Assembly (NCBI RefSeq): GCF_010093345.1
Contig: NZ_PDWT01000002.1
Location: 248,001 to 312,000 of the forward strand
Source: Pseudoxanthomonas yeongjuensis
GTDB taxonomy: Bacteria > Pseudomonadota > Gammaproteobacteria > Xanthomonadales > Xanthomonadaceae
Direction of reading: 5' to 3'
DNA length: 64,000 bases
Part shown: positions 1 to 64,000 of the stretch, piece by piece
Position numbering within the stretch: the stretch's first letter is position 1
Layout: every line of letters begins with the position of its first letter
Translations under genes and position numbers: made by a program
The notes under the pieces: model-generated
Told to the model about the DNA's origin: nothing
The model's input: the letters and a program-made list of their open reading frames with translations, nothing else
The model's database searches: none

Positions 1-1158
1 GGCAGCGGCGTCGCGGGCTATGACGTCTACCGCAATGGCACCCTGGTCGGCTCGCCTGCCGGCACCTCCTTCAGCAGCACCGGCCTGGCCGCGTCCACGG
101 CCTACACCTTCCGCGTGCGCGCCCGCGACAACGCCGGCAACGCCTCGGCGCAAGGCGCGCAGATCACCGCGACCACCAGCGGCGGCGGCGGTTCCAACGA
201 CCTGCCGCGCCACGCCCTGGTGGGGTACTGGCACAACTTCACCAATCCGTCCGGCCCCACGTTCCCAATCAGCCAGGTCTCCAACGACTTCGACGTCATC
301 GTGGTCGCGTTCGGCGACGACGCGGGCAACGGCAATGTCAGCTTCACCGTCGATCCGGGCGCCGGCAGCGAAGCGCAGTTCCGCGCCGACGTGGCAGCGG
401 CGCGTGCGCGGGGCAAGAAAGTGGTGCTGTCGCTGGGCGGCCAGAACGGCACGGTGTCGCTGAACAATCCGACCCAGGTCGCCAACTTCGTCGACAGCAT
501 GGAGGACCTGATCCGCTACTACGGTTTCGACGGCGTGGACATCGACCTGGAAAGCGGCGCGGGCGTGATGCACGGCGCGGCCGTGCAGACCAACCTGGTC
601 ACCGCCATCAAGCAGCTCAACACACGCATCGGTCCGTCGTTCTACCTGTCGATGGCGCCCGAGCACCCTTATGTCCAGGGCGGCTTTTCCGCCTACAGCG
701 GCATCTGGGGCGCTTACCTGCCGATCATCGATGGACTGCGCCAGGAACTGGACCTCATCCACGTGCAGTACTACAACAACGGCGCGCTGTATTCGCCGTA
801 CAGCCAGGGCGGCCTGGCCGAGGGTTCGGTCGACATGCTGGTCGGTGCCAGCCTGATGCTGATCGAGGGATTCAGGACCAACAACAATACCGGCGTCGTC
901 TTCAATGGCCTGCGGCCGGACCAGGTGGCGTTCGGATTGCCTTCGGGACCCTCGTCGGCCAATAGCGGGCAGGCGTCGTCGGTCACGATCGCCAATGCCT
1001 TGAACTGCCTGACGCGGCTGCAGAGTTGCGGAACCATCAGGCCCCAGCAGGCCTATCCCACTTTCCGCGGCGTCATGACCTGGTCGGTCAATTGGGACCG
1101 ACGTGACGGGTACAACTTCTCCCCACCGGTGAGGGCGACGTTGAACACCTTGCCCTGA
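1..1158 (+). CDS. GH18 chitinase, C-terminal part (5' end outside window)
   Basis: Reading frame 1 is open from the first base, so the gene starts upstream of the window. The first ~55 codons form the end of a fibronectin type III module (YDVYRNG, then AYTFRVRARDNAGN), followed by a Gly/Ser linker and a glycoside hydrolase family 18 barrel. The catalytic DxxDxDxE signature is visible as DGVDIDLE (about 529-552), with the last Glu as proton donor. FnIII plus GH18 is the usual architecture of secreted bacterial chitinases, which cleave beta-1,4-linked N-acetylglucosamine. The protein ends soon after the barrel (MTWSVNWDRRDG), so no binding module follows. An endo-beta-N-acetylglucosaminidase is possible but less likely. 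Confidence 0.9.
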   Translation, partial: GSGVAGYDVYRNGTLVGSPAGTSFSSTGLAASTAYTFRVRARDNAGNASAQGAQITATTSGGGGSNDLPRHALVGYWHNFTNPSGPTFPISQVSNDFDVIVVAFGDDAGNGNVSFTVDPGAGSEAQFRADVAAARARGKKVVLSLGGQNGTVSLNNPTQVANFVDSMEDLIRYYGFDGVDIDLESGAGVMHGAAVQTNLVTAIKQLNTRIGPSFYLSMAPEHPYVQGGFSAYSGIWGAYLPIIDGLRQELDLIHVQYYNNGALYSPYSQGGLAEGSVDMLVGASLMLIEGFRTNNNTGVVFNGLRPDQVAFGLPSGPSSANSGQASSVTIANALNCLTRLQSCGTIRPQQAYPTFRGVMTWSVNWDRRDGYNFSPPVRATLNTLP

Positions 1159-1259
1159 CGGGCAGCGAAAAAGTTCGGGGCGGGCAACGCTTCGCCCGTC
1201 CCCAGGCCACACCATGTCGGCGTCCCTTGTGGGCGCCGACTTTTTTTGGAGAAGGCCCC

Positions 1260-1321
1260 GTAGGATGGGTCGAGCGTAGCGACATCCATCGCTGTTCCTG
1301 CCCGAAGCGACAGAGCCTCAA
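1260..1321. repeat. REP family A, single copy
   Basis: The unit begins GTAGGATGGGTCGAGCGTAG and continues into a conserved GCGACATCCATCGC tail and a CCGAAGCGACAGAGCC segment. The same unit recurs at 22042-22184 and 27991-28132. It lies in the convergent gap between the chitinase and the S41 protease. REP units of this type are normally mobilised by REP-associated tyrosine transposases, two of which are in this window. Confidence 0.8.
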
Positions 1322-1409
1322 GCAAGAAAAGGGGGTCAGGTTGGATTACCCCCCCGACCGATTGCGATGGTGGGCCGAGGCCACCCCGCGTGTGGCCTGC
1401 CTGTTGCCG

Positions 1410-2906
1410 CTATTGCTGTACGCAGCAAGGAGCCGCTGCCCGTACCAGCGCCACGGCCTGTTCCAGCACGGTGTCGGTCGATCCCGCAGCCAATGGCGTC
1501 GCTATGGCGATATCAGGCACCACGCCGCGCGCTTGTGGGTCGCCATTGGGCCTCATGATCCGCGCTTTGGGAAAGCTGACTTCGATACCCGTAAGCGGCA
1601 GGGTGAATTTCTCCAGCGCGCCGTAGGTGCTCGCCAGGTCCGCGGTTTCCTCGCCAAGAATCTTGCCGAAGTGATAATCCTGGGTGATCGCCGCCACGAG
1701 TACCGTGTTGGAGTACGAATGCCGGTTGACCAACAGATACACCCGCCCCTTGAAACCTCCCTCCTTGCGCGGCGACACCAGCGGGATCGGGAACATCACC
1801 CGGCTGCCTGCCACCTTGCCTGCATAAGCGGCAGCCAATTGCCTGGACGTGGAGTCCTGGTCGCCGCCGATGCTGTCCAGTCGCTTTCGATTGGATTCGA
1901 CCGTCGCTTCGCTGATCTTGATGTCGAAGCCCGGACTGAACCGGAACGGCCGGTCGGCGAACCACGCCACCATCGGGTCGCTGAAGGAATTGTCGCCGCC
2001 CGGGTTGTCGCGCAGATCGATCAGCACGCTGCTGGCGCCACCGGCGATGAACTCGCCGAACGCGGCGTCGATGAAGGCGCGGAAGGCGGTCGGGTCCCAC
2101 GGCGTGGCCGCCTCCGGGCGATTGTCGTAGAACGGGCCTGGCCGCAGGTACCCCACGCCTCCCTTTAACAGGCGGGCTTCGCGCGCGTTCCCATCCAGTT
2201 CGAAGCGAGGGGGCCTGTTCGCCTCCGCGGCCTCGAACTCGGCGCGGGTCCGTGCGTTCAGCTTCACTTTCTTTCGAGCGCCCGAGGGCTTGGCCAGCAC
2301 CACGTCGAAAGCAGGGGCCTCACCCAGCGCCATCCACGCCAGCAGCGGCAATTGGGTTTCCACCTGGGCCCACGCCATGTAGTCGTTGTCCGCGGAGACG
2401 TACTCGCGCATGCGCTCCAGCCAGCGCATCGCGGGCTGGCCATCCACGGACAGCACCCGGTCGCCCTGGGCGATGTCGTCGCGGCCACTGTAGTCATCGA
2501 CGACATAAGCCTTGCCATCCACCACGCGCAGGTAAAGCGGGAACGCCTTCCCGCCCTGCTCGCGGAATTCGTCCCAGGCCGCGCCTGGCGGGTCGATGCG
2601 TGCATGGGCGATGTTGCCGAAGGCGACGAAGCGTTGGAACCGCGCGCGAACCTGGAGCGGAGTCAGGGGCTGGTCGATCTGCCGGCGCATCTGCCGGAAG
2701 CGCGCGTCATAGTCGGCGCGGCTGCGGCGAGCGAACAGGTCGTAGTGCGAGGCCTTCAGCTGCGCATACAACTGGTCGAAGTCGGCGCGGACCTGTTCGG
2801 CGGAATAAGGTGCCGGGGCCGGCGCCGCCGGTGCGGCACAGGCGGTGTTCGACAATGCCCAGGCGAGCACGATCATGAAAAAGGCGGTCTTGCAGTGCGG
2901 CAACAT
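1410..2906 (-). CDS. S41 family (tail-specific) peptidase, secreted
   Basis: 498 residues with an N-terminal hydrophobic signal (FFMIVLAWALSNTACA). A helical N-terminal region is followed by a PDZ-like stretch (GKAYVVDDYSGRDDIAQGDRV) and the S41 protease core: LIDLRDNPGGDNSF (oxyanion/GG motif) and NRHSYSNT carrying the likely catalytic Ser. S41 enzymes cleave near the C-terminus of unfolded or tagged substrates in the periplasm. The ATG start is preceded by AAAGGA at proper spacing. It converges on the chitinase and is divergent from the winged-helix regulator at 3042. Substrate unknown. Confidence 0.85.
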   Translation of the reverse strand: MLPHCKTAFFMIVLAWALSNTACAAPAAPAPAPYSAEQVRADFDQLYAQLKASHYDLFARRSRADYDARFRQMRRQIDQPLTPLQVRARFQRFVAFGNIAHARIDPPGAAWDEFREQGGKAFPLYLRVVDGKAYVVDDYSGRDDIAQGDRVLSVDGQPAMRWLERMREYVSADNDYMAWAQVETQLPLLAWMALGEAPAFDVVLAKPSGARKKVKLNARTRAEFEAAEANRPPRFELDGNAREARLLKGGVGYLRPGPFYDNRPEAATPWDPTAFRAFIDAAFGEFIAGGASSVLIDLRDNPGGDNSFSDPMVAWFADRPFRFSPGFDIKISEATVESNRKRLDSIGGDQDSTSRQLAAAYAGKVAGSRVMFPIPLVSPRKEGGFKGRVYLLVNRHSYSNTVLVAAITQDYHFGKILGEETADLASTYGALEKFTLPLTGIEVSFPKARIMRPNGDPQARGVVPDIAIATPLAAGSTDTVLEQAVALVRAAAPCCVQQ

Positions 2907-3041
2907 GGTGGTTCCTTTGCATGCGGTGGGCCATCCGGCGGGTGCTTGCCGGTCCGGTGCATTGCATGGGCGACAATGCTAGCGGGCCATGGGGAAATCC
3001 TCCTGGTTTCCTGATTTATTCCACGCGGATGGCGTAATCCA

Positions 3042-4300
3042 GTGAATACAGACAGTTACCCCGATTCATTGTGGTTCGGCGATTGGCGTGCCGACCGCCC
3101 GGCAGGCGAGTTGACCGGGCCTTCGGGAGTCGTGCGCGTGGAGCCCAAGGTCATGGACCTGTTGTTCGTGCTGGCTGCGCATGCGGGCCAGGTGGTGACC
3201 CGCGAACAGCTGATGACCCGTTTGTGGCCCGGCCTGGTCGTGGGTGAAGACAGCCTGGCGCGCACGGTTTCCAAACTGCGGCAGTCGCTGGGCGACGATG
3301 CCAAGGCGCCGCGGTACATCGAAACCATCGCCAAGCGCGGCTACCGGCTGCGCGTGCAGGTTGAAGCAGCGACGCAGCCGCCAACCGGCGTGACGGCGGA
3401 CCAGCCGCTTCCCCACGCCACGCGCCGCGACCGGTGGTGGTCGTGCTGGGCATGGTGGCGGTGCTGGTGCTGGCCTGGGCGGGTGTCCGCTACTGGCCAG
3501 TCCCCGCGCCCGCGCCCGCAGGCGATGCGGGCGACCAGCTGGTCTCGCGTGCCGACGACTACTATTTCCAGTTCTCGCGTGCGGACAACGAGTCGGCCAT
3601 CGAGTTGTACCAGCGCGTACTCGGCATGCATCCGGACGATGCGCCTGCGCTGGCCGGGCTTGCCAATGCGTTGGCTCAGCGGTCCATCCGCTGGCCGCAG
3701 CCGGTGCAAGGGGAAGGCAAGGAATTCACCCGGCTTGGAGACGCGCTCGCTTCCGGGCATCTGCAACGCGAACCCGCCCGTCAGCAATTGCAGCGTGCCC
3801 GGCAACTGGCCGAGCGCGCCGTGGCGCTGGCACCCGATTCCGCAGCGGCGCACAAGGCGCTGGGTTTCGTACTGAGTGCGCAGCATCAATTCGCGCCGGC
3901 GCTGGCGTCCTACCACCGTGCCGTGGCGTTGGATCCGGATGCCTGGGGTTCGATGATCAACATAGGCGATGTGATGGAGATCATCGGGCGCGATGCGGAA
4001 GCGTTGCTGTGGTTCGAGCGGGCCTATGCCGCCATGGGGCGCGTCTATGACCGCAATCCGGTGCAGGTGCGTCCCTGGTACTCGGACCTGGGTGTGCTGA
4101 TCGCGGATCGCTATCGTGCGCACGGCGACTCATCGGCGGCCGAGGCCTGGTACCGGCGCGTACTGGTGGAATCGCCACTGCACCCGGCCGCGACCGTGGG
4201 TCTGGCGCGCCTGTTGCGGAAGGGTGGCGACCCGGCAGCGGCGGACCGCCTTTGTGTCGAACTGAGACAGCGATCGGGCAAGAGCGTCAGTTGCGATTGA
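3042..4300 (+). pseudogene. Winged-helix (OmpR-type) TPR regulator with a frameshift
   Basis: A GTG start gives an N-terminal OmpR/CadC-type winged helix (about 1-110: VEPKVMDLLFVLAAHAGQVV, SLARTVSKLRQSLGDD, YIETIAKRGYRL). Near 3433 this frame degenerates into Trp/Cys-rich nonsense. The frame one base earlier then reads a clean membrane segment (VVVVLGMVAVLVLAWAGVRYW) and TPR repeats to 4300. Adding one G to the GG at 3433-3434 would restore a single ~420-residue CadC-like membrane regulator. Either the gene has a real one-base deletion or this is a sequencing error in a G run. If intact it would bind DNA from the cytoplasm with periplasmic TPRs sensing a partner. The divergent S41 protease is a plausible target. 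Confidence 0.75.
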
Positions 4301-4352
4301 ACGCGGCTGGCACTCCACGGGACCAGGGTGCCTTTTCCAAACAACGGTGCCC

Positions 4353-4413
4353 AAACAAAGGGGCCAGAGGGAATATTGGCTTTAAGTCGATATTCCCTCT
4401 GGCCCCTTTGTTT
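4353..4413. repeat. Long palindrome family D, copy 1
   Basis: 24-base arms (aaacaaaggggccagaggg then aatat) face each other across a short centre. The arms and the centre (GGCTT/AAGTCGATAT) are conserved in copies at 7792-7854 and 12337-12389. It lies between the frameshifted regulator and the first hydrolase. It could act as a bidirectional terminator, but the conserved centre shows it is also a dispersed repeat. Confidence 0.8.
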
Positions 4414-4462
4414 AATACCCTTTTCAACCGAATAACCACCTCAAGTGCAGGGATTCGCGGAC

Positions 4463-5143
4463 ATGACGACCTTCGTATTGATCCACGGCGGCGGGGACGT
4501 CGGCTGGTACTGGCATCTGCTGGAGGCGGAGTTGCGTTCGCGCGGGCACGACGTGGTCGCGCCTGACCTGCCGTGCGATGACGACTCCGCAGGCCTGGGT
4601 GAGTACGCCGATGCCGTGATCGAGGCGGTCGGCGGCCGCAGCAACCTGGTGGCCGTGGGCCAATCGTATGGCGGCTTCACCGCACCGCTGGTGGCCGACC
4701 GGCTGCCGGTCGACCTGCTGGTGCTGCTGGCTGCGATGATTCCGTCCCCGGGCGAGACCCCGGAGGACTGGTGGACCAACACCGGCTACAACCAGGCGGC
4801 GCGGCAACAGGGCGAACGCGATGGCGGCAAGACCGGCAGCGAAGACCCGCTCGTCGGCTATTACAACGGTGTTCCGCGCGCACTCGCCGAAGAGGCGTTG
4901 CGCAGGGCACGCGAGGAGTCATCGACCGCCTGGCGTACACCCTGGCCGCTCGACGCGTGGCCGGACGTGCCGACGAAATTTATCCTGTGCAAGGACGACC
5001 ATCTTTTCCCGCCCGACTTCCTGCGCCGGCTTGCGAAAGAGCGCCTGGGCATCACTCCCGACGAGATGCCCGGCTGCCACTGCGTTGCGCTCAGCCATCC
5101 GAAAGAGCTGGCCGACCTCTTGCTGGGTTACACCTCCGGCTGA
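4463..5143 (+). CDS. Alpha/beta hydrolase, copy 1
   Basis: 226 residues. The core shows FVLIHGGGDVGWYWHLL (oxyanion region) and the nucleophile elbow VGQSYGGF (G-Q-S-Y-G), so Ser is the nucleophile. The acid and base are likely in the segment around DDHLFPPDF and the His of GCHCVALSHP. This fits the EstC/salicylate-esterase-like branch of the superfamily. I chose the ATG at 4463 because the second copy starts exactly at this codon. A GTG at 4445 would add six residues. It is nearly identical to 8956-9636 and related to the remnant at 10381-10482. Substrate unknown. Confidence 0.85.
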   Translation: MTTFVLIHGGGDVGWYWHLLEAELRSRGHDVVAPDLPCDDDSAGLGEYADAVIEAVGGRSNLVAVGQSYGGFTAPLVADRLPVDLLVLLAAMIPSPGETPEDWWTNTGYNQAARQQGERDGGKTGSEDPLVGYYNGVPRALAEEALRRAREESSTAWRTPWPLDAWPDVPTKFILCKDDHLFPPDFLRRLAKERLGITPDEMPGCHCVALSHPKELADLLLGYTSG

Positions 5144-5167
5144 TGCCGTGCGAAAAAAGTCAGCGGG

Positions 5168-5253
5168 ATAGGTTGGGGTGAACGGAGTGAACCCCAACGC
5201 TTTGGAGTTCGACGTAGTCGCATGTTGGGGTCCGCAGGCTCACCCCAACCTAT
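5168..5253. repeat. REP family B, doublet
   Basis: Perfect 14-base outer inverted repeats (ATAGGTTGGGGTGA at 5168 and its complement ending 5253) enclose internal GTGAACCCCAAC and TTGGGGTCCGCAGGC units. Related copies lie at 28946-29027 and, as a half unit, at 34890-34918. It sits just 3' of the first hydrolase. Confidence 0.8.
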
Positions 5254-5511
5254 ATTCAAGACCGCCGCTCTCCGGTCCTTCGCCCATGCAATCGGATGCA
5301 TGGCGCAGTGGAAACCGTGCCAGAGTCACTTCCCGGACATGATCTGAGAGGTTCTCTAATGCACAGCTGCGGCATTGGGTGATTCCAGCCGAATGGCCGA
5401 AGGTGTGTGCCATGGCCCACGGCTCGACTCCCTCGCCCTGATTAAGTGTCTCTGACGCCGTTTCCTAGCGGGTGGTCGAAGACCGGGTGAAGGTGCCCTT
5501 TGAATCCAGAC

Positions 5512-5542
5512 AAAAGGGGGTGACCAATGGTCACCTCCTTTT
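5512..5542. terminator. Hairpin, terminator-like
   Basis: 15-base arms (AAAAGGGGGTGACCA against TGGTCACCTCCTTTT, one mismatch) meet at a single central base and run into TTCTTT. It may terminate transcription in either direction. No assigned gene ends immediately before it, so it could also be another short palindromic repeat. Confidence 0.45.
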
Positions 5543-5595
5543 CTTTACGCGATGAAAACGTGAAGCTTGGGCCGGAAAGCCAAGGATGCTCGATC

Positions 5596-6049
5596 ATGGG
5601 ACCAGGAAAGTCACTGGCGGTAGCCAGGTCAATCGCGATGCTCGTCGGAACATGCGTTTCCTGCGCGAGCAGTGCCGGGGAAGAAGGAACCATCGCGCAT
5701 TACCCGACGCCACTACATGGGTTCTGGCATCAGCGATGCAGGAGAATGTCCGCGCGGTGGCGAGGCTTCCGACAGCGACATGCAGATGCGCATTTCCGCT
5801 GACCTCCTTCACGGTTATGAGGACGTCAGCAAACCCACCCGGGTCACGCTTCTTTCCAGCGATCCGATGACATGGAGGGTTGAGTCCGTCATGGACGTAG
5901 GGCCTTCGGGATTCTATGAAGCCGGCTCCGTGGAAATATTCGTCTTGAGCAAGGATGTCCTGATGGTGGTTGCAGAAGGCCGAGGGAATACCTATAAGCG
6001 ATGCCGTCGGGAAAACAAGCTGCGGTCTCCTCCGATAGGAGCGAGTTGA
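5596..6049 (+). pseudogene. Possible secreted protein gene broken by a frameshift
   Basis: I do not recognise a family. One frame from 5596 reads a signal-like start (MGPGKSLAVARSIAMLVGTC, then VSCASSAGEEGTIAHYPTP) and loses sense near 5720. The next frame then reads a protein-like sequence to 6049, including MRISADLLHGYEDVSKP and GPSGFYEAGSVEIFVLSKDV. Joined, they would give a ~150-residue exported protein just upstream of the lipoprotein/effector pair. The second part alone (ATG at 5780) could be a short intact gene. The grouping with the effector pair suggests a further immunity-like or accessory protein, but that is only inference. Confidence 0.35.
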
Positions 6050-6094
6050 TGTCGTTTCCCGGCTTGCGTCCCAATCAACCAAGGATAGGCAATC

Positions 6095-6745
6095 ATGCTT
6101 AAAGAACACATCAAGGTGCGCCTTGCGCTTGTCGCGCTGGCAATGCTTGTCGTAACGGGTTGTCAGCAGCAACCTCAACAACCGCAGCAAGCAAGCGACC
6201 CCGCCGCAAAGGAGCAGAGTGAAATGAGAACCGCAGTCCCTTTGGTGCGGCGTCTGGATCCGAATGAAACCGGGCCCATCGAGCTGGAGTTCGATGTTCC
6301 TGCACAGCCGGACGATGACGCGCCGCCAGTTTTCATAGGCGTACGGGTGACGGGCGATGATTCCACTGCGGTTTTCGATGCGGCTGATCGGTTGAGGCGC
6401 GCCGACATCTCGGCAGAAGTGCGTCTTTACCGCGTCCAGGAATCGGGTCCGGTTGAGGTAGGGCTGCAACGCAGCCAGCGCGTCGGACGAGGCGAAGAAG
6501 AACCGGTGGCGCTCTCCGCCGATGGCCTGGCCCCCCGATTATTCGCCTTCAATGCCGACTTCAGCACGATGCAAGCGGCGGGTTTGCTTTCCGAGGGTGC
6601 CGCATACCGGGAGCTGGCATTTGCCTATACGCCCAGTATCCCGGCGGGCCGCTATCGGGTTGCGATTCGTTTTGGCCAGAACCGCGAGGCATTGCGTGCC
6701 GAAGAAGCGGAGCTTCTGGTCGCCTACACCGCGAAAGGAAAATAG
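6095..6745 (+). CDS. Lipoprotein, candidate immunity protein for the XVIPCD effector
   Basis: 216 residues with a lipoprotein signal peptide ending in the lipobox VVTGC (Cys23) and a Gln/Pro-rich spacer. The mature part is a beta-rich domain (IELEFDVPAQ, PPVFIGVRVTG, RYRVAIRFGQNRE). I place it by context: it lies 12 bases upstream of an XVIPCD effector, and Xanthomonadales T4SS effectors are typically paired with periplasmic, often lipidated, immunity proteins. A periplasmic lipoprotein fits a toxin acting on the envelope. It may belong to one of the DUF families seen beside such effectors, but I cannot name which. Confidence 0.75.
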   Translation: MLKEHIKVRLALVALAMLVVTGCQQQPQQPQQASDPAAKEQSEMRTAVPLVRRLDPNETGPIELEFDVPAQPDDDAPPVFIGVRVTGDDSTAVFDAADRLRRADISAEVRLYRVQESGPVEVGLQRSQRVGRGEEEPVALSADGLAPRLFAFNADFSTMQAAGLLSEGAAYRELAFAYTPSIPAGRYRVAIRFGQNREALRAEEAELLVAYTAKGK

Positions 6746-6757
6746 GAGCGCGACAAC

Positions 6758-7732
6758 ATGGACCCGCAAGACAAGCATTACACCGTCACGATTTATGTGG
6801 CCGCACCCGGAACCCCATTGACGATATCCAAGGGCACCTCCGACGCTGGCCACGTCTACTACTCGGTCGATGATGGACAGATGGTGGATAGCTACGGTTT
6901 CGCTCCCGCCAAGCATGGCGAATCGAGCGGCCCAGGCAAGGTGTACGAGCATGACGTCACGGACTACAAGGATCCGTATTATTCCCGGACCCTGGAGATC
7001 ACCAAGGCGCAGTACGACAAGCTGCGGGAATTCGGTGGGAAACCAGATGAGCATGGGTTCGACATGGAGTATCGCGGCGCCGTCAACAGCTGCATCGATT
7101 ACACCTGGGGTGCGTTGAACCATGCCGGCTTGCATCGGCATACTTTGCTTGGCAAGGACAAGGATTACGACGGCGCGCTGAAGCCGCTGGACAACGTCCG
7201 GGACATCAAGAGCATCGAGGCGCCCTTCCCCAAGAGCGAGCTCAACCAGGAACGGCAGAACAAGATGCCGGAGCGCACGCCGCTGCAATGGCTGATCTCG
7301 GAACAGGAGCAGGCCGCGCCGGAGGGTCCGGCCCGCGGCCACGCGAGCACCGGCCCTCGGGATCCGCTGATCCCACAGGCCGAGGCGGCCGTACGCCGCC
7401 TGGACGCACACCAATACGACGACCAAAGCGCTTGCATGGCCGCCAGTGCCGCCTGCCTTGCCAAGGCGAACGGCCTCTCGCGGATCGACCATATCTTCCT
7501 AAGCGAGGCTCGCGGTTCGACCCAGAAAGGAGAGAACCTGTTTGTCGTGCAAGGTGCTCCGGGCGATCCGGCGCATCTCAGGGCGCAGATGAAAACGCAG
7601 GACGCGATCGACATGCCTGTCGAAAAATCGCTGGGGCAGCTGCAGGCGCTGAACGAAATGCCGCAACCGCAACAATCCCTGCAAATGGACGAAGCCATAC
7701 GGCAAACGGGCCCACAGGTGCGAATGAGTTGA
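6758..7732 (+). CDS. XVIPCD-tailed T4SS effector with N-terminal Cys/His hydrolase-like domain
   Basis: 324 residues; AGGAG lies well placed before the ATG. Residues ~195-305 match the XVIPCD, the C-terminal signal recognised by VirD4 of Xanthomonadales antibacterial T4SSs: DPLIPQAEAAVRRLDA, MAASAACLAKANGLSRIDHI, then ENLFVVQGAPGDPAHLRA and a Gln-rich end. The N-terminal ~130 residues carry GHVYYSV (His32) and NSCIDYTWGALNHAGL (Cys112), resembling permuted NlpC/P60-like peptidoglycan peptidases or amidases. Expected role: a toxin injected into rival bacteria, with the lipoprotein upstream as immunity. No T4SS structural genes are in the window, so it would be an orphan effector locus. The domain assignment is by motif recognition only. 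Confidence 0.85.
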   Translation: MDPQDKHYTVTIYVAAPGTPLTISKGTSDAGHVYYSVDDGQMVDSYGFAPAKHGESSGPGKVYEHDVTDYKDPYYSRTLEITKAQYDKLREFGGKPDEHGFDMEYRGAVNSCIDYTWGALNHAGLHRHTLLGKDKDYDGALKPLDNVRDIKSIEAPFPKSELNQERQNKMPERTPLQWLISEQEQAAPEGPARGHASTGPRDPLIPQAEAAVRRLDAHQYDDQSACMAASAACLAKANGLSRIDHIFLSEARGSTQKGENLFVVQGAPGDPAHLRAQMKTQDAIDMPVEKSLGQLQALNEMPQPQQSLQMDEAIRQTGPQVRMS

Positions 7733-7791
7733 CCAGGGCGGCAGGCGCCTGAGCCGCCCCGTTGCAATACGAAATCCATTGCAAGGAATGC

Positions 7792-7854
7792 AAACCAAAG
7801 GGGCCAGAGGGAATATCCGCTTAGAGCCGATATTTCCTCTGGCCCCTTTGGTTT
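7792..7854. repeat. Long palindrome family D, copy 2
   Basis: Arms of about 25 bases (aaaccaaaggggccagaggg, then aatat) with one mismatch, centre CCGCTTAGAGCCG. Same family as 4353-4413 and 12337-12389. It directly follows the effector gene and could end its transcript. Confidence 0.8.
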
Positions 7855-7970
7855 CGCTGACACCGCTTCCAAGGCAACTCGGTTGTCTTGAGCCGAAATG
7901 TTGCGGGTCCTGGACATTCGTATAACCTTTCAACTTCCCGCTATCCACATTGCGACCGAGGAAATTGTTG

Positions 7971-8948
7971 ATGAGCCTACCGAGGATTGCGGCGTGCCTG
8001 CTCGCGTTGCTGACGACCGGCGCGGCTGGCGCGGCGCCGACCGAGTACGTCAGCTATGCCGCAGACTTCGATCAGTTCGAGGCACGGACCAGGGACATGC
8101 CGGCGGAGGCACGGGTCGCGGCATTCCGTCGGGAGTTCGATCGGATCCGCCCCGGCCTCTACGCCGACAGCAATCCACAGCGTCTCGATCGACGGATCCT
8201 GCGGTCCCTCGAGGAATTCCCGGCGCTTCGGCCTGCGTTCCGCTCCGTGGAGCAACGCTTCGGCGAGGCCCTTTCCGAGGCCGAAGCGCATTTCCGGACC
8301 CTCTTTCCGGATTTCTCCTCGCCGCTGCCGATCATCCTGGCCCATGAGCTTGGCGTGCGGGATGGCGGATCCGATTTCGTGGCGGGACGCAAGGTCATGC
8401 TGTTCGGCGCCGACATGATCGCCAAATTGCACAATGACGATTCCCTACGGCCCTTTCTCGAACACGAGCTGTTCCATCTCGAGCATGCGAGGCACTTCGC
8501 CGACTGCGAGCAATTCTGGTGCTTGCTGTGGCAAGAAGGTCTTGCCACTTACGCAGCCTCGACGATGACCGCCGGGGCGAGCGATCACCAGCTCTTGCTC
8601 GATCAGCCACGCCCCGTCCGTGGACCGACCGACCAGCACTGGAAGGAGGCGCTGTGCACGGTTGCGACGCAATTCGACGGCACCGACGAAGCGGCGGCCG
8701 GCGCCGCGTTCACCGGTGCGCAGAATGCCTCCGACCTGCCTCCTCGTTTCGGTTATTACGTGGGACTCCGTGTCGCGGCCGAGGCCGCCCGGCAGCGGAG
8801 CCTGCCTGCATTGGCCCGGCTCGACAACGAACATGCGCATGCCGTCGTCGCCGATGCGCTTTCGGCGCTGCTCGCAGAGGCAGGCGCTTCGTGCCCTGGC
8901 CCGGCGGCGATTGTTCCCGTGACCCGAAGCGCTTCCCGACCGATGTGA
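7971..8948 (+). CDS. Exported HExxH protein, putative zinc metalloprotease
   Basis: 325 residues from the ATG at 7971, chosen over a TTG at 7950 because GAGGA lies at good spacing and the protein then starts with a clean signal peptide (MSLPRIAACLLALLTTGAAG). The zinc motif LEHELFHLEH (HExxH) is followed ~30 residues later by WQEGLATYAA, whose Glu is a good third ligand, as in gluzincins. The layout resembles predicted Zn-dependent proteases of the DUF2268 type. It ends 7 bases before hydrolase copy 2, so the two may be cotranscribed. Substrate unknown. Confidence 0.75.
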   Translation: MSLPRIAACLLALLTTGAAGAAPTEYVSYAADFDQFEARTRDMPAEARVAAFRREFDRIRPGLYADSNPQRLDRRILRSLEEFPALRPAFRSVEQRFGEALSEAEAHFRTLFPDFSSPLPIILAHELGVRDGGSDFVAGRKVMLFGADMIAKLHNDDSLRPFLEHELFHLEHARHFADCEQFWCLLWQEGLATYAASTMTAGASDHQLLLDQPRPVRGPTDQHWKEALCTVATQFDGTDEAAAGAAFTGAQNASDLPPRFGYYVGLRVAAEAARQRSLPALARLDNEHAHAVVADALSALLAEAGASCPGPAAIVPVTRSASRPM

Positions 8949-8955
8949 GCCGGAC

Positions 8956-9636
8956 ATGACGACCTTCGTGTTGATCCACGGCGGCGGAGACGTCGGCTGG
9001 TACTGGCATCTGCTGGAGGCGGAGTTGCGTTCGCGCGGGCACGATGTGGTCGCGCCCGACCTGCCGTGCGATGACGACTCCGCGGGCTTGAATGAGTACG
9101 CGGACGCCGTGGTCGCGGCGGTCGGTGACCGCCGCGACCTGGTGGTGGTGGGCCAATCGTATGGCGGCTTCACCGCACCGCTGGTGGCCGCTCGGCTCCC
9201 GGTCGACCTGCTGGTGCTGCTGGCCGCGATGATTCCATCCCCGGGGGAGACCCCGGAGGACTGGTGGACCAACACCGGCTACAACCAGGCGGCGCGGGAA
9301 CAGGGCGAACGCGATGGCGGCTTGACCGGCAGCGAAGACCCGCTCGTCGGTTATTACAACGGTGTTCCGCGCGCACTCGCCGAAGAGGCGTTGCGCAGGG
9401 CACGCGACGAATCCTCGACCGCCTGGCGTACGCCGTGGCCGCTCGACGCGTGGCCGGACGTGCCGACCAAGTTCGTGCTGTGCCAGGACGACCATCTTTT
9501 CCCGCCCGACTTCCTGCGTCGGCTTGCGGCAGAGCGCCTGGGCATCACCCCCGACGAGATGCCCGGCTGCCACTGCGTCGCGCTCAGCCACCCGAAAGAG
9601 TTGGCCGACCTCCTGGTCGGTTACACCACTGGCTGA
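8956..9636 (+). CDS. Alpha/beta hydrolase, copy 2
   Basis: 226 residues, the same length as 4463-5143 and differing at only a small number of positions (for example NEYADAVVAAVGDRRD in place of GEYADAVIEAVGGRSN). VGQSYGGF nucleophile elbow and GCHCVALSHPKELADLL C-terminus are conserved. The start is the ATG seven bases after the metalloprotease stop. The high nucleotide identity points to recent duplication or gene conversion. A third 3' remnant lies beyond the transposase at 10381. Confidence 0.85.
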   Translation: MTTFVLIHGGGDVGWYWHLLEAELRSRGHDVVAPDLPCDDDSAGLNEYADAVVAAVGDRRDLVVVGQSYGGFTAPLVAARLPVDLLVLLAAMIPSPGETPEDWWTNTGYNQAAREQGERDGGLTGSEDPLVGYYNGVPRALAEEALRRARDESSTAWRTPWPLDAWPDVPTKFVLCQDDHLFPPDFLRRLAAERLGITPDEMPGCHCVALSHPKELADLLVGYTTG

Positions 9637-9692
9637 TGCCGCGCGGCAACAAAGGATCGGGTTCCGTAGGTTCCGCAGGATGGGTTGAGGAT

Positions 9693-9773
9693 CGTAGGCT
9701 GGGTTAGCTTCACCAACCCAGCGCCCTTGACTTGTTCCGCGATGCTGGGTTGATGGAGCCAACCCAGCCTACG
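9693..9773. repeat. REP family C doublet, left flank of transposase
   Basis: CGTAGGCTGGGTT at 9693 and its complement ending 9773 enclose two units, CACCAACCCAGCG and GCTGGGTTGATGGAGCC. The first 32 bases (9693-9724) recur as a perfect inverted copy at 10349-10380, so the transposase gene is bracketed. Confidence 0.85.
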
Positions 9774-9816
9774 CCGTACACTTCGGTCTGATCTTCCCTC
9801 TGGCAAGGATGCTGGT

Positions 9817-10347
9817 ATGCGTACTTATGTACGGGCTCGGGTGACAGGCGGCACCTATTTCTTCACGGTCAACCTGGCCGAGCGCCACGGCAACACCTTG
9901 CTGGTCGATCGCATCGACGTTCTCAAGCGAGCCTTACAGCAAACCCGGCAAGACCATCCGTTCGCCATGCCGGGTTTCGTAGTCCTGCCCGAGCACCTGC
10001 ATTGCCTCTGGAGGATGCCGACCGGCGATGACGATTTCCCCATGCGCTGGCGCCTGATCAAATCCCGGTTCTCTCGCAGCCTGTCCGCGGGAGAGCGACG
10101 CACTCATAGCCGTGCGAACAAGAACGAGCGCGGCATCTGGCAACGCCGCTACTGGGAACACCTGGTTCGCGATGACGCGGACTTCCAGCGCTGCCTCGAT
10201 TACATCCACTACAACCCTGTCAAACATGGCCGTGCCGTCCATGCCATGGATTGGCCGCATTCCAGCTTTCTGCATTGGGTGGAACGAGGTGTCTATCCGC
10301 CGGACTGGGCGACGCCGGTTGATATCGGCCCCGATCAATCCGAATGA
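9817..10347 (+). CDS. REP-associated tyrosine transposase (RAYT), copy 1
   Basis: 176 residues of the TnpA_REP/Y1 family of HUH endonucleases. Visible are GGTYFFTVNLAER (N-terminal strand), the metal-binding His-x-His in LPEHLHCLW, and the C-terminal IWQRRYWEHLVRD, DYIHYNPVKHG and WPHSSF blocks, with the catalytic Tyr expected in the YIHYNPVKHG region. Such enzymes cut single-stranded REP DNA and are thought to spread REP units. It is flanked by family C repeats on both sides, the arrangement of a host RAYT locus. Complete and probably functional. Confidence 0.92.
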   Translation: MRTYVRARVTGGTYFFTVNLAERHGNTLLVDRIDVLKRALQQTRQDHPFAMPGFVVLPEHLHCLWRMPTGDDDFPMRWRLIKSRFSRSLSAGERRTHSRANKNERGIWQRRYWEHLVRDDADFQRCLDYIHYNPVKHGRAVHAMDWPHSSFLHWVERGVYPPDWATPVDIGPDQSE

Positions 10348-10348
10348 G

Positions 10349-10380
10349 GCGCTGGGTTGGTGAAGCTAACCCAGCCTACG
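10349..10380. repeat. REP family C unit, right flank of transposase
   Basis: GCGCTGGGTTGGTGAAGCTA and the following 12 bases form an exact 32-base inverted copy of 9693-9724. The unit starts two bases after the transposase stop codon and abuts the hydrolase remnant at 10381. Confidence 0.88.
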
Positions 10381-10482
10381 CGCTTGGGCGTCCCCCCCGA
10401 CGAGATGCCCGGCTGCCATTGCGTCGCGCTCAGCCACCCGAAGGAGTTGGCCGACCTCCTGGTGGGTTACGCCGCCGGCTGA
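10381..10482 (+). pseudogene. 3' remnant of a third alpha/beta hydrolase copy
   Basis: 33 codons in frame, ending in TGA, encode RLGVPPDEMPGCHC, then VALSHPKELADLLVGYAAG. They match the last residues of the two hydrolases at 4463 and 8956. There is no start or catalytic core; the family C repeat joins it directly. It is the stump of a tandem copy whose 5' part was lost, probably by recombination or insertion of the transposase unit. Confidence 0.88.
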
Positions 10483-10519
10483 TGCGGGTTGCCCCTTTGT
10501 TTCGTTCTTCAGCATCCCG

Positions 10520-10888
10520 CTAGGGCAAAGCATCGCGCCTGGCCAGGATGTTTGCCATTTCCGGCATGTTCTCGGTTCCCCAGGTGCACAGCGGGACGAG
10601 CGCGTCGGCCAGGCTGCGCCCGAGCGGGGTCAGCGCGTAGTCCACGCGCGGCGGCACCTGTTGGTAGTCGGTGCGCACCAGCACGCCGTCGGCTTCCAGA
10701 TCCTTCAATTGCTGGATCAGCACCTTGTCGCTGACGCCGCCGATCGAGCGCTTGAGCTCGCCGTAGCGCTTGGTGCCGTCGCGCAGGAAGAACAGGGCCA
10801 GCGGTTTCCACTTGCCCGAGATGATGCGGAGCGTGGCGTCGAGCCCGCAGGAAAAGCCGGTGCCGCAGATTTGGGGGTGTGTCGTCAT
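10520..10888 (-). CDS. HxlR family transcriptional regulator
   Basis: 122 residues, a winged-helix HxlR protein: ISGKWKPLALFFLRDG, RYGELKRSIGGVSDKVLIQQLKDLEADGVL and PRVDYALTPLGRSL are the family's signature blocks. The two N-terminal Cys (ICGTGFSC) could form a thiol sensor, as in related quinone/aldehyde-responsive members. Divergent from the SDR and NADP-reductase genes across an 85-base gap that carries a tandem repeat (10895-10930), the classical arrangement for a regulator controlling its neighbouring detoxification enzymes. Confidence 0.92.
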   Translation of the reverse strand: MTTHPQICGTGFSCGLDATLRIISGKWKPLALFFLRDGTKRYGELKRSIGGVSDKVLIQQLKDLEADGVLVRTDYQQVPPRVDYALTPLGRSLADALVPLCTWGTENMPEMANILARRDALP

Positions 10889-10894
10889 GATTTG

Positions 10895-10930
10895 ATACTT
10901 ACCAAAAGGTGCATACTTGTCCTAAGGTAA
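10895..10930. promoter_or_regulatory. Tandem 18-base repeat, candidate HxlR operator
   Basis: ATACTTACCAAAAGGTGC is followed directly by ATACTTGTCCTAAGGTAA; 12 of 18 positions agree, including ATACTT, a central C and AAGGT in the second half. It sits between the divergent HxlR and SDR starts, where HxlR proteins bind. Direct side-by-side placement fits two dimers on one helix face. Confidence 0.55.
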
Positions 10931-10973
10931 TCAAGAGCAGATAGTCTTGCAACCCCCACCAAGGATGCATGAC

Positions 10974-11708
10974 ATGAACAGATTGAATGGAAAGACCGCC
11001 GTGATCACCGGCGGCGCGACCGGCATCGGCCGCGCCGCGGCGAAGCGCTTCATCGAGGAGGGCGCCTTCGTCTTCCTCTTCGGCCGCCGGCAAGAAGCGC
11101 TGGACGCCGCCGTGGCCGACCTCGGGCCCCATGCCCGCGCGGTGCAGGGCTCGGTCTCCGATCCGGCCGACCTCGACCGGCTCTACGCGGCGGTGAAGGC
11201 CGAGCGCGGCACCCTCGACATCGTCTTCGCCAATGCCGGGACGGGAAGCCTGCTTGCGCTCGGCGAGATCACCGCCGGACACATCGACGAAACTTTCGAC
11301 ACCAACGTGAAGGGCACGATTTTCACGGTGCAGAAGGCGCTGCCGCTGATGGGCACGGGCGGTTCGATCATCCTGACCGGATCGAGCGCCGGCACCACCG
11401 GTGCCCCGGCATTCGGCGTCTACAGCGCGAGCAAGGCAGCCGTGCGCAACCTCGCCAAGACCTGGGCGCAGGACCTGAAAGGCACCGGCATCCGCGTCAA
11501 CGTGCTGTCGCCCGGGCCGACGGCGACCGAACTGGCGAAGGCAGCGGTAGGCGAGGAAGGCATGAAGGTCTTCGCCTCGATGAATCCGCTGCAGCGCATG
11601 GCCGAGCCGGCGGAGATCGGGGCGGCGGCGGCCTTTCTGGCGTCGTCGGACAGCAGCTTCATGACCGCCAGCGAGCTCGCCGTCGACGGCGGCCTGGCAC
11701 AAATCTGA
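10974..11708 (+). CDS. Short-chain dehydrogenase/reductase
   Basis: 244 residues of classical SDR type. Rossmann motif TGGATGIGRAAAKRF with the TGxxxGIG pattern, NAG at FANAG, active-site YSASK (Tyr-x-x-x-Lys) and catalytic Ser in LTGSSAGT are all present; the GRR after the second strand favours NADP(H). The ATG at 10974 has AAGG nine bases upstream. Its likely role is reduction of small carbonyls or quinones in the HxlR-controlled operon with the next gene. Substrate not predictable. Confidence 0.92.
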   Translation: MNRLNGKTAVITGGATGIGRAAAKRFIEEGAFVFLFGRRQEALDAAVADLGPHARAVQGSVSDPADLDRLYAAVKAERGTLDIVFANAGTGSLLALGEITAGHIDETFDTNVKGTIFTVQKALPLMGTGGSIILTGSSAGTTGAPAFGVYSASKAAVRNLAKTWAQDLKGTGIRVNVLSPGPTATELAKAAVGEEGMKVFASMNPLQRMAEPAEIGAAAAFLASSDSSFMTASELAVDGGLAQI

Positions 11709-11730
11709 CACCCTCCCAAGGAGAACATCC

Positions 11731-12330
11731 ATGAGCTACGCAATTATCGGTTTCGGCCAGTTCGGTCGCGCCCTTGCCAAGACGTTTGCCCGCAAGGGCA
11801 TCGAAGTATCTGTTGCCACCACGCGCGATCCGCAAAGCTTTGCGGCCGATGCGGCCGCGATCGGACCCGGGATCATTCCCAAAACACTGGCGGAAGCCGT
11901 CAAGGCCGACGTCGTCTTCCTGGCGGTCCGTTTCGAATCGCACCCGGAGGTCGCGAAGGCGCTGCCGACCTGGAAGGGAAAGACCATCGTCGATGTGACC
12001 AATACCTACGGCGTGTCCCCGGAGGAGCTGGGGGGGCAGTCCTCTTCCCAGGTCGTCGCGCAGGCCTTCACGGGTGCAAGACTGGTCAGGGGCTTCAACC
12101 ATCTGGTCGCTGCCGTCCTCGAACAGGATCCGGCGGTACACGGTGGCAGGAGAGTCGTGTTCCTGGCGAGCGACGATGAAGGCGCCGCCGCGGAGATCGG
12201 CGGGCTTGCGGAAAATCTCGGTTTCGCGCCGATCCAGCTTGGCGGGCTTTTGGAAGGCGGACTGCTTGTGCAGACGCGTGGAAAGAGCTGGGGTCGACTG
12301 ATCTTCAAGGATCTGGTCAAGTTCGACTGA
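11731..12330 (+). CDS. NADPH-dependent F420 reductase-like / NAD(P)-binding protein
   Basis: 199 residues. The N-terminus has the dinucleotide-binding loop IIGFGQFGRALAKTFARKG and strand VVFLAVRFE, followed by GKTIVDVTNTYG, the pattern of the NADPH-dependent F420 oxidoreductase/YqjH-like family. These bacteria normally lack F420, so it probably uses another acceptor. It follows the SDR by 22 bases with AAGGAG before the ATG and belongs to the same HxlR-linked operon. A long palindrome at 12337 follows it. Confidence 0.85.
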   Translation: MSYAIIGFGQFGRALAKTFARKGIEVSVATTRDPQSFAADAAAIGPGIIPKTLAEAVKADVVFLAVRFESHPEVAKALPTWKGKTIVDVTNTYGVSPEELGGQSSSQVVAQAFTGARLVRGFNHLVAAVLEQDPAVHGGRRVVFLASDDEGAAAEIGGLAENLGFAPIQLGGLLEGGLLVQTRGKSWGRLIFKDLVKFD

Positions 12331-12336
12331 TGCGAT

Positions 12337-12389
12337 AAAGGGCCCAGTGGGAATATCGGCTTAAAGCCGATATTCCCACTGGGCCCTTT
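12337..12389. repeat. Long palindrome family D, copy 3 (perfect)
   Basis: A perfect 53-base palindrome: 26-base arms (aaagggcccagtgggaatat, then cggctt) around a single A. It shares the pattern of 4353-4413 and 7792-7854 with compensating changes in both arms. Located six bases after the reductase stop; likely also a terminator. Confidence 0.85.
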
Positions 12390-12435
12390 GTTGGGTCCGA
12401 GCGTGGCAGATAGTTCGCCGCGACCGCATTGCCAG

Positions 12436-12720
12436 TCAGCGCTTGCGCTTGCTCTGGCCCTTGAAGTTCGCGATCAGCCGTGCGAGTTCGTCGTCCTCGG
12501 CATAGAAGTAGGCCAGCGGCAGGCCGAGGACCTTCGCCAGCCGTTGCAGGGTCTGCAGGTCGGGCTGGTGGACACCGGTCTCGTAGCGGTTGACGCGGGT
12601 ACTGGCGACGAATTCGTCCAAGCCCGCCTCGATGCCCAGGTTGCGTTGCGAGATGCCGTGGGCTTCGCGCGCTTCACGCAGCCGACGGCTGTAGACAGGA
12701 AGCGATCCCTTGTCAGCCAC
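12436..12720 (-). CDS. XRE family HTH regulator 1
   Basis: 94 residues: an XRE/Cro-type helix-turn-helix (SRRLREAREAHGISQRNLGIEAGLD, with the recognition helix near STRVNRYETG) followed by LAKVLGLPLAYFYAEDDELARLI, a common C-terminus of Xre regulators. It is a paralogue of the gene at 12972-13292 on the same strand. An ACTACGTT/AACGTAGT palindrome lies 61 bases upstream (12781-12797), and two similar ones precede the second XRE gene. I infer that the pair bind these sites and control themselves and perhaps the divergent receptor gene at 13576. Confidence 0.88.
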   Translation of the reverse strand: MADKGSLPVYSRRLREAREAHGISQRNLGIEAGLDEFVASTRVNRYETGVHQPDLQTLQRLAKVLGLPLAYFYAEDDELARLIANFKGQSKRKR

Positions 12721-12780
12721 GTTTGCATGTGTCCAGAACTTCCATGCGGGGAAGCTTCCAGTTACATGCGCGATTGCGAT

Positions 12781-12797
12781 ACTACGTTAAACGTAGT
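12781..12797. promoter_or_regulatory. XRE operator-like palindrome 1
   Basis: ACTACGTT-A-AACGTAGT, a perfect 17-base inverted repeat upstream of XRE regulator 1. Two variants with the same CTACG/CGTAG ends occur at 13349-13391 before XRE regulator 2, and I saw none elsewhere in the window. Confidence 0.65.
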
Positions 12798-12971
12798 TAT
12801 AGAGTGCGATCGAAGCGGGACCCCGCTATTTTGCTGGTCTCGGTTCGAATTCGAAGGCGTTGCCGGCTGCGGGTGGTTGGAAAGGAGTGTCGGACATCCT
12901 GCCGATCCGGTTTGTGCCGCCGCCGCGCACGTGCCGGGCGAGCGCATTGCCACTTGTCGTTCCCGGAAGCG

Positions 12972-13292
12972 CTACTTCCGCTTCATCCTGCCCTTGATCT
13001 CAACGAGTCTCCGCGCCGGCTTGTCGCTACGCGCAGCGTTCGCGATCAGTCGCGCCGCCTCGTCGTCCTCGGTATAGAAATAGGTCAGCGGCAGTTCCAG
13101 GGCCCGTGCGAACAGTTCCTGCCTGCCCAGCTTCGGTTGGTGAATGCCGTTCTCGTAACGACTGATAAGGGAGCCCGCACCGGACTCATCAAGCCCTACC
13201 GCTATTCCCAGGCCGGTTTGGGAAAAGCCGCGGCTCTCCCGCGCCTCGCGTAGGCGGCGTCCGTAGATGGTGCCTGGTCGCTTCTTGGCCAT
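12972..13292 (-). CDS. XRE family HTH regulator 2
   Basis: 106 residues from the ATG at 13292 (MAKKRPGTIYGRRL). HTH: RRLREARESRGFSQTGLGIA through LISRYENGIHQP, then FARALELPLTYFYTEDDEAARLI. It is clearly homologous to XRE regulator 1 with a longer basic tail (GRMKRK). The longer reading from 13337 would run into the operator region and is less likely. Divergent from the TonB-dependent receptor, with two operator-like palindromes at 13349-13391 in between. Confidence 0.87.
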   Translation of the reverse strand: MAKKRPGTIYGRRLREARESRGFSQTGLGIAVGLDESGAGSLISRYENGIHQPKLGRQELFARALELPLTYFYTEDDEAARLIANAARSDKPARRLVEIKGRMKRK

Positions 13293-13348
13293 GCATGCAC
13301 ATCTGGTTCCGATATGCAGAAGCTGCCGTATAGGCACTTGACATTGAT

Positions 13349-13391
13349 ACTACGTAAAACGTAGTGTTAACATTGCTACGTTTATCGTAGT
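13349..13391. promoter_or_regulatory. XRE operator-like palindromes 2 and 3
   Basis: ACTACGT-AAA-ACGTAGT at 13349-13365 and CTACG-TTTAT-CGTAG at 13376-13390. Their centres are 26 bases apart. They match the palindrome at 12781-12797 and lie between XRE regulator 2 and the receptor gene at 13576, so they may control either or both. Confidence 0.65.
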
Positions 13392-13575
13392 CATGGGGTC
13401 TTTTTCCCGACAGTTCGGCGCAGGGGGCAATCACGCCGGAGTCAGTCAGGAATGAAGGCGAAACCACGGCGGCAAAGCCGACGGCAAGGTTTGGGTTGCC
13501 AGGGAGTGCAATCCAAACCGGTGGCCAAGCAGCGACCGGCAAGGCGCCAATCAGGGAAAGAACTAAGGACGCAGC

Positions 13576-15948
13576 ATGAAGACAAGCACTTTACGCAACG
13601 CCATTTCCATTGTTCTGTTCGCCACGACGACCGGTACGACCGGACTGTCCTTGGCCCAGGAAGCCGCCGGGGCGGAGGCCGAACAACAGAGTTCTGAACA
13701 ATCTACCGAAGAGCCTGATGCCGATGAGAACGTAACCCAGCTCGAAGCGGTCACGGTCACCGGCACGCGCATCCGCGGCGGCACGTCGCCTTCGCCGGTG
13801 ATCACGATAGGCAGCGAGCGCATCAAGGAGGAAGGTTTCACCGATCTTGGCGAGGTGATCCGCAGCGTGCCGCAAAACTTTGGTGGTGGACAGAATCCGG
13901 GCGTGATCGGCACTTCTGGTAATTCCAGCAACGGGGATTTTACCGGCGGCTCTGCGTTGAACCTGCGCGGCCTGGGTCCCGATGCTTCGCTGACGTTGCT
14001 AAACGGGCGGCGACTCGCCTACGACGGGTCCTCCCAAGCAGTCGACATCAGCGCCATCCCTGTGGAGGCGGTCGAGCGCCTTGAGATCGTTCCCGATGGC
14101 GCGTCGGCGATCTACGGTTCGGATGCTGTCGGCGGTGTAGCCAATGTGGTCCTGAAGCGTGATTTCGATGGCGTGATATTGGGCACCCGATACGGTGGAG
14201 CGACCGATGGCGGATCGGTAACACACGAGTACACCGCAACGGCCGGCACTACCTGGTCCAGCGGCGGACTGATCGTCACTCTGAAGGATACTTCCGCAGA
14301 TCCAATCAATGCCCATCAACGTAGTTACACCGATCACTTGGCCGAGCCCTACACGATCTACAACACATGGGACACGCGCAGCGGCCTTGTCAGCTTCCAT
14401 CAGTTGGTCGGCGATGTGGCCGAACTTCGCCTTGATGCGCTCAGGACCGACCGCGAAACGACCAAGTACGTTACCCAATCGGGTGCCTACCAACAATATG
14501 CCCCGGAGGCGTCCATCGCCTTGGTCTCGCCGAATATCGAATTCTTCCTTCCGCACGACTGGTCCATCACGGTTGGTGGAAGCCGTGGCAAGAATGAAGC
14601 CGTCGACGAGCGCCATCTCGTGTCTGCGACGGGATCCAGTCTTGTGGCCGACACTAGTTTCTACAATAAGAATATTTCCTACGAGATTGGTGCCGAAGGC
14701 CCGCTATTCTCGGTCGGCGGAGGCGGCGACGACGCGCGTCTGGCGATCGGTATCGGTTCGCGGACTGAGGATTTCCTGAACCTGTCCCACATTAGCGGCG
14801 CACGCTATGGCGGCGACGAGCGTGCGCGATACGCGTACACCGAGTTCAATCTGCCGATCATTTCGCCTTCCGCCGGTATCGCGGGCATTCGCCGCTTGGA
14901 ATTCAATGCGGCGCTTCGCGCCGAGGATTACGACAGCTTCGGTCGGGTCACTACGCCAAAGCTTGGCGCGATCTACAGCCCTAGCGCCGACCTTACGCTG
15001 AAGGCTTCTTGGGGGAAATCGTTCAAGGCACCCATGGCGGTGCAGCGCTACCAGGACAAGATGGCCTTTTTGTGGAGTGCTGCTGCGACGGGCGGCAGCG
15101 GCTATCCGCCCGATGCCACGGTACTGATGTCCTGGGGCGGAAATTCGGAATTGAATGCGGAGCGGGCAAGAACCTGGGCGGCCTCGCTGGCGGTGCATCC
15201 CGAAGCGTTGCCGGGATTCGAGGCCGAGCTGACGGCATTCGGCGTCGACTACACCGATCGGGTGGTGGTGCCTGTCAACTATCAGCAGGCGCTGAGCAAC
15301 CCGGCATATGCCGAATTCGTCGACTACGCGCCGACGCCTGAGCAACAGGAGGACCTGCTTGCCGTATACAGCAGCGCGTTCTACAACCTGTCGGGGGTCG
15401 CCTATGATCCAAGCAACGTGGTGGCGATCGCCTATGGTCAGTTCTTGAATGCAGCAAGCCAGCGAATCAAGGGCATCGATCTGTCAGGATCATATCGATT
15501 CGGCTTCGGTGATGGCCAATTGACGGTCCGCGGGGCGACCAGTTGGCTCAAAAGCACGCAAAAGACAAGCTCCAGCCAGCCCGAATTCGCACTCGCAGGT
15601 ACTGCCTTCAATCCAGCGAAGATGAACGGCCGGGTCGGCGCGGTATGGGCATCGGGCGGGTTCAGTGCATCAGGCTTCGCCAACTACACCAGTGGTGTGA
15701 CAAACCAGCTGGCGACGACCACGGAGAAAACCGCTTCGTTCACCACGATAGATACCGCACTGGGCTATGACGCAGGCGAGCGCGCTAACGCGCTTTCCGG
15801 ATTGACGTTCGGCCTTTCTATTCAGAACCTGCTTAACCGTGAGCCGCCGCTCTACACCGTCAGGAACGCTAATTTCGTGCCGTACGACGCCACCAACTAC
15901 TCGGCGATTGGGCGCTTCGTAAGCGTATCGATCTCCAAGCGCTGGTAA
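13576..15948 (+). CDS. TonB-dependent outer-membrane receptor of the lasso cluster
   Basis: 790 residues. A signal peptide (TGTTGLSLAQE) is followed by an acidic spacer and a plug domain starting LEAVTVTGTRIRGG; the plug shows NLRGLGPDASLTLLNGRRLA and VERLEIVPDGASAIYGSDAVGGVANVVLK. The remainder is a 22-strand-type barrel ending in ISKRW, with the terminal aromatic residue required for outer-membrane assembly. AAGGA precedes the start. It lies 9 bases upstream of the lasso isopeptidase, so the two are an operon. In proteobacterial lasso clusters such receptors are thought to take the mature peptide, perhaps carrying metal, back into the cell. Confidence 0.93.
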   Translation: MKTSTLRNAISIVLFATTTGTTGLSLAQEAAGAEAEQQSSEQSTEEPDADENVTQLEAVTVTGTRIRGGTSPSPVITIGSERIKEEGFTDLGEVIRSVPQNFGGGQNPGVIGTSGNSSNGDFTGGSALNLRGLGPDASLTLLNGRRLAYDGSSQAVDISAIPVEAVERLEIVPDGASAIYGSDAVGGVANVVLKRDFDGVILGTRYGGATDGGSVTHEYTATAGTTWSSGGLIVTLKDTSADPINAHQRSYTDHLAEPYTIYNTWDTRSGLVSFHQLVGDVAELRLDALRTDRETTKYVTQSGAYQQYAPEASIALVSPNIEFFLPHDWSITVGGSRGKNEAVDERHLVSATGSSLVADTSFYNKNISYEIGAEGPLFSVGGGGDDARLAIGIGSRTEDFLNLSHISGARYGGDERARYAYTEFNLPIISPSAGIAGIRRLEFNAALRAEDYDSFGRVTTPKLGAIYSPSADLTLKASWGKSFKAPMAVQRYQDKMAFLWSAAATGGSGYPPDATVLMSWGGNSELNAERARTWAASLAVHPEALPGFEAELTAFGVDYTDRVVVPVNYQQALSNPAYAEFVDYAPTPEQQEDLLAVYSSAFYNLSGVAYDPSNVVAIAYGQFLNAASQRIKGIDLSGSYRFGFGDGQLTVRGATSWLKSTQKTSSSQPEFALAGTAFNPAKMNGRVGAVWASGGFSASGFANYTSGVTNQLATTTEKTASFTTIDTALGYDAGERANALSGLTFGLSIQNLLNREPPLYTVRNANFVPYDATNYSAIGRFVSVSISKRW

Positions 15949-15957
15949 GGGCGGCTC

Positions 15958-18141
15958 ATGCGATTCCGTTCTTTGCCGGCTCTTCGGGTCGCTGCGATGG
16001 CGCATGTCCGTACGTATCCCACGCCATGCAGGATCTTATTACGATGGATGTCGACGATCGTCTTGGCAGTAGGCGTAGCCACCACGAACCTTGCACATGC
16101 CGAGGCGATCTCCCCGAGACGTCTTCTGGAGGTGGCCGATCTGGGCAATCCGGTGATTTCGCCCGATGGAAGGCAGGTGGCATTCCGCGTCGAGCAGGCA
16201 TCGATCGAGCGTAATACCTACGATTCCATCTGGTACGTACAGGATTTGGAAGGAGCATCGCCCCCGCGGCGTGTGGCGGATGGAGGCGTTCCCCTGCGCC
16301 AGTACTCCAATGGACTGGCGCTGCCGTCTCCCGCGGTCTGGTCGCCTGACGGACGGTGGATTTACTACCGTGCGCGTCTGGATGGGCGCGTGTCCGTCTG
16401 GCGAGCAGCCGCGGACGGTTCCCAGGCCTACCCGGTCACGTTCGACCCGGCGGACGTGCGGGATTTCTCCCTGAGCCACGACGGCCGAATGCTGAAGTAC
16501 AGTGTCGGCGCCACCCGGGATGAGGTCATTGCCGCCGAAGAGCTTGAGTACGATCGTGGGGTGCGCATCGATGATACGGTCGTCATTGCCGCTGGCCTGT
16601 TTCGGTCGAGCAAGATCGAAGATCGGCCCGCCACGCAGCGCTTCATGGGAGACTGGTTCTCGACCGGACCGTTGCTGGCGAAAACGCCGGATCGATGGAG
16701 GGCCGTCGATCTGGCGACCCTGTCGGTACGGGACCTGACGGCGTCGGAGGCGCCGGTGCGCGCGCCAACGGTAGCCGACCTCCCGCTGGGGCTTCCAAAA
16801 CCATTGAAGCTTGCACCGCATCCGGACGACGGACGCATTGCCTTGTTGACGCCTGCCACCAGTAATGACCCAGGCCTGTTGCCGGGTACGGACGTCGAGC
16901 TGGCCATGCTGACGAACAGACGCTCCAGCCGGCCCGTCCATTGCACTGCCGAGCTATGCAGCCATCAGACGATTACCGACATCCAGTGGCGGCCAGGCAC
17001 CGACGAGGTGCTGTTCACGGCAACCGATCGCAGACGTCGGGGCCGAACGCAGTCGATCTACGGCTGGGATGTATCGACGGGTAGAGTGCGGCCGATCGTG
17101 CTTTCCGAGGGGCTGGTCAGTGGCGGCCAACGTTACTGGGATGTACCTTGCGGCCTGTCGTCCGACACACTAGTGTGCATTGCCGCCGAGGCGGATCGGC
17201 CACCGCGTCTGGAAGCGATCGACGTGTCCACTGGTGATCGGCGGATCCTGTTCGAGCCGAACAAGGGTCTGGAGACGGATATCGCAGTCACGGCACCCGC
17301 AAGGCTGATCCATTGGACGGATGAGCGGGGGCGGGAGTTTACCGGTCAACTGTTCGAACCGCGCAACACGAGCGGTCCGCCACCGCTATTCGTTACCTTC
17401 TACAATTGCTATGGCTTTCTGCGTGGCGGGGTAGGGGACGAGTGGCCACTTGCCTCCCTTGCCGAGAATGGTATCGCGGCGTTGTGCATCAATGCCATTC
17501 CAGAATACCGGCTGGACTTCGTTGAGCGTCATGACCAAGGACGTTCGGCCGTTGAAAGCGTCGTGAGGCATCTGTCCGCTGCGGGGCAGATTGATCCGAC
17601 CCGAGTCGGTATGGGTGGACTTAGCTACGGCAGCGAAGTGACGCTATGGACAGCCGCGAACTCGGACGTTCTCGCTGCCGCTTCGGTCAGTGGAGTTTCG
17701 TCGACGCCGACCTACTACCTGTTCAATAGCCTGCGTGACGCTTTTCGTTCCACGTTAAGGCAATCATTGCAGCTTGGCGCGCTGGAGGAGACGCCCGGGC
17801 GATGGCGGGAGATTTCGCCCGTGTTTCACCTGGATCGGATCCGGATACCCATCCTGTTCCAGATGCCGGAACAGGAATACCGCATGACCCTGGACTACGC
17901 ATTGCCACTGATGCAGAGAAATCAGGGCGACATCTACGCGTTCCCGGACGAGGCCCATATCAAGTTCCAGCCTCGGCACAAGTTGGCCGTTTATGAACGC
18001 AATCTCGATTGGTTCCGCTTCTGGCTCCAGGACTACGAAGATCCGGGTCCGCTCAAGGCCGAGCAATATCGAATCTGGCGTCGGATGAAAGATGAGATGG
18101 CAGCGCACTCCGCCGGGACCGCACGTCACGGCGGTGTTTGA
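15958..18141 (+). CDS. Lasso peptide isopeptidase, S9 (prolyl oligopeptidase) family
   Basis: 727 residues. An N-terminal export signal (around MSTIVLAVGVATTNLAHA) precedes a beta-propeller (NPVISPDGRQVAFRV, WSPDGRWIYY) and an alpha/beta hydrolase domain. The nucleophile is in GGLSYGSE (Ser556), and His667 (DEAHIKFQ) is the likely catalytic base. This matches the AtxE2 group of lasso isopeptidases, which hydrolyse the ring isopeptide bond and linearise the peptide. Another start at Met14 or Met31 is possible and would still leave a signal. It follows the receptor gene directly and its 3' end overlaps the convergent cyclase gene by 16 bases. Confidence 0.88.
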   Translation: MRFRSLPALRVAAMAHVRTYPTPCRILLRWMSTIVLAVGVATTNLAHAEAISPRRLLEVADLGNPVISPDGRQVAFRVEQASIERNTYDSIWYVQDLEGASPPRRVADGGVPLRQYSNGLALPSPAVWSPDGRWIYYRARLDGRVSVWRAAADGSQAYPVTFDPADVRDFSLSHDGRMLKYSVGATRDEVIAAEELEYDRGVRIDDTVVIAAGLFRSSKIEDRPATQRFMGDWFSTGPLLAKTPDRWRAVDLATLSVRDLTASEAPVRAPTVADLPLGLPKPLKLAPHPDDGRIALLTPATSNDPGLLPGTDVELAMLTNRRSSRPVHCTAELCSHQTITDIQWRPGTDEVLFTATDRRRRGRTQSIYGWDVSTGRVRPIVLSEGLVSGGQRYWDVPCGLSSDTLVCIAAEADRPPRLEAIDVSTGDRRILFEPNKGLETDIAVTAPARLIHWTDERGREFTGQLFEPRNTSGPPPLFVTFYNCYGFLRGGVGDEWPLASLAENGIAALCINAIPEYRLDFVERHDQGRSAVESVVRHLSAAGQIDPTRVGMGGLSYGSEVTLWTAANSDVLAAASVSGVSSTPTYYLFNSLRDAFRSTLRQSLQLGALEETPGRWREISPVFHLDRIRIPILFQMPEQEYRMTLDYALPLMQRNQGDIYAFPDEAHIKFQPRHKLAVYERNLDWFRFWLQDYEDPGPLKAEQYRIWRRMKDEMAAHSAGTARHGGV

Positions 18142-19874
18142 GCCTGCCCGCGCAACCAGTTCTCGGCTGTGCACAGATCGAACGTACGTAGGAACGATTG
18201 GTCGCGCGGAGCAAGCTCTGATGAAAAGAATTTCGCCAGCGCGGCACGATCAAGAAGATCGTGCGCGCATAGTTGGCCGTCCTCCAGGAACTCGCGTATC
18301 TTCGCTTTGTTGCGCGCATAAACAGCTGCCAGGTAACCCGTGTAGGAACCTTTGCTTCTTCGATCGCGGATACCATCGGGAAGTATTCCGGAAAAGGCGG
18401 CTCGGGCGATGGCCCGATTCTGCCCGTCGGATATCCACATCCAAGTCGGTACCTTCAGGCATGCCTCCATTACGGGCTGAGATAGCAACGGGTAGCGCAC
18501 GGATCGGGATGCGCCACGAGGCCTTGCATGTCTATATAGCTGCGTCCCGATGAGGTCGTAGATTTTCTCTCGATCGCCGGGCAACGCATCCGGCGGCGCG
18601 TCCATCCAGGGGTGGATTTCATGTGTCATTGCGAGTCGGCTTGGGTTGAGTAATGTGCTATCGGCCTTCCACATCGTTTGTGGTTGGTGCCAAAGTTTCT
18701 TCAGCCCCAGTCGCCCCGCCTTCCAGACCGTGCATTGATGAAGGGCCGAGATGTCTCGGATGGCGGCGATACCTGCACGAGGGCCGCGTTCCCTAAATGC
18801 ATCGGTGGCCGGTGCCGCGGTCCGCAGGTAGCAGAAGACCGTATCGCCACCACTGCCCGAGAAGAAGCTGTCCGCGCCGTACTTGGAGCCTGCCGCCTCC
18901 CACACTTGATTGGTGGCATGGTGAAGGACGCCGATCGCCGGGACGACGGACGATGGTGGTGTGGGAAAGTCAAAGCGGACATTCTCGAACCCGACCTGCA
19001 CGGAAACAAGCTCGCGGCTCAGGGAGTCCGTCACCAGCTTGGCATACGGTCGCTCGTCAGTGCCCGCAACCGGCATGACCAACGAGCAAAAGATTGCCCG
19101 ATCCGAGGCTTCCCGCAAACATGCTGCAACGATAGATGAGTCCAGTCCACCTGATAACTGCACCAGGAAACGGTCGTCTACAGCGGCCAAGGTTTTAACG
19201 ACCGTGGAAACGGCGGTCCGGACATCGGCGGCGGCGGCACGAGGATCGCTGTGACGAGTGTTCTGTCCAACAAATTTCCAGGGCGACCATGCGGTCTTCA
19301 CGGATATGTTTGCTCCCCGGCAGTGCAACACGCAACCTGGCAACAGTTCGCTGACACCCAACAATGCCGTGCGTTCTGTCCGAAGATAGGGGAAGTTGAG
19401 GCCGTGCGTGATGGCGCGCCAGTCCACTTGGCGGCGATAGAGTCCGAGCTCAATCGCAAGGGAGATATCCGAGGTGATGAACCCGGTGCCGTTCTCGATC
19501 GAGTACACGCATGGAACGCCTCCGGAGGGGTCGCGCAGGAGAGTCGGCCCCCGTCCACCTTCACCGACTTGGAACGCGAGATACTCACCCCAATGATTCT
19601 GCAGCAGGTGACCGGCTATCTCACCGGTTTCGTGCTCGAAGGGTTGTGCGTTCGCAATGGGTCGACCGTCCTTGGTGAAGACTTGTCCGATGATCAGGCC
19701 TTGGCCAGGGATGGACTGTGTGGGGGTATCGGAAGACGTGAAAATCCTTATCGACGTCGACGAGAATCGACATTGCATGCCGGCGGAGCACAGAGCCGCG
19801 TCCGGCACTGCGAGTGCGTGGGCGTGGTTTTCCAGAGACTCATCGCCCACCAGAATGATGTAGTGATAGTCCAT
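18126..19874 (-). CDS. Lasso cyclase C (asparagine synthetase-like)
   Basis: 582 residues. The N-terminal half resembles a class II glutaminase domain but starts MDYHY, so the catalytic Cys2 of true asparagine synthetases is absent. The C-terminal half has the ATP-binding motif VQLSGGLDSSIVAAC and FFSGSGGDTVFC. In lasso biosynthesis this enzyme adenylates the side-chain carboxylate of the ring Asp/Glu and closes the macrolactam with the new N-terminal amine. Start ATG overlaps the stop of the B gene (ATGA), implying translational coupling. Its end overlaps the isopeptidase stop tail to tail. Confidence 0.92.
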   Translation of the reverse strand: MDYHYIILVGDESLENHAHALAVPDAALCSAGMQCRFSSTSIRIFTSSDTPTQSIPGQGLIIGQVFTKDGRPIANAQPFEHETGEIAGHLLQNHWGEYLAFQVGEGGRGPTLLRDPSGGVPCVYSIENGTGFITSDISLAIELGLYRRQVDWRAITHGLNFPYLRTERTALLGVSELLPGCVLHCRGANISVKTAWSPWKFVGQNTRHSDPRAAAADVRTAVSTVVKTLAAVDDRFLVQLSGGLDSSIVAACLREASDRAIFCSLVMPVAGTDERPYAKLVTDSLSRELVSVQVGFENVRFDFPTPPSSVVPAIGVLHHATNQVWEAAGSKYGADSFFSGSGGDTVFCYLRTAAPATDAFRERGPRAGIAAIRDISALHQCTVWKAGRLGLKKLWHQPQTMWKADSTLLNPSRLAMTHEIHPWMDAPPDALPGDREKIYDLIGTQLYRHARPRGASRSVRYPLLSQPVMEACLKVPTWMWISDGQNRAIARAAFSGILPDGIRDRRSKGSYTGYLAAVYARNKAKIREFLEDGQLCAHDLLDRAALAKFFSSELAPRDQSFLRTFDLCTAENWLRGQAQTPP

Positions 19875-20569
19875 CAGATCACTCTGATGAGTGTATGCGC
19901 GTTGGCATCCGACAGCGTTTCATTCAGAACGAGTTCGCCCACCTGCACCCAACAATGCGCGGCAAAAGGATTCAATGTGACGCCGATTACGATATTTGCC
20001 GACAACCGGCGCCGCGAGAGAAACCGGACTAGGGATAAGGAGTCCAGTAGGCAGGACGGCTCGATGGGTACATAGCGCCGCGCACGACTGAACTCAGTAG
20101 CCGCGCCTACCAAATTGTCCTCTGATGGCGCGGATCCGCCCGCGTCCGCGCCTTGTACATCTGTTCTGCAGCATCGCTGGGATGCGGTATGCTCGATGAT
20201 GGTTTTGAATGCTCGGGAGCTCAGCTGCCGCTGGGTCGACCAGACGATAGCCAGTACTTCCAGGAAAATCATGACGCCGAGGCGACGGTTGGCAGTCGCA
20301 GCAGACTGTTCGAGGGCGCTGCGCGCTGGAGGCTGGATGAACGGTATGGGCGCATCACCACGCTCTCCGCTTGTGGCCTCGACCAGGATGCCGTCATCCA
20401 CAAGTTTCCTGAACTGTTCCGCAGAGACGTCCTCATGGGCGAGAAAGCTCCGGAAGATGGGCTCCGCGGTATTTGACAACCTGAAGTATCGATCCTGCGC
20501 AACGTCAAGAAAGATCACGTGGCCGTCGACTTCGCAGCATGACAGGCCTTTTCTGAGCTGGTACGACAT
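19874..20569 (-). CDS. Lasso peptide biosynthesis protein B (fused PqqD-like RRE and transglutaminase-like protease)
   Basis: 231 residues from MSYQLRKG; a longer frame to 20728 would run over the precursor gene and is rejected. Residues 1-80 are a PqqD-like leader-recognition domain (HVIFLDVAQDRYFRLSNTAEPIF, DDGILVE). Residues ~95-231 are the cysteine protease that removes the leader: Cys173 in SCLLDSLSLV and His205 in AHCWVQV. The spacing equals that of microcin J25 McjB as I recall it (32 residues Cys-His, 12 His-Asp), but the third position is Glu217 (LNE), not Asp. It is encoded between precursor and cyclase and overlaps the latter by four bases. Confidence 0.88.
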   Translation of the reverse strand: MSYQLRKGLSCCEVDGHVIFLDVAQDRYFRLSNTAEPIFRSFLAHEDVSAEQFRKLVDDGILVEATSGERGDAPIPFIQPPARSALEQSAATANRRLGVMIFLEVLAIVWSTQRQLSSRAFKTIIEHTASQRCCRTDVQGADAGGSAPSEDNLVGAATEFSRARRYVPIEPSCLLDSLSLVRFLSRRRLSANIVIGVTLNPFAAHCWVQVGELVLNETLSDANAHTLIRVI

Positions 20570-20585
20570 CTTTGCCTCCGAAGAT

Positions 20586-20611
20586 GGGGCGCGCCCCGAA
20601 GTGCGCGCCCC
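20586..20611 (-). terminator. Stable hairpin between precursor A and gene B
   Basis: A 9-base GC-only stem (GGGGCGCGC / GCGCGCCCC) with an eight-base loop lies 8 bases after the precursor stop and 17 before the B start. There is no U-run, so it is more likely a partial attenuator or 3' end stabiliser than a full terminator. This would give more precursor message than enzyme message, as reported for other proteobacterial lasso clusters. Confidence 0.65.
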
Positions 20612-20618
20612 GGAGTTG

Positions 20619-20765
20619 CTATTCCTCGGAGATACCTGGAAGGATCGGCAAGCCGTCCCCGCCGCCTTCGTTTGGGCCAACCGGGCCTTTCGTCTCGATG
20701 CTGGCGACGCCGAGGATGATGATGTCATCCAGTGCGTTGGTACGGATTTTCTCGTTCGTGTTCAT
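20619..20765 (-). CDS. Lasso peptide precursor A
   Basis: 48 codons preceded by GGAGA eight bases before the ATG. The leader (1-26) contains DDIIILGVASIETK with Thr25 at the penultimate leader position, the conserved recognition residue for processing. The core starts at Gly27. Counting Gly as 1, it begins GPVGPNE, so the first acidic residue is Glu7 and a seven-residue ring (Gly1-Glu7) is predicted. The tail runs from Gly8 to ILPGISEE at the end. The ring size and the PGISEE-type ending recall the xanthomonins of Xanthomonas. It lies immediately upstream of B and C; GntR-type regulator upstream. Some trimming of the C-terminal SEE residues is likely. Confidence 0.92.
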   Translation of the reverse strand: MNTNEKIRTNALDDIIILGVASIETKGPVGPNEGGGDGLPILPGISEE

Positions 20766-20782
20766 CTCTGTCTCCTTCGATT

Positions 20783-20806
20783 TGCGTCATGGATATCCAT
20801 GACGCA
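20783..20806. promoter_or_regulatory. Perfect 24-base palindrome at the lasso promoter
   Basis: Two copies of TGCGTCATGGAT meet head to head to form an exact 24-base palindrome. It starts 18 bases before the precursor ATG and overlaps the expected transcription start. A repressor bound here would block the A-B-C operon; the GntR protein encoded next upstream is the obvious candidate. Confidence 0.7.
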
Positions 20807-20809
20807 TGA

Positions 20810-20839
20810 AGCGTAGGAGGCGGGATTTTTGATTTTCAA
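20810..20839 (-). promoter_or_regulatory. Candidate sigma-70 promoter of the lasso A-B-C operon
   Basis: On the minus strand TTGAAA (20834-20839) and TACGCT (20810-20815) are separated by 18 bases. The predicted start is near 20803, inside the 24-base palindrome. The -35 is strong, the -10 moderate. Confidence 0.5.
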
Positions 20840-20840
20840 A

Positions 20841-20873
20841 TGATTATTGCGCTGTAGTCCGATGATTATTGCG
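20841..20873. promoter_or_regulatory. Direct repeats upstream of the lasso promoter
   Basis: TGATTATTGCG occurs at 20841-20851 and again at 20863-20873, 22 bases apart (two helical turns), directly upstream of the -35 hexamer. A related GGATTATTGAT follows near 20907. The spacing and position suit an activator site; the binding protein is unknown. Confidence 0.45.
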
Positions 20874-21024
20874 GGAGTGTGATGGTCGTCGTGCATGGTC
20901 ATCTTCGGATTATTGATAGAGCCCGTAGACAATGCGTGCTGTGGGATTGGTCCATGGCTGGACGACCTGTTCGTGCCGTAGTGGACATAAGTCGAGCCTA
21001 TGGCGCGCGAAGAACCCGCGGGAC

Positions 21025-21672
21025 TCAGTGGAGGTAGTCATTGGCGTCACTCAGAAAAGCCACGATGCGCGGGACACACTGCTTGCGACGTTCGTGATAC
21101 TCGTGCAACGCGGATTTGAGGGCCGGCATGTCCCGGTTCCGCCAATGCCGGTTCAGTCCCGATAGTTCTTCGAAGAGGTCCTCGGCCATTCCTTGTGCGG
21201 CCCGTCGTATCGGCGCAAGGCGGTCGTTGGCCTGCTTCACGGCACGGTGCAGGGATCGCTGGTCCGCAGCACGGGCGATCGCGTCGAACAGCTGCCAGGT
21301 CAGCTTCGCCAGGTCATCGTCAGGGGACGAAACCTCGATCCTGCCGTTCTTCCGCGTTACCGGCGCGATGTCGAAGTCGCACGCCGCCAGCAGCAGGCGC
21401 TCCATCCAGTCGTAGAGATCGCGCAGCGCGACTTCATTGGGTAGCGGCACGTGAAACCCGCTGCGGGCGTGATCTTCAAGCAAGCCTTCGCCGACCAGGC
21501 GATACAAGGCGAATCGGACCGGCGTGGCGCTGGTGTGGAACTCCATGGCGAGCGTGGCCGGATCGACGCGCTGACCGGGCAGATAGCGTCCCGATTGCAG
21601 GGATCGCCTGATCTCTTCGTACAGGAACGCACTCTTGGAATAGGTCGAACTCTTGGAATTGGTCGCACTCAT
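21025..21672 (-). CDS. GntR family regulator of the lasso cluster
   Basis: 215 residues from MSATNSKS. N-terminal winged helix of GntR type (FLYEEIRRSLQSGRYLPGQRVDPATLAMEF, RFALYRLVGEGLLED, SGFHVPLPNE) and an all-helical FadR/FCD-like effector domain. It is the first gene of the minus-strand lasso group, separated from precursor A by 260 bases that contain the promoter, direct repeats and palindrome described above. GntR regulators are a known companion of proteobacterial lasso clusters. The start at 21672 is chosen because a longer reading adds a low-complexity leader; AGGGAG lies upstream. Confidence 0.85.
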   Translation of the reverse strand: MSATNSKSSTYSKSAFLYEEIRRSLQSGRYLPGQRVDPATLAMEFHTSATPVRFALYRLVGEGLLEDHARSGFHVPLPNEVALRDLYDWMERLLLAACDFDIAPVTRKNGRIEVSSPDDDLAKLTWQLFDAIARAADQRSLHRAVKQANDRLAPIRRAAQGMAEDLFEELSGLNRHWRNRDMPALKSALHEYHERRKQCVPRIVAFLSDANDYLH

Positions 21673-22041
21673 GGCAGGACTCCCTGTCCGCGGATCGCCG
21701 AGCTCCTGGATGGGAAGCTGCGAGGATCCAGCATGCAGTCGGGACGAACCGTTCATCCCGGCTTGTGGCGTCCAACAACCTTGATTCCTGCGAGCCGGTC
21801 GGCTGCGGTCGGGCGCCGTCGTAGATTAAGTGTGGAGAGACGTTGGCCGACGTGTTCCCCTCGGCGGTTTCCGAAGTTACCAAGGAAATCCAGCGCGTGT
21901 CTTCTCCGCAGACCAATATCCGACAAACGGAAAGGTAGACACGCTGTGTGAGGCAGGAGGTTCTGCACGCGTGTGAATTATTTCCATATCCGAGCGCAGC
22001 ACATAAAGAGTTATTTCGATCTAACTTGATCAGTTGGACCG
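21673..22041. other. Intergenic stretch without a supported gene
   Basis: Upstream of the GntR gene. It contains duplicated TAGGTCGAACTCTTGGAAT/TTGGTCGCACTC words just inside and before the gene start. I see no credible gene, and no clear terminator. Confidence 0.4.
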
Positions 22042-22184
22042 GTAGGATGGGTCGAGCGTAGCGACACCCATCGCTCTTCCTGTCCGAAGCGACAGAACCT
22101 CAAGCCGATACGCCTGTTTCGCAAAGTCCATGGCGACGTTGGGTGTCACGCGTGATGGGTGTCGCTGCGCTCGACCCATCCTAC
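22042..22184. repeat. REP family A doublet beside transposase 2
   Basis: GTAGGATGGGTCGAGCGTAG at 22042 and its inverted partner ending 22184 enclose CCGAAGCGACAGAACC and internal GGGTGTC units. The right unit overlaps the end of the transposase gene: its CTA at 22181-22183 is the TAG stop codon of that gene. Confidence 0.85.
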
Positions 22185-22738
22185 GGATCTTGGCTGACTT
22201 GTGGATTGTCGCGTTCGCCGAAGCTTCCGCTGTAATCGGCGGCGACGCCCCAATCTGCGGGCAACCAACCCTTTGCGACGAAGCGATGGAAGGTCGAATG
22301 CGGCCAATCCGCCGTGCGTGCGGCGTGGCCGTGCTTCACCGGATTGAAATGGACGTAATCCACGCATCGTTCCAGACCCCGCTCATCGCGGACCATGTGC
22401 TCCCAATAGCGCCGCTGCCAGATGCCGCGCTCGCCCTTGTCTATCCGACTGGCACGCCGACATTCGCCAGCAGGGATGTGGCGCGAGAACCACGACTTCA
22501 TCAAACGCAAGCGCATCGCGTAATCGGCATCGCCGGGCGGCAACGTCCAGACAGCATGCAGATGGTCCGGCAATACCGCCATGGCTTCGATGCGAAACGG
22601 GTGGCGCGCATGCACATAGCGCAACGCCTCGCGCAACGTATCGATGCGCTCCACCAGCAGGCGGGAACGCCGCTCGGCAAGGTTGACGGTGAAGAACCAG
22701 GTGACGCCTGGAACATGCATGCGATGGTAATTGGTCAT
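22181..22738 (-). CDS. REP-associated tyrosine transposase (RAYT), copy 2
   Basis: 185 residues from MTNYHRMHVPG. HUH metal motif LPDHLHAVW, then IWQRRYWEHMVRDE, DYVHFNPVKHGHA and WPHSTFHRFV are the family blocks. It is a paralogue of the gene at 9817 but clearly diverged, and it is linked to family A, not family C, repeats, suggesting that each transposase serves its own REP family. The stop codon lies inside the adjoining REP unit. A longer frame to 22852 has no family similarity before this Met. Confidence 0.9.
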   Translation of the reverse strand: MTNYHRMHVPGVTWFFTVNLAERRSRLLVERIDTLREALRYVHARHPFRIEAMAVLPDHLHAVWTLPPGDADYAMRLRLMKSWFSRHIPAGECRRASRIDKGERGIWQRRYWEHMVRDERGLERCVDYVHFNPVKHGHAARTADWPHSTFHRFVAKGWLPADWGVAADYSGSFGERDNPQVSQDP

Positions 22739-22870
22739 CCTTGACCTCGTGGATATTGGCGAGTTGGCGACTACGCAGGTTGATTCATGATTCTGCACGA
22801 CCGCTCCGGAATGTATAGTACGGGCGGTATGGCGGGTACGGTGCCCAGCCACGAATCACGGAGAGATGTC

Positions 22871-24022
22871 ATGGGTCTTGTGCAGGCAGTGTCGGGTGCG
22901 GTCGGTGGCATGCTCGGCGACCAGTGGAAGGACTTCTATACGGTTCCGGACGGCCTGCCGTCGACGGCGGCGCTGTTCGCCGCCGTGCCGCGCGGCACCA
23001 ATGCCGGACGCGGTTCGAACACGCACGGCTCCTCCAACATCATCAGCAACGGCTCGAAGATCGTCGTGCCCGAAGGCTACGGGCTGCTGCTGTTCCAGGA
23101 CGGCAAGATCACCGGCTTCGCCGCCGAGGCGGGCGGCTACGAATGGCGATCGGACGACGTCAACTCGCAGTCGATCTTCGCCGGCGACGGCATCGTCAGC
23201 CCGCTGATCAAGCAGAGCTGGGAGCGCTTCAAGTTCGGCGGCCAGCCCGGGTCGCAGCAGGCGGCCTTCTTCGTCTCGCTGAAGGAACTGCCCGAGAACC
23301 GCTTCGGCACCCAATCGGAAATCTACTGGGACGACGGCTTCCTCAACACCCAGGTCGGCGCGGTCACGCGCGGCTCCTACACCCTGAAGATCGTCGACCC
23401 GATCCTGTTCGTGAAGAACTTCGTGCCGGCCAGCTACCTGCAACCCGGCCAGGTCTTCGACTTCACCGACCTGGACAATGCCGCCGCCAGCCAACTCTTC
23501 AACGAAGTCGTCGGTTCGCTGGCGCCGGCCTTCAGCCTGTATTCCAACGACCCGGCCAAGGGCAATCGCATCACCAAGCTGCAGCAGGATTCGCTCGGTT
23601 TCGCCAAGAGCCTGTCCGATGCGGTGGAGAACGGCTACCAGTGGAAATCCGACCGCGGCCTGGCCATCGTCAAGACCGCCATCGTCTCGATCGAATACGA
23701 CGCCAACACCCGCGAGCTGCTCAAGACCGTGCAGCGCGCCGACGCGCTGGCCGGTTCGCGCGGCAACTCCAACCTGCAGGCCAGCGTCGCCCAGGGCATC
23801 CAGTCGGCGGGCGAGAACGGTGGCGCCGCAGGCCTGGTCGGTGTGGGCATGGCCTCGGGCATGCTCGGCGGCATCGGCAACCTGCAGCAGCCGGTGGCGC
23901 CCGCCGCACCGGCCGCCGATGATCCGGTGGCCAGGTTGAAGAAGGCCAAGGAGATGCTCGATCTCGGTCTGATCACCCAGGGCGATTACGACGCGCTCAA
24001 GGCCAAGGCGCTGGGTCTGTAA
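22871..24022 (+). CDS. SPFH domain protein with C-terminal SHOCT motif
   Basis: 383 residues from MGLVQAVSG. It belongs to the virion-core/YdjI-like SPFH group: IVVPEGYGLLLFQDGKITGF, FFVSLKELPENRFGT and GSYTLKIVDPILFVKNFVP in the first half, a Gly/Ala-rich hinge, and a C-terminal SHOCT oligomerisation motif (DPVARLKKAKEMLDLGLI, then GDYDALKAKALGL). In Bacillus the homologous YdjI works with PspA-like and zinc-ribbon proteins in membrane stress. It is followed at 22 bases by the zinc-ribbon gene, so one operon. Confidence 0.85.
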   Translation: MGLVQAVSGAVGGMLGDQWKDFYTVPDGLPSTAALFAAVPRGTNAGRGSNTHGSSNIISNGSKIVVPEGYGLLLFQDGKITGFAAEAGGYEWRSDDVNSQSIFAGDGIVSPLIKQSWERFKFGGQPGSQQAAFFVSLKELPENRFGTQSEIYWDDGFLNTQVGAVTRGSYTLKIVDPILFVKNFVPASYLQPGQVFDFTDLDNAAASQLFNEVVGSLAPAFSLYSNDPAKGNRITKLQQDSLGFAKSLSDAVENGYQWKSDRGLAIVKTAIVSIEYDANTRELLKTVQRADALAGSRGNSNLQASVAQGIQSAGENGGAAGLVGVGMASGMLGGIGNLQQPVAPAAPAADDPVARLKKAKEMLDLGLITQGDYDALKAKALGL

Positions 24023-24043
24023 ACCAGGAACCGCGCAACTTCC

Positions 24044-25372
24044 ATGTCGAATACAAACAGTTCGCCGCCGCCGTTGCCGCCCCCGCCTCTGTCAGGGCCT
24101 ATCGGCCCGGGATCGCCGCAGGACGTGCCGCCGTTGCCGGGCAGCCTGCCGATCGATCCGTCCGCTTTGCCCGAGGCGATCCGTGACGAATTGCAGGCGC
24201 CCGACCCGGTCGCCATCGACACGGCCGCCGCCGAACTCAAGGACGGCCTCAACCGCTGTCCGAAATGCGGCGCGACCGATATCCGGCACAAGCCCGGCAG
24301 CGACCTGCTGGTCTGCCTGTATTGCCGCAACGAATGGGACGGCGCGCGGGTCGAGGAGGAATTCGGGTTCGGCGTGGGTATCGGCCAGCTCAAGGGCACG
24401 GTCATCGCCTCCGGCGCGCGCGACATCGCCGCCGATGCGGCCAGCCTGATGAGCTTCAAGTGCACCGGCTGCGGCGCCGAGGTGACGGTCAATACCGACA
24501 ACGCGATGACCGCGCGCTGCCACTGGTGCCGGCATGTGCTGGGCGTCAACGAACAGGTGGCGAACGGCGCGGTGCCCGACGCGGTGCTGCCCTTCCACAT
24601 CAAAAAGGACGACGCGGTCGCGCGCATCCGCCAGTTCGTGGACAAGCGTCGCATGTTCGCGCTGAAGGAATTCAAGGAACAGTTCACGCCCGAGAACGTC
24701 GTCGGCGTCTACCTGCCGTACATGATCGTCGATGGCAACGTGAGCGTGGAAGTCGCCGGCCAGGGCGAGATACAGACACGCAGGTACACGCGCGGCGAAG
24801 GCGACAAGAAGAAGACCTACTACGATGCCGATGTGTACCAGGTGCAGCGGCAAGTGGACTTCACCGTGGACGACCTGCCACTGGAATCCTCCAGCGAACG
24901 CGGCAACCTGGATACGAAGGCCAACACCAACAACATCATCAACACCATCCTTCCCTTCGACACCAAGAACGCGGTGAAGTGGAACGCGTCCTACCTGTCG
25001 GGCTTCACCTCGGAGAAGCGCAATACCGACGTGGAGCACCTGCGCCCGCGCCTCGAGGACCAGCTGCTGTCGGTCGGGCGGGCGCAAGTCGAAAGGTCGG
25101 TGAACCGCTACGATCGCGGCGTGCGCTGGGAGCAGGAACGCCTCAGCGTGCACGGCACGCGCTGGGTCTCGATGTACCTGCCGGTCTGGCTGTATTCGTA
25201 CCACCAGCCGGGCAGCAACGGCGGCATGCTGCATTACATCGCGGTCAACGGCCGCACCGGCGAGACCATGGGCAGCGTGCCGGTGCAGCAGTGGAAACTG
25301 CTCACGGCCGCGATCACCGTCGGCACCTTCCTCGAAGGCATCGCACTCCTGATAGTGGGGAACTCGTCATGA
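24044..25372 (+). CDS. Zinc-ribbon membrane-associated protein (YdjG/TFIIB-zinc-finger-like)
   Basis: 442 residues. A Pro-rich start leads to two Cys4 zinc ribbons (CPKCGATD...CLYCRNEW and CTGCGAEV...CHWCRH), a mixed alpha/beta region (LPFHIKKDDAVARI, VYLPYMIVDGNVSVEV) and a C-terminal hydrophobic segment (AAITVGTFLEGIALLIV) that may anchor it. It resembles YdjG-type proteins encoded with SPFH/YdjI partners. The stop overlaps the start of the small gene at 25369 (ATGA). Function in envelope stress is inferred from the partner, not shown. Confidence 0.82.
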   Translation: MSNTNSSPPPLPPPPLSGPIGPGSPQDVPPLPGSLPIDPSALPEAIRDELQAPDPVAIDTAAAELKDGLNRCPKCGATDIRHKPGSDLLVCLYCRNEWDGARVEEEFGFGVGIGQLKGTVIASGARDIAADAASLMSFKCTGCGAEVTVNTDNAMTARCHWCRHVLGVNEQVANGAVPDAVLPFHIKKDDAVARIRQFVDKRRMFALKEFKEQFTPENVVGVYLPYMIVDGNVSVEVAGQGEIQTRRYTRGEGDKKKTYYDADVYQVQRQVDFTVDDLPLESSSERGNLDTKANTNNIINTILPFDTKNAVKWNASYLSGFTSEKRNTDVEHLRPRLEDQLLSVGRAQVERSVNRYDRGVRWEQERLSVHGTRWVSMYLPVWLYSYHQPGSNGGMLHYIAVNGRTGETMGSVPVQQWKLLTAAITVGTFLEGIALLIVGNSS

Positions 25373-25629
25373 GCGACGACGGCGGACTCTGGCTGCTGGC
25401 ACTCGGCCCGGCCGGTGCAGCCGGGCTGTACTGGGCCCTGTACCGGTATTACCGCAACACCGACAAATCGCACGCCTTCGAACGTGAAACCGCGGTCGAG
25501 GCCCAGCCGGTGACCGGCACCGACGAGAAGATCGGCGAGAACAACGGCACGCAGAAGACCAGCATCGACGGCGATAACGTAGCTGCGTATCGCCAGCGCG
25601 TGGAGCGTGTCCGGGACGACGGCGGGTAG
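25369..25629 (+). CDS. Small membrane protein of the SPFH operon
   Basis: 86 residues. The ATG overlaps the stop of the preceding zinc-ribbon gene by four bases, a typical coupled start. One hydrophobic segment (LWLLALGPAGAAGLYWALY) is followed by a charged tail (RYYRNTDKSHAFERE, then DNVAAYRQRVERVRDDGG). No family recognised. The operon position suggests a membrane partner of the SPFH and zinc-ribbon proteins. Confidence 0.75.
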   Translation: MSDDGGLWLLALGPAGAAGLYWALYRYYRNTDKSHAFERETAVEAQPVTGTDEKIGENNGTQKTSIDGDNVAAYRQRVERVRDDGG

Positions 25630-25733
25630 CACCAGAGGGCGGGTCGGGCTCGCGACCCGTTCCTTCAAGAAGGGCGTAGTCCAACCCGGCCCCGTTTTTC
25701 ACCCCCTTTTTCTCGCTTTTAGGAACCACGCCA

Positions 25734-27077
25734 ATGCACGCTTCCTCCCTTGAGAACATGTACAGGTGCTATGCGCGCTATTTGCATGCCGATTTCCTGC
25801 AGGAGCGCGATGAGGTAGTGGTGCTGGACGTCGGCGGCGCCGACGTCAACGGCGGCTATCGCCAGGTCTTTGCGGATCCGCGCTTCCGTTACCTGACCGT
25901 CGACTTGGCCGAAGGCGCCGGTGTCGACATCGTGCTGGATGACCCGTACCGGCTGCCGCTCGAAGACGGCTCGGTGGACATCGTCCTGTCCGGCCAGATG
26001 CTCGAGCATTGCGAGTTGTTCTGGCTCACTTTCGCCGAAATGATGCGGGTGCTGAAGCCCGACGGCTATCTGTTCCTGATCGCGCCGTCGGCAGGGCCTA
26101 TCCATCGTTACCCGGTCGATTGCTACCGTTTCTATCCCGACGCCTATCGCGCGCTGGCGAAGCACAACAATTGCCATTTGCTGGAAGTGTGGCTGGACGA
26201 GCGTGGACCATGGCGCGATCTGGTGGGCGTGTTCGCCAAGCAATCGTCGCCGCGCAACCCGCCGGCTATTACACCGCCAGTGCGTGCCACCGCCACCGTC
26301 AGCCTACCGCCTGGCAGCGCCGAAGAAGAGGCGACCCGTGGCAGCGTCCATTACCTGGAGATCATGGGCAAACTGCACGAAACACTACAGCCTGCGCTGT
26401 ACCTGGAAATCGGAGTGCGACGCGGGCGCAGTCTCGCGCTCGCCCAGGGCCCCGCTATTGGTGTCGACCCCGAGCCAGACCTCGCCGATGTGCAGTTACC
26501 GCCGGCTACCCGCCTGTTCACGATGGCCAGCGACGATTTCTTCCGCGACATCGCCGCGCAGGAAATGACCGCGCGGCCGGATCTCGCTTTCATCGATGGT
26601 ATGCACCTGTTCGAATATGCGCTGCGCGATTTCATGCATATCGAGCGGTTGGCGACCCCCGGAACGCTGGTGGTGATCGACGACATCTATCCCTCGCATC
26701 CCGCGCAGGCTGAACGCAATCGCCGCACCCGGGTGTGGACCGGTGATATCTGGAAACTGCAAAAGTGCCTGACTGACTCACGGCCTGACCTGGTCCTGCT
26801 GTCGTTGGACACCGCACCGACCGGCCTGCTCTTGGTGGCGGGACTCGATCCCGGTAACCGCGTGCTGTGGGACCGGTACAATCCCATCGTGCGGAAATAC
26901 AGCGAGGAAATGGAAGTGCCGGCGGCGGCGTTGCGACGCGACGGCGTCCTGATGCCTGACGATCCGCGCTTGGCCAACTTATTATCCGTGCTCAGGCGAT
27001 GCCGGGATAGCGGCGCCAAGCGAAATGCGGTCGTGGACGCGTTGCGTGCCGTGCTTGCCGGAAACGATGCACGATGA
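25734..27077 (+). CDS. Double-domain methyltransferase (two class I-like halves)
   Basis: 447 residues. The N-terminal half is a Methyltransf_11-type domain (VVLDVGGADVNGGYRQVF, PLEDGSVDIVLSGQMLEHCE, MMRVLKPDGYLFLIAPS). The C-terminal half is a second methyltransferase-like domain of the FkbM/Methyltransf_24 type (ALYLEIGVRRGRSLALAQ, DLAFIDGMHLFEYALRDF, GTLVVIDDIYPSHP). Such fusions occur in glycan-modifying loci. Its stop overlaps the start of the GT2 gene (ATGA), so the two act together, probably on a cell-surface glycan or glycosylated protein. No other glycan genes are nearby, so the acceptor is unknown. Confidence 0.85.
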   Translation: MHASSLENMYRCYARYLHADFLQERDEVVVLDVGGADVNGGYRQVFADPRFRYLTVDLAEGAGVDIVLDDPYRLPLEDGSVDIVLSGQMLEHCELFWLTFAEMMRVLKPDGYLFLIAPSAGPIHRYPVDCYRFYPDAYRALAKHNNCHLLEVWLDERGPWRDLVGVFAKQSSPRNPPAITPPVRATATVSLPPGSAEEEATRGSVHYLEIMGKLHETLQPALYLEIGVRRGRSLALAQGPAIGVDPEPDLADVQLPPATRLFTMASDDFFRDIAAQEMTARPDLAFIDGMHLFEYALRDFMHIERLATPGTLVVIDDIYPSHPAQAERNRRTRVWTGDIWKLQKCLTDSRPDLVLLSLDTAPTGLLLVAGLDPGNRVLWDRYNPIVRKYSEEMEVPAAALRRDGVLMPDDPRLANLLSVLRRCRDSGAKRNAVVDALRAVLAGNDAR

Positions 27078-27994
27078 AGCCGCTTAGGCTCTCCGTTGTG
27101 GTGATCGCCTACAACATGGCACGCGAACTTCCGCGCACCCTGCAGACCCTGTCGCCTTCGTACCAGCACGACATCGACGCGGACGACTACGAGGTGATCG
27201 TCGTCGACAACGGATCGAGCGTTCCCTTCGACTACGCGCACTGCCAGCAGCTATGTCCAAATCTCCGTATCCACGTGATGACCGACGCGCCACCATCGCC
27301 AGTCGCTGCGATTAACCAGGGATTGGCAATGGCGCGTGGCGAGCTGGTCGGCGTCTGCATAGATGGCGCACGGATGGCATCGCCGCGGTTGCTGGCAACC
27401 GCGCTCGAAGCCGCACGACTGCATTCGCGGCCGGTCATCGGCACGTTGGCGTTTCACCTGGGACCGGATGTGCAGATGCGCAGCGTCGCCAATGGATACA
27501 ACCAGCAGGTTGAGGATGACTTGCTGGCCTCCGTCGACTGGGTCGGCGATGGCTACCGGCTGTTCTCGATCGCAGTCTTCGCCGGATCGTCGGCGAATGG
27601 CTGGCTCACCATCCCATCGGAAACTAACGCTTTGTTCCTCACGCGTGAACATTGGCGAACGCTGAGTGGTTACGACCCCGCCTTCGTCGCTCCTGGTGGC
27701 GGCTTGGTCAACCTAGATACTTGGGCGCGCGCCTGCGCCGACCCGACTGGACGCGTCATCCTGCTGCTAGGCGAGACCACTTTCCATCAAGTCCACGGTG
27801 GTATTGCGACTAATGCGCTGGAGTCAAAATGGCCGTTGTTCCATGACGAATATGTCCGCATACGCGGCACCGATTACGTCCGTCCAACTGGCGATCCATT
27901 GCTGTTTGGACGCATCCACCGGGCCATCCTGCCCAGCATGCAGATATCCGTGGAGCGCGGGTTGCAACTTGGGGCCGCAAAAAAGGCCCCGTAG
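27074..27994 (+). CDS. Family 2 glycosyltransferase
   Basis: 306 residues with a GT-A fold start, LSVVVIAYNMARELPRTLQ, then DDYEVIVVDNGSS and INQGLAMARGELVGVCIDGARMAS. The metal-binding DxD is not clear: the expected position reads CIDGA. The C-terminal half (LFLTREHWRTLSGYDPAF, GGGLVNLDTWARA) suits an inverting GT2. Translationally coupled to the double methyltransferase. Its stop codon TAG lies within the REP unit at 27991, so the C-terminus may have been altered by repeat insertion. Confidence 0.85.
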   Translation: MKPLRLSVVVIAYNMARELPRTLQTLSPSYQHDIDADDYEVIVVDNGSSVPFDYAHCQQLCPNLRIHVMTDAPPSPVAAINQGLAMARGELVGVCIDGARMASPRLLATALEAARLHSRPVIGTLAFHLGPDVQMRSVANGYNQQVEDDLLASVDWVGDGYRLFSIAVFAGSSANGWLTIPSETNALFLTREHWRTLSGYDPAFVAPGGGLVNLDTWARACADPTGRVILLLGETTFHQVHGGIATNALESKWPLFHDEYVRIRGTDYVRPTGDPLLFGRIHRAILPSMQISVERGLQLGAAKKAP

Positions 27995-28132
27995 GATGGG
28001 TCGAACGCAGCGACACCCATCGCGTGTGACGCCGACGTCGCCATAGGAATGGAGAAACAGATGCATCGGCTTGAGGCTCTATCGCCTCGGACAGGAAGAG
28101 CGATGGGTGCCGCTGCGCTCGACCCATCCTAC
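27991..28132. repeat. REP family A doublet between convergent genes
   Basis: GTAGGATGGGTCGAACGCAG begins at 27991 and an inverted GCTCGACCCATCCTAC ends at 28132, with ATGGGTGTC-type internal units. TAG at 27992-27994 is the stop of the glycosyltransferase and TAG on the other strand (28129-28131) the stop of the methyltransferase. Confidence 0.88.
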
Positions 28133-28917
28133 GAGCTCTTAAGCCCAGCGCTCCTGCGCGCAGTCACGATCCAGGCGCGGGAATCGAAGAACACGCCGTC
28201 CGCGGTCAGGTGCGCCTGCAGCAGGTCGCGCAAGCGACGAAGCGTCTCATCGTCCGTCGTGTTCGCACCGGCTGGCCCGCCATTCGCAAGGAACAACGCC
28301 ACGATGGCGTCGAGCGCGGCATCGACGTCGGGGCCGTAGAACGCGGGTTCGTGCACTTCCGCAAAGTCGATCGAAGCGAAGCCGGCCGCGGTCAACAGGC
28401 GCGTGGTGGCCGCGCGATCGCCGAGCGAGAACGCAGGCGCACTTGCGGAAGGGGTCGCCTCCGGCGCCAACGCACTCTGGATGGCAGTAGACCATTCGTT
28501 TCGTTCCTGACCCTGCCACACCATCAGCACCAGGCGCGCGTCGGCGCGCATTGCCCGGGCGATGTTGGTGAAGGCGGCGATCGGATCGGCAAAGAACATC
28601 ACCCCGAAGCGGCTGATGCAGAGGTCGAAATACGCGGCCGGAAACGCGTGGTCCTGCGCATCGGCCAACTCGAAGGCGACATTCCGCAACCCCTCTTCCG
28701 CACTGCGCCGGCGGGCGACCTGAAGCATCTCTTCGGAGAGGTCCACGCCGACCACGCTTCCCTCCCTCGCCGCGCGGGCGGCTTCCCGCGTGGATTGCCC
28801 CGCACCGCAGCCGATATCCAGCACGCGATCCTGGGGGTCGACCTTGAGCGCGGCACGGAAGCGTTCGTCGTGCCGCCTCAGTTCGGCGTCGTAAAATTCG
28901 GCGCGATCGAAGCCCAT
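28129..28917 (-). CDS. Class I SAM-dependent methyltransferase
   Basis: 262 residues. Motif I VLDIGCGAGQSTREAARAAREG, acidic residue in VGVDLSEEML, LADAQDHAFPAAYFDLCISRFGVMFFADP (motif II) and ADARLVLMVWQGQERNEW are those of UbiE/Methyltransf_25-type enzymes acting on small molecules. AGGAG lies before the ATG. The gene is convergent to the glycosyltransferase and its stop is supplied by the REP unit between them. Substrate unknown. Confidence 0.88.
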   Translation of the reverse strand: MGFDRAEFYDAELRRHDERFRAALKVDPQDRVLDIGCGAGQSTREAARAAREGSVVGVDLSEEMLQVARRRSAEEGLRNVAFELADAQDHAFPAAYFDLCISRFGVMFFADPIAAFTNIARAMRADARLVLMVWQGQERNEWSTAIQSALAPEATPSASAPAFSLGDRAATTRLLTAAGFASIDFAEVHEPAFYGPDVDAALDAIVALFLANGGPAGANTTDDETLRRLRDLLQAHLTADGVFFDSRAWIVTARRSAGLKSS

Positions 28918-28945
28918 CGTTGCTCCTGTCGGTTTTCAGCGGGAC

Positions 28946-29027
28946 AGGTTGGGGTGAACGAAATGAACCCCAACGCCGTGGAACCTGACGTGGAAGGAAG
29001 TCGGGGTTCGCAAGCTCACCCCAACCT
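28946..29027. repeat. REP family B doublet
   Basis: AGGTTGGGGTGA at 28946 and TCACCCCAACCT ending 29027 are the outer inverted repeats, with GTGAACCCCAAC and GGGGTTCGCAAGC units inside. Same family as 5168-5253. It separates two minus-strand genes. Confidence 0.82.
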
Positions 29028-29049
29028 ATTTACCCTGATCCCGTTTTTG

Positions 29050-31566
29050 CTAGGCGCCAGGCGCGCGGACCGGGTCGTCGCGCAGTTCGCCCAGTGGCGG
29101 GATGACGAGCGTGGTGTATTCCTGGTAATGCGCCGCGGGCAGGTCGCGCAGGGCAAGGCGGTCGATGCGCGGGGTCTCGATCGGCAGTCGCGCCGCTTCG
29201 TAGAGGATCACCTCGTGCCCGGGCGGGTACCAGCGCAGCAGCTTGTCGACCAGCGCCTGCACGCCTTCGCGTTCCGCGTGCAGGCGGGTACAGGACAGGT
29301 CGCCCGACAGCGCCCCCTGCCACAACAGCACAAGACCGGCGGTGTCGGGCTGGCGGTCGTAGACGAGGAAATGGGTCGCCTCCATCGACTGCACGCCGCG
29401 ATGGCCCGGATCCATGCCCAGGTCGGCGTACAGGCAGGCTTCGGCCGAAATCCCCGGTTCCATGCGCGCCGGGATGCCTTCGGCGCGGGCCTGGCGTACC
29501 ACCTGGTGCGGCACGTCGGCGAACACACCGGGGTGGCCGTAGAACACCGCGCAGACCTGCTTGCCGGCGCGGACCTCGGCCATGATCGCCGCGTCGATCT
29601 CGCGATAGGTCCGGCGCCGATCCTTGCCGGGGGCGTAATGGGCGCCGAGATTGATCACATCGGGGCGCAGGCCATGGATCATCGCCAGCGCGAACGGGTC
29701 GGCCAGGCAGAACACGACCTGGGCCTCGCGGATTTCCGACAGGCAGCGTTCGCTGGCGTGGCGGCCGAACTGGATGCCGCTGCCCACCACCACCAGGCCC
29801 GCCGACGGCGTCGATGCGACGGCGACATCGCTCGCGCGGACCACGCGGTTCCGACCTTCGTCCTTGGCCCGGTACAGGGCCTGGTCCGCCTCGTGGATCA
29901 ATTGTTCCAGCGTGGCGGCCTGCCCCTCGGCCTGGCAGACCCCGGAGCTGATGTTGAAGCCGAACGTGTGCCCGAACACGGTGATCGGTTCGATCCGCTC
30001 GCGCAGGCGTTGCAGCATCGCCCCGGCTTCCGCCGCGTCGGCCTCGAGCAGGATCGTGAACTCGTCGCCGCCGCTGCGCCCGGCGATACCGCGCCCGCCG
30101 ACCACTTCGCTGATCCACGCGCCGAGGGAGCGCAGCGCCTCATCGCCGGCGGCGTGGCCGTGGCGGTCGTTGACCTGCTTGAACAGGTCGATGTCGGTGA
30201 CGACCGCGGTGAACGGCCGCCCGTTGGCGCGGGTGCGTGCGAACGCCGCCGCGCCGAGCTTGCGCACCTGCTGGTAGTTGAGCAGGCGGGTCAGGCTGTC
30301 GTGCTCGGACAGCCAGCGGTAGCGGCGGCGATCGCGGAACGTACGGCGCAGCAGGACCGACAGCAGGATGGCGGTGACCAGCAATCCGGCCATGCCGATG
30401 GCCAGCATCAGTTGCCGGCGCTTGTTCGCGGTGACCTGCACCGCGGCCAGTGCCTTCTCGGTTTCGAGCAGGGCGATCTGCTGCTCCTTCAACCGGGTGT
30501 CGAACTGGACCTGCTGGTAGGCCAGCCGACGCTCGCGGGAGACGACCTCGAGCGCTTCCGACGCCGCCATCGCCTGCCGGGTGTGCGACAGCGCCGCGTC
30601 GATGTCGCCGCGTTTCTCGGCCAGTTTGGCGAGCAGGCGTTCGGTCTCGGCGATGGCCAGGTCCGATTTCTGTTCCCGGTAGTACCGGAGGGTGTCGACC
30701 AGCATCGCCTGGGCCTGATCGAGCTGCCGGTGGGAGGCGACCAGGCTTTCGGCGATGACCAGCCGGGCGCTGTACGCGCCGACCGCGAAGCCCACGGCCT
30801 TGAATTCGGTGAGCGCCTCGCTCGCCCACTTCAAGGCCTCGGCATGCCGTCCTTGCGCGGCCGCCATCTTGCCGACGCCGTACTTGCCGTTGGCGATGAA
30901 GATCGGATCGTGGGCACGGGCACAGGCATCGATCTGGCGATGGCGCCATTTCTCCGCCTCGCTGAAATGGCCCGCATGGTCCTCGGCCAGCGCCACGTCG
31001 CTCAGGGCCAGGCACAGCGCGCGCGGGTCGTCCTGCTTTTCGACGATCTGCAGGGCCTGCAGCGCCAGTTCCCGCGCCCGCCCGGTCTCGCCGACCAGCG
31101 TATGCAGATAGCTGGCGGCACCGAGCAGCCTGGCCGCTTCCGCGGGGGACTCGTGCAGGTACTTCAGGCCCTCGTTGAGCCAGGCGAACGCCAGCGCCCA
31201 GTTCTCGAGGTTGGCGGCCACGCCGGTGGCCGTGGTGTAGACGCGCACCCGCAACGGCGCCGGCAGGTCCTGCTTCAGCAGCTCGGTAAAGCCCTTCAGC
31301 GCCGCGGGCTGGTCACCGGCCAGGGCGCGGTTGCGCAGGCGGACGTAATCGAGGCGGTGCCGCTGCAGCGGCGTGAGTGCATCGAGCCGCGGCCCCAGGG
31401 CGCTGATCTTTGCGTCCGATTGGCTCCAGTGCGCGGTGACCGCGAGCCGCTCGATCTCCTGGACCTGCGCCTCCAGCGCCGTGGCGTCCGCAGGCGACTG
31501 GGCCGCTGCAGCCGGCGCGCAGGCGAACGCAAGCGACAGCAATGCGATCGCGACCAGCCGGAACAT
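29050..31566 (-). CDS. TPR-GGDEF diguanylate cyclase fused to a borosin-type alpha-N-methyltransferase
   Basis: 838 residues from the ATG at 31566 (a TTG at 31572 adds two). In order: signal peptide 1-22, periplasmic TPR-like helices ~80-340, membrane segment ~386-406, GGDEF domain ~416-578 with intact GGDEF at 499-503 and no RxxD inhibitory site, a ~12-residue linker, then a tetrapyrrole-methylase-fold domain ~590-833. That last domain matches the borosin methyltransferases: GSGI at 595, FYGHPGVF at 675-682, MEPGISAEACLYADLGMDP, EATHFL and LLWQGALSG. Tyr644, Arg650 and Tyr654 line up with the catalytic Tyr/Arg/Tyr I remember in omphalotin methyltransferase. It should methylate backbone amides of the peptide encoded just upstream (31600-31818), possibly under c-di-GMP or TPR control. 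The linkage is inferred; the reading frame is continuous. Confidence 0.88.
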   Translation of the reverse strand: MFRLVAIALLSLAFACAPAAAAQSPADATALEAQVQEIERLAVTAHWSQSDAKISALGPRLDALTPLQRHRLDYVRLRNRALAGDQPAALKGFTELLKQDLPAPLRVRVYTTATGVAANLENWALAFAWLNEGLKYLHESPAEAARLLGAASYLHTLVGETGRARELALQALQIVEKQDDPRALCLALSDVALAEDHAGHFSEAEKWRHRQIDACARAHDPIFIANGKYGVGKMAAAQGRHAEALKWASEALTEFKAVGFAVGAYSARLVIAESLVASHRQLDQAQAMLVDTLRYYREQKSDLAIAETERLLAKLAEKRGDIDAALSHTRQAMAASEALEVVSRERRLAYQQVQFDTRLKEQQIALLETEKALAAVQVTANKRRQLMLAIGMAGLLVTAILLSVLLRRTFRDRRRYRWLSEHDSLTRLLNYQQVRKLGAAAFARTRANGRPFTAVVTDIDLFKQVNDRHGHAAGDEALRSLGAWISEVVGGRGIAGRSGGDEFTILLEADAAEAGAMLQRLRERIEPITVFGHTFGFNISSGVCQAEGQAATLEQLIHEADQALYRAKDEGRNRVVRASDVAVASTPSAGLVVVGSGIQFGRHASERCLSEIREAQVVFCLADPFALAMIHGLRPDVINLGAHYAPGKDRRRTYREIDAAIMAEVRAGKQVCAVFYGHPGVFADVPHQVVRQARAEGIPARMEPGISAEACLYADLGMDPGHRGVQSMEATHFLVYDRQPDTAGLVLLWQGALSGDLSCTRLHAEREGVQALVDKLLRWYPPGHEVILYEAARLPIETPRIDRLALRDLPAAHYQEYTTLVIPPLGELRDDPVRAPGA

Positions 31567-31599
31567 AGGCAAGCGTCTGGCGATGAACGTCGTCGACGG

Positions 31600-31818
31600 T
31601 TACTTGTCGTAGGCCTTGATGGTGTGGTTGGTGGCGTACTGCCCGTCCGCCAGCCCGGTCAGTTTCCCGACGGCCGCGTAATCGCTCTCCAGCATCGCCC
31701 TGCGCTCCTCGTCGGTCACCCCGGCGCGATGCAGCACCGCTTCCGGATCCTTCCCGTATTCCGCGGCCAGCGCCGCGTCGCTTCCGAGCTTCTTCATCAG
31801 ATCGAGCAGTTTCGACAT
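31600..31818 (-). CDS. Split-borosin precursor peptide
   Basis: 72 residues; AAGGGAGA precedes the ATG at 31818. The helical N-terminal part (LLDLMKKLGSDAALAAEYGK, DPEAVLHRAGVTDEERRAML, then VGKLTG) matches the borosin-binding domain of SonA from Shewanella oneidensis as I recall it (LxxLGxDAxL, xPEAVxxxxGLTDEx). The C-terminal tail YATNHTIKAYDK is the expected place of N-methylation, most likely around Thr66-Ala69. It lies 33 bases upstream of the methyltransferase fusion on the same strand, so both are one operon. There is no fused methyltransferase, which makes it a split (in trans) system. A longer frame from 32022 has no support. Confidence 0.88.
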   Translation of the reverse strand: MSKLLDLMKKLGSDAALAAEYGKDPEAVLHRAGVTDEERRAMLESDYAAVGKLTGLADGQYATNHTIKAYDK

Positions 31819-32242
31819 GTCATCTCCCTTGGGAACCCATCCGGCATCGGTCGCCGCACGCCCGCGATCCGCAGGCGATGCAGTATTCAAATGATAATCG
31901 CCCCGGCGCGTGTGCGAGCACTCCACCGCCCTTCGGGGCTGCCGGACATTAACATGGAATGCCCGGTTCCCCGGGCGCCGGCGAGGCTGCACAGGATGCG
32001 GTAAGCCGCAGGCGCACCGCATCGTCCGCGTAGTGGCCGCCGCGATGGATGCAGTTCGCTGCGCTCACCGCATCCGAGAGGCTTGCTGCGGTTGCCGAAG
32101 CGCGCAAGCCGCTTCGGCATGATGTCTCCCCGGGGAGGCGGGCGGTACCGGCTTCAGCAACCTTGGGTCTTTTATTCCGACCTCCCGTGGGAAAGTGAAC
32201 CGATCCCGTTCCCCTTGCGGCCGGCAAAGCGGGAGATTGCCT
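31819..32242. other. Upstream region of the borosin operon
   Basis: No gene supported. It must hold the promoter for the minus-strand precursor gene. AAATGATAATCG near 31889-31900 is AT-rich in an otherwise GC-rich stretch and faintly Fur-box-like. Further along (32045-32075) is a GATGCAGTTCGCTGCGCTCA unit, similar to one near 35828, probably another short repeat. Confidence 0.4.
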
Positions 32243-33097
32243 TCAGGCCATCTCGCAGATCAGTTCGCCGAAGGCGGTGGACGCGGGAGTCTTGCCGCCG
32301 CTGCTCCAGACCAGGGCGAAATCGATGTCGGGCAACGGTGGCAGGCCGTATTCCCCATCGATGATCTTCATCCCGGCCTTGAGGTCGTCGAAGGCGATCG
32401 CGCTGATCGCCAATCCCGCCAGCACGGCCGCGTGGATGCCCTCCTGGCTGTGCGAGGTGAAGACGATATGGCTATCGATGCCGGCTTCGTCGAGCGCGCG
32501 GACGCCCACCTGCCGATGCACGCAGGGCGGCGGGTAGAACGCGAACGGCAAGGGCGCGTCGCGCGGTGGCTCGAAGGTCTCGGCGACCACCCAGACGAGT
32601 CGCGCCCGCCGTAGCAGTCGTCCCCCCGTGGCCGGGTTGTCCGCAGCAGACAGCGAGATCACCACGGCCACATCCAGATCGCCGGTCCCGATCAGCGCCG
32701 GCAGGTCGAGATTGGCGCTGATGCTGGCGTCCAATCGCACCGCCGGGAAATCGCGCGCGAAACGCAACAGCAGCCGCGGAAGACGATCGCCCATGAAATT
32801 CTCCGGTGCGCCGAAGCGCACCGTACCCGACAGCGGAGAAGGGCGGAAACGCCGGGCCAGCGTATCGAACGAGAGCAGGATCCGCTGCGCGTGGCGAAGC
32901 AGTTCCTCGCCGTCTTCGGTGACCGTCAGGCTGCGCGTCGTGCGGCTGAGCAGGCGGCGGCCGACCTGTTCTTCCAGGCGCCGGATCTGGTGGCTGACAT
33001 CGGATTGGGTCAGGTGTTGACGCTGTGCCGCGCGGGTGAAGCTGCCGGTATCGGCAACCGCGACGAAGGTGCGCAGCAGGGTCGGGTCGAAGTCCAT
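32243..33097 (-). CDS. LysR family transcriptional regulator
   Basis: 284 residues. N-terminal LysR HTH (LLRTFVAVADTGSFTRAAQR, then LTQSDVSHQIRRLEEQVGRRL) and a substrate-binding-like domain with SGTVRFGAPENFMGDRLPRL. Divergent from the MFS transporter gene at 33319, the standard arrangement when a LysR protein controls an efflux gene. A 6-base inverted repeat lies between them at 33125-33150. Confidence 0.92.
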   Translation of the reverse strand: MDFDPTLLRTFVAVADTGSFTRAAQRQHLTQSDVSHQIRRLEEQVGRRLLSRTTRSLTVTEDGEELLRHAQRILLSFDTLARRFRPSPLSGTVRFGAPENFMGDRLPRLLLRFARDFPAVRLDASISANLDLPALIGTGDLDVAVVISLSAADNPATGGRLLRRARLVWVVAETFEPPRDAPLPFAFYPPPCVHRQVGVRALDEAGIDSHIVFTSHSQEGIHAAVLAGLAISAIAFDDLKAGMKIIDGEYGLPPLPDIDFALVWSSGGKTPASTAFGELICEMA

Positions 33098-33124
33098 GGT
33101 GACGCCGGATAAATGACGAAAATT

Positions 33125-33150
33125 AATGATAGTCGTAAAACTTAATCATT
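33125..33150. promoter_or_regulatory. Candidate LysR-type operator
   Basis: AATGAT and ATCATT face each other across 14 bases in an AT-rich patch (taatgatagtcgtaaaactt). The position 28 bases upstream of the LysR start suits autoregulation and control of the divergent transporter. Confidence 0.4.
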
Positions 33151-33318
33151 TCCCTCATCAGATCGCCTTGCCGATAATCCCGCCTTCGCTGCGGAGTATC
33201 GCGCCCGGCCCTCCGGGATCGCACCGTCCGCAGGGCTTGCCCGGGCACGCGCCAGCGGCTGCAAACGGCAGCGATCCGGAACCGCAACGTCCCGTACTTT
33301 CTTCGCTCCGGAGCCAAG

Positions 33319-34872
33319 ATGACCCGCATCAGCCACAACACGGCCGCCTTGATGGCCGTTTCCCTGTCTTCCCTGATGTTCGGTCTGGAGATATCCAGCG
33401 TGCCGGTGATCCTGCCGACGTTGGAGCGCGAGTTGCATGCGGATTTCCCGCAGATGCAGTGGATCATGAACGCCTACACGCTCGCCTGCACCTCGGTGCT
33501 GATGGCGATCGGCACGTTGGGCGACCGCTATGGACGCAAGCGCATCTTCATCATCGGCCTGGTCCTGTTCGGGCTCACTTCGTTGATCTGCGGCCTGGCC
33601 GGCAGCGCCTGGACGCTGGTCGCCGCACGATTCCTGCAGGGCGCCAGCGGCGGAGCGATATTGATCTGCGGTACGGCGATCCTTTCGCATCAGTTTCCAG
33701 CCGGTCGCGAACGTGCCTTCGCGTTTTCGGTGTGGGGCGTGGTGTTCGGCGTCGGGCTCGGCTTCGGGCCGATCATCGGCGGCGCGATCGTCGCCGTGTC
33801 CAATTGGCGCTGGGTGTTTCTGGTGCACGTGCCCTTGATGGCGGCGACCTTGCTTCCATTGCTGTTCGGTGTGCGCGAATCGCGCGATCCGCAGGCGAAG
33901 CGGCTCGACGGCCTCGGTATCGCCACGCTGTCGCTGGCGGTGTTCGGACTGGTCTTCTACATCACGCAGTCGCCCGGTCTGGGATGGGCCAGTCCCGCGG
34001 CGATCGGAATCGCGGCGACGACCGTGGCGGCGTTCGCCGCCTTCGCATGGGCCGAGAAGACCCATCCGCATCCCATGTTCGATTTTTCCGTGTTCAAGCT
34101 GCGCGATTTCTCCGGCGCCATGCTCGGGGCGATGGCGATGAATTTCAGCTTCTGGCCGTTCATCGTCTATCTGCCGATCTACCTGGAGGGCGTGCTGGGC
34201 TACGGCGTGTTCGTCGCCGGCGCGTGCCTGCTTGCGTACACGCTGCCGGCGTTGGTGATGCCGCCGCTGGCCGAGCGGTTGAGCCTGCGCTATCGGGCGG
34301 GAGGGGTGATCCCCGCGGGGTTGTTCGTGATCGGCGCAGGCTTCCTGTTGATGTGGGTCGGCGGCAACGCCGTAGTGGCCACTTGGGCAACGCTGCTGCC
34401 CGGCTTGATAACGGCCGGCATCGGACTGGGCCTGACCAACACGCCGGTGACGAACACGACGACCGGCTCGGTCCCGGGCGATCGGGCGGGCATGGCTTCG
34501 GGGATGGACATGAGCGCGCGCTTCATCAGCTTGTCGATCAATATCGCGATGATGGGATTCATCCTGCTGTCCGGCATCCATTCGAGTCTGCGGGACAGTT
34601 CAGGCGGCCGGATTGGCGCCGAACGCCTGCGCGCCGCGGCCGGTAAGATTGCCGCCGGCGATCTGTCCGCACTGGACGGCCTGCAAGCGTTGCCGCATGG
34701 CTCGGCTGCTTCCGACGCGGCGCACGTCGCGCTCGCGCACGGCTTCGATCTGCTGATGCTGTATGCGGCCCTGTGCGTCTGGCTGTTCGCGGCGTTGAGC
34801 CTGGTGCTCTTCAATGCAGGCAGGCTTCGAACGCCTGGAAGTAGATTCACCGGTGTGCGCCAGATCCCGTAG
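33319..34872 (+). CDS. MFS transporter, DHA2 (EmrB/QacA) type, 14 TM
   Basis: 517 residues with GGAG before the ATG. Motif A GTLGDRYGRKRIFIIG is clear in the loop after TM2, and motif C-like GVVFGVGLGFGPIIGGAIV is present. The length and hydrophobic pattern fit the 14-helix drug:H+ antiporters that export drugs or toxic metabolites. The short stretch before the last helix (SLRDSSGGRIGAERLRAAAG) is a periplasmic loop typical of this branch. Its TAG stop (34870-34872) lies in a REP-like GTAGGAGGGGTCGAGCG word. Probably controlled by the divergent LysR. Confidence 0.9.
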   Translation: MTRISHNTAALMAVSLSSLMFGLEISSVPVILPTLERELHADFPQMQWIMNAYTLACTSVLMAIGTLGDRYGRKRIFIIGLVLFGLTSLICGLAGSAWTLVAARFLQGASGGAILICGTAILSHQFPAGRERAFAFSVWGVVFGVGLGFGPIIGGAIVAVSNWRWVFLVHVPLMAATLLPLLFGVRESRDPQAKRLDGLGIATLSLAVFGLVFYITQSPGLGWASPAAIGIAATTVAAFAAFAWAEKTHPHPMFDFSVFKLRDFSGAMLGAMAMNFSFWPFIVYLPIYLEGVLGYGVFVAGACLLAYTLPALVMPPLAERLSLRYRAGGVIPAGLFVIGAGFLLMWVGGNAVVATWATLLPGLITAGIGLGLTNTPVTNTTTGSVPGDRAGMASGMDMSARFISLSINIAMMGFILLSGIHSSLRDSSGGRIGAERLRAAAGKIAAGDLSALDGLQALPHGSAASDAAHVALAHGFDLLMLYAALCVWLFAALSLVLFNAGRLRTPGSRFTGVRQIP

Positions 34873-34889
34873 GAGGGGTCGAGCGGAAT

Positions 34890-34918
34890 AGGTCGGGGTG
34901 AACGAAGTGAACCCCAAC
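34890..34918. repeat. REP family B half unit
   Basis: AGGTCGGGGTGAACGAAGTG and ACCCCAAC match the left half of the doublets at 5168 and 28946. It follows a family A-like word that contains the MFS stop codon. Confidence 0.65.
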
Positions 34919-35027
34919 GTTTCGGTTCCCCGACTCAAGGGTCGAAATGCTTTCAAGCAAGCGCTGCGAGTTCTTGGGGCTGCGCAGCAGGCAGAAGGTT
35001 TCCTCCAGCGCCATCATCATCGAGCGC

Positions 35028-35063
35028 CATCATCACAATGGCCCGCTGGCCATTGTGATGATG
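35028..35063. repeat. 16-base stem hairpin
   Basis: CATCATCACAATGGCC and its exact complement flank the loop CGCT. A CCATCATCATCGAGCG word repeats just before it. No gene is supported in 34919-35209; the hairpin may be part of a degraded cassette or short mobile element. Confidence 0.6.
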
Positions 35064-35209
35064 ATAGGCTCGTGGTCGTCGCAAGCACGGTCCATGGTGT
35101 CGGGCAATCTGGCCCGTGCAGAGCTGCAGATAATAGCGTCCATGGGCGTCTCCAGTTGTACGTATGTTTGCACAATGGGTGCAGGGCAACGTCAAGGGTC
35201 GGCACCAGG

Positions 35210-35262
35210 CAATTCTTCAAGCCGGAACCGCTTCGCGGAACGGCTCAATTCAGACGTTGGAC
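35210..35262. other. attC-like recombination site, upstream of GNAT cassette
   Basis: AATTCTTCAAGCCGGAACCG followed by a CTTCGCGG loop, CGGCTCAATTCAGAC and the core site GTTGGAC (35256-35262, consensus GTTRRRY). The inner part folds back on itself as integron attC sites do and resembles sites of Xanthomonas chromosomal integrons. The distal R'' box is degenerate. Confidence 0.75.
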
Positions 35263-35277
35263 CTTGGAGCAAGCATC

Positions 35278-35778
35278 ATGAGAATCCGAAAGGAAGGCCC
35301 CTCGGATACCGCAGCCATTGAGGCCGCGACTATCGCGGCATTCCAGAACGCCGCTCACACCAACCATGCCGAGCAATTTATCGTCAGGGCGCTGCGCGAC
35401 TCCGGCCAGCTCACCGTCTCTCTCGTTGCAGAGGACAATGACTCGATTATCGGGCATGTCGCCGTATCGCCCGTAGTTATTTCGAGCGATGCTCGAGGGT
35501 GGTATGGGCTTGGGCCAATCTCCGTAAGGCCAGAGCACCAAGGCCAGGGAGTTGGCGCTCAGCTCATGGAGCACGCGCTGGCGGAGTTGCGCACGTTGGG
35601 CGCTTCCGGATGCGTTGTGCTTGGAGAGCCTGGCTATTACTCGCGATTTGGCTTCAATGCGGAGCCTTCACTGGTGTTGCCTGGCGTCCCGGCGGAGTAT
35701 TTCCAAGCCATTTTGTTCGACGGTTCGCTGCCCCTTGGAACGGTCTCGTACCATGACTCGTTCGCAGCCAAGGCCTAA
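35278..35778 (+). CDS. GNAT N-acetyltransferase, integron-type gene cassette
   Basis: 166 residues from MRIRKEGPSDTAAIE. The acetyl-CoA-binding motif is visible: ISVRPEHQGQGVGAQLMEHALAEL (V/I-x-P-x-x-Q-G-x-G-x-G/A), followed by GCVVLGEPGYYSRFGF, the signature of the predicted acetyltransferase YhbS group. The substrate (small molecule or protein) is unknown. It begins 15 bases after an attC core GTTGGAC, and its stop TAA lies inside the next attC end GCCTAAC. This is the standard layout of a captured cassette. No integrase is in the window, so it is an orphan cassette. Confidence 0.9.
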   Translation: MRIRKEGPSDTAAIEAATIAAFQNAAHTNHAEQFIVRALRDSGQLTVSLVAEDNDSIIGHVAVSPVVISSDARGWYGLGPISVRPEHQGQGVGAQLMEHALAELRTLGASGCVVLGEPGYYSRFGFNAEPSLVLPGVPAEYFQAILFDGSLPLGTVSYHDSFAAKA

Positions 35779-35811
35779 CGGTTCATTCAAGCCGGAACCG
35801 CTTCGCGGTTC
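35773..35811. other. attC 5' half, downstream of GNAT cassette
   Basis: GCCTAAC (35773-35779) overlaps the GNAT stop codon and is followed by the same TTCAAGCCGGAACCGCTTCG core as the site at 35210. The 3' half is missing: unrelated sequence begins at about 35812. Confidence 0.75.
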
Positions 35812-36021
35812 TCGATCCGGCGATAGATGCGGTTCGCTCCGCTCACCACATCCTGCGAATCATCAATGGCTTGCGAATCGTCGCGTTCGCCGAAACCGCC
35901 GGTGGCTTCCACGGCCATGCCGCCCTTCGCGGACGGCCATCCTTGGCGGCGCAGTCCATCCTCACGCCGGCAGTACGGACGCCGCCTACAATCGCGCCGT
36001 CCACACACAGGAAGCACGCAT

Positions 36022-36210
36022 ATGTCGTCGTTGGCGATCTATCTCATCGGCATGGTGGTGTTGATCGGCGGTCTGGCCTATGGCGCGCACCTGGCCGGCC
36101 TGGCCACGCAATGGATCGCGGTGGGGGCGGTCGTGCTGCTGGGCATCGGCATCGTGACCGCGGTGTCACGCACCCGCAGCAAGGATCCGCCCGTCGATCC
36201 GGCCCCTTGA
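36022..36210 (+). CDS. Small two-helix membrane protein
   Basis: 62 residues: MSSLAIYLIGMVVLIGGLAY and TQWIAVGAVVLLGIGIVTAV are two membrane segments, ending in a short polar tail (SRTRSKDPPVDPAP). No family function recognised; similar tiny proteins are common in this family of bacteria. It stands alone, convergent to the serine hydrolase gene. Confidence 0.75.
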   Translation: MSSLAIYLIGMVVLIGGLAYGAHLAGLATQWIAVGAVVLLGIGIVTAVSRTRSKDPPVDPAP

Positions 36211-36231
36211 GCCAGGCTCCCGCCGCCAGCC

Positions 36232-37437
36232 CTAGTCGGGACTGGCCAGCTTCTCCTCGACCCGGCTGAAAGCCGAGCGCTCGCCCATTTCCGGCGCATC
36301 GTTGCCAGTGGCGAAATAGACCACCCCGGTGCCGCGCTTGCGATCCACCCACAGGCCGGCCAGCAGGCCGTAGGCGTTGCCGCTGTGGCCGATGCGCTGC
36401 ACGCCGTCGCCGAAGGGGTCGTTGTTGCAGTCGGGGTGTCTGGTGGCGAGGGTGGTGACGGCCAACCCGTACTCGCAGGTGAAGCCGCCGCGCGCGCGGA
36501 TCGGATCGTCGTCCTCGCCGGTGACGCCATTGCCCGGCGCATAGGTCCACAGCGGCTTCGCCATCATCCGCACCGATCCGGGTTTCAGGATCCGCACGCC
36601 GTCCACCTTGCCTTCGCCGAGCAGCAGCCGGCCGATCTTCGCCAGGCCGTTCGCGGAAATGCGCAGGCCGCCCTGCGGGCCGAACACATTGGGGCTCGCG
36701 CCGGCACGCCACTTCGACAGATCGCAACTGCCGTCGCTGGCCGGGGTGATGCCGCAGGCCGGTTTGCGGCCGTGGTTGTCGTCGACCACCGGCTTGCCGT
36801 CGGCGTACAGCACCACCGCGCGCGCGGCCGCGGCTTCGTCGCAGGTGGGCCAGCCGTAGCAGGCGGCGATGTCCAGCGGCTTCAGCACCAGCCGTTGCAT
36901 CAGCAGGTCGAAGCGCTCGCCGGTGGCGCGTTCCATGACCGCCGCCACCAGCGGGAAGCCGACGTTCGCATAGCGCCAGTAGCTGCCCGGCGCGTGCTCC
37001 ATGTCCCATGCGCGGGGATCGTCGAGCAGCGCCTTGAAATCGCCATCCAGCGGCACCTGCCAGTAGCCGGCCGCATCGGTCAGGCCGGCGCGATGCGACA
37101 GCAGCAGGCGCAGCGTGATCGGCGTGTCGGGCCACTTCGGGTGGCGCAGCTTCCAGCCCAGCGTTGCCGACACGTCGGCGTCGAGGTCGAGCTTGCCTTG
37201 CTCGACCAGGCGCATCGCGCCGAGAGCGGCCACCAGTTTCGAAATCGATGCGATCCGCACCGGATCGTCGGCGGTGACCGCGCGGCCGGCAGCGGCATCG
37301 GCCAGGCCGGCGACGCGCGTGTCGGTGATGCCGTGGCGGTCGAAGGCCACGCGCACGGTGGCGACGGGCTCGCCGCCGAACGCGGGCGCGGTGGCGAGCA
37401 ACAGCGGCAGGATCAGGCGGTGCAGGATTTTTTTCAT
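36232..37437 (-). CDS. Beta-lactamase/DD-peptidase-like serine hydrolase, exported
   Basis: 401 residues with a signal peptide (ILHRLILPLLLATAPAFG). Class C-like catalytic motifs are visible: SISK (Ser-x-x-Lys, in RIASISKLVAALG), YANVGF (Tyr-x-Asn) and GHSGNAYG in the place of KTG. The Gly-rich central part and length fit the serine hydrolase family that includes esterases, D-aminopeptidases and penicillin-binding proteins more often than true beta-lactamases. Substrate unknown. Confidence 0.88.
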   Translation of the reverse strand: MKKILHRLILPLLLATAPAFGGEPVATVRVAFDRHGITDTRVAGLADAAAGRAVTADDPVRIASISKLVAALGAMRLVEQGKLDLDADVSATLGWKLRHPKWPDTPITLRLLLSHRAGLTDAAGYWQVPLDGDFKALLDDPRAWDMEHAPGSYWRYANVGFPLVAAVMERATGERFDLLMQRLVLKPLDIAACYGWPTCDEAAAARAVVLYADGKPVVDDNHGRKPACGITPASDGSCDLSKWRAGASPNVFGPQGGLRISANGLAKIGRLLLGEGKVDGVRILKPGSVRMMAKPLWTYAPGNGVTGEDDDPIRARGGFTCEYGLAVTTLATRHPDCNNDPFGDGVQRIGHSGNAYGLLAGLWVDRKRGTGVVYFATGNDAPEMGERSAFSRVEEKLASPD

Positions 37438-37521
37438 GCCTGCGAGTCTAACGTCTCATGCAGCCGAACCGAAACGGCAGGAAGCCCCGCAGGACGGATC
37501 GAGTTGCGCATCCGGGAGGGC

Positions 37522-38964
37522 CTACACCGCGACCGCCTTCCACTTGCCGCGCGAGAACAGCCACAGCGTGAACAGGCCGACCGAGGTCTCGGACACGAAC
37601 ACGGCCCAGAACACGCCGGTGTGTTGCCAGCCCAGATGGATCGCCAGCCAGTACGACAGCGGGATCTGGATCAGCCAGAAGAACACCACGTTGATCCAGG
37701 TCGGCGTGGCCGTATCGCCGGCGCCGTTGAACGCCTGCACCGAGACCATCCACCAGCCATAGACGAAGAACGAGTACGACAGGATCCGCAGCCATTCCGC
37801 ACCGATCGCGACGACCCGCGGGTCGCTGCTGAACAGCGCGACCAGTTCGCGCGGCAACAGGAAGAACAACGCCGACACCGCGACCAGGTAGGCCATGTTG
37901 TACCAGCCGATCCGCCACACCGAGGCTTCGGCGCGCTCCGGCTGCCGCGCGCCCAGGTTCTGCCCGACCAGAGTCGCCGCGGCATTCGACATGCCCCACG
38001 CCGGCATCGTCGTGAACATCATGATGCGGATCGCGATCGTCGCGCCGGCGACCGCCTCGCTGCCGATGCTGGCCAGGATCCGCATCAGGAAGATCCACGA
38101 GGTCATCGCCACGATCATCTGGCCGACCCCGCCCAGCGAGGTGCGCACGATGCTCCACGCGATCGCGCCGTGCCAGGCCAGTTGCGCGGCCGCCACGCGG
38201 ATGTGCTTGCCGCCGCGGAACAGGGTCCACAGCTGGTACAGCACGCCGCTGCCGCGACCGATGACGGTGGCGACCGCCGCGCCTTCGATGCCCATCTCCG
38301 GAAACGGACCGATGCCGAAGATCAGCAACGGGCACAGCACGATGTTCAGGCCGTTGGCGAGCCACAGCACGCGCATGGCGATGGCGGCATCGCCGGCGCC
38401 GCGGAAGATCGCGTTGATCACGAACAGCAGCAGGATCACCGCGTTGCTGCCCAGCATCCATTGCGTGTAGCGGTAGCCGTGTTCCAGGGTCCAGGCGTCG
38501 GCGCCCATCAGCCGCAGCAGGTCCTGCGCATAGACGATGCCGACCACCGCGACCGGCAGCGACACCAGCAACGCGATGAAGATGGCCTGCACCGCGGTGA
38601 TCGCGGCCTCGTCGCGCTTGCCCTCGCCGATACGCCGGGCGACGACCGCGGTCACCGCCATGGCCAGGCCCATCGCGACCGCGTACAGCAGGAACAGGTA
38701 GCTCTCGGTCAGCCCCACCGTGGCCACGGCCGACGAGCCGAGCTTGGCGACGAAGAAGATGTCCACCACCGCGAACGTGGATTCCAGGACCAGCTCCAGC
38801 ACCATGGGCACCGCAAGCAGGAACACCGCCTTGCGCAGCGGGATCCTGGTGTAGTCGGCGTTGGTGCCGCGAATCGCTTCGCGCAACCCGGCCCACAGCG
38901 AAGGGGGAGGCGGCAACACGGCCTCGGATCCGGGTTGCGGGTCGTTGTGCGGTTCGGTGTTCAT
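37522..38964 (-). CDS. MATE family efflux transporter
   Basis: 480 residues from MNTEPHNDPQ. Twelve hydrophobic segments in two related halves (FLLAVPMVLELVLESTFAVVDIFFVAKLG in the first; MTSWIFLMRILASIGSEAVAG in the second) give the MATE fold. Na+- or H+-driven export of cationic drugs or metabolites is the family role. A further 25 codons upstream lack family similarity. Confidence 0.92.
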   Translation of the reverse strand: MNTEPHNDPQPGSEAVLPPPPSLWAGLREAIRGTNADYTRIPLRKAVFLLAVPMVLELVLESTFAVVDIFFVAKLGSSAVATVGLTESYLFLLYAVAMGLAMAVTAVVARRIGEGKRDEAAITAVQAIFIALLVSLPVAVVGIVYAQDLLRLMGADAWTLEHGYRYTQWMLGSNAVILLLFVINAIFRGAGDAAIAMRVLWLANGLNIVLCPLLIFGIGPFPEMGIEGAAVATVIGRGSGVLYQLWTLFRGGKHIRVAAAQLAWHGAIAWSIVRTSLGGVGQMIVAMTSWIFLMRILASIGSEAVAGATIAIRIMMFTTMPAWGMSNAAATLVGQNLGARQPERAEASVWRIGWYNMAYLVAVSALFFLLPRELVALFSSDPRVVAIGAEWLRILSYSFFVYGWWMVSVQAFNGAGDTATPTWINVVFFWLIQIPLSYWLAIHLGWQHTGVFWAVFVSETSVGLFTLWLFSRGKWKAVAV

Positions 38965-39481
38965 CGGTGGGCATCCCTGGGGTGCGAGGGTTCGTCGCGA
39001 GATTCTAGGGGCAGTGGATCCTGGCCCGGTCATGCGCATTCAGGGGTGCGACGAAGCAGGATCCATGGAATCGACATCCCGACAGGCCAACGTCGTATCC
39101 GATCGAAGGCGTGCAATGCGATGGGGAGCGCCATGCCGGACCCGCGAGGCCACGAAAGCAGCCCGTCTCGGCAGGGAATGCCTGGCGTATGCTCCGGGGC
39201 AGGGGCGACAAGCCATGCGGAAGCGCAGGGAGTTCTTGATGGATGCAGCTGTCTTCCGGGTCGCTATGTTCCCGATGGGTTCGGTCGCAGCGCACGCCCT
39301 GCTCTCGCAGCGATTCCTCGATGGAAGCCGCCCGCGCGATGCTTGCGCGTGCGGCCTCGCGCCGACACCCTCCTATTGCCGAAGATCACGAGCCCGCATC
39401 GTGCATGTGCCGACCGGAAGGCATGCATCGCGACGACGCGCCATCACTTCCCCAAACCTTCCGGCCGCATGGAGAATCACC
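38965..39481. other. 517-base gap without a supported gene
   Basis: Divergent region between the MATE and amidohydrolase genes. Both strands have open frames, but none with recognisable domains. It should contain both promoters; I could not identify them. Confidence 0.4.
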
Positions 39482-41206
39482 GTGAGAACCCTTGCCCTGG
39501 GAATCAGTTTCGCCTTCCTGGCGTTGGCGGGTTGCGCCAAGCCTGCTGAAAACGCAGCGATCGCATCGGCCAATGCCGCCGACGCGATCTACTTCGGCGG
39601 CGACATCGTGACCGTCAACGATGCGCAGCCGAGCGCGGAAGCTGTCGCGGTCAAGGACGGAAAGATCGTCGCCGTGGGCACGCTCGCCGAGCTTAGCGCC
39701 GCTTCCAGGGGAGCCGGCACCCGCATGATCGACCTGCAGGGCAAGACCCTGTTGCCCGGCTTCATCGATCCGCACAGCCATTTCATGAGCGGCATGGCGA
39801 TGGAAGACCAGGCCAATGTCACCGCGCCGCCGGTCGGTCCGGCGAGCACCGCCGCCGAAATCGTCGCCGAGCTGCAGAAGTTCGCCAGGGCCAAGGCCAA
39901 GAAGCCCGGCGACCTCATCCTGGGCTATGGCTATGACGACAACATGCTGCCCGGCGACCATCCCCTGACCCGGGACGACCTGGATCCGGCTTTCCCAGAC
40001 AACCCCGTGATCGTCCTGCACGTCTCGGCCCACGGCGCGGTGCTGAACTCGGCGGCGCTGAAGAAGTTCGGCATCTCGGCGGCCACCAAGACGCCGCCGG
40101 GCGGCGTGATCGCGCGCAAGCCGGGCAGCCAGGAGCCCACCGGACTGTTGATGGAAACCGCGTGGATCTCGCTGCACGAACAGATGCCGGCCTCCGCCCC
40201 GGAACTGGAAGCGGGGCAGATCAAGTTCGCCCAGGATCTTTATGCGGCCGCGGGCGTCACCACGGCGCAGGATGGCGCCTCGATGGCACCGCAGGTCGAG
40301 GTGCTGCAGCGTGCCGCCGATCGTGGTGAATTGTTCATCGACGTCATCTCCTATCCTTTCATCGGCGATCTCGACAAGATCCTGGCCGCGCACCCGGCTT
40401 CCTCGTTCGGCAAATACGACCATCGCCTGAAGCTGGGTGGCTGCAAGATCATGGCGGACGGTTCGCCGCAGGGCAGGACCGCCTTCTTCACCACGCCTTA
40501 CCTCACTGGTGGCCCCGGGGGCGAGAAGGACTGGAAGGGCGAGCCGACTTTCCCGCAGGACGTGCTCAACGGCATGTTCAAGAAGTGCTACGACAACGGC
40601 CTGCAGGTCATCGCCCACGCCAACGGCGACGCCGCGATCGACGCGGTGCTGAAGGGCCACGAGACCGCGACCGCCGGCGCGGCCGACAAGGATCGTCGCA
40701 CCGTGATCATCCATTCCCAGTTCGTGCGCAAGGACCAGCTGCAGAAATACGTCGATTACAGGATGATCCCGTCGTTCTACACCGAGCACACTTTCTTCTT
40801 CGGCGAGGCGCACATCAAGAACCGGGGTCTGGAGCAGGCGTCGTTCATCAGTCCGATGAGGACCGCCCTGGCGATGGGCCTGAAGCCCACCAACCACACC
40901 GACTTCAGCGTCGTGCCGATCGACCAGATGATGGTGGTCTGGTCCGCGGTGAACAGGAAGCTGCGCAGCGGAGAGGTGCTGGGACCGGATGAGCGGATCG
41001 GCCCGCTGGATGCGGTCAAGGCCATCACCATCAACGCCGCCTACCAGTACCACGAAGAGGGCAGCAAGGGTTCGATCGAACCGGGCAAGCTGGCCGACCT
41101 GGTGGTCCTGGACGGCAACCCGATGAAGGTCGAGCCGGATGCGATCAAGGACATCAAGGTGGTGGAGACGATCAAGGAAGGAAAAACCATCTATACCGCA
41201 CCATGA
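39482..41206 (+). CDS. Amidohydrolase lipoprotein (YtcJ-like)
   Basis: 574 residues from a GTG codon that starts a lipoprotein signal (ALGISFAFLALAGC, lipobox LAGC). The metal-binding FIDPHSHF (HxH), His in VIIHSQFV and the C-terminal Asp region (NHTDFSVVP) are those of the amidohydrolase/YtcJ family, zinc enzymes that cut amide or formamide bonds. The C-terminus (SKGSIEPGKLADLVVLDGNP) is the composite beta-sandwich typical of the superfamily. An in-frame extension upstream is rejected because it lacks similarity and covers the promoter. Probably periplasmic; substrate unknown. Confidence 0.88.
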   Translation: MRTLALGISFAFLALAGCAKPAENAAIASANAADAIYFGGDIVTVNDAQPSAEAVAVKDGKIVAVGTLAELSAASRGAGTRMIDLQGKTLLPGFIDPHSHFMSGMAMEDQANVTAPPVGPASTAAEIVAELQKFARAKAKKPGDLILGYGYDDNMLPGDHPLTRDDLDPAFPDNPVIVLHVSAHGAVLNSAALKKFGISAATKTPPGGVIARKPGSQEPTGLLMETAWISLHEQMPASAPELEAGQIKFAQDLYAAAGVTTAQDGASMAPQVEVLQRAADRGELFIDVISYPFIGDLDKILAAHPASSFGKYDHRLKLGGCKIMADGSPQGRTAFFTTPYLTGGPGGEKDWKGEPTFPQDVLNGMFKKCYDNGLQVIAHANGDAAIDAVLKGHETATAGAADKDRRTVIIHSQFVRKDQLQKYVDYRMIPSFYTEHTFFFGEAHIKNRGLEQASFISPMRTALAMGLKPTNHTDFSVVPIDQMMVVWSAVNRKLRSGEVLGPDERIGPLDAVKAITINAAYQYHEEGSKGSIEPGKLADLVVLDGNPMKVEPDAIKDIKVVETIKEGKTIYTAP

Positions 41207-41336
41207 AGCGGTGCCGGACACGCGACGGGAGCGACAAGGTCGAGTGCCCGGGTTCCGTAGAATGGATGAGCCTGCTTCGCCGTTGGAAACCTTTCGCCCC
41301 ATCCAATCCGCGAATCAAGTCTCGCGTCCGCCGATT

Positions 41337-41714
41337 TCATTCCCTCTTGCGCAGCCGGTCCTCTGGCTGTCCGCACACCACCATTTCGTTCGGCGCAGTC
41401 GCCGTGCCGACGACCTGCACGCGGTCGCGTGGCTTCAGTGCCTGCACGTCGCCGAGGGGCTGGGCCTTGCACAGGTTCCAGCGCGCGGGCAGCTGCACGC
41501 TGACCGTGCCTGCTTCGATCGTGGAAAGCGTGACCACCGCGTTGCCGTCGTAGGCCCAGGGGTTGGTGTCCACGCTGACCACCTCGCCTTCGAGGGCGGC
41601 CTGTTGCCCGACGACCAATGCGCCCTGCTGCGTCGGCGCAGTGGCGCAAGCGGACAAGGCGAGCAGCGTCGCGAGCAGGAGGGGAAAGCGCAGGGCAGGG
41701 TTGTTCTGGATCAT
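41337..41714 (-). CDS. Small lipoprotein, beta-rich
   Basis: 125 residues: MIQNNPALRFPLLLATLLAL leading to the lipobox LSAC, then a small beta domain with ALEGEVVSVDTNPW, GNAVVTLST and KPRDRVQVVGTA, suggesting an OB-like barrel. It has two Cys in the mature part (LCKA, VCGQ) that could form a disulphide. Function not known. Confidence 0.75.
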   Translation of the reverse strand: MIQNNPALRFPLLLATLLALSACATAPTQQGALVVGQQAALEGEVVSVDTNPWAYDGNAVVTLSTIEAGTVSVQLPARWNLCKAQPLGDVQALKPRDRVQVVGTATAPNEMVVCGQPEDRLRKRE

Positions 41715-41790
41715 CGGTAGGGCTCCGGGCAAAGGGACGATGCTGGGGACGATGGGTGACGGCTCATCCTACTGATCCCGGATCCCGCAG

Positions 41791-41869
41791 GGTGGGCTCA
41801 AGCCCACCGCTGTCCGTCCTGGCGCCAATGCAATCGGGCGCATGGCGGTGGTGGGCCGGGGCCGGCCCT
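41791..41869. repeat. GGTGGGCTCAAGCCCACC-type repeat, copy 1
   Basis: GGTGGGCTCAAGCCCACC palindrome, then GTCCGTCC, CAATCGGGCGCATGGCGGTG and a GGGCC-rich end. A similar unit is at 50498-50573. It reaches the stop codon of the convergent diguanylate cyclase. Confidence 0.65.
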
Positions 41870-43694
41870 AGGCAGGGGGTGGATCGGGGCTCACCGGGTC
41901 GTCCGTCACCAGCAATTGCCAGGTGTTGCGGCCGGCTTTCTTGGCCGCGTACAGGGCCATGTCGGCGGCGGCGGCGAGGGTCTTGGACACGGCCGGGTGC
42001 ATCGAGTAAGCGATGCCGATGCTGGTGGTGACGCGCAGCGTGGCTCCTTCCGCCGCGATGTCTTCGCCCATCGCCGCGATCAGCTTGCGGGCGATGCCTT
42101 CGGCGGTTTCCGGCGCGTCCAGGTCCTCGATCAACACCACGAACTCGTCGCCGCCCAGGCGCGCCACCAGGTCGCCGGAGCGCACGCACGCGCTGAGGCG
42201 CTGGCCGAAGACCCGCAGCACTTCGTCGCCCGCGGCATGGCCGAAGCTGTCGTTGACCTGCTTGAAATGATCGACGTCCATGTACATCAGCGCCACCGCC
42301 TGCCCGTGCCGCCGCGACCGGCCCAGGGCATGCGCCAGGCGTTCTTCGAACTGGCGGCGGTTGGCCAGGCCGGTGAGGGGATCCGCGCGCGCCAGCGCTT
42401 CCAGTTCATCGCGGCTCGCCTGCAACGCCTGTTCGGCGGCCACGCGCTTGGAGATGTCGCGGCCGGCGAAGATGAGGTCGGTCGCGTCGCCCTCGGTGCT
42501 GGGGATCGGCCGCGCCGCGGCTTCCATCCACACGTAATGCCCGTCCTTGTGGCGCAACCGGTAGATCGCGGTGACCGGCTGTCCCGACGCGAGCACGGCG
42601 GAGATCGCCTGCCGCTGTACCGCAAGGTCGTCGGGATGCACCAGGTGCTCGCTGGGTTGCAGCAGCTCCTCCGGTTCCCAGCCGAGGATGTCGCGCGCCG
42701 ACGGCGACACATAGAGCCGGTGCCCATCCGCGCGCATCCGCACCACCACGTCGTGCGAGTAGTCGGCCAGCATCCGGTAGCGCAGCTCGCTCTCGCGCAC
42801 GCGGGTCATCAGCCGGGTGCGTTCGGCCATGCCCAGCGCCACCGGGAAACCCATCAGGCAAGCGGTGCCGACGAACAGCTGCAACAGGATGGTGCGCTCG
42901 ACATCGCTGCCGCCAACCGCCAGCGCCAGCGGGCCATGGCCCAGGGTGGTGGCGATGATGCCGATGATCCCGAGCAGGGAGATGCCGACGACCAGGCCGG
43001 CGAAGCGATGGCGGAACACCCCGAACAGCAACGGCGGATAGACCAGGAACAGCAAGGGATACGCGGACTGGTAGAACACCGCGCCGCCGACCACGGCGAT
43101 CAGCAGCATGCAGCCGAGGAAATCCCAGCGCTGTCCGGGGATGTCGATCAGGCCGATGCCCTTGCGATGGGCGACCAGGGTCAGCGTGCCCACGGCCACC
43201 ATGCCGACCACGTGCGCCGCGTACCAGGTCAGGAAATTGGCCGCGAAGCGGGCGTCGGAAACGACCTGCAACCAGGCGCTGGCGAGCAGCGCGGAGACTG
43301 CGCAGGCGACCAGGGTGCTGGCGGTGGCGATGCCGCCCAGCCCGAGCCAGTGCCTGGGGTTGCCCACGTCCGGCACCGAGCGACGGATGGCACCGGCGAT
43401 GATCAGCACCTCGATCAGGTTGCACGCGCTGAGGGCGAGGGTGGTCGGCAGACCGTCGCCGGCCAGGTAGCGCGTGAGCAGCAGGCTGGCCAGGCCCGCG
43501 GCCAGGTAGCGCGGCCACGATGCGGTGCGCCGCGACAGCAGCCAGCCGGCCCAGATCCCGTTGCTTATCCAGACCGCCGCCACGCCGCCGGGGATGCGGG
43601 CGATGGCCAGCGAAACCCAGGCGGTGAGGCCGGTCAACGCCGCCATGACCAGCAGATCGAGCAGCAATCGGTTGCGGCGCGTTACCAGGGACAT
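41868..43694 (-). CDS. MASE1-PAS-GGDEF diguanylate cyclase
   Basis: 608 residues from MSLVTRRNRL. The N-terminal third has eight or so membrane helices of the MASE1 sensor type (VAAVWISNGIWAGWLLSRR, LSACNLIEVLIIAGA). A PAS domain follows (YRMLADYSHDVVVRMRADG to DLIFAGRDISKR), then a GGDEF domain with the intact signature LGGDEFVVLIED and an RSGD inhibitory site five residues upstream. It should make c-di-GMP with product inhibition. One of three GGDEF proteins in this window. Confidence 0.92.
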   Translation of the reverse strand: MSLVTRRNRLLLDLLVMAALTGLTAWVSLAIARIPGGVAAVWISNGIWAGWLLSRRTASWPRYLAAGLASLLLTRYLAGDGLPTTLALSACNLIEVLIIAGAIRRSVPDVGNPRHWLGLGGIATASTLVACAVSALLASAWLQVVSDARFAANFLTWYAAHVVGMVAVGTLTLVAHRKGIGLIDIPGQRWDFLGCMLLIAVVGGAVFYQSAYPLLFLVYPPLLFGVFRHRFAGLVVGISLLGIIGIIATTLGHGPLALAVGGSDVERTILLQLFVGTACLMGFPVALGMAERTRLMTRVRESELRYRMLADYSHDVVVRMRADGHRLYVSPSARDILGWEPEELLQPSEHLVHPDDLAVQRQAISAVLASGQPVTAIYRLRHKDGHYVWMEAAARPIPSTEGDATDLIFAGRDISKRVAAEQALQASRDELEALARADPLTGLANRRQFEERLAHALGRSRRHGQAVALMYMDVDHFKQVNDSFGHAAGDEVLRVFGQRLSACVRSGDLVARLGGDEFVVLIEDLDAPETAEGIARKLIAAMGEDIAAEGATLRVTTSIGIAYSMHPAVSKTLAAAADMALYAAKKAGRNTWQLLVTDDPVSPDPPPA

Positions 43695-43827
43695 GTCGTT
43701 CAACTGAAGACAATCCTGTCTTGCGAGGTACCCCCGGAGCATACGAAACGCACAGGCGCAGGCCTGTGACGACCGTCAACCGGGGGTCGATTCATGGATC
43801 CGGGCTTGCCCGGATGCTCTTGCTGTT

Positions 43828-44922
43828 TCAGAGTTCCTGCAGGCAGGTCGCCGTAGCCGCCGACATCAAGGCGGGATCGTCCAGCGATGGCGCGAGGCCT
43901 GTCGATGGAAAAGCGGCCGCGATCGCCTTGGCGATGCGGTCGGGTATCGGCTTGAAATACCACTCGTCGCCGGTCGGCAACCTGCGTCCGCGTACGTCGT
44001 GCTCGAACCGGTACTGGCCCCAGTAGATCGCGAGCGGTTCCTCGAACGCATTGAGTGGATTGGACAATGCCGCAGCCTTCGCGCAACCCTGCAGGAACGC
44101 GGCCGACAGGCGCCGCCGCTGCGCCGGCGGCTGGCCGGCGGAGACGTAATGCGCGTACTCGTGCAACACGATCGGCGCCCAGTCCATCGGCGTGTCGCCG
44201 CCAGCGCCATCGGCCGGACCCTGCAGCAGAATGGTGCGGCCCCGCACCTTGGCCTGGGTGCGGTTGGAATCGGGCCACCATACGAAGCGCGCGGTGAACG
44301 CCGGTGCCGCGCCGACTCCATAGAACGCGCGGATTCTCTCCGCCAGCACCGGCACGCCTGGATGCGCGAGTTGCGAAGCCAGCGCTACGCGCTGGACATC
44401 GAAATGCGATTGCGCGGCGGCCAGGCGCACGGCGCGTGGGCCGAAGCGCGCGTAATAGGCGCGCAACATGGCGCGATCCTGAGGTGCCTGCACTGCGATG
44501 GCGATGGTCGCAGCGGTGCCGAAGTCGCTGGCTTCGAGGAAAGGTTGCGCAAAAGCATCGACATCGCGGGTGAGCGGCGGCGCGAACAGATCGGGCGCGG
44601 CGGCAGAATCGGGTGGCGCGGCCCTGGCGGCCGGCGCGGTACGCCGCCGGAACGCGGCATACGCGGCCAGCGCCGCGCGGTCCGCGTCGTCCAGGCCAAG
44701 GTGCGCTTCCCAATACTCGCCGTAGGCGGACGCGGTGTAACCCGGCAACCAATCGGAAAGATTGTCGAGGACGTTGAAGACATCGGTGGCCTGGTGGTAC
44801 TCCACCCGCACCGGCAGGACGGCCTGCGGTTCCGCCGCTGGCGAAACCCCCGCGAACAGGCATGCCAACAGCAGCACTACCTGCAAGGCATCGCGGAAAC
44901 CCGTTTCATTCTTCGAGCGCAT
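43828..44922 (-). CDS. Exported HEYAH protein, putative metallopeptidase
   Basis: 364 residues from MRSKNETGF with a signal segment (ALQVVLLLACLFAGVSPA). The likely zinc motif is IVLHEYAHYVSAG (HExxH). A third ligand could be in FEEPLAIYWGQY, about 45 residues later. The N-terminal part (DVFNVLDNLSDWLPGYTAS) is unusual. No family with certainty; protease function is inferred from HExxH alone. Confidence 0.72.
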   Translation of the reverse strand: MRSKNETGFRDALQVVLLLACLFAGVSPAAEPQAVLPVRVEYHQATDVFNVLDNLSDWLPGYTASAYGEYWEAHLGLDDADRAALAAYAAFRRRTAPAARAAPPDSAAAPDLFAPPLTRDVDAFAQPFLEASDFGTAATIAIAVQAPQDRAMLRAYYARFGPRAVRLAAAQSHFDVQRVALASQLAHPGVPVLAERIRAFYGVGAAPAFTARFVWWPDSNRTQAKVRGRTILLQGPADGAGGDTPMDWAPIVLHEYAHYVSAGQPPAQRRRLSAAFLQGCAKAAALSNPLNAFEEPLAIYWGQYRFEHDVRGRRLPTGDEWYFKPIPDRIAKAIAAAFPSTGLAPSLDDPALMSAATATCLQEL

Positions 44923-45048
44923 TCCCGTATCCGATCGCAGGCGAGTCGCTGCATTCCAGCAAAGCCCGGCCACCAGGGCCAGATACTTTTGGCATGGGCG
45001 TGCTCCTGTTCGCGTGCATGGGCCTGGCCGGCAGGCTTCTGGCAGGAA

Positions 45049-45381
45049 CTAGCGGCCGTCGCAATCGAAGTGGCAGAGGGTGACTTCTTCTTCGGCACTG
45101 AATCCCGGATACAGGCCTTGCAGCACCCGCAACAACCCGGCGACGGTCCGGCAGGCGGGGTCGTGCTCGAATCGGAGATCGGCGTCGGTGAGCGCGGAGA
45201 ACCGCTTCAGTTCCGTGTGCAGCTCGATCGGCGGGGACAGGCTTCCGTCGCCCAGTTGCAGCCGGGCATGCGTCGCTACATGCCACTTGTGGCCGCGACG
45301 CACCGTCGTGTTGCGGCCGCGATCGAAGACGGGAGCGCGGAAGGAAAGCACCGGCGTATCCAGGGATCCAGGCACGTTCAT
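45049..45381 (-). CDS. Small conserved-looking protein, ASCH-like
   Basis: 110 residues, 15 bases downstream of the YkgJ-type gene and probably cotranscribed. Blocks such as RNTTVRRGHKWH, ELKRFSALTDADLRFEHDPA and YPGFSAEEEVTLCHFDCD look like a compact alpha/beta domain and remind me of ASCH proteins, which bind RNA or modified bases; this is a weak resemblance. CAGGA sits close to the ATG. Confidence 0.6.
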   Translation of the reverse strand: MNVPGSLDTPVLSFRAPVFDRGRNTTVRRGHKWHVATHARLQLGDGSLSPPIELHTELKRFSALTDADLRFEHDPACRTVAGLLRVLQGLYPGFSAEEEVTLCHFDCDGR

Positions 45382-45396
45382 TCCTGCGCCAACGCT

Positions 45397-45789
45397 TCAG
45401 ACCAGCACTTGCCGCGTGCGCGCAAGGTACTGGTGGATCTCGTCTTCGGTGCGCCGGTCGATCATGTACACCGGGCGTTTGCCATTGGGGCACAGCAGGC
45501 TGGGCGTGGTCCCGAACAGGCGGCAGATCAGCGGGCGTTCGTCGTAGACCTCGCAACCGTGCGCGCCCAGGTGCGGGCAACTCAGCTCGGCCAGCGCGGC
45601 TTCGTGTTCGGCCTCGGTCTTTACCGGAAGCCTGGCCATTTCCTCCGACGACGCCGTCACCGGCCCGCAACAGTCGTGGCAGCCGACGATGCAGGTGAAG
45701 GTGGGAATGCGCTGGCGCAGCTCATCGAGTTTGCGGTTGTTGCGGTCCAAGATTCGCGGCCTTCCGGGGTCGGCTTTCGCCAATGGCAT
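45397..45789 (-). CDS. YkgJ family cysteine cluster protein
   Basis: 130 residues from MPLAKADPGRPRIL. The family signature of eight Cys is partly visible: CIVGCHDCCG, CPHLGAHGCEVYDERPLICRLFG and CPNG. These proteins bind zinc or an iron-sulphur cluster and are linked to metal and methylation chemistry, with no fixed reaction known. Operon with the small gene at 45049. Confidence 0.85.
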   Translation of the reverse strand: MPLAKADPGRPRILDRNNRKLDELRQRIPTFTCIVGCHDCCGPVTASSEEMARLPVKTEAEHEAALAELSCPHLGAHGCEVYDERPLICRLFGTTPSLLCPNGKRPVYMIDRRTEDEIHQYLARTRQVLV

Positions 45790-45841
45790 TGGGTGACAGG
45801 ATATTCCAAGCCGATGCAAGAGAGGCCCTCCGTGAGTATCG

Positions 45842-45951
45842 GCTCGTCATCCCCGCGAAAGCGGCAACCCAGGGACTTTGCACTTCGCTGAAGGCAGCCT
45901 GGCTACTGCAGGGAAGACGCCGGGTTTCCGCCTTCGCGGGAATGACGAGCA
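45842..45951. repeat. Inverted-repeat element (GCTCGTCAT...ATGACGAGC)
   Basis: GCTCGTCATCCCCGCGAAAG at the left and CCTTCGCGGGAATGACGAGC at the right end form imperfect terminal inverted repeats around ~70 bases. The CGTCATTCCCGCGAA word is a widespread intergenic repeat in proteobacteria, MITE- or NEMIS-like. Confidence 0.75.
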
Positions 45952-46030
45952 AAAAGAGCAGGTGCTTTGCCCTTTCCCCATTCCCTGCGATTGACTATCT
46001 TGCGTGCTCGCATCCGATTTGCAGGACCGC

Positions 46031-48118
46031 ATGAGCCGTAACGCCTGGTTGTGGGCCGCGGTGGCGCTGATCGCCACCGCGTTGGCCGCCACGTTCTTGT
46101 TCGCACCGAAAACCCACGATCCGCACGCAGGTCCCGCGCCCACGCCGTTCGGCTGGACCGCGCAGTTGTGGCTGGCCGCGGGCGACGGCGTGCGTGGGAT
46201 GCGCAACGGGCCGGTCGCACGCACGCGCTTCGACGATCCTTATGGCCTGGCGATGGCCGCGGACGGCACCCTGTACGTGGCCGATGCCGGCGATAACAAC
46301 CGCATCCGCAGGATCGGCAGCGACGGCACGGTCACCACCCTGGCCGGCTTCGACGAAGGATTCGCCGATGGCGATGGCACGGCGGCCAGATTCGATACGC
46401 CTTCCGGCCTGGCCGTGGACCGCGCCGGAAATCTGTATGTCGCCGATACCGGCAACCACGCCATCCGCAAGGTCACGCCGCTGGGCGTGGTCAGCACCGT
46501 GGCCGGCACCGGTGAAGCCGGGTTCCGCGATGGCATCGCGACGCAGGCGCAGTTCAACGGACCGATCGGGGTGGCGGTGGATGCGCATGGCAATGTCTAT
46601 GTGGCCGACACCTACAACGACCGCATCCGCAGGATCGACACGCAGGGACAGGTCAGCACCTTGGCCGGCGGCGAACGTCCCGGCGATGCCGATGGCCTCG
46701 GCGCGCAGGCGCGTTTCGATACGCCGACCGCGCTGGCGGTGGATGCGGATGGAATCGTCTGGGTCGCCGACACCCGCAACAACGCCCTCCGCCGCATCGG
46801 GCCCGATGGCACGGTGACCACGCCTTACGCGGTGCAGGATGCGCTGCATCGGCCGATGAGCCTGGCCCTGACCCACGACGGTCTGCTCTACGTGGGCGAG
46901 ATGTCGTGGGGGCGGGTGATCCAGATTTCCCGCGACGGCCAGCCGCTGGTATTGACCGGGGCCACGCAGGCGCAGCGCCTGTCGCGTCCCGCGGGCCTGG
47001 CCCTGGATGCGCGCGGCGGACTGTGGGTCAGCGATGCCGGCAGCCATCGCCTGCACCGCATCGTCCCCGTGGATGCGGCGATCGCTGCAGCCTCGCCAGT
47101 GAAGGGGGCGATCGGCCCTGCGCCGGACGATCCGTTGCCCGCCACCGCAGGGCGCTGGCCGCTGCGCCCGCAGGAGGGCTGGCACGAAGTGGTCGGCACG
47201 CTGGGCGAGGTGCGCGGCAACTTCAGCGGCGAAAGCCGCCACCATCTGCATGGCGGACTGGACATCCGCGGCGACGTGGGCGCGCAGGTGCTGGCGATCG
47301 CCGATGGCAAGGTCAGCAGCCCGTCCGCTGCCTGGGGACTGGACGAACAGGGCGAAGGCCTGGCGATCGACGGACTGAGCTACCTGCACATGCGGGTCGG
47401 ACGCGATGCGCGCGATGGGGTGTCCGATCCGTCGCGCTTCCAGCTGCTGCGCGACGAAGCCGGGCAAACCGAACGCATGCGCGTTCGGCGCGGCACGCGC
47501 TTCCAGGCGGGCGACGTGCTGGGCACCATCAATCGCATGGCCCATGTGCATCTCAGCGTCGGCGCCAGCGGATTCGAACGCAACGCGGTGGCGCTGGGCT
47601 TCAATGGATACGCCGACCACTACCCTCCGCAGATCGATGGCATCGCACTGCTCGATGCCAGCGACACGCCATTGGCCCGGCGTGCGGATGGCCGCGTACC
47701 GGTGCCGCGCGGCATCGGCGTGCGGATCGTGGTCGATGCCTGGGACCAGGTCGACCACAACCTGCCGCGGCGGCGTCTGGGACTGCATGCGCTGGGTTAT
47801 CAGATACTGCGTGCGGACGGCACGCCGCTGCCGGGTTTCGAGACGCCGCGCATGAGCATCGAATTCAACCGCATGCCCGCCGATGGCGATGCGGTGAAGG
47901 TGGCCTACGCGCCGGGCAGCGGCATCACCGTGCACGGCAGCGCGGCGACCCATTTCAAGTACCTGCTCACCAACACCGTGCGCGATGGCGAACTGGCCAC
48001 CGGCACCTGGCAGGCGGACGGATTGCCCGCCGGCGATTACATCCTGCGCATCACCGCCCGCGACTACAGCGGCAACGTGGCCAGCAGCGGCCGCGACCTG
48101 GAGCTGTTGCTGGAATAG
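46031..48118 (+). CDS. NHL-repeat protein with C-terminal M23 (LytM) domain
   Basis: 695 residues from MSRNAWLWAAVALIA, a membrane anchor or signal. Residues ~35-350 hold NHL beta-propeller blades, each with a DPYGLAMAADGTLYVADAGD-like unit and IRRIGSDGTVTTLAG. Then comes an M23-like domain: HHLHGGLDIRGDVGAQVLAI (HxxxD) and AHVHLSV (HxH) hold the zinc ligands of lysostaphin-type peptidases. The C-terminal ~150 residues are beta-rich. The enzyme may cut peptidoglycan cross-links or only bind it, with the propeller holding a partner. I do not know this combination as common. GCAGGA precedes the start. Confidence 0.85.
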   Translation: MSRNAWLWAAVALIATALAATFLFAPKTHDPHAGPAPTPFGWTAQLWLAAGDGVRGMRNGPVARTRFDDPYGLAMAADGTLYVADAGDNNRIRRIGSDGTVTTLAGFDEGFADGDGTAARFDTPSGLAVDRAGNLYVADTGNHAIRKVTPLGVVSTVAGTGEAGFRDGIATQAQFNGPIGVAVDAHGNVYVADTYNDRIRRIDTQGQVSTLAGGERPGDADGLGAQARFDTPTALAVDADGIVWVADTRNNALRRIGPDGTVTTPYAVQDALHRPMSLALTHDGLLYVGEMSWGRVIQISRDGQPLVLTGATQAQRLSRPAGLALDARGGLWVSDAGSHRLHRIVPVDAAIAAASPVKGAIGPAPDDPLPATAGRWPLRPQEGWHEVVGTLGEVRGNFSGESRHHLHGGLDIRGDVGAQVLAIADGKVSSPSAAWGLDEQGEGLAIDGLSYLHMRVGRDARDGVSDPSRFQLLRDEAGQTERMRVRRGTRFQAGDVLGTINRMAHVHLSVGASGFERNAVALGFNGYADHYPPQIDGIALLDASDTPLARRADGRVPVPRGIGVRIVVDAWDQVDHNLPRRRLGLHALGYQILRADGTPLPGFETPRMSIEFNRMPADGDAVKVAYAPGSGITVHGSAATHFKYLLTNTVRDGELATGTWQADGLPAGDYILRITARDYSGNVASSGRDLELLLE

Positions 48119-48150
48119 CGGGAGGATCCGGCGGACGCAGTGGAAGCCGG

Positions 48151-49263
48151 TCAGCGTCCGGCGTCGCCCTCCACCGCCAGCGGCCGCACCCGTTCCAGCA
48201 GACTGACCAGGGTCTTGCCGGGCTCTTCCCACGGCATCATGTGCGCGGAACGCTCGAACCACACGCCCTGCTTGTACGGCGCCTTCACCTGCCGCAGCCA
48301 CTGCTCGGTAGGCGCGGACGGCGTGGTGTAGTCGTGGCGGCCCATGAACATCACCACCGGAATCGGGAACTCCTTCACCCCGGTGAAATCCACCTGCAGG
48401 AATTCATCGAGCAGCCGGCCCAGCGTGAACACGCTGCCGGCGTCGATGGCGCAACGGTCGCGATCGTCGTATTCGGGCGACAGGCGCGACGCGCGGAAGA
48501 AGTAGGCGGATTCCTCGCGGTAGGCGCTCAGGCCGCCGTAGAACTGCGGCCACTTGCGCGCGACGACGATGCGCTCGCGGGTGATGGGCACGTCCCCCGG
48601 ATAGGGGGCGATGGCTTCCATCTCGCGGACGGCTTCGGTGTTGCCGTGCGCGCGGGCCTGCTCGAGCCCGTAATCGAAGCTGATGCGTTCGTTCTCGCGG
48701 GTATTGATCACCTGGCCGATCCCCACGTAGGCATGGAACAGGTCGGGCCGCTGCAACGCCGCGCGCATGCCCACCACGGTGCCCCAGCTGTGGCCCATCA
48801 GGACCAGCTTGCGCTTGCCGTAGCGCTTGCGCAGGTATTCCGCGATCTCGATCGCGTCGTCCACGTAGCGCTGGATGCGGATCGTGCCGGCGATGCTGTC
48901 CGGCGCCACGCTGTTGTAGGTCTTGCCCGCGCCGCGCTGGTCGTAGTTGACCATGGTGAAGTATTCCTCCAGCGGCCGCTGGAATTGCCATTGGCTGGGC
49001 GTGATGGGCGACGCCGGACCGCCATGCACGAACAGCACCATGGGATTGCCGCGATCCTGCCCGCGCACGTTGAGCCACTGGTCGATGCCGCCGATGCGCG
49101 TGGCATAGGACTCCTGCACGCCGTTGGGCGCGACGATCCTGCCCAGGTCGCGGATGATCTCGCGGGCCGGCTCGTAGGCGGAACGGTCCGGGCACTCTTG
49201 CTGGGCATGCGCGCGCGTCGATAGGACGGCGAGCAGGGCGAAAGCGAACAGTCGGAACTTCAT
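48151..49263 (-). CDS. Secreted alpha/beta hydrolase, proline iminopeptidase-like
   Basis: 370 residues from MKFRLFAFALLAVLSTRAHA, a clear signal peptide. VLFVHGGPASPITPSQW gives the HGGP oxyanion motif, NYDQRGAGKT follows, and the nucleophile elbow is LMGHSWGTVVG; this set is typical of S33 proline iminopeptidases. His is expected in ERSAHMMPWE. It would release N-terminal residues from short peptides outside the cytoplasm, or cleave esters. Confidence 0.88.
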   Translation of the reverse strand: MKFRLFAFALLAVLSTRAHAQQECPDRSAYEPAREIIRDLGRIVAPNGVQESYATRIGGIDQWLNVRGQDRGNPMVLFVHGGPASPITPSQWQFQRPLEEYFTMVNYDQRGAGKTYNSVAPDSIAGTIRIQRYVDDAIEIAEYLRKRYGKRKLVLMGHSWGTVVGMRAALQRPDLFHAYVGIGQVINTRENERISFDYGLEQARAHGNTEAVREMEAIAPYPGDVPITRERIVVARKWPQFYGGLSAYREESAYFFRASRLSPEYDDRDRCAIDAGSVFTLGRLLDEFLQVDFTGVKEFPIPVVMFMGRHDYTTPSAPTEQWLRQVKAPYKQGVWFERSAHMMPWEEPGKTLVSLLERVRPLAVEGDAGR

Positions 49264-49386
49264 GGGCGATTCCCGCAGGGCGTCGATCACGATTATCGCG
49301 CCCGCGCACCGCTTCGCATGTGCCTATCGTCGTATCTCCCTGTCGCGCGTGGTATCGGCGCAAGCAACGCGGCCCCGCGTGCTGGC

Positions 49387-50490
49387 ATGATGGCCACCAT
49401 GCCTCTCACCCTCGACCACCTGCGCCGTTACGCCATCGCCCGTTCGCTGTTCAAGCCGACCACGCTGATGCGGGCGATCGAAAAGCTCGGCTTCGTCCAG
49501 GCCGATCCGATCCGCGCGCCGGCGCGGGCCCAGGACCTGACCTTGCGCCATCGCGTCGTCGGCTATCGCGCCGGCGAGCTGGAGCGGCGCTATCCGCGGC
49601 TGGCGCTGGAGGAGGACTTCTTCGTCAACTACGGCTTCCTGCCGCGCGCGCGCCATGCCTTGATGCATCCGCGCGACGCGCGCCAGGCCTGGACGCCGGC
49701 GCGCTGGAAGCAGGCGCAGGCGGTGCGCGAATTCATCGCCGAACGCGGCACGGCGCATCCGCGCGAAGTCGACGCGCATTTCGCCCATGGCAAGACCACC
49801 AACTGGTTCGGCGGTTCGTCCAACGCCAGCACCCAGCTGCTCGACGGCATGCACTACCGCGGCCTGCTGCGGGTCGCGCGGCGCGACGGTGGCACCCGCG
49901 TCTATGCGGTGCGCGAAGACGCCGTGCCGGTGGACAAGACCGCCATCGATGCGCGCCTGGATGCCTTGATCGACCTGATCGTGGGCAAATACGCGCCGCT
50001 ACCCGACGCCAGCCTCGGCCAGTTGGTGAGCTACCTGGGCAACGGCGTGCCGCAATGGAACGATGCGCGCAAGCCGGCGCTGCTGCGTGCGCGGCAACGC
50101 CTGCAGCGGGCGCGGGTGGAAGGCGTGGACTGGCTGTGGCCCGCGGACGAACGCGCGGACGGCCGTCGCTGGAAACCGGACGAACAGGCGCGCCTGCTGA
50201 CGCCATTCGATCCGGTGGCCTGGGACCGCCGCCGCTTCGAACTGCTGTGGGGCTGGGCCTACCGCTTCGAGGCCTACACGCCGGCGCCCAAACGCAAACT
50301 CGGCTACTACGCGCTGCCCCTGCTGTGGCGCGACCGGGTGATCGGCTGGGGCAACCTGTCGGTCTCCACGGGTGCGCTGCACGCGCAATTGCATTACGTG
50401 GACGCAAAGCCGCCACGCGACGCGGCATTCAAATACGCCCTGGAAGCGGAACTGGCGCGGATGCGGGTGTTCCTGGGGTTGGACGAATAA
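49387..50490 (+). CDS. YcaQ/AlkZ-type winged-helix DNA glycosylase
   Basis: 367 residues. The YcaQ family pattern is visible: GFVQADPIRAPARAQDLTLRHRV (with the QxD catalytic motif), LEEDFFVNYGFLPR, then LLTPFDPVAWDRRRFELLWG and YTPAPKRKLGYYALPLLWRD. These enzymes unhook DNA interstrand crosslinks or remove bulky alkyl adducts. Members are also found beside gene clusters for genotoxic natural products, but none is adjacent here. Start could be 49387 or the ATG at 49399. Confidence 0.85.
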   Translation: MMATMPLTLDHLRRYAIARSLFKPTTLMRAIEKLGFVQADPIRAPARAQDLTLRHRVVGYRAGELERRYPRLALEEDFFVNYGFLPRARHALMHPRDARQAWTPARWKQAQAVREFIAERGTAHPREVDAHFAHGKTTNWFGGSSNASTQLLDGMHYRGLLRVARRDGGTRVYAVREDAVPVDKTAIDARLDALIDLIVGKYAPLPDASLGQLVSYLGNGVPQWNDARKPALLRARQRLQRARVEGVDWLWPADERADGRRWKPDEQARLLTPFDPVAWDRRRFELLWGWAYRFEAYTPAPKRKLGYYALPLLWRDRVIGWGNLSVSTGALHAQLHYVDAKPPRDAAFKYALEAELARMRVFLGLDE

Positions 50491-50497
50491 CGCATGG

Positions 50498-50573
50498 GGT
50501 GGGCTCAAGCCCACCGCCTTTCGTCCGGAGCATGCTGCAATCCGCAACATGGCGATGCTGGGCGGGGGCCCAC
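50498..50573. repeat. GGTGGGCTCAAGCCCACC-type repeat, copy 2
   Basis: The same palindrome as at 41791, followed by TTTCGTCCGGAGCATG, CAATCCGCAACATGGCGATG and a GGGCC-rich end. It begins 8 bases after the glycosylase stop codon. Confidence 0.65.
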
Positions 50574-50582
50574 TATGGATTC

Positions 50583-51338
50583 CTATTCGACCCTCATTGC
50601 CGTCTCCGCCACCGCGCCGTTTTCGTAGACGGTCAACGCCGGGACATCCTGCTTGCCGGCATCGGCGATGAACTCGAAGCGCAGGTCCTTCTCCAGGGCG
50701 AAGAACCGCGTCGGCGATTCGGCGTGCAGGTGGACGACCAACGTACCCGCAGTGAATTTCAGGCCGTCGCCATCGACGGCTACGGTGATGCCGCCGACAT
50801 GGTCGCCACGATAACGGCCCGCGAAGGCCGCCAGTGCGGTGGCGGGCAGGGCCAGGTGCGAGGCCGGCGGGACGTAGGGCGCTGGGCCATGCGCATAACT
50901 GAAGACGCGGCGCATGCGCCACTGGCCATCGACGGATTGCCAGAGGTTGGTGAACTCCGCCTGCCCGTCCAGGTGCTCCGGCTTGCCCGCCTCGTTCACG
51001 TAGAAACGGTGCGTACCGGAAAGCAGGGCATAACCGCCCGCCAATGGATGGAAACGCAGGCTGCCTTCCACCGCTTCGCGCCGCAGCCGCATCCGCGGGT
51101 CCGCGCACGGACCCTTGCGCAGCGAATCGATCACCGCCGCCCTGGACGAAGTGAGGCCGGTCCTGTCGTGGTAGAACTCCACGTCGTCGGTGAACAGTCC
51201 ATCCATCGCCGGAAAATCACAGGCATTGAATGCCTGCCAGTAGCGCGCATCGGCGTCGCGCACGGCTTGCTCGTCGCCGGCGAACGCGGGCGACGCGGCC
51301 AGCAGCAGGATAGTGGCGAGCATCATTCGTGGCGACAT
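50583..51338 (-). CDS. Exported NTF2-like (DUF4440) protein
   Basis: 251 residues from an ATG beginning MSPRMMLATILLLAASPAFA, a signal peptide; an alternative ATG nine bases upstream also works. The first domain (AVRDADARYWQAFNACDFPA, MDGLFTDDVEFYHDRTG) is the SnoaL/DUF4440 cone-shaped fold. The C-terminal ~100 residues (ALAAFAGRYRGDHVGGITVA) resemble the beta barrel appended to some serine hydrolases. No enzymatic residues are certain. Confidence 0.75.
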   Translation of the reverse strand: MSPRMMLATILLLAASPAFAGDEQAVRDADARYWQAFNACDFPAMDGLFTDDVEFYHDRTGLTSSRAAVIDSLRKGPCADPRMRLRREAVEGSLRFHPLAGGYALLSGTHRFYVNEAGKPEHLDGQAEFTNLWQSVDGQWRMRRVFSYAHGPAPYVPPASHLALPATALAAFAGRYRGDHVGGITVAVDGDGLKFTAGTLVVHLHAESPTRFFALEKDLRFEFIADAGKQDVPALTVYENGAVAETAMRVE

Positions 51339-51538
51339 GACATGCATTTCCGTGGCGGAGGTTGCCATTACGACGGCCGGAAGCCTTCCTGTCGCGGCCC
51401 GTAAGTAACGCTTGCGATTGCGGGCCCGGGTGCGCGGAATGGAGGCATGGGCGCTCGCATCATTGCAACCTGCGGCGGATGACAGCACACGCGCCGCTTA
51501 TAATCATCCACTTGTCCGATCACGAGTACGCAGAACCC

Positions 51539-51880
51539 ATGAGCACCCTGGCGCCCTGCCCGAAATGCAGATCCGAATACACCTACCACGATGGCGTGCA
51601 ACTGGTTTGCCCGGAATGCGGCCATGAGTGGCCCGCGGACGGCGAGGCAGAAGCTGCGGACGAACAACGGGTGATCAAGGATTCGGTCGGCAACCTGCTG
51701 CAGGACGGCGACACCGTCACCGTGATCAAGGACCTGAAGGTGAAAGGCTCGTCGCTGGTGGTGAAGGTCGGGACCAAGGTCAGGAACATCCGCCTGGTCG
51801 ACGGCGATCACGACATCGACTGCAAGGTCGACGGCATCGGCGCGATGAAGCTGAAGTCGGAGTTTGTGCGCAAGGCCTGA
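51539..51880 (+). CDS. phnA: PhnA/YjdM family zinc-ribbon protein
   Basis: 113 residues. N-terminal zinc ribbon [25 protein letters not shown] is followed by [40 protein letters not shown] and a conserved [16 protein letters not shown]-terminus; the length is normal for the family. Despite the historical name it is not part of the phosphonate lyase pathway. Function remains unclear. Confidence 0.93.
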
Positions 51881-51933
51881 CGCGGGATCCGCGGCAGCCC
51901 AGTGGACGCGCGAAGGAATTATCCAGGGCTTTC

Positions 51934-52025
51934 TTGGACACGGATCAGGGCGGAAACCACGGATAAGGCAAACGCTTTATCTGTCTTTCGCTGTATCTGT
52001 CTTTTCCGCTCTGATCCGTGTCCAA
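51934..52025. repeat. 23-base inverted repeat around a 46-base spacer
   Basis: TTGGACACGGATCAGGGCGG at 51934 and CCGCTCTGATCCGTGTCCAA ending 52025 pair with one mismatch over 23 bases. The spacer contains a second small inverted repeat (GGATAAG...CTTTATC). The terminal repeats suggest a tiny MITE-like element or a terminator for the convergent genes. Confidence 0.6.
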
Positions 52026-52086
52026 AGGCCCCTGCCTTTCCTGCTTTGTGCGAGGGGCGCAAAAGAGGGAATCATTCAGAGGGCCC

Positions 52087-52296
52087 CTAGCGCGATTCGT
52101 CGTAGTAATCGCCGCCGATGATCGTGCAGATCTGCGCCTGGTTGAAACCATGGAAGCGGCGGCCGCCGGTGGTATGGCGCTGGGCGAACAGTTTGCCGCT
52201 GGCCGGGGTGCGCTCGCGCTGTTCCTGCAGCAGCCACTTGGCGTAGTCGTTGCTCAGGTTGCGCGCCCGGATCGGGTCGAGTCTGGGTTTGGGCAT
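52087..52296 (-). CDS. Small basic protein downstream of HEPN-like gene
   Basis: 69 residues: MPKPRLDPIRARNLSNDYAK, then WLLQEQRERTP and RRFHGFNQAQICTIIGGDYY. Basic start, no transmembrane segment. It follows the HEPN-like gene by 49 bases on the same strand, so the two probably share a transcript. I do not recognise it. A toxin-antitoxin relation is possible. Confidence 0.6.
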   Translation of the reverse strand: MPKPRLDPIRARNLSNDYAKWLLQEQRERTPASGKLFAQRHTTGGRRFHGFNQAQICTIIGGDYYDESR

Positions 52297-52345
52297 GGCC
52301 GGGGTCCTGGGTGGTGGCGGTGAAGGCGATGGAGCGGTGCGGGCT

Positions 52346-52816
52346 TCAGTAGCTTCTGCGGTAGTCGTTGCCGAATCCACCCAGTTCCACCAGCTCATCC
52401 AATACGATCTGGCCTTGTTGGAGCAACTGCACCGTGCGTTCCGGGTTATCCCAGTGGGTGTCGCCGTGCTTGCCGCCATGGAACAGGTTGTTGCGCACCA
52501 GCCGCAGCAGCAGCGTGACCTTCTGCAATTCGAATTCATTGGCCTCGAACTGCAATTCCTTCCAGGCCAGGCCCGCGTTCGCCGCGACCACCTGCTGCCG
52601 CGGTCTGGCCGCGATCAACGCGCGTGCGCCGGGACCGGGCGCATAACCGTTGCGATGCTTCTTCACGAACTTGTCCCAGTTCGGCTCGGCCTTCTTGCCC
52701 GCATCGGTCGACTTCAGGAATTGTTTTTCCTTCAGGCAGTACTCGAAGCGGGAGAACCCGAACAGGAAATCGAAGGCAGCGTCCTGCAGCGGCGGGGTGA
52801 TCTCGGTTCGTTTCAT
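52346..52816 (-). CDS. HEPN-like protein
   Basis: 156 residues. The C-terminal half contains LLLRLVRNNLFHGGKHGD, where Arg-x4-His (RNNLFH) matches the Rx4-6H active motif of HEPN ribonucleases in a helix context like that of pEK499_p136/Apea-type HEPN proteins. The N-terminal half is helical (DAAFDFLFGFSRFEYCLKEK). HEPN proteins are frequent toxins or RNA-degrading defence parts. With the small gene downstream it might form a pair. Activity is not certain, since the same fold also serves as inactive scaffold. Confidence 0.65.
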   Translation of the reverse strand: MKRTEITPPLQDAAFDFLFGFSRFEYCLKEKQFLKSTDAGKKAEPNWDKFVKKHRNGYAPGPGARALIAARPRQQVVAANAGLAWKELQFEANEFELQKVTLLLRLVRNNLFHGGKHGDTHWDNPERTVQLLQQGQIVLDELVELGGFGNDYRRSY

Positions 52817-52930
52817 GCGGTGCTGTCCTTGGATCGCTGCCGGGATCGTCGCGGGGGAAACTGGAGCGCCCGCAAAAAATGCGCGAACAGGATACCTGTT
52901 CCGTACTCATTGCAAGACGAACCGTGCAGG

Positions 52931-53000
52931 AGCGCCCATGGGCGCGAGCTCTTCCCTCACGTATCGACGATCCCAACAAAGGCTCGCGCCCATGGGCGCT
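52931..53000. repeat. 19-base inverted repeat (GCGCCCATGGGCGC)
   Basis: AGCGCCCATGGGCGCGAGC and its exact complement ending 53000 are separated by ~32 bases. Both arms contain the GCGCCCATGGGCGC palindrome. REP-like unit just outside the cyclase gene. Confidence 0.65.
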
Positions 53001-53047
53001 GCCACGGGGGGATGCCGACGCCAACGCGGCGCCGACTATGCCTGCAA

Positions 53048-54181
<1,134 letters not shown>

Positions 54182-54473
54182 CTAAGGTCCAACAGGGAGG
54201 ATTGCGCCCGGCGCAACCCTTCACGTGAGTATGGAAGCTGGGACACGCAAGTTAAGTGCCAACTTCGAAATCATTGAATCCGGACGTCACGAGCATCGAT
54301 ATTCAGGTTGCACAGGGCGATACGTCACTTTGTGACGCAGCCGCAGGCCCCGCAGGACAGGTTGAGGCGACTTTGTTGGCTCAAGGCGACCGCCAACACA
54401 GGCAAAGCGGACGGGCCCGCCTTCTGGTCTGATCCCTGGCCATTGCAAAGGAATAGTCCGGGAGAGGAGAGCG
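54182..54473. other. Intergenic stretch without a supported gene
   Basis: Between the divergent cyclase and small membrane gene. I see no clear gene, hairpin or repeat. Confidence 0.4.
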
Positions 54474-54743
54474 ATGCGTCATGTCGACCAGGTCCTGTCG
54501 TTGGATTCCATGATTCAGAAGTACGGAATCCTGCTGGTGCCCATCGCGCTGTTGCTGGCCATGTTGTGTTTCGGATCCCTGAATTCCGAATGGCTGTTGT
54601 TCTACTGTGCCGGCTCCTTCGTCTTCTCGGCGGCCAGCTTCCGGGCGCTGAAGCGGGCCGATGGCATCGCCAGGCACTTCGCGCAGGTGATCCTGGGTGC
54701 GACCGCATGCCTGAGTGCCGGCGCGGCAATTCTTTTCGCTTGA
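54474..54743 (+). CDS. Small membrane protein
   Basis: 89 residues with a strong GGAGAGGAG ribosome site. Three hydrophobic segments (YGILLVPIALLLAMLCFGSL, WLLFYCAGSFVFSAASF, VILGATACLSAGAAILFA). No family recognised. Confidence 0.72.
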   Translation: MRHVDQVLSLDSMIQKYGILLVPIALLLAMLCFGSLNSEWLLFYCAGSFVFSAASFRALKRADGIARHFAQVILGATACLSAGAAILFA

Positions 54744-54844
54744 CCCGCCAGGCCCGATCGCCTGCACCGCCGCACTTCGCGTCACTGCGCCTGAACCCGC
54801 CTCGTGGAAAGCTGACCGCACAGCAGGATGCAGGAACCCTCGCC

Positions 54845-55024
54845 ATGGTCGACCGCAAGCAGAAACAGAAGCCGGGTCCGGAAAGCGGATATCGGGAGCA
54901 GCACGATCCGCGGGGACAGCCCGGACAGGATCAAACCAGGGACGGCAAGCAGTTGCCCGAGGAGGCCGACAAGGCCAGGCCGAAACCGCGTGAGCCCGAG
55001 GAAAAGGGGCGCGGAGGCGACTGA
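54845..55024 (+). CDS. Small hydrophilic, disordered protein
   Basis: 59 residues, mostly charged and Gln/Pro/Gly-rich (DRKQKQKPGPESGYREQ, EEADKARPKPREPEEKGRGG). A short protein of this sort may be a stress or desiccation-type protein, but there is no proof it is translated; the composition alone is weak evidence. Confidence 0.45.
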   Translation: MVDRKQKQKPGPESGYREQHDPRGQPGQDQTRDGKQLPEEADKARPKPREPEEKGRGGD

Positions 55025-55204
55025 CCGGGCAAGAGGCCTGCGCCGTCCGCAGCGACGGTAGGCTTGCCTCGCCCCGGTTCTGGTTCAACCGCATTCGCGG
55101 GATTGTCGATCGTTGCAACCGATGGGGCAGTTACTGCGCCGCGCTGGCGCCGGGTTGCGTGGGTCCGTTATCTTGGCCGCCCCCGCGACCTCTCCGTCCA
55201 TGAC

Positions 55205-56347
55205 ATGACTGCAGCCGAAAACGCAGCCGGCCACGATGCGCCGACCCATTGCGAGAACTGCCACGCAGCCCTGCAGGGCGAGTTCTGCCACCAGTGCGGC
55301 CAGTCCATCCATAACCCGGTGCGCCACGCCGGCCATGCGATCGAGGAAGTGTTCGAGTCGTTCTGGCACCTGGACGGACGCCTGTTCCGGACCCTGCGCG
55401 ACCTGCTCGTGCCGGGCCGCACCGCCCTCGAATATCTCGCCGGCCACCGCCAGCGCTACCTGCCACCGTTGCGGCTGTTCGTGGTCATGAGCCTGCTGGC
55501 GTTCTTCGTCGGCAAGCTGACCATCCACGTGGACAGGGAACCGGTAGCGCTGGGCGTCGACACCAGCGCGATCACCGCCAGCCAGACCGTGGAAGAGGTG
55601 AAGCGCAACCGCGACCGGTTGCTGGCCGAAATAGAGAAAGCGCAAAACGCGGACAAGCGGGGCCTGCCCGGCGTGGCCCCGGCGCTGATCGCCGCGCAGG
55701 TACAGATCGAGGGCGAGGCGGCGAACCGGATCACCGAGCTGACCCCGGGAACCGCGCCGCCCACGCGCGCCAGGTCCAAGGGCGCGTTGTTCTCCAAGGA
55801 CAATGAAGTCTGGGATCCGGCACGCAATCCGGTGAAGATCGACGGGTTGCCGGCGTTCGCCAACGAGTGGCTCACGGAGCAACTGGTCCATGGGAGGGAG
55901 AACATCGAACGCATGGACGGTCGGCCCGACCTTTTGTTCAAGGCGATCATGAGTTCATTGCCGTCCGCGCTGTTCCTGCTGGTGCCGGTATTCGCGCTGA
56001 TGCTGAAGATCGCCTACGTGTTCAAGCGCCGGTTGTACCTGGAACACCTGGTGGTGGCGCTGTACAGCCATGTATTCCTGCTGATGGCGCTGACCGTGGC
56101 GTTCCTGTTGTTCCCCCTGGCCTGGCCGCCGCCGCCGCATGTCGGCTGGCTTGCCGTGTGCGCGAAGTTGGCCTTTGGCGCACTGCTGGCCTGGGTGCCG
56201 ATCTACCTGCTGCTGACGCAGAAACGTGTGTACGGCCAGGGCTGGCCGATGACGCTGCTGAAATATTCGGTGATCGGCGTGGTCTATTTCTACCTGCTGG
56301 TATTCGCTGCCGTGGCGATGTTCTTCGTCACGTTGGTGAAGGGCTGA
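55205..56347 (+). CDS. DUF3667 membrane protein
   Basis: 380 residues from MTAAENAAG. The N-terminal zinc-ribbon CENCHAALQGEFCHQCGQ and VEEVFESFWHLDGRLFRTL-like region, then LPPLRLFVVMSLLAFFVG and four C-terminal membrane helices (ALFLLVPVFALMLKIAYVF, LEHLVVALYSHVFLLMALTVAFLL), are the DUF3667 pattern. Cytoplasmic ribbon with a membrane domain; no known function. Confidence 0.85.
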   Translation: MTAAENAAGHDAPTHCENCHAALQGEFCHQCGQSIHNPVRHAGHAIEEVFESFWHLDGRLFRTLRDLLVPGRTALEYLAGHRQRYLPPLRLFVVMSLLAFFVGKLTIHVDREPVALGVDTSAITASQTVEEVKRNRDRLLAEIEKAQNADKRGLPGVAPALIAAQVQIEGEAANRITELTPGTAPPTRARSKGALFSKDNEVWDPARNPVKIDGLPAFANEWLTEQLVHGRENIERMDGRPDLLFKAIMSSLPSALFLLVPVFALMLKIAYVFKRRLYLEHLVVALYSHVFLLMALTVAFLLFPLAWPPPPHVGWLAVCAKLAFGALLAWVPIYLLLTQKRVYGQGWPMTLLKYSVIGVVYFYLLVFAAVAMFFVTLVKG

Positions 56348-56434
56348 GGGCAGGGCGCGTCGGCAATGGCGCCGGAGTTGCGCGCGGGCAGGGCGCGCCC
56401 ATCGGCGCCATGATCAATGCGCCGTTCGCGGCGC

Positions 56435-56812
56435 TTACCGTATCTCGGACAGACTGCTGCTCAGGTCCTTCAGCAGGCCCGTGAGCTGGGTGATGCGGTA
56501 CGGCTTGGGCAGGAACGCCACGCCGGCGGGAAGCGGCGGCAACTGCGCCCTGGCGAAACCCGAAGTCAGGATGATCCGTGTCTCGGGCCGCAGCACCGCG
56601 GCGACGGCGGCCATGTCGATGCCCGACATCCCGTGTGGCATGGCAATATCGCTGAAGATGAAGTCGAACGGCCTGGTCCTCAGCGAGGCGATGGCCTCCT
56701 GTCCATCGCTGACGACGGTCACGTCGTAGCGCAAGTCCTGCAGGACACCGCCGACCAGATCGCGAAGGTCGTGTTCGTCCTCCACGAACAGGATCGAAGG
56801 CATGGCGCTCAT
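56435..56812 (-). CDS. Response regulator (receiver domain only)
   Basis: 125 residues: ILFVEDEHDLRDLVGGVL acidic pair, phospho-acceptor Asp in FDFIFSDIAMPHGMSG, conserved Thr/Ser in ILTSGFA and Lys in FLPKPY. No output domain, so it acts by phosphotransfer or protein contact. Its ATG overlaps the stop of the histidine kinase gene upstream (ATGA). Confidence 0.92.
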   Translation of the reverse strand: MSAMPSILFVEDEHDLRDLVGGVLQDLRYDVTVVSDGQEAIASLRTRPFDFIFSDIAMPHGMSGIDMAAVAAVLRPETRIILTSGFARAQLPPLPAGVAFLPKPYRITQLTGLLKDLSSSLSEIR

Positions 56813-57975
56813 CGGGCAAGCGCCGGCAGGCACAGGCTGACCACCGTGCCCGCGCCGACCTCGCTATCCAGGATCGCGAATCCCCCCGACTGCGCAGCGA
56901 AGCCGAAGACCTGGCTCAGGCCCAGGCCGCTGCCCTTGCCGATTTCCTTGGTGGTATAGAAGGGCTCGGACGCGCGCGCGCTGACGTCAGCGGACATGCC
57001 CTCCCCGTTGTCGGAGATGGAAATGCAGACGTAATCGCGCGATGGCGCTTCGGGCGCCTCGGGAGGCGCGCGGTGCACCAGCCGTGTGCCGAGGGCGATG
57101 GTGCCTCCCTTGGGCATCGCGTCGCGGCTGTTGGTCACCAGGTTGAGGATAGCGGCCTCGAATTGGCCAGTATCCACTTCGACCGCGGCAAGGCGCTCGT
57201 TCAAGGTTTCCTGGAACTCGATGGTCGGCCCGCAGGCGCGACGGTAGATCTCCATCGAGCGTCCCAGCAGGTCGTTGATGTCATGCCGTTCGGGGGCCAG
57301 GGTCTGGCCGCGGGCGAAGGCCAGCAACTGTCGCGTCAACAAGGCGCCGCGATCCGATGCCCGTGACGCCGCTTCGACCAGCTCCAGCGTGCGCAGGTCG
57401 GCGCAGGGTCGGACACTGATGAGATCCAGGCTGTTGATGATGACGGTCAGCAGGTTGTTGAAGTCGTGCGCCAGTCCGAAGGTCAGCTTTCCTATCGCTT
57501 CGATCTTCTGCGACTGGGCCAGCGCTTCCTGGGCCGCCTGCAAGCGCTGCTGCGTCTCATGGCGTTCGGTGATGTCGCGCGTGATCTTGGCGAAGCCCGT
57601 GAGCTTGCCTTCCTGCCGGATCGGATCGATGACCACGCTGGCCCAGAAGCGGGTGCCGTCCTTGCGCAGGCGCCAGCCCTCGGCCTCGTACCTGCCTTCG
57701 GCACGGGCCATGCGCAGACCACGGGCGGGTTCACCGCGGGCCACATCTTCGGGCGTGTAGAAACGGGAAAAATGCTGGCCGATGATCTGCTCGCTGGAGT
57801 AACCCTTGATGCGTTGGCCGCCTGGATTCCAACTCTGGATATACCCTTCGGCGTCCAGCATGTAGATCGCATAGTCGGTGACGCTCTGGATAAGCAGCGC
57901 CAACTGGCGTGTATCGTCTTCCAGTGCGCTTTGCGCTGTGCGGGACATCGACCCTTGATCAGCCAATGGTTTCAT
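56809..57975 (-). CDS. PAS sensor histidine kinase
   Basis: 388 residues. A PAS domain (IQSVTDYAIYMLDAEGYIQS to LTGFAKITRDITERHETQQR) is followed by a dimerisation helix with the phospho-acceptor His in LTFGLAHDFNNLLTVIINSL. The ATPase domain has NLVTNSRDAMP (N box), ISDNGEGMS (G1) and GKGSGLGLSQVFGF (G2). No membrane helix, so a cytoplasmic kinase of the blue-light/NtrB-like style with a fixed partner in the receiver protein downstream. GGAG precedes the ATG at 57975. Confidence 0.93.
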   Translation of the reverse strand: MKPLADQGSMSRTAQSALEDDTRQLALLIQSVTDYAIYMLDAEGYIQSWNPGGQRIKGYSSEQIIGQHFSRFYTPEDVARGEPARGLRMARAEGRYEAEGWRLRKDGTRFWASVVIDPIRQEGKLTGFAKITRDITERHETQQRLQAAQEALAQSQKIEAIGKLTFGLAHDFNNLLTVIINSLDLISVRPCADLRTLELVEAASRASDRGALLTRQLLAFARGQTLAPERHDINDLLGRSMEIYRRACGPTIEFQETLNERLAAVEVDTGQFEAAILNLVTNSRDAMPKGGTIALGTRLVHRAPPEAPEAPSRDYVCISISDNGEGMSADVSARASEPFYTTKEIGKGSGLGLSQVFGFAAQSGGFAILDSEVGAGTVVSLCLPALAR

Positions 57976-58103
57976 CGACACTCCGTGGATCGGATGATTC
58001 TAGGGGCGCCGTTGTTAATCGAGTGTGCCCTTGATCCGCGCCGCGGAGGTTTTCGCTCGCAGCTGCGCAATCGGAAGAAACAGCGGTGCGTCGGGTCGCT
58101 GCG

Positions 58104-59102
58104 CTAAGGAGTACCGGCTTGCGGACAGCGCGGCACGCCCGAGCCGACCACGCAGTTGATGCAGCAGGTCGGCGCTGAGGGCGCCTGGGGCATGACCGAA
58201 GTCGCGGGCGGCACGGCGCCGGGCAACTGCGCCAGTGCGGCCGGGGATTTCAGTTTCAACAACACCGCCCAGTCCTGGCGGTTGAAATTGCACGCCTCCG
58301 CGTTGTCCGGCGAACACGGCGCTCCGCTGTCCATGCGCTGCGGCAGGCTCCAGAATTCGCCGTTCCGGTTCAGCGGCAGCAGGCGCATGGCCACGCCCTG
58401 TTGCACATTGCCGCCGACCAGGTAGGCGGTGCTGTCGTTGCCCGGGTTGGCCGCGACCACGATTTCGCAGTGCATGTTGAGGCCGCCATCGCGCTGGACC
58501 ACGCCCAGCAGGCCCGCATAGCCGAGCGCAGTCTGCGCTCCACGCACGTAACACAGCAGGTCGCCGGTCGCCGGCCGGGCATGGGTCGGATCGAGATACT
58601 GGTAGGCATTGGTCTCGGTGCGCTGGTAAGCCGCGCGTACGTAGTCGATGTGGCTGGCCGAGGCGCGGAACCCGGGCAGGCGGGCCCTGCCCATCACCCA
58701 CGAGATGAAAGCCGCGGACCAGGCGTTGTCGATGATGAAGGCACGGCACCCGGCCGAGGGACGGAGGTCGCTGCCGGCGTAGGCGCATTCGCCCGCGCCG
58801 GCGGAGCCGCCCATCTGCCGCAGCAGGCCGCTTTCCTGCCAGTAGCCGGCGACGCGGCGCCAGGCCTGGCTGTAGCCGTCGCCGAGCAGGCTGGTTTCGG
58901 CTTCCATCACTCCGCCATTGGCGAGCCGCCCGTTGCGGTCGATGAAGGGCCGGTACCAGATCATGTATTCGTTGCAGGCGACGGCGGCCACGCGGGTGGC
59001 CGGATCGGCCGAGGACAGCTGGCTGCGCAGCGTGGGGCAGATGTCGGCGGCATGGGCCGTGCTTGTCGCCAGCAGCGCGAGCGCCAGGATCCAGATGCGC
59101 AT
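58104..59102 (-). CDS. Exported DUF2272 protein
   Basis: 332 residues with a signal peptide (ILALALLATSTAHAA). The central part (RAFIIDNAWSAAFISWVMGR, ASHIDYVRAAYQ) is the DUF2272 pattern with AWSAAF/SH resembling a degraded NlpC/P60-like site. The C-terminus is Cys-rich (CCINCVVGSGVPRC). Periplasmic or outer; may act on peptidoglycan, but this is not certain. Confidence 0.82.
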   Translation of the reverse strand: MRIWILALALLATSTAHAADICPTLRSQLSSADPATRVAAVACNEYMIWYRPFIDRNGRLANGGVMEAETSLLGDGYSQAWRRVAGYWQESGLLRQMGGSAGAGECAYAGSDLRPSAGCRAFIIDNAWSAAFISWVMGRARLPGFRASASHIDYVRAAYQRTETNAYQYLDPTHARPATGDLLCYVRGAQTALGYAGLLGVVQRDGGLNMHCEIVVAANPGNDSTAYLVGGNVQQGVAMRLLPLNRNGEFWSLPQRMDSGAPCSPDNAEACNFNRQDWAVLLKLKSPAALAQLPGAVPPATSVMPQAPSAPTCCINCVVGSGVPRCPQAGTP

Positions 59103-59174
59103 CGGTGGACTCCATGAAGTGGCCGGACCGGCGCACGGGACCGATCATGCCATCCCGTGGGCGACATCGCGGCG

Positions 59175-60212
59175 TCAGTCGAGCTCGATGGCGATGTCTT
59201 CGGCCTTCAGCGACGCCAGGAAATCGCGCGCATCGAAGCCTTGGCCGGCGGAAGCGACTCCCGTCGTTTCGCACGACCCGGTCACCAGGCGCACCGCCGC
59301 TTCCACCACCAGCGGCGCGGTGACTGCGTAGATGTCGCGTCCATGGGCCACCGCGCGGCGCCGCTCGCCGCCCTTGCGCACCACCACATCGGCCAGGAAT
59401 TTCTGCGAAGAGCGCCCGCTTGCGTCCACCGGTGTCGGCGGTGGTGTATCCGGATCGCGCAGGTCCTTGAGCGGTTCCAGGTTCATGTAGGCGTGGATCT
59501 CGGGCGAGCGCAGATGCCGCGATATCGTGATGATCTCGGACAGTGGCAGACCGACAACCTCCTGCGCTCCAAAGGGCGCCGGAAAATCCCAGCGGCGCAT
59601 CGGCGGCGGATCGGCGATGGCTTGCAGGCGGTTGCCGGAAACCACCAGGCGCTTGGCGGTGTTGCGTGCGCCGGTCAGGCGCGTGCCCCGCGTAGGCAAC
59701 CAGCTGTCCAGGGCGATGGCGATGCGTATTTCATCCGCTTCCGTCCAATCGCCCATCGCCGCGGTGGCCAGCAGGTCGCCGAGCCCGCCGTAGAAAGCCA
59801 TCGCCGGGATCACCGCAATGCCGGCATCACGCGCGGCCGTGGAGAATCTTTCGAAAGTCGCGATCACGGCTCCCTGTTCCGCAGCCAGGTCCAGGTAGTG
59901 GATGCGCGCGCGCAACGCGGCTTCGATCAGCGCCGGCGCGGTGTCGAGGAACGGGCCCGCGCAATTGATCACCGCGGCCGCGCCGGCGAGCGCGCGGTCC
60001 AGCGCATCCGGGTCGTCGATCGAGGCAACCCGCAGCTGCAATCCCGGATGCGATGCGCCGAGAGTCGCGAGCTTCTCCGGATCGCGTCCGCACAGGATCG
60101 GCGTCGACCCGCGACGGCGCAATTCGGAAACCACGAACCGCCCGGTGTGGCCGTAGGCGCCGAAGACGGCGATGGGTTGGCCCGCAACGGAGTCCTGCTT
60201 CAGATGCGCCAT
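59175..60212 (-). CDS. Saccharopine dehydrogenase-like NAD(P)-binding protein
   Basis: 345 residues from MAHLKQDSVAG. The Rossmann motif IAVFGAYGHTGRFVVSELRRRG is followed by INCAGPFLDTAPALIEAALRARIHYLDLA, the pattern of saccharopine dehydrogenase-related reductases and trans-acting enoyl reductases. It is the last gene of a four-gene operon with two alpha/beta hydrolases and overlaps the hydrolase upstream by 13 bases. Substrate unknown. Confidence 0.85.
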   Translation of the reverse strand: MAHLKQDSVAGQPIAVFGAYGHTGRFVVSELRRRGSTPILCGRDPEKLATLGASHPGLQLRVASIDDPDALDRALAGAAAVINCAGPFLDTAPALIEAALRARIHYLDLAAEQGAVIATFERFSTAARDAGIAVIPAMAFYGGLGDLLATAAMGDWTEADEIRIAIALDSWLPTRGTRLTGARNTAKRLVVSGNRLQAIADPPPMRRWDFPAPFGAQEVVGLPLSEIITISRHLRSPEIHAYMNLEPLKDLRDPDTPPPTPVDASGRSSQKFLADVVVRKGGERRRAVAHGRDIYAVTAPLVVEAAVRLVTGSCETTGVASAGQGFDARDFLASLKAEDIAIELD

Positions 60213-61219
60213 AACTTCCGCGCCTCCTCGGCGATCAGGTCGGGGAATTCCTCGGGGAAGAACAATTTCGCGCCCTGCACACGCCGCACGCCGCGCGAAT
60301 CGGCCAGGGTCCGCTCCAGGTAGATGGGACTTGCGGGAGAGAAAATCGTGTCGCCGGTGCCCCAGACGATGCGCGCCGGCACGTCGTTGCGGGCGAGCGC
60401 CGCTTCGACGCCGGCCAGGACGTTGCTGTCCAGCGCCACGGCGTAGGCGTGGGTCCGCACCGGATCGCGCACCAGCGGTCCCAGGTACATGTCGATGGTT
60501 TCGTCGGCGAGCTTCGCCGGGAAGGTGAAGGTCATTCCGCCGAGTCCCTGCGGCGAACGCGCCAGCGCCTTGTCGGCCAGCCAAGGGGCCAGCCACTGGG
60601 TCACGAACTGCCCGTCGCGGGCGAGCTCGATGACCGGCTTCAGCGCCGGGGGCGGGCAGTCGATCTCGGTGTCGCAGTTGGTCAGCAGCAGGCTGCGCAC
60701 GCGCTGCGGATAACGCGCCAGGAACAACTGGGCGACCGCGCCGCCGCTGTCGTTGGCGACCAGGTCGGCGCGATCGATGGACAACTCATCCATCAGCGCC
60801 GCGAGCATCCCGACCTGTGCGGCCGGCGCCACGTCCTGGCCTGCGGCGACCTCGGTGTAGCCCAGTCCGAGGAAATCGGGAGCGATGCAGCGCCGGTGCG
60901 GCGACAGCCGCTCCAGCGCGCCGCGCCACTGGAAACCGTTCAATGGGAATCCATGCAGGAACAACGCGGCATCGCCCGTGCCGCGTTCGACCATCGCGAT
61001 CCGGCCGAAAGGCGTCGCCACGAACTTGCGCGCAGCGTGGAAGGCGGCCGCATCCAGCGCTCCGCTTTCTGTCGTCGTAGTCGCCTCGATGGAGGCCCGC
61101 GCGATTCCCGGCAGGATGCCGGAAACCGCACCGAAGGCGGCCAGTCCGGCTGTCATGCGCATGAACTGCCGGCGATGCATCTTCGCTTCAGTACCAGAAT
61201 GGAAGGTCATGCCGGTCAT
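60200..61219 (-). CDS. Alpha/beta hydrolase with Asp-type nucleophile elbow, Tat-like signal
   Basis: 339 residues from the ATG overlapping the stop upstream (ATGA). A twin-arginine-like stretch (MHRRQFMRMTAGLAAFGAVSG) suggests folded export. The elbow reads LVANDSGGAVAQ: aligned with the usual G-x-S-x-G the nucleophile is Asp, as in haloalkane dehalogenases and epoxide hydrolases. VWGTGDTIFSP carries the acid and the His lies in the C-terminal region (FFPEEFPDL has no His there, so its place is unclear). Paralogue of the next gene upstream. Confidence 0.85.
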   Translation of the reverse strand: MTGMTFHSGTEAKMHRRQFMRMTAGLAAFGAVSGILPGIARASIEATTTTESGALDAAAFHAARKFVATPFGRIAMVERGTGDAALFLHGFPLNGFQWRGALERLSPHRRCIAPDFLGLGYTEVAAGQDVAPAAQVGMLAALMDELSIDRADLVANDSGGAVAQLFLARYPQRVRSLLLTNCDTEIDCPPPALKPVIELARDGQFVTQWLAPWLADKALARSPQGLGGMTFTFPAKLADETIDMYLGPLVRDPVRTHAYAVALDSNVLAGVEAALARNDVPARIVWGTGDTIFSPASPIYLERTLADSRGVRRVQGAKLFFPEEFPDLIAEEARKLWRI

Positions 61220-62073
61220 CCGCCGACCGCCAGCCAGTGCGTGCGAAGTTCCCGGTTGAATTCCGCGGCGCGTTCCTCGGGGAAGAAGATCCGCGCGCCC
61301 TCCAGTTCCACGCGCCGCCGCACGCCGGAGATCGCCTCGGCCAGCCAATGCGACCACTGCACGCCGAAGTAGATATCGTCCGTGCCCCAGACGATCAGCG
61401 TCGGCGCCTGCAATGCCCGAAGTTGCGGTTCGATCGCCAGAGTGTGGCTGCAGTCGAAGGCGCCGAGGAAACGCTGCAGGTCGCGTGTGCGCTGTTCGCT
61501 GCTCACGAGCGGGCGCAGGTAGGTCTCGATGGTCTCGTCCGCGAGCTGTTGCGGGTGTTCGTAAGCCGGTCCCAGCGCCTCGGCCGAGCGGTAGAAATCC
61601 TTGTCCGCCAGCATCGCCTCCAGCGCGCCGCGCAGGCCGCCGGCCGCGGCCATGGCGAGGAAGGGCTTGAACGCTTCCGGCGGCCAGTTGTCGTGGGTGT
61701 CGCAGTCGGTGAGGGTGAGGCTGCGCACGCGCCCGGGATTCGACGCCGCGAAGATCTGGGCGATGCCGCCGCCGCTGTCGTTGCCGACCAGGTCCACCTG
61801 GTCGATCCGCAATGCGTCGAGGAACTCCCGCAGCATCTGCGCATTCGCGGTCACCGATACATCCTGTCCGGGTGCGATTTCCGTATCGCCATGGGCGAGC
61901 AGATCCACGGCGATGCAGCGGCGCAGGTCGGAAAGTTCCGCCAACTGGTGCCGCCACAAATGTCCGTTGAGCAGCACGCCATGCACGAACAGGGCGGCCG
62001 GGCCGTCACCGGCCTCGGTATAGCTGATGCGGCCCGAGGGGGTGACGACGCTGTGTCGGGTGGTCGGACTCAT
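61216..62073 (-). CDS. Alpha/beta hydrolase with Asp-type nucleophile elbow
   Basis: 285 residues. ALFVHGVLLNGHLWRHQLAE (HG oxyanion loop), DLLAHGDTE, and the elbow LVGNDSGGGIAQIF with Asp where Ser is usual; VWGTDDIYFGVQWSHWLAEAI supplies Asp. This is the dehalogenase/epoxide hydrolase-like branch. No signal peptide, in contrast to its paralogue downstream. Four-base overlap with that gene. Confidence 0.86.
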   Translation of the reverse strand: MSPTTRHSVVTPSGRISYTEAGDGPAALFVHGVLLNGHLWRHQLAELSDLRRCIAVDLLAHGDTEIAPGQDVSVTANAQMLREFLDALRIDQVDLVGNDSGGGIAQIFAASNPGRVRSLTLTDCDTHDNWPPEAFKPFLAMAAAGGLRGALEAMLADKDFYRSAEALGPAYEHPQQLADETIETYLRPLVSSEQRTRDLQRFLGAFDCSHTLAIEPQLRALQAPTLIVWGTDDIYFGVQWSHWLAEAISGVRRRVELEGARIFFPEERAAEFNRELRTHWLAVGG

Positions 62074-62076
62074 CGC

Positions 62077-62238
62077 TCACGCCCTGCCGGGCTTGTCACC
62101 CGAAGTCGCGGCGTGGGCTTCACGCAGCGACTGCGCGCATTCCTCGCAGCACACTTCGACGGTCTTGCCGCCGATCTTCACCTGGATGGCATTGGCGTCC
62201 AGTTCGCAATCGCAAGCGGCGCAGGTTTTCTCGGTCAT
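62077..62238 (-). CDS. Small Cys-rich metal-binding protein
   Basis: 53 residues: CAACDCELDANAIQVKIGGK, then VEVCCEECAQSL. Five to six Cys in CxxC and CCxxC pairs form a TRASH/YHS-like metal site. First gene of the operon, three bases before the hydrolase. Possibly a metal sensor or chaperone for the operon's enzymes, which is a guess. Confidence 0.72.
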   Translation of the reverse strand: MTEKTCAACDCELDANAIQVKIGGKTVEVCCEECAQSLREAHAATSGDKPGRA

Positions 62239-62365
62239 GATGGAATCTCCTGTGGGGCCCGACGTCCGGGCGAACACAGGAGAACATTCCGCAATCGCGG
62301 CCGCTGTCGGAATCTTTAGCGATCTGCAGGAAGCGGAAACCGGATCCGGAGTTGTTGCGATTGCC

Positions 62366-62613
62366 CCGGATCGCGTCCCTCTCCCCTTGCGGAGAGGGTG
62401 GCCGACAGGCCGGGAGAGGGGTCGCCGGAGCCAACTGGCGTTCCGATCTCATGACCGTGTCGAGTGCAGTTAACACAGGGGAAGCCGTACTCGATGCATT
62501 GCAGAATCCGGCAATTCATGGGCTCCGCCTTCCCCTCTCCCGCCCCCGACCAAAGCATTCGAGGGCAGGCTCTTCGGCACCCCCTCGCGCGAGGGGAGAG
62601 GGATGCGATCCGG
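62366..62613. repeat. ~250-base element bounded by inverted repeats
   Basis: CCGGATCGCGTCCCTCTCCC at the left and GGGAGAGGGATGCGATCCGG at the right pair with one difference. The inside holds further GAGAGGG and CCCTCTCC arms and no credible gene. It looks like a MITE or composite REP between the AraC gene and the hydrolase operon. Confidence 0.7.
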
Positions 62614-62649
62614 AGCGTCCACACTGAAATCCGGATGACCTGAAAAACC

Positions 62650-63480
62650 TCAGCGTGGATTGACCGAGCGCCGGAATTCCGCCGGCGTGCGGCCATAGGC
62701 CTGGCGGAACGCGGAGCTGAAGTGGCTGTGGCTGGAAAAGCCCAGCTCCAGGCTCAATGCGGTGAGGTCGTCGTATTCGCCCAGCAGGTCCAGCGCATGC
62801 GCCAGGCGCAGGCGCAACTGATAGCGGTACAGCGGCATCGCTTCCACCTGCTGGAATACCTGGGTCAGGTACACCGGCGAGACCCCGACCTCCGCCGCGA
62901 TCTCGGCCAGGGTCCAGCGCCGCGCCGGATCCGAAGACAGCACCAGCTTGGCCCGGTCCACCAGTTTCTGTCGCCCCGCGCTGGCGCCCGCCGCATGCGT
63001 GGTGCGCTCGCCGACCGCGCGCCGCACCAGGGTCAGCGCCAGGGTTTCCGCTTCCAGGGTTTCCGCGGTGCCGTTGTTGAGGCTGTGCCGCAGCATCGCC
63101 ACCAGCGCCTGCGCGCGCGGGTCGATGCGCAGGCGTTGCCGGCGGAAGGCGAGCGCGCCGCCTTCGCGCACCTGCTCTTTCGGCGCCAGTTCGCGCAGCA
63201 GCGGCTCGCTGATCGCCAGCGACAGGCAGGCATCGCCGCCGCTCACCGGATGGCTGACGCTGTAGCTTTCCTCCGCGTTGAAGAACAGCACCTGGTTGGC
63301 TTCGGCCACCGCCTGTTCGCGGCCCAGGTGGCGCACGTAGACGCCGCGATAGGGGAATACCAGGTGGGTGGAACGCGAACATTCCTCGGCGCTCTTGTGC
63401 CGGCATGTGCCACGGCAGGCGACGTCGCGGAGGGCGATGGTCTGCGTTTCCAGGAGCAGTTGGACTGAGAGTTCCGACAT
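62650..63480 (-). CDS. AraC family transcriptional regulator
   Basis: 276 residues from MSELSVQLLL. An N-terminal cupin-like sensing domain with a Cys-rich patch (VACRGTCRHKSAEEC) is followed by two HTH motifs (WTLAEIAAEVGVSPVYLTQVF and DLTALSLELGFSSHSHFSSAF) and the closing RTPAEFRR. The Cys cluster might bind metal or sense thiol stress. It lies on the same strand ~410 bases upstream of the operon 62238-59175, which may be its target. Confidence 0.9.
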   Translation of the reverse strand: MSELSVQLLLETQTIALRDVACRGTCRHKSAEECSRSTHLVFPYRGVYVRHLGREQAVAEANQVLFFNAEESYSVSHPVSGGDACLSLAISEPLLRELAPKEQVREGGALAFRRQRLRIDPRAQALVAMLRHSLNNGTAETLEAETLALTLVRRAVGERTTHAAGASAGRQKLVDRAKLVLSSDPARRWTLAEIAAEVGVSPVYLTQVFQQVEAMPLYRYQLRLRLAHALDLLGEYDDLTALSLELGFSSHSHFSSAFRQAYGRTPAEFRRSVNPR

Positions 63481-63704
63481 GGGATTTTCGTGGTTCCCGA
63501 ACCGGGCCTGCGACGTGGATTGGGAGGGTGGCGCTTGCGTCCGGAGCCTGCACGATACGCTATCGGAACATGCCATCGGAGCCGGGGACCGGGACGTCCA
63601 ATATCAAGTTTTCGATCCATGCCGACCGGGCCCGTTCAAGCGATCCGCTTCGGCGGCACAGGCATGCACTGGCTGGGGAAACGCAGATCGCGCCTTTCGC
63701 TTCC

Positions 63705-63899
63705 TCAGGCAGTGACTTGCGCCTGGTATTTGACCCACGCCTCGACATGCACTGGAGAAGCGCCTACCGCGTCGATGGCCTGCCGCAGCTGGTTGAGGGA
63801 AATGCCCAGGTGCGTGGTCCAGTACTGCACTTCACGCGGTTCCCGCAATGAAATCCGACAGGCGTCCGGTGGAGGGGTGTCGTTGAAGCGGTCGTTCAT
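63705..63899 (-). CDS. DUF3606 small protein
   Basis: 64 residues. VQYWTTHLGISLNQLRQAID, then AVGASPVHVEAWV, fits the DUF3606 family of short helical proteins (Trp followed by LGxxxxxLRxAxxxVG). Function unknown. Confidence 0.8.
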   Translation of the reverse strand: MNDRFNDTPPPDACRISLREPREVQYWTTHLGISLNQLRQAIDAVGASPVHVEAWVKYQAQVTA

Positions 63900-64000
63900 G
63901 ACGGCTCCGATGGTCGGCGGGGTGAAGGCCAGTCACGGAAAGGCTGGCAACCGGATCATCGGCAGGACTTCGTGAGGACAGTGTGCAGGAACGGGTCGGC

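What the first reader, a model, noticed from the sequence alone, without database searches (positions are those of the whole stretch)
29050..31818. Diguanylate cyclase fused to a borosin-type peptide N-methyltransferase, next to its peptide
One continuous reading frame joins signal peptide, TPRs, membrane helix, an intact GGDEF domain and a domain with the borosin methyltransferase signatures (FYGHPGVF, PGISAE, Tyr/Arg/Tyr catalytic set). The gene upstream encodes a peptide that looks like the split-borosin precursor SonA. I know of free-standing and precursor-fused borosin methyltransferases, but not of one carried on a c-di-GMP cyclase. It would place backbone N-methylation at the inner membrane under a signalling domain. 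That functional link is inference.
Basis: partly seen in the sequence, partly recalled or inferred. Interest (0 to 1): 0.95.

Follow-up and report, generated by a model that had tools for sequence, protein, structure and literature searches.

The report
Sensor cyclase fused to peptide methylator
One bacterial protein, predicted to sit in the membrane, joins a repeat domain that is likely a sensor, a domain predicted to make the messenger cyclic di-GMP, and a domain predicted to methylate the backbone of a small peptide encoded just upstream; in related bacteria such a peptide gene sits directly before 91 of 101 copies of this repeat domain, so the peptide is likely the signal it reads, which would give these methylated peptides a testable job.

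Summary
Observation confirmed. One frame (29050-31572, minus strand) encodes TPR domain, transmembrane helix, intact GGDEF and a SonM-type borosin N-methyltransferase; the gene before it encodes a SonA-type precursor. The fusion is neither unique nor unprinted: 321 protein clusters match, 34 further loci show it, and a 2024 figure legend lists a GGDEF domain among borosin architectures. On a quick tree it arose once, among loci where the two genes abut.

Beyond the given coordinates: SonM-type split borosins keep company with one family of TPR proteins, likely membrane sensors. In 61 related genomes, 36 of 36 with the methyltransferase have it and 0 of 25 without do. A precursor gene lies directly before 91 of 101. 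The output domain can change: usually GGDEF, a hybrid histidine kinase in 3 loci. More distant borosin methyltransferases lack it (6 of 9 in a class-wide sample). The predicted fold matches best, in Foldseek, a Rap quorum-sensing receptor bound to its peptide, though TPR folds are generic.

Best reading (inferred, 0.45): the methylated peptide is the sensor's ligand, and here the signal's maker is fused to its receptor. Nothing biochemical is shown; three key papers could not be read.

The parts
31600..31818 (-). precursor peptide gene, 72 aa, SonA type
   Evidence: phmmer to SonA 7ltc_B E 4.7e-7; homologous precursors at the same place in related loci
31654..31818 (-). borosin-binding domain (leader) of the precursor, about residues 1-55
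   Evidence: aligned to SonA residues 1-57
31603..31638 (-). C-terminal tail YATNHTIKAYDK, predicted core; by alignment H65 and I67 correspond to SonA L63 and I65 (weak, gapped alignment)
   Evidence: methylated SonA residues from PMC8429565
29050..31566 (-). fused TPR-TM-GGDEF-methyltransferase gene, 838 aa from the ATG (frame open to a TTG at 31572)
31501..31566 (-). predicted signal peptide (residues 3-24 in P0001 numbering)
   Evidence: read from the sequence; not run through a dedicated predictor
30418..31503 (-). TPR domain, likely sensor, residues 24-385, with invariant C187 and C217
   Evidence: AlphaFold2 pLDDT 96.3; both Cys invariant in 50 of 50 and 48 of 48 aligned rows
30349..30411 (-). 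transmembrane helix, residues 388-408, within one continuous predicted helix 324-423
   Evidence: read from the sequence; hydropathy in relatives; AlphaFold2 secondary structure
29845..30306 (-). GGDEF domain, residues 423-576, catalytic motifs intact, inhibitory I-site RxxD absent
29083..29799 (-). borosin alpha-N-methyltransferase domain, residues 592-830, SonM type

Best explanation
The gene encodes one protein that joins a TPR domain (likely a periplasmic sensor), a predicted transmembrane helix, an intact GGDEF domain (predicted diguanylate cyclase) and a SonM-type borosin methyltransferase domain, and it likely methylates the backbone of the SonA-like peptide encoded just upstream and then reads that peptide, or its processed form, with its own TPR domain. 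Shown by sequence: the fusion, the catalytic residues, the precursor, the dedicated pairing of TPR protein and methyltransferase in related genomes, the precursor directly before the TPR gene, and the exchange of the output domain (GGDEF or hybrid histidine kinase). Inferred: methylation in the cytoplasm by the fused domain; release of the tail by a general protease and passage to the periplasm (no dedicated protease or exporter gene was found conserved nearby); binding in the TPR superhelix; a signal down the continuous helix 324-423 to the GGDEF dimer; more or less c-di-GMP. The fusion would tie the maker of the signal to its receptor.
For: Methyltransferase and precursor are clear SonM and SonA relatives, with the four catalytic residues in 100 of 102 methyltransferases. 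The TPR domain is one homologous family: 101 proteins in 89 loci score above 100 bits with one profile. Co-occurrence in 61 related genomes: 36 of 36 methyltransferase-positive genomes have it and 0 of 25 negative ones do; 38 of 39 methyltransferases lie within 5 kb of one and 44 of 45 TPR genes by a methyltransferase. In an even sample of 369 genomes of the class, the only 3 with the TPR domain at 1e-30 are among the 10 with the methyltransferase at 1e-20. A precursor lies directly before 91 of 101 TPR genes (89 by script, 2 by inspection) against 2 of 555 other long frames, both stray frames that overlap the same loci. In five tandem loci each of two TPR genes has its own precursor, and in Dokdonella L047 one of the two methyltransferase copies has lost a catalytic Tyr. 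Output exchange: histidine kinase with receiver domain in L075 (twice), L122 and L124. Best Foldseek hits are Rap bound to CSF peptide (4gyo, E 9.2e-9, TM 0.59) and further Rap and NprR receptors among other TPRs. I had noted the peptide-receptor idea before that search. The single fusion on the tree lies within the lineage where the two genes abut.
Against: No binding, methylation or cyclase activity is measured anywhere. TPR superhelices look alike: LGN is close behind in Foldseek, and APPBP2 and APC/C subunits rank above Rap in the second aligner. The inner (A) helices are hardly more conserved than the outer (B) ones, 1.58 against 1.50 bits, so there is no sign of a conserved groove. Covariation of precursor with TPR, after removing the other domains, is weak and not consistent: 0.32 over all 72 loci (with GGDEF -0.09, with methyltransferase 0.22), but 0.10, 0.14 and 0.15 in the 29 fused loci, none significant, and in the 29 'downstream' loci GGDEF is the strongest at 0.25. 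The periplasmic place rests on crude hydropathy: an N-terminal hydrophobic stretch was found in 64 of 100 and a TM helix behind the TPR in 88 of 100 proteins, in only 1 of the 4 kinases (the rule fails where the TPR hit is overlong). No conserved exporter or protease was found nearby, yet the precursor has no evident signal peptide. In 7 of 12 loci with two TPR genes only one has a detectable precursor. Outside the SonM-like branch the association fades: of 9 other methyltransferase genomes in the class sample, 2 have the GGDEF partner, 1 only the kinase form and 6 neither. Weaker TPR hits (1e-15 to 1e-25) occur in 6 of the 25 methyltransferase-less genomes. In the fused clade the tail is nearly constant, which suits one shared signal better than private ones.
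Confidence: 0.45

Rival explanations
1. Cytoplasmic coupling: the precursor works as a regulatory subunit on the cytoplasmic side. Binding of precursor to the methyltransferase dimer, or its methylation, changes the pairing of the attached GGDEF domains, while the TPR domain senses another cue.
For: SonM is active as a homodimer and binds the leader of its precursor with a Ki of about 4 uM (PMC8429565); GGDEF domains also act as dimers (general knowledge); in the fusion the two are joined by about 15 residues; no exporter was found nearby.
Against: In most unfused relatives examined the methyltransferase is a separate protein beside the GGDEF gene, and in three loci a histidine kinase is present, so a specific GGDEF-methyltransferase contact is not general. 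It leaves the precursor-before-TPR order unexplained.
Confidence: 0.25
2. Regulated natural product: the TPR protein reads an unrelated envelope signal and its output controls when the N-methylated peptide, an effector such as a toxin to rivals or a metal binder, is made or used.
For: Omphalotin A, a fungal borosin, is nematocidal (PMC11285071 passage); sensor-effector operons are common (general knowledge).
Against: No exporter, protease or immunity gene stood out as conserved near the module. A sensor for another cue need not be confined to borosin genomes nor stand directly behind a precursor so often. The tail is nearly constant in the fused clade, unusual for a weapon.
Confidence: 0.22
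3. Neutral fusion: two neighbouring operon genes were joined once, for instance by loss of a stop codon, and the joined protein works as the two separate ones did, with no new control.
For: One fusion event on the quick tree (support 78), inside the lineage with abutting or overlapping genes; the linker is the least conserved part (41% mean identity).
Against: It says nothing about why TPR protein, precursor and methyltransferase belong together; the fusion is kept across Pseudoxanthomonas, Luteimonas, Thermomonas, Dokdonella and Rubrivivax.
Confidence: 0.08

Closest known systems
SonM/SonA, type IV split borosin of Shewanella oneidensis (PMC8429565)
   Same: homologous methyltransferase with the same catalytic residues; separate SonA-like precursor with borosin-binding domain beside it
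   Different: SonM is a free 263-aa enzyme; here it is the C-terminal domain of a TPR-GGDEF protein. All 7 Shewanella loci in my set have a TPR-GGDEF gene directly after the precursor (in L110 and L116 it is broken into two frames). GGDEF and diguanylate do not occur in that paper's held text
Borosin architecture with a GGDEF domain in Xu et al. 2024, Figure 1 legend (PMC11395268)
   Same: a GGDEF domain is listed among borosin architectures, so this fusion is very probably that type
   Different: GGDEF occurs only in the legend (2 occurrences); the figure was not seen; TPR and tetratricopeptide do not occur in the text
RRNPP peptide receptors of Gram-positive bacteria (Rap, NprR)
   Same: TPR superhelix of like size, best Foldseek hits; peptide gene next to receptor gene (recalled for Rap/Phr)
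   Different: those are cytoplasmic and read imported peptides (PMC3601965, abstract in a listing); this domain is predicted to be periplasmic and membrane-tethered, has an invariant Cys pair and a GGDEF or kinase output
RpfR/RpfF of Burkholderia (PMC6361424, abstract read)
   Same: a receptor that affects c-di-GMP also holds the synthase of its signal
   Different: fatty-acid signal, PAS receptor, synthase bound and inhibited rather than fused; no sequence relation was tested or is claimed

Membership tests
type IV (split) borosin | alpha-N-methyltransferase homologous to SonM/OphMA | tested here: met
   E 1.9e-68 to SonM, about 6e-38 to OphMA
type IV (split) borosin | catalytic Y58, R67, Y71, Y93 of SonM | tested here: met
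   Y646, R652, Y656, Y678; 100 of 102 methyltransferases, window included, have all four
type IV (split) borosin | separately encoded precursor with borosin-binding domain | tested here: met
   31600-31818, SonA E 4.7e-7
type IV (split) borosin | free-standing methyltransferase of about 263 aa | tested here: not met
   it is a domain of an 838-840 aa protein
type IV (split) borosin | backbone N-methylation of the precursor | not testable with these tools
   needs mass spectrometry
diguanylate cyclase (GGDEF) | GGDEF motif and substrate and metal motifs intact | tested here: met
   motifs invariant, or with one deviating row, in 121 aligned fused proteins
diguanylate cyclase (GGDEF) | inhibitory I-site RxxD (optional) | tested here: not met
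   0 of 34 fused proteins; 32 of 62 unfused by pattern, a lower bound
diguanylate cyclase (GGDEF) | makes c-di-GMP | not testable with these tools
   needs an assay
RRNPP receptor | TPR superhelix like Rap/NprR | tested here: inconclusive
   best Foldseek hits, but generic TPRs score alike or better
RRNPP receptor | soluble receptor with phosphatase-type or DNA-binding effector part | tested here: not met
   effector parts are GGDEF or histidine kinase; a TM helix is predicted
RRNPP receptor | peptide gene adjacent to receptor gene | tested here: met
   91 of 101 TPR genes
RRNPP receptor | binds the peptide | not testable with these tools
   needs binding assay

The most novel reading that the evidence does not exclude
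Gram-negative bacteria use backbone N-methylated ribosomal peptides as signals for a dedicated family of periplasmic, Rap-like TPR receptors whose output can be exchanged (c-di-GMP cyclase or hybrid histidine kinase); in Pseudoxanthomonas, Luteimonas and kin the enzyme that makes the signal has been fused to the receptor that reads it.
Probability: 0.35. Interest if true: 0.93.

Novelty: new variant of a known kind. Interest (0 to 1): 0.72.

Why it matters
What the bacterial split borosins are for is open: in 2021 the discoverers wrote that none of the pathways was yet tied to a final natural product (PMC8429565); I recall a later report of one bacterial borosin product, not checked here. The TPR family described here ties the SonM-type loci of the related genomes to signal transduction and names a likely receptor, which makes the question directly testable in a laboratory strain such as Shewanella oneidensis. 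If right, it adds a class of modified peptide signals and receptors in bacteria where, to my knowledge, peptide pheromones are rare.

Tried and rejected
Chance or assembly artefact: rejected, since the fusion recurs in 34 loci and 321 clusters.

Tetrapyrrole methylase of vitamin B12 type: rejected; hits to such enzymes are at best E 0.001 against 1.9e-68 for SonM.

c-di-GMP as a direct and necessary control of the methyltransferase: disfavoured because unfused and histidine kinase forms exist.

Conserved ligand groove in the TPR domain: looked for, not found. Covariation of precursor and TPR: the first run used wrong GGDEF slices and is discarded; the corrected run is mixed and I count it as inconclusive. 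Tandem pairs: TPR diverges more than output and tail more than leader in 5 of 5, in two cases by a few per cent only (L100 for the tail, L133 for the TPR), and that is also the general trend, so weak.

Other conserved neighbours: of the 14 largest clusters shown, the largest outside the module has 13 of 99 loci, all of the 'downstream' kind, and looks like a GNAT acetyltransferase. Seven or eight loci of the Rheinheimera kind share genes that look like LepA, a signal peptidase and Era, which is probably lineage synteny (these names are my reading of the sequences, recalled, not a search). Search for more histidine kinase forms: only the query's own protein returned. Promoter and terminator scan: nothing. 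Full-length AlphaFold2 model: domain arrangement uncertain (pTM 0.47, mean pLDDT 80.7), used for the continuous helix only.

Cut-offs: the 1e-40 limits were set after seeing the lists; there is a gap from 3.5e-44 to 9.5e-25 for the TPR domain and from 2.4e-50 to 3.9e-6 for the methyltransferase. The weaker hits (19 and 22 rows) were dropped before the count; the 19 TPR rows include 6 genomes without methyltransferase. L130 was dropped (no methyltransferase at 1e-15). Two TPR hits of 103 (L073, second frame of L064) were under 100 bits and left out of the 101. 'Directly before' means that the precursor frame ends within about 600 bases inside to 400 bases before the opening of the TPR frame; L046 and L081 were added by inspection. 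The 80 loci are the best of at least 543 and lean towards the query; 11 of the 20 whole-genome stretches were chosen by me from the relatives. Genomes and loci are related, so counts are not independent.
Full report
What is there. The minus-strand frame 29050-31572 encodes 840 aa from a TTG, or 838 from the ATG at 31566. In order: hydrophobic leader, TPR domain, TM helix, GGDEF, borosin methyltransferase. The precursor gene (31600-31818) ends 33 bases before the ATG. The methyltransferase part is a close SonM relative (E 1.9e-68) and the precursor a SonA relative (E 4.7e-7). The window's own genome has one full copy; 20 other places match the GGDEF part only, and the precursor has no second hit better than E 0.39. 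The genus is probably Pseudoxanthomonas: the same-genus genome G019 has its copy on a contig of 303966 bases, the length given for the contig of P0019, which its source names Pseudoxanthomonas gei.

How common the fusion is. A protein search limited to 462-1470 aa gave 321 clusters at E 1e-10 or better; 120 were listed, each with both Pfam domains, from Luteimonas, Pseudoxanthomonas and Rubrivivax among named sources. In 121 aligned fused proteins the GGDEF motifs are intact. The I-site is missing in 34 of 34 fused proteins, so feedback inhibition through it is not expected.

How it arose. In a tree of 102 methyltransferase domains (quick method, SH-aLRT only, several long branches) the fused ones need a single change, with support 78, and sit among loci where a TPR-GGDEF gene directly precedes a separate methyltransferase gene. 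In 16 of the 17 loci of that kind the methyltransferase frame opens before, or within 60 bases after, the end of the GGDEF frame (frame openings, not start codons). In 37 loci the GGDEF gene is downstream: in 36 (Shewanella, Rheinheimera, Dyella, Lysobacter and others) the methyltransferase comes first, then, where one was found, the precursor, then TPR-GGDEF; L122 has an order of its own.

The partner is a TPR family. Of 99 loci with a methyltransferase (80 from the scan, 19 of 20 taken from whole genomes), 89 have a same-strand GGDEF fused or within 3 kb. The other ten: L072 and L119 are cut by contig ends (L119 still shows the TPR part), L075 and L124 have a TPR histidine kinase instead, L118 (Kangiella) has two TPR-only neighbours, and L125-L129 are distant methyltransferases with neither TPR partner nor recognisable precursor. 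Pfam shows HisKA, HATPase_c and receiver domains behind the TPR in L075 (two proteins), L122 and L124. One profile recovers the TPR domain in 103 proteins (101 above 100 bits), and two cysteines (C187 and C217 here) are invariant in all 50 and all 48 aligned rows, as expected for a periplasmic disulfide (inference).

Exclusive pairing, and its limits. In 61 related genomes (36 besides the window's own from its genus, 24 from the order), TPR domain and methyltransferase occur in exactly the same 36 genomes; 38 of 39 methyltransferases and 44 of 45 TPR genes lie within 5 kb of the other (cut-off 1e-40, set afterwards). Exceptions: a methyltransferase in G044 without TPR partner and a TPR gene in G056 87 kb from one. 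Weaker TPR hits (1e-15 to 1e-25) occur in 6 of the 25 other genomes. In 369 genomes drawn evenly from the class, 10 have the methyltransferase at 1e-20 and 3 the TPR domain at 1e-30, all three among the ten (the TPR search scored at most 5 candidates per genome). Of the 9 besides the window's own, 2 have a GGDEF partner, 1 only the kinase form, 6 neither. So the TPR family goes with the SonM-like branch, not with all borosins.

Precursor before TPR gene. Whatever the place of the methyltransferase, the precursor is mostly the gene directly before the TPR gene: 91 of 101 (89 by script; L046 and L081 by inspection because the frames overlap or are long), against 2 of 555 other long frames, both stray frames at the same loci. 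Twelve loci have two TPR genes; in five each has its own precursor, in seven only one has a detectable one. In L047 one of two methyltransferase copies lacks the Tyr that matches SonM Y71, which fits a shared enzyme and private receptors (inference).

Mechanism and doubt. The order precursor-TPR gene, the pairing and the exchange of outputs are best explained if the peptide is what the TPR protein reads; about 0.45. Against it stand the missing exporter, topology known only from crude hydropathy, the lack of groove conservation and the mixed covariation. The fused form would hold the maker at its receptor, as RpfR holds the signal synthase RpfF in another system (PMC6361424, abstract).

What is known. 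Xu et al. 2024 (PMC11395268: passages, section 2.1, references and figure legends read) list a GGDEF domain in the legend of the borosin types. Miller et al. 2021 (PMC8429565: passages and sections 6 and 7 read) describe SonM/SonA with no occurrence of GGDEF or diguanylate. A 2024 review (PMC11285071, passages) credits types V-X to Cho et al. and Imani et al., which are not held, nor is Lee et al. 2024. Among held papers that contain both 'borosin' and 'GGDEF' only Xu et al. was listed. The other searches (listings only, some cut short: 12 of 16, 10 of 30 and 8 of 143 shown) listed no paper that by title or abstract joins borosins with TPR proteins or histidine kinases. So I claim the fusion as known in outline, and the TPR family as not found in what I could read.

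Noticed in passing
L047:3184-5793 and 6180-8792: Dokdonella MAG with two tandem precursor-fusion units; one methyltransferase copy has G in place of the Tyr that matches SonM Y71
   Followed up: partly
L122:4791-10793: Precursor, TPR hybrid histidine kinase, methyltransferase and TPR-GGDEF on one strand in a row (the source's name for the kinase's organism begins Natrono-)
   Followed up: partly
L064:6203-8774: In a Thermomonas MAG the TPR part and the GGDEF-methyltransferase part lie in two overlapping frames; real split or sequencing error not settled
   Followed up: no
L110:9124-10922 and L116:9050-10838: In two Shewanella records the TPR-GGDEF gene is broken into two overlapping frames
   Followed up: no
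L093-L100, L102, L103, L105, L106, L108, L109, L113, L120, L133-L137: Many precursors of this group have long Asp/Glu-rich tails after the binding domain, unlike the short tails of the fused clade
   Followed up: no
L096:8744-9292 and 12 other loci: A gene that looks like a GNAT acetyltransferase lies in 13 of 37 loci with the GGDEF gene downstream
   Followed up: no
L043:7522-8481: A partial second methyltransferase match downstream of the fused gene (Rhodanobacteraceae MAG)
   Followed up: no
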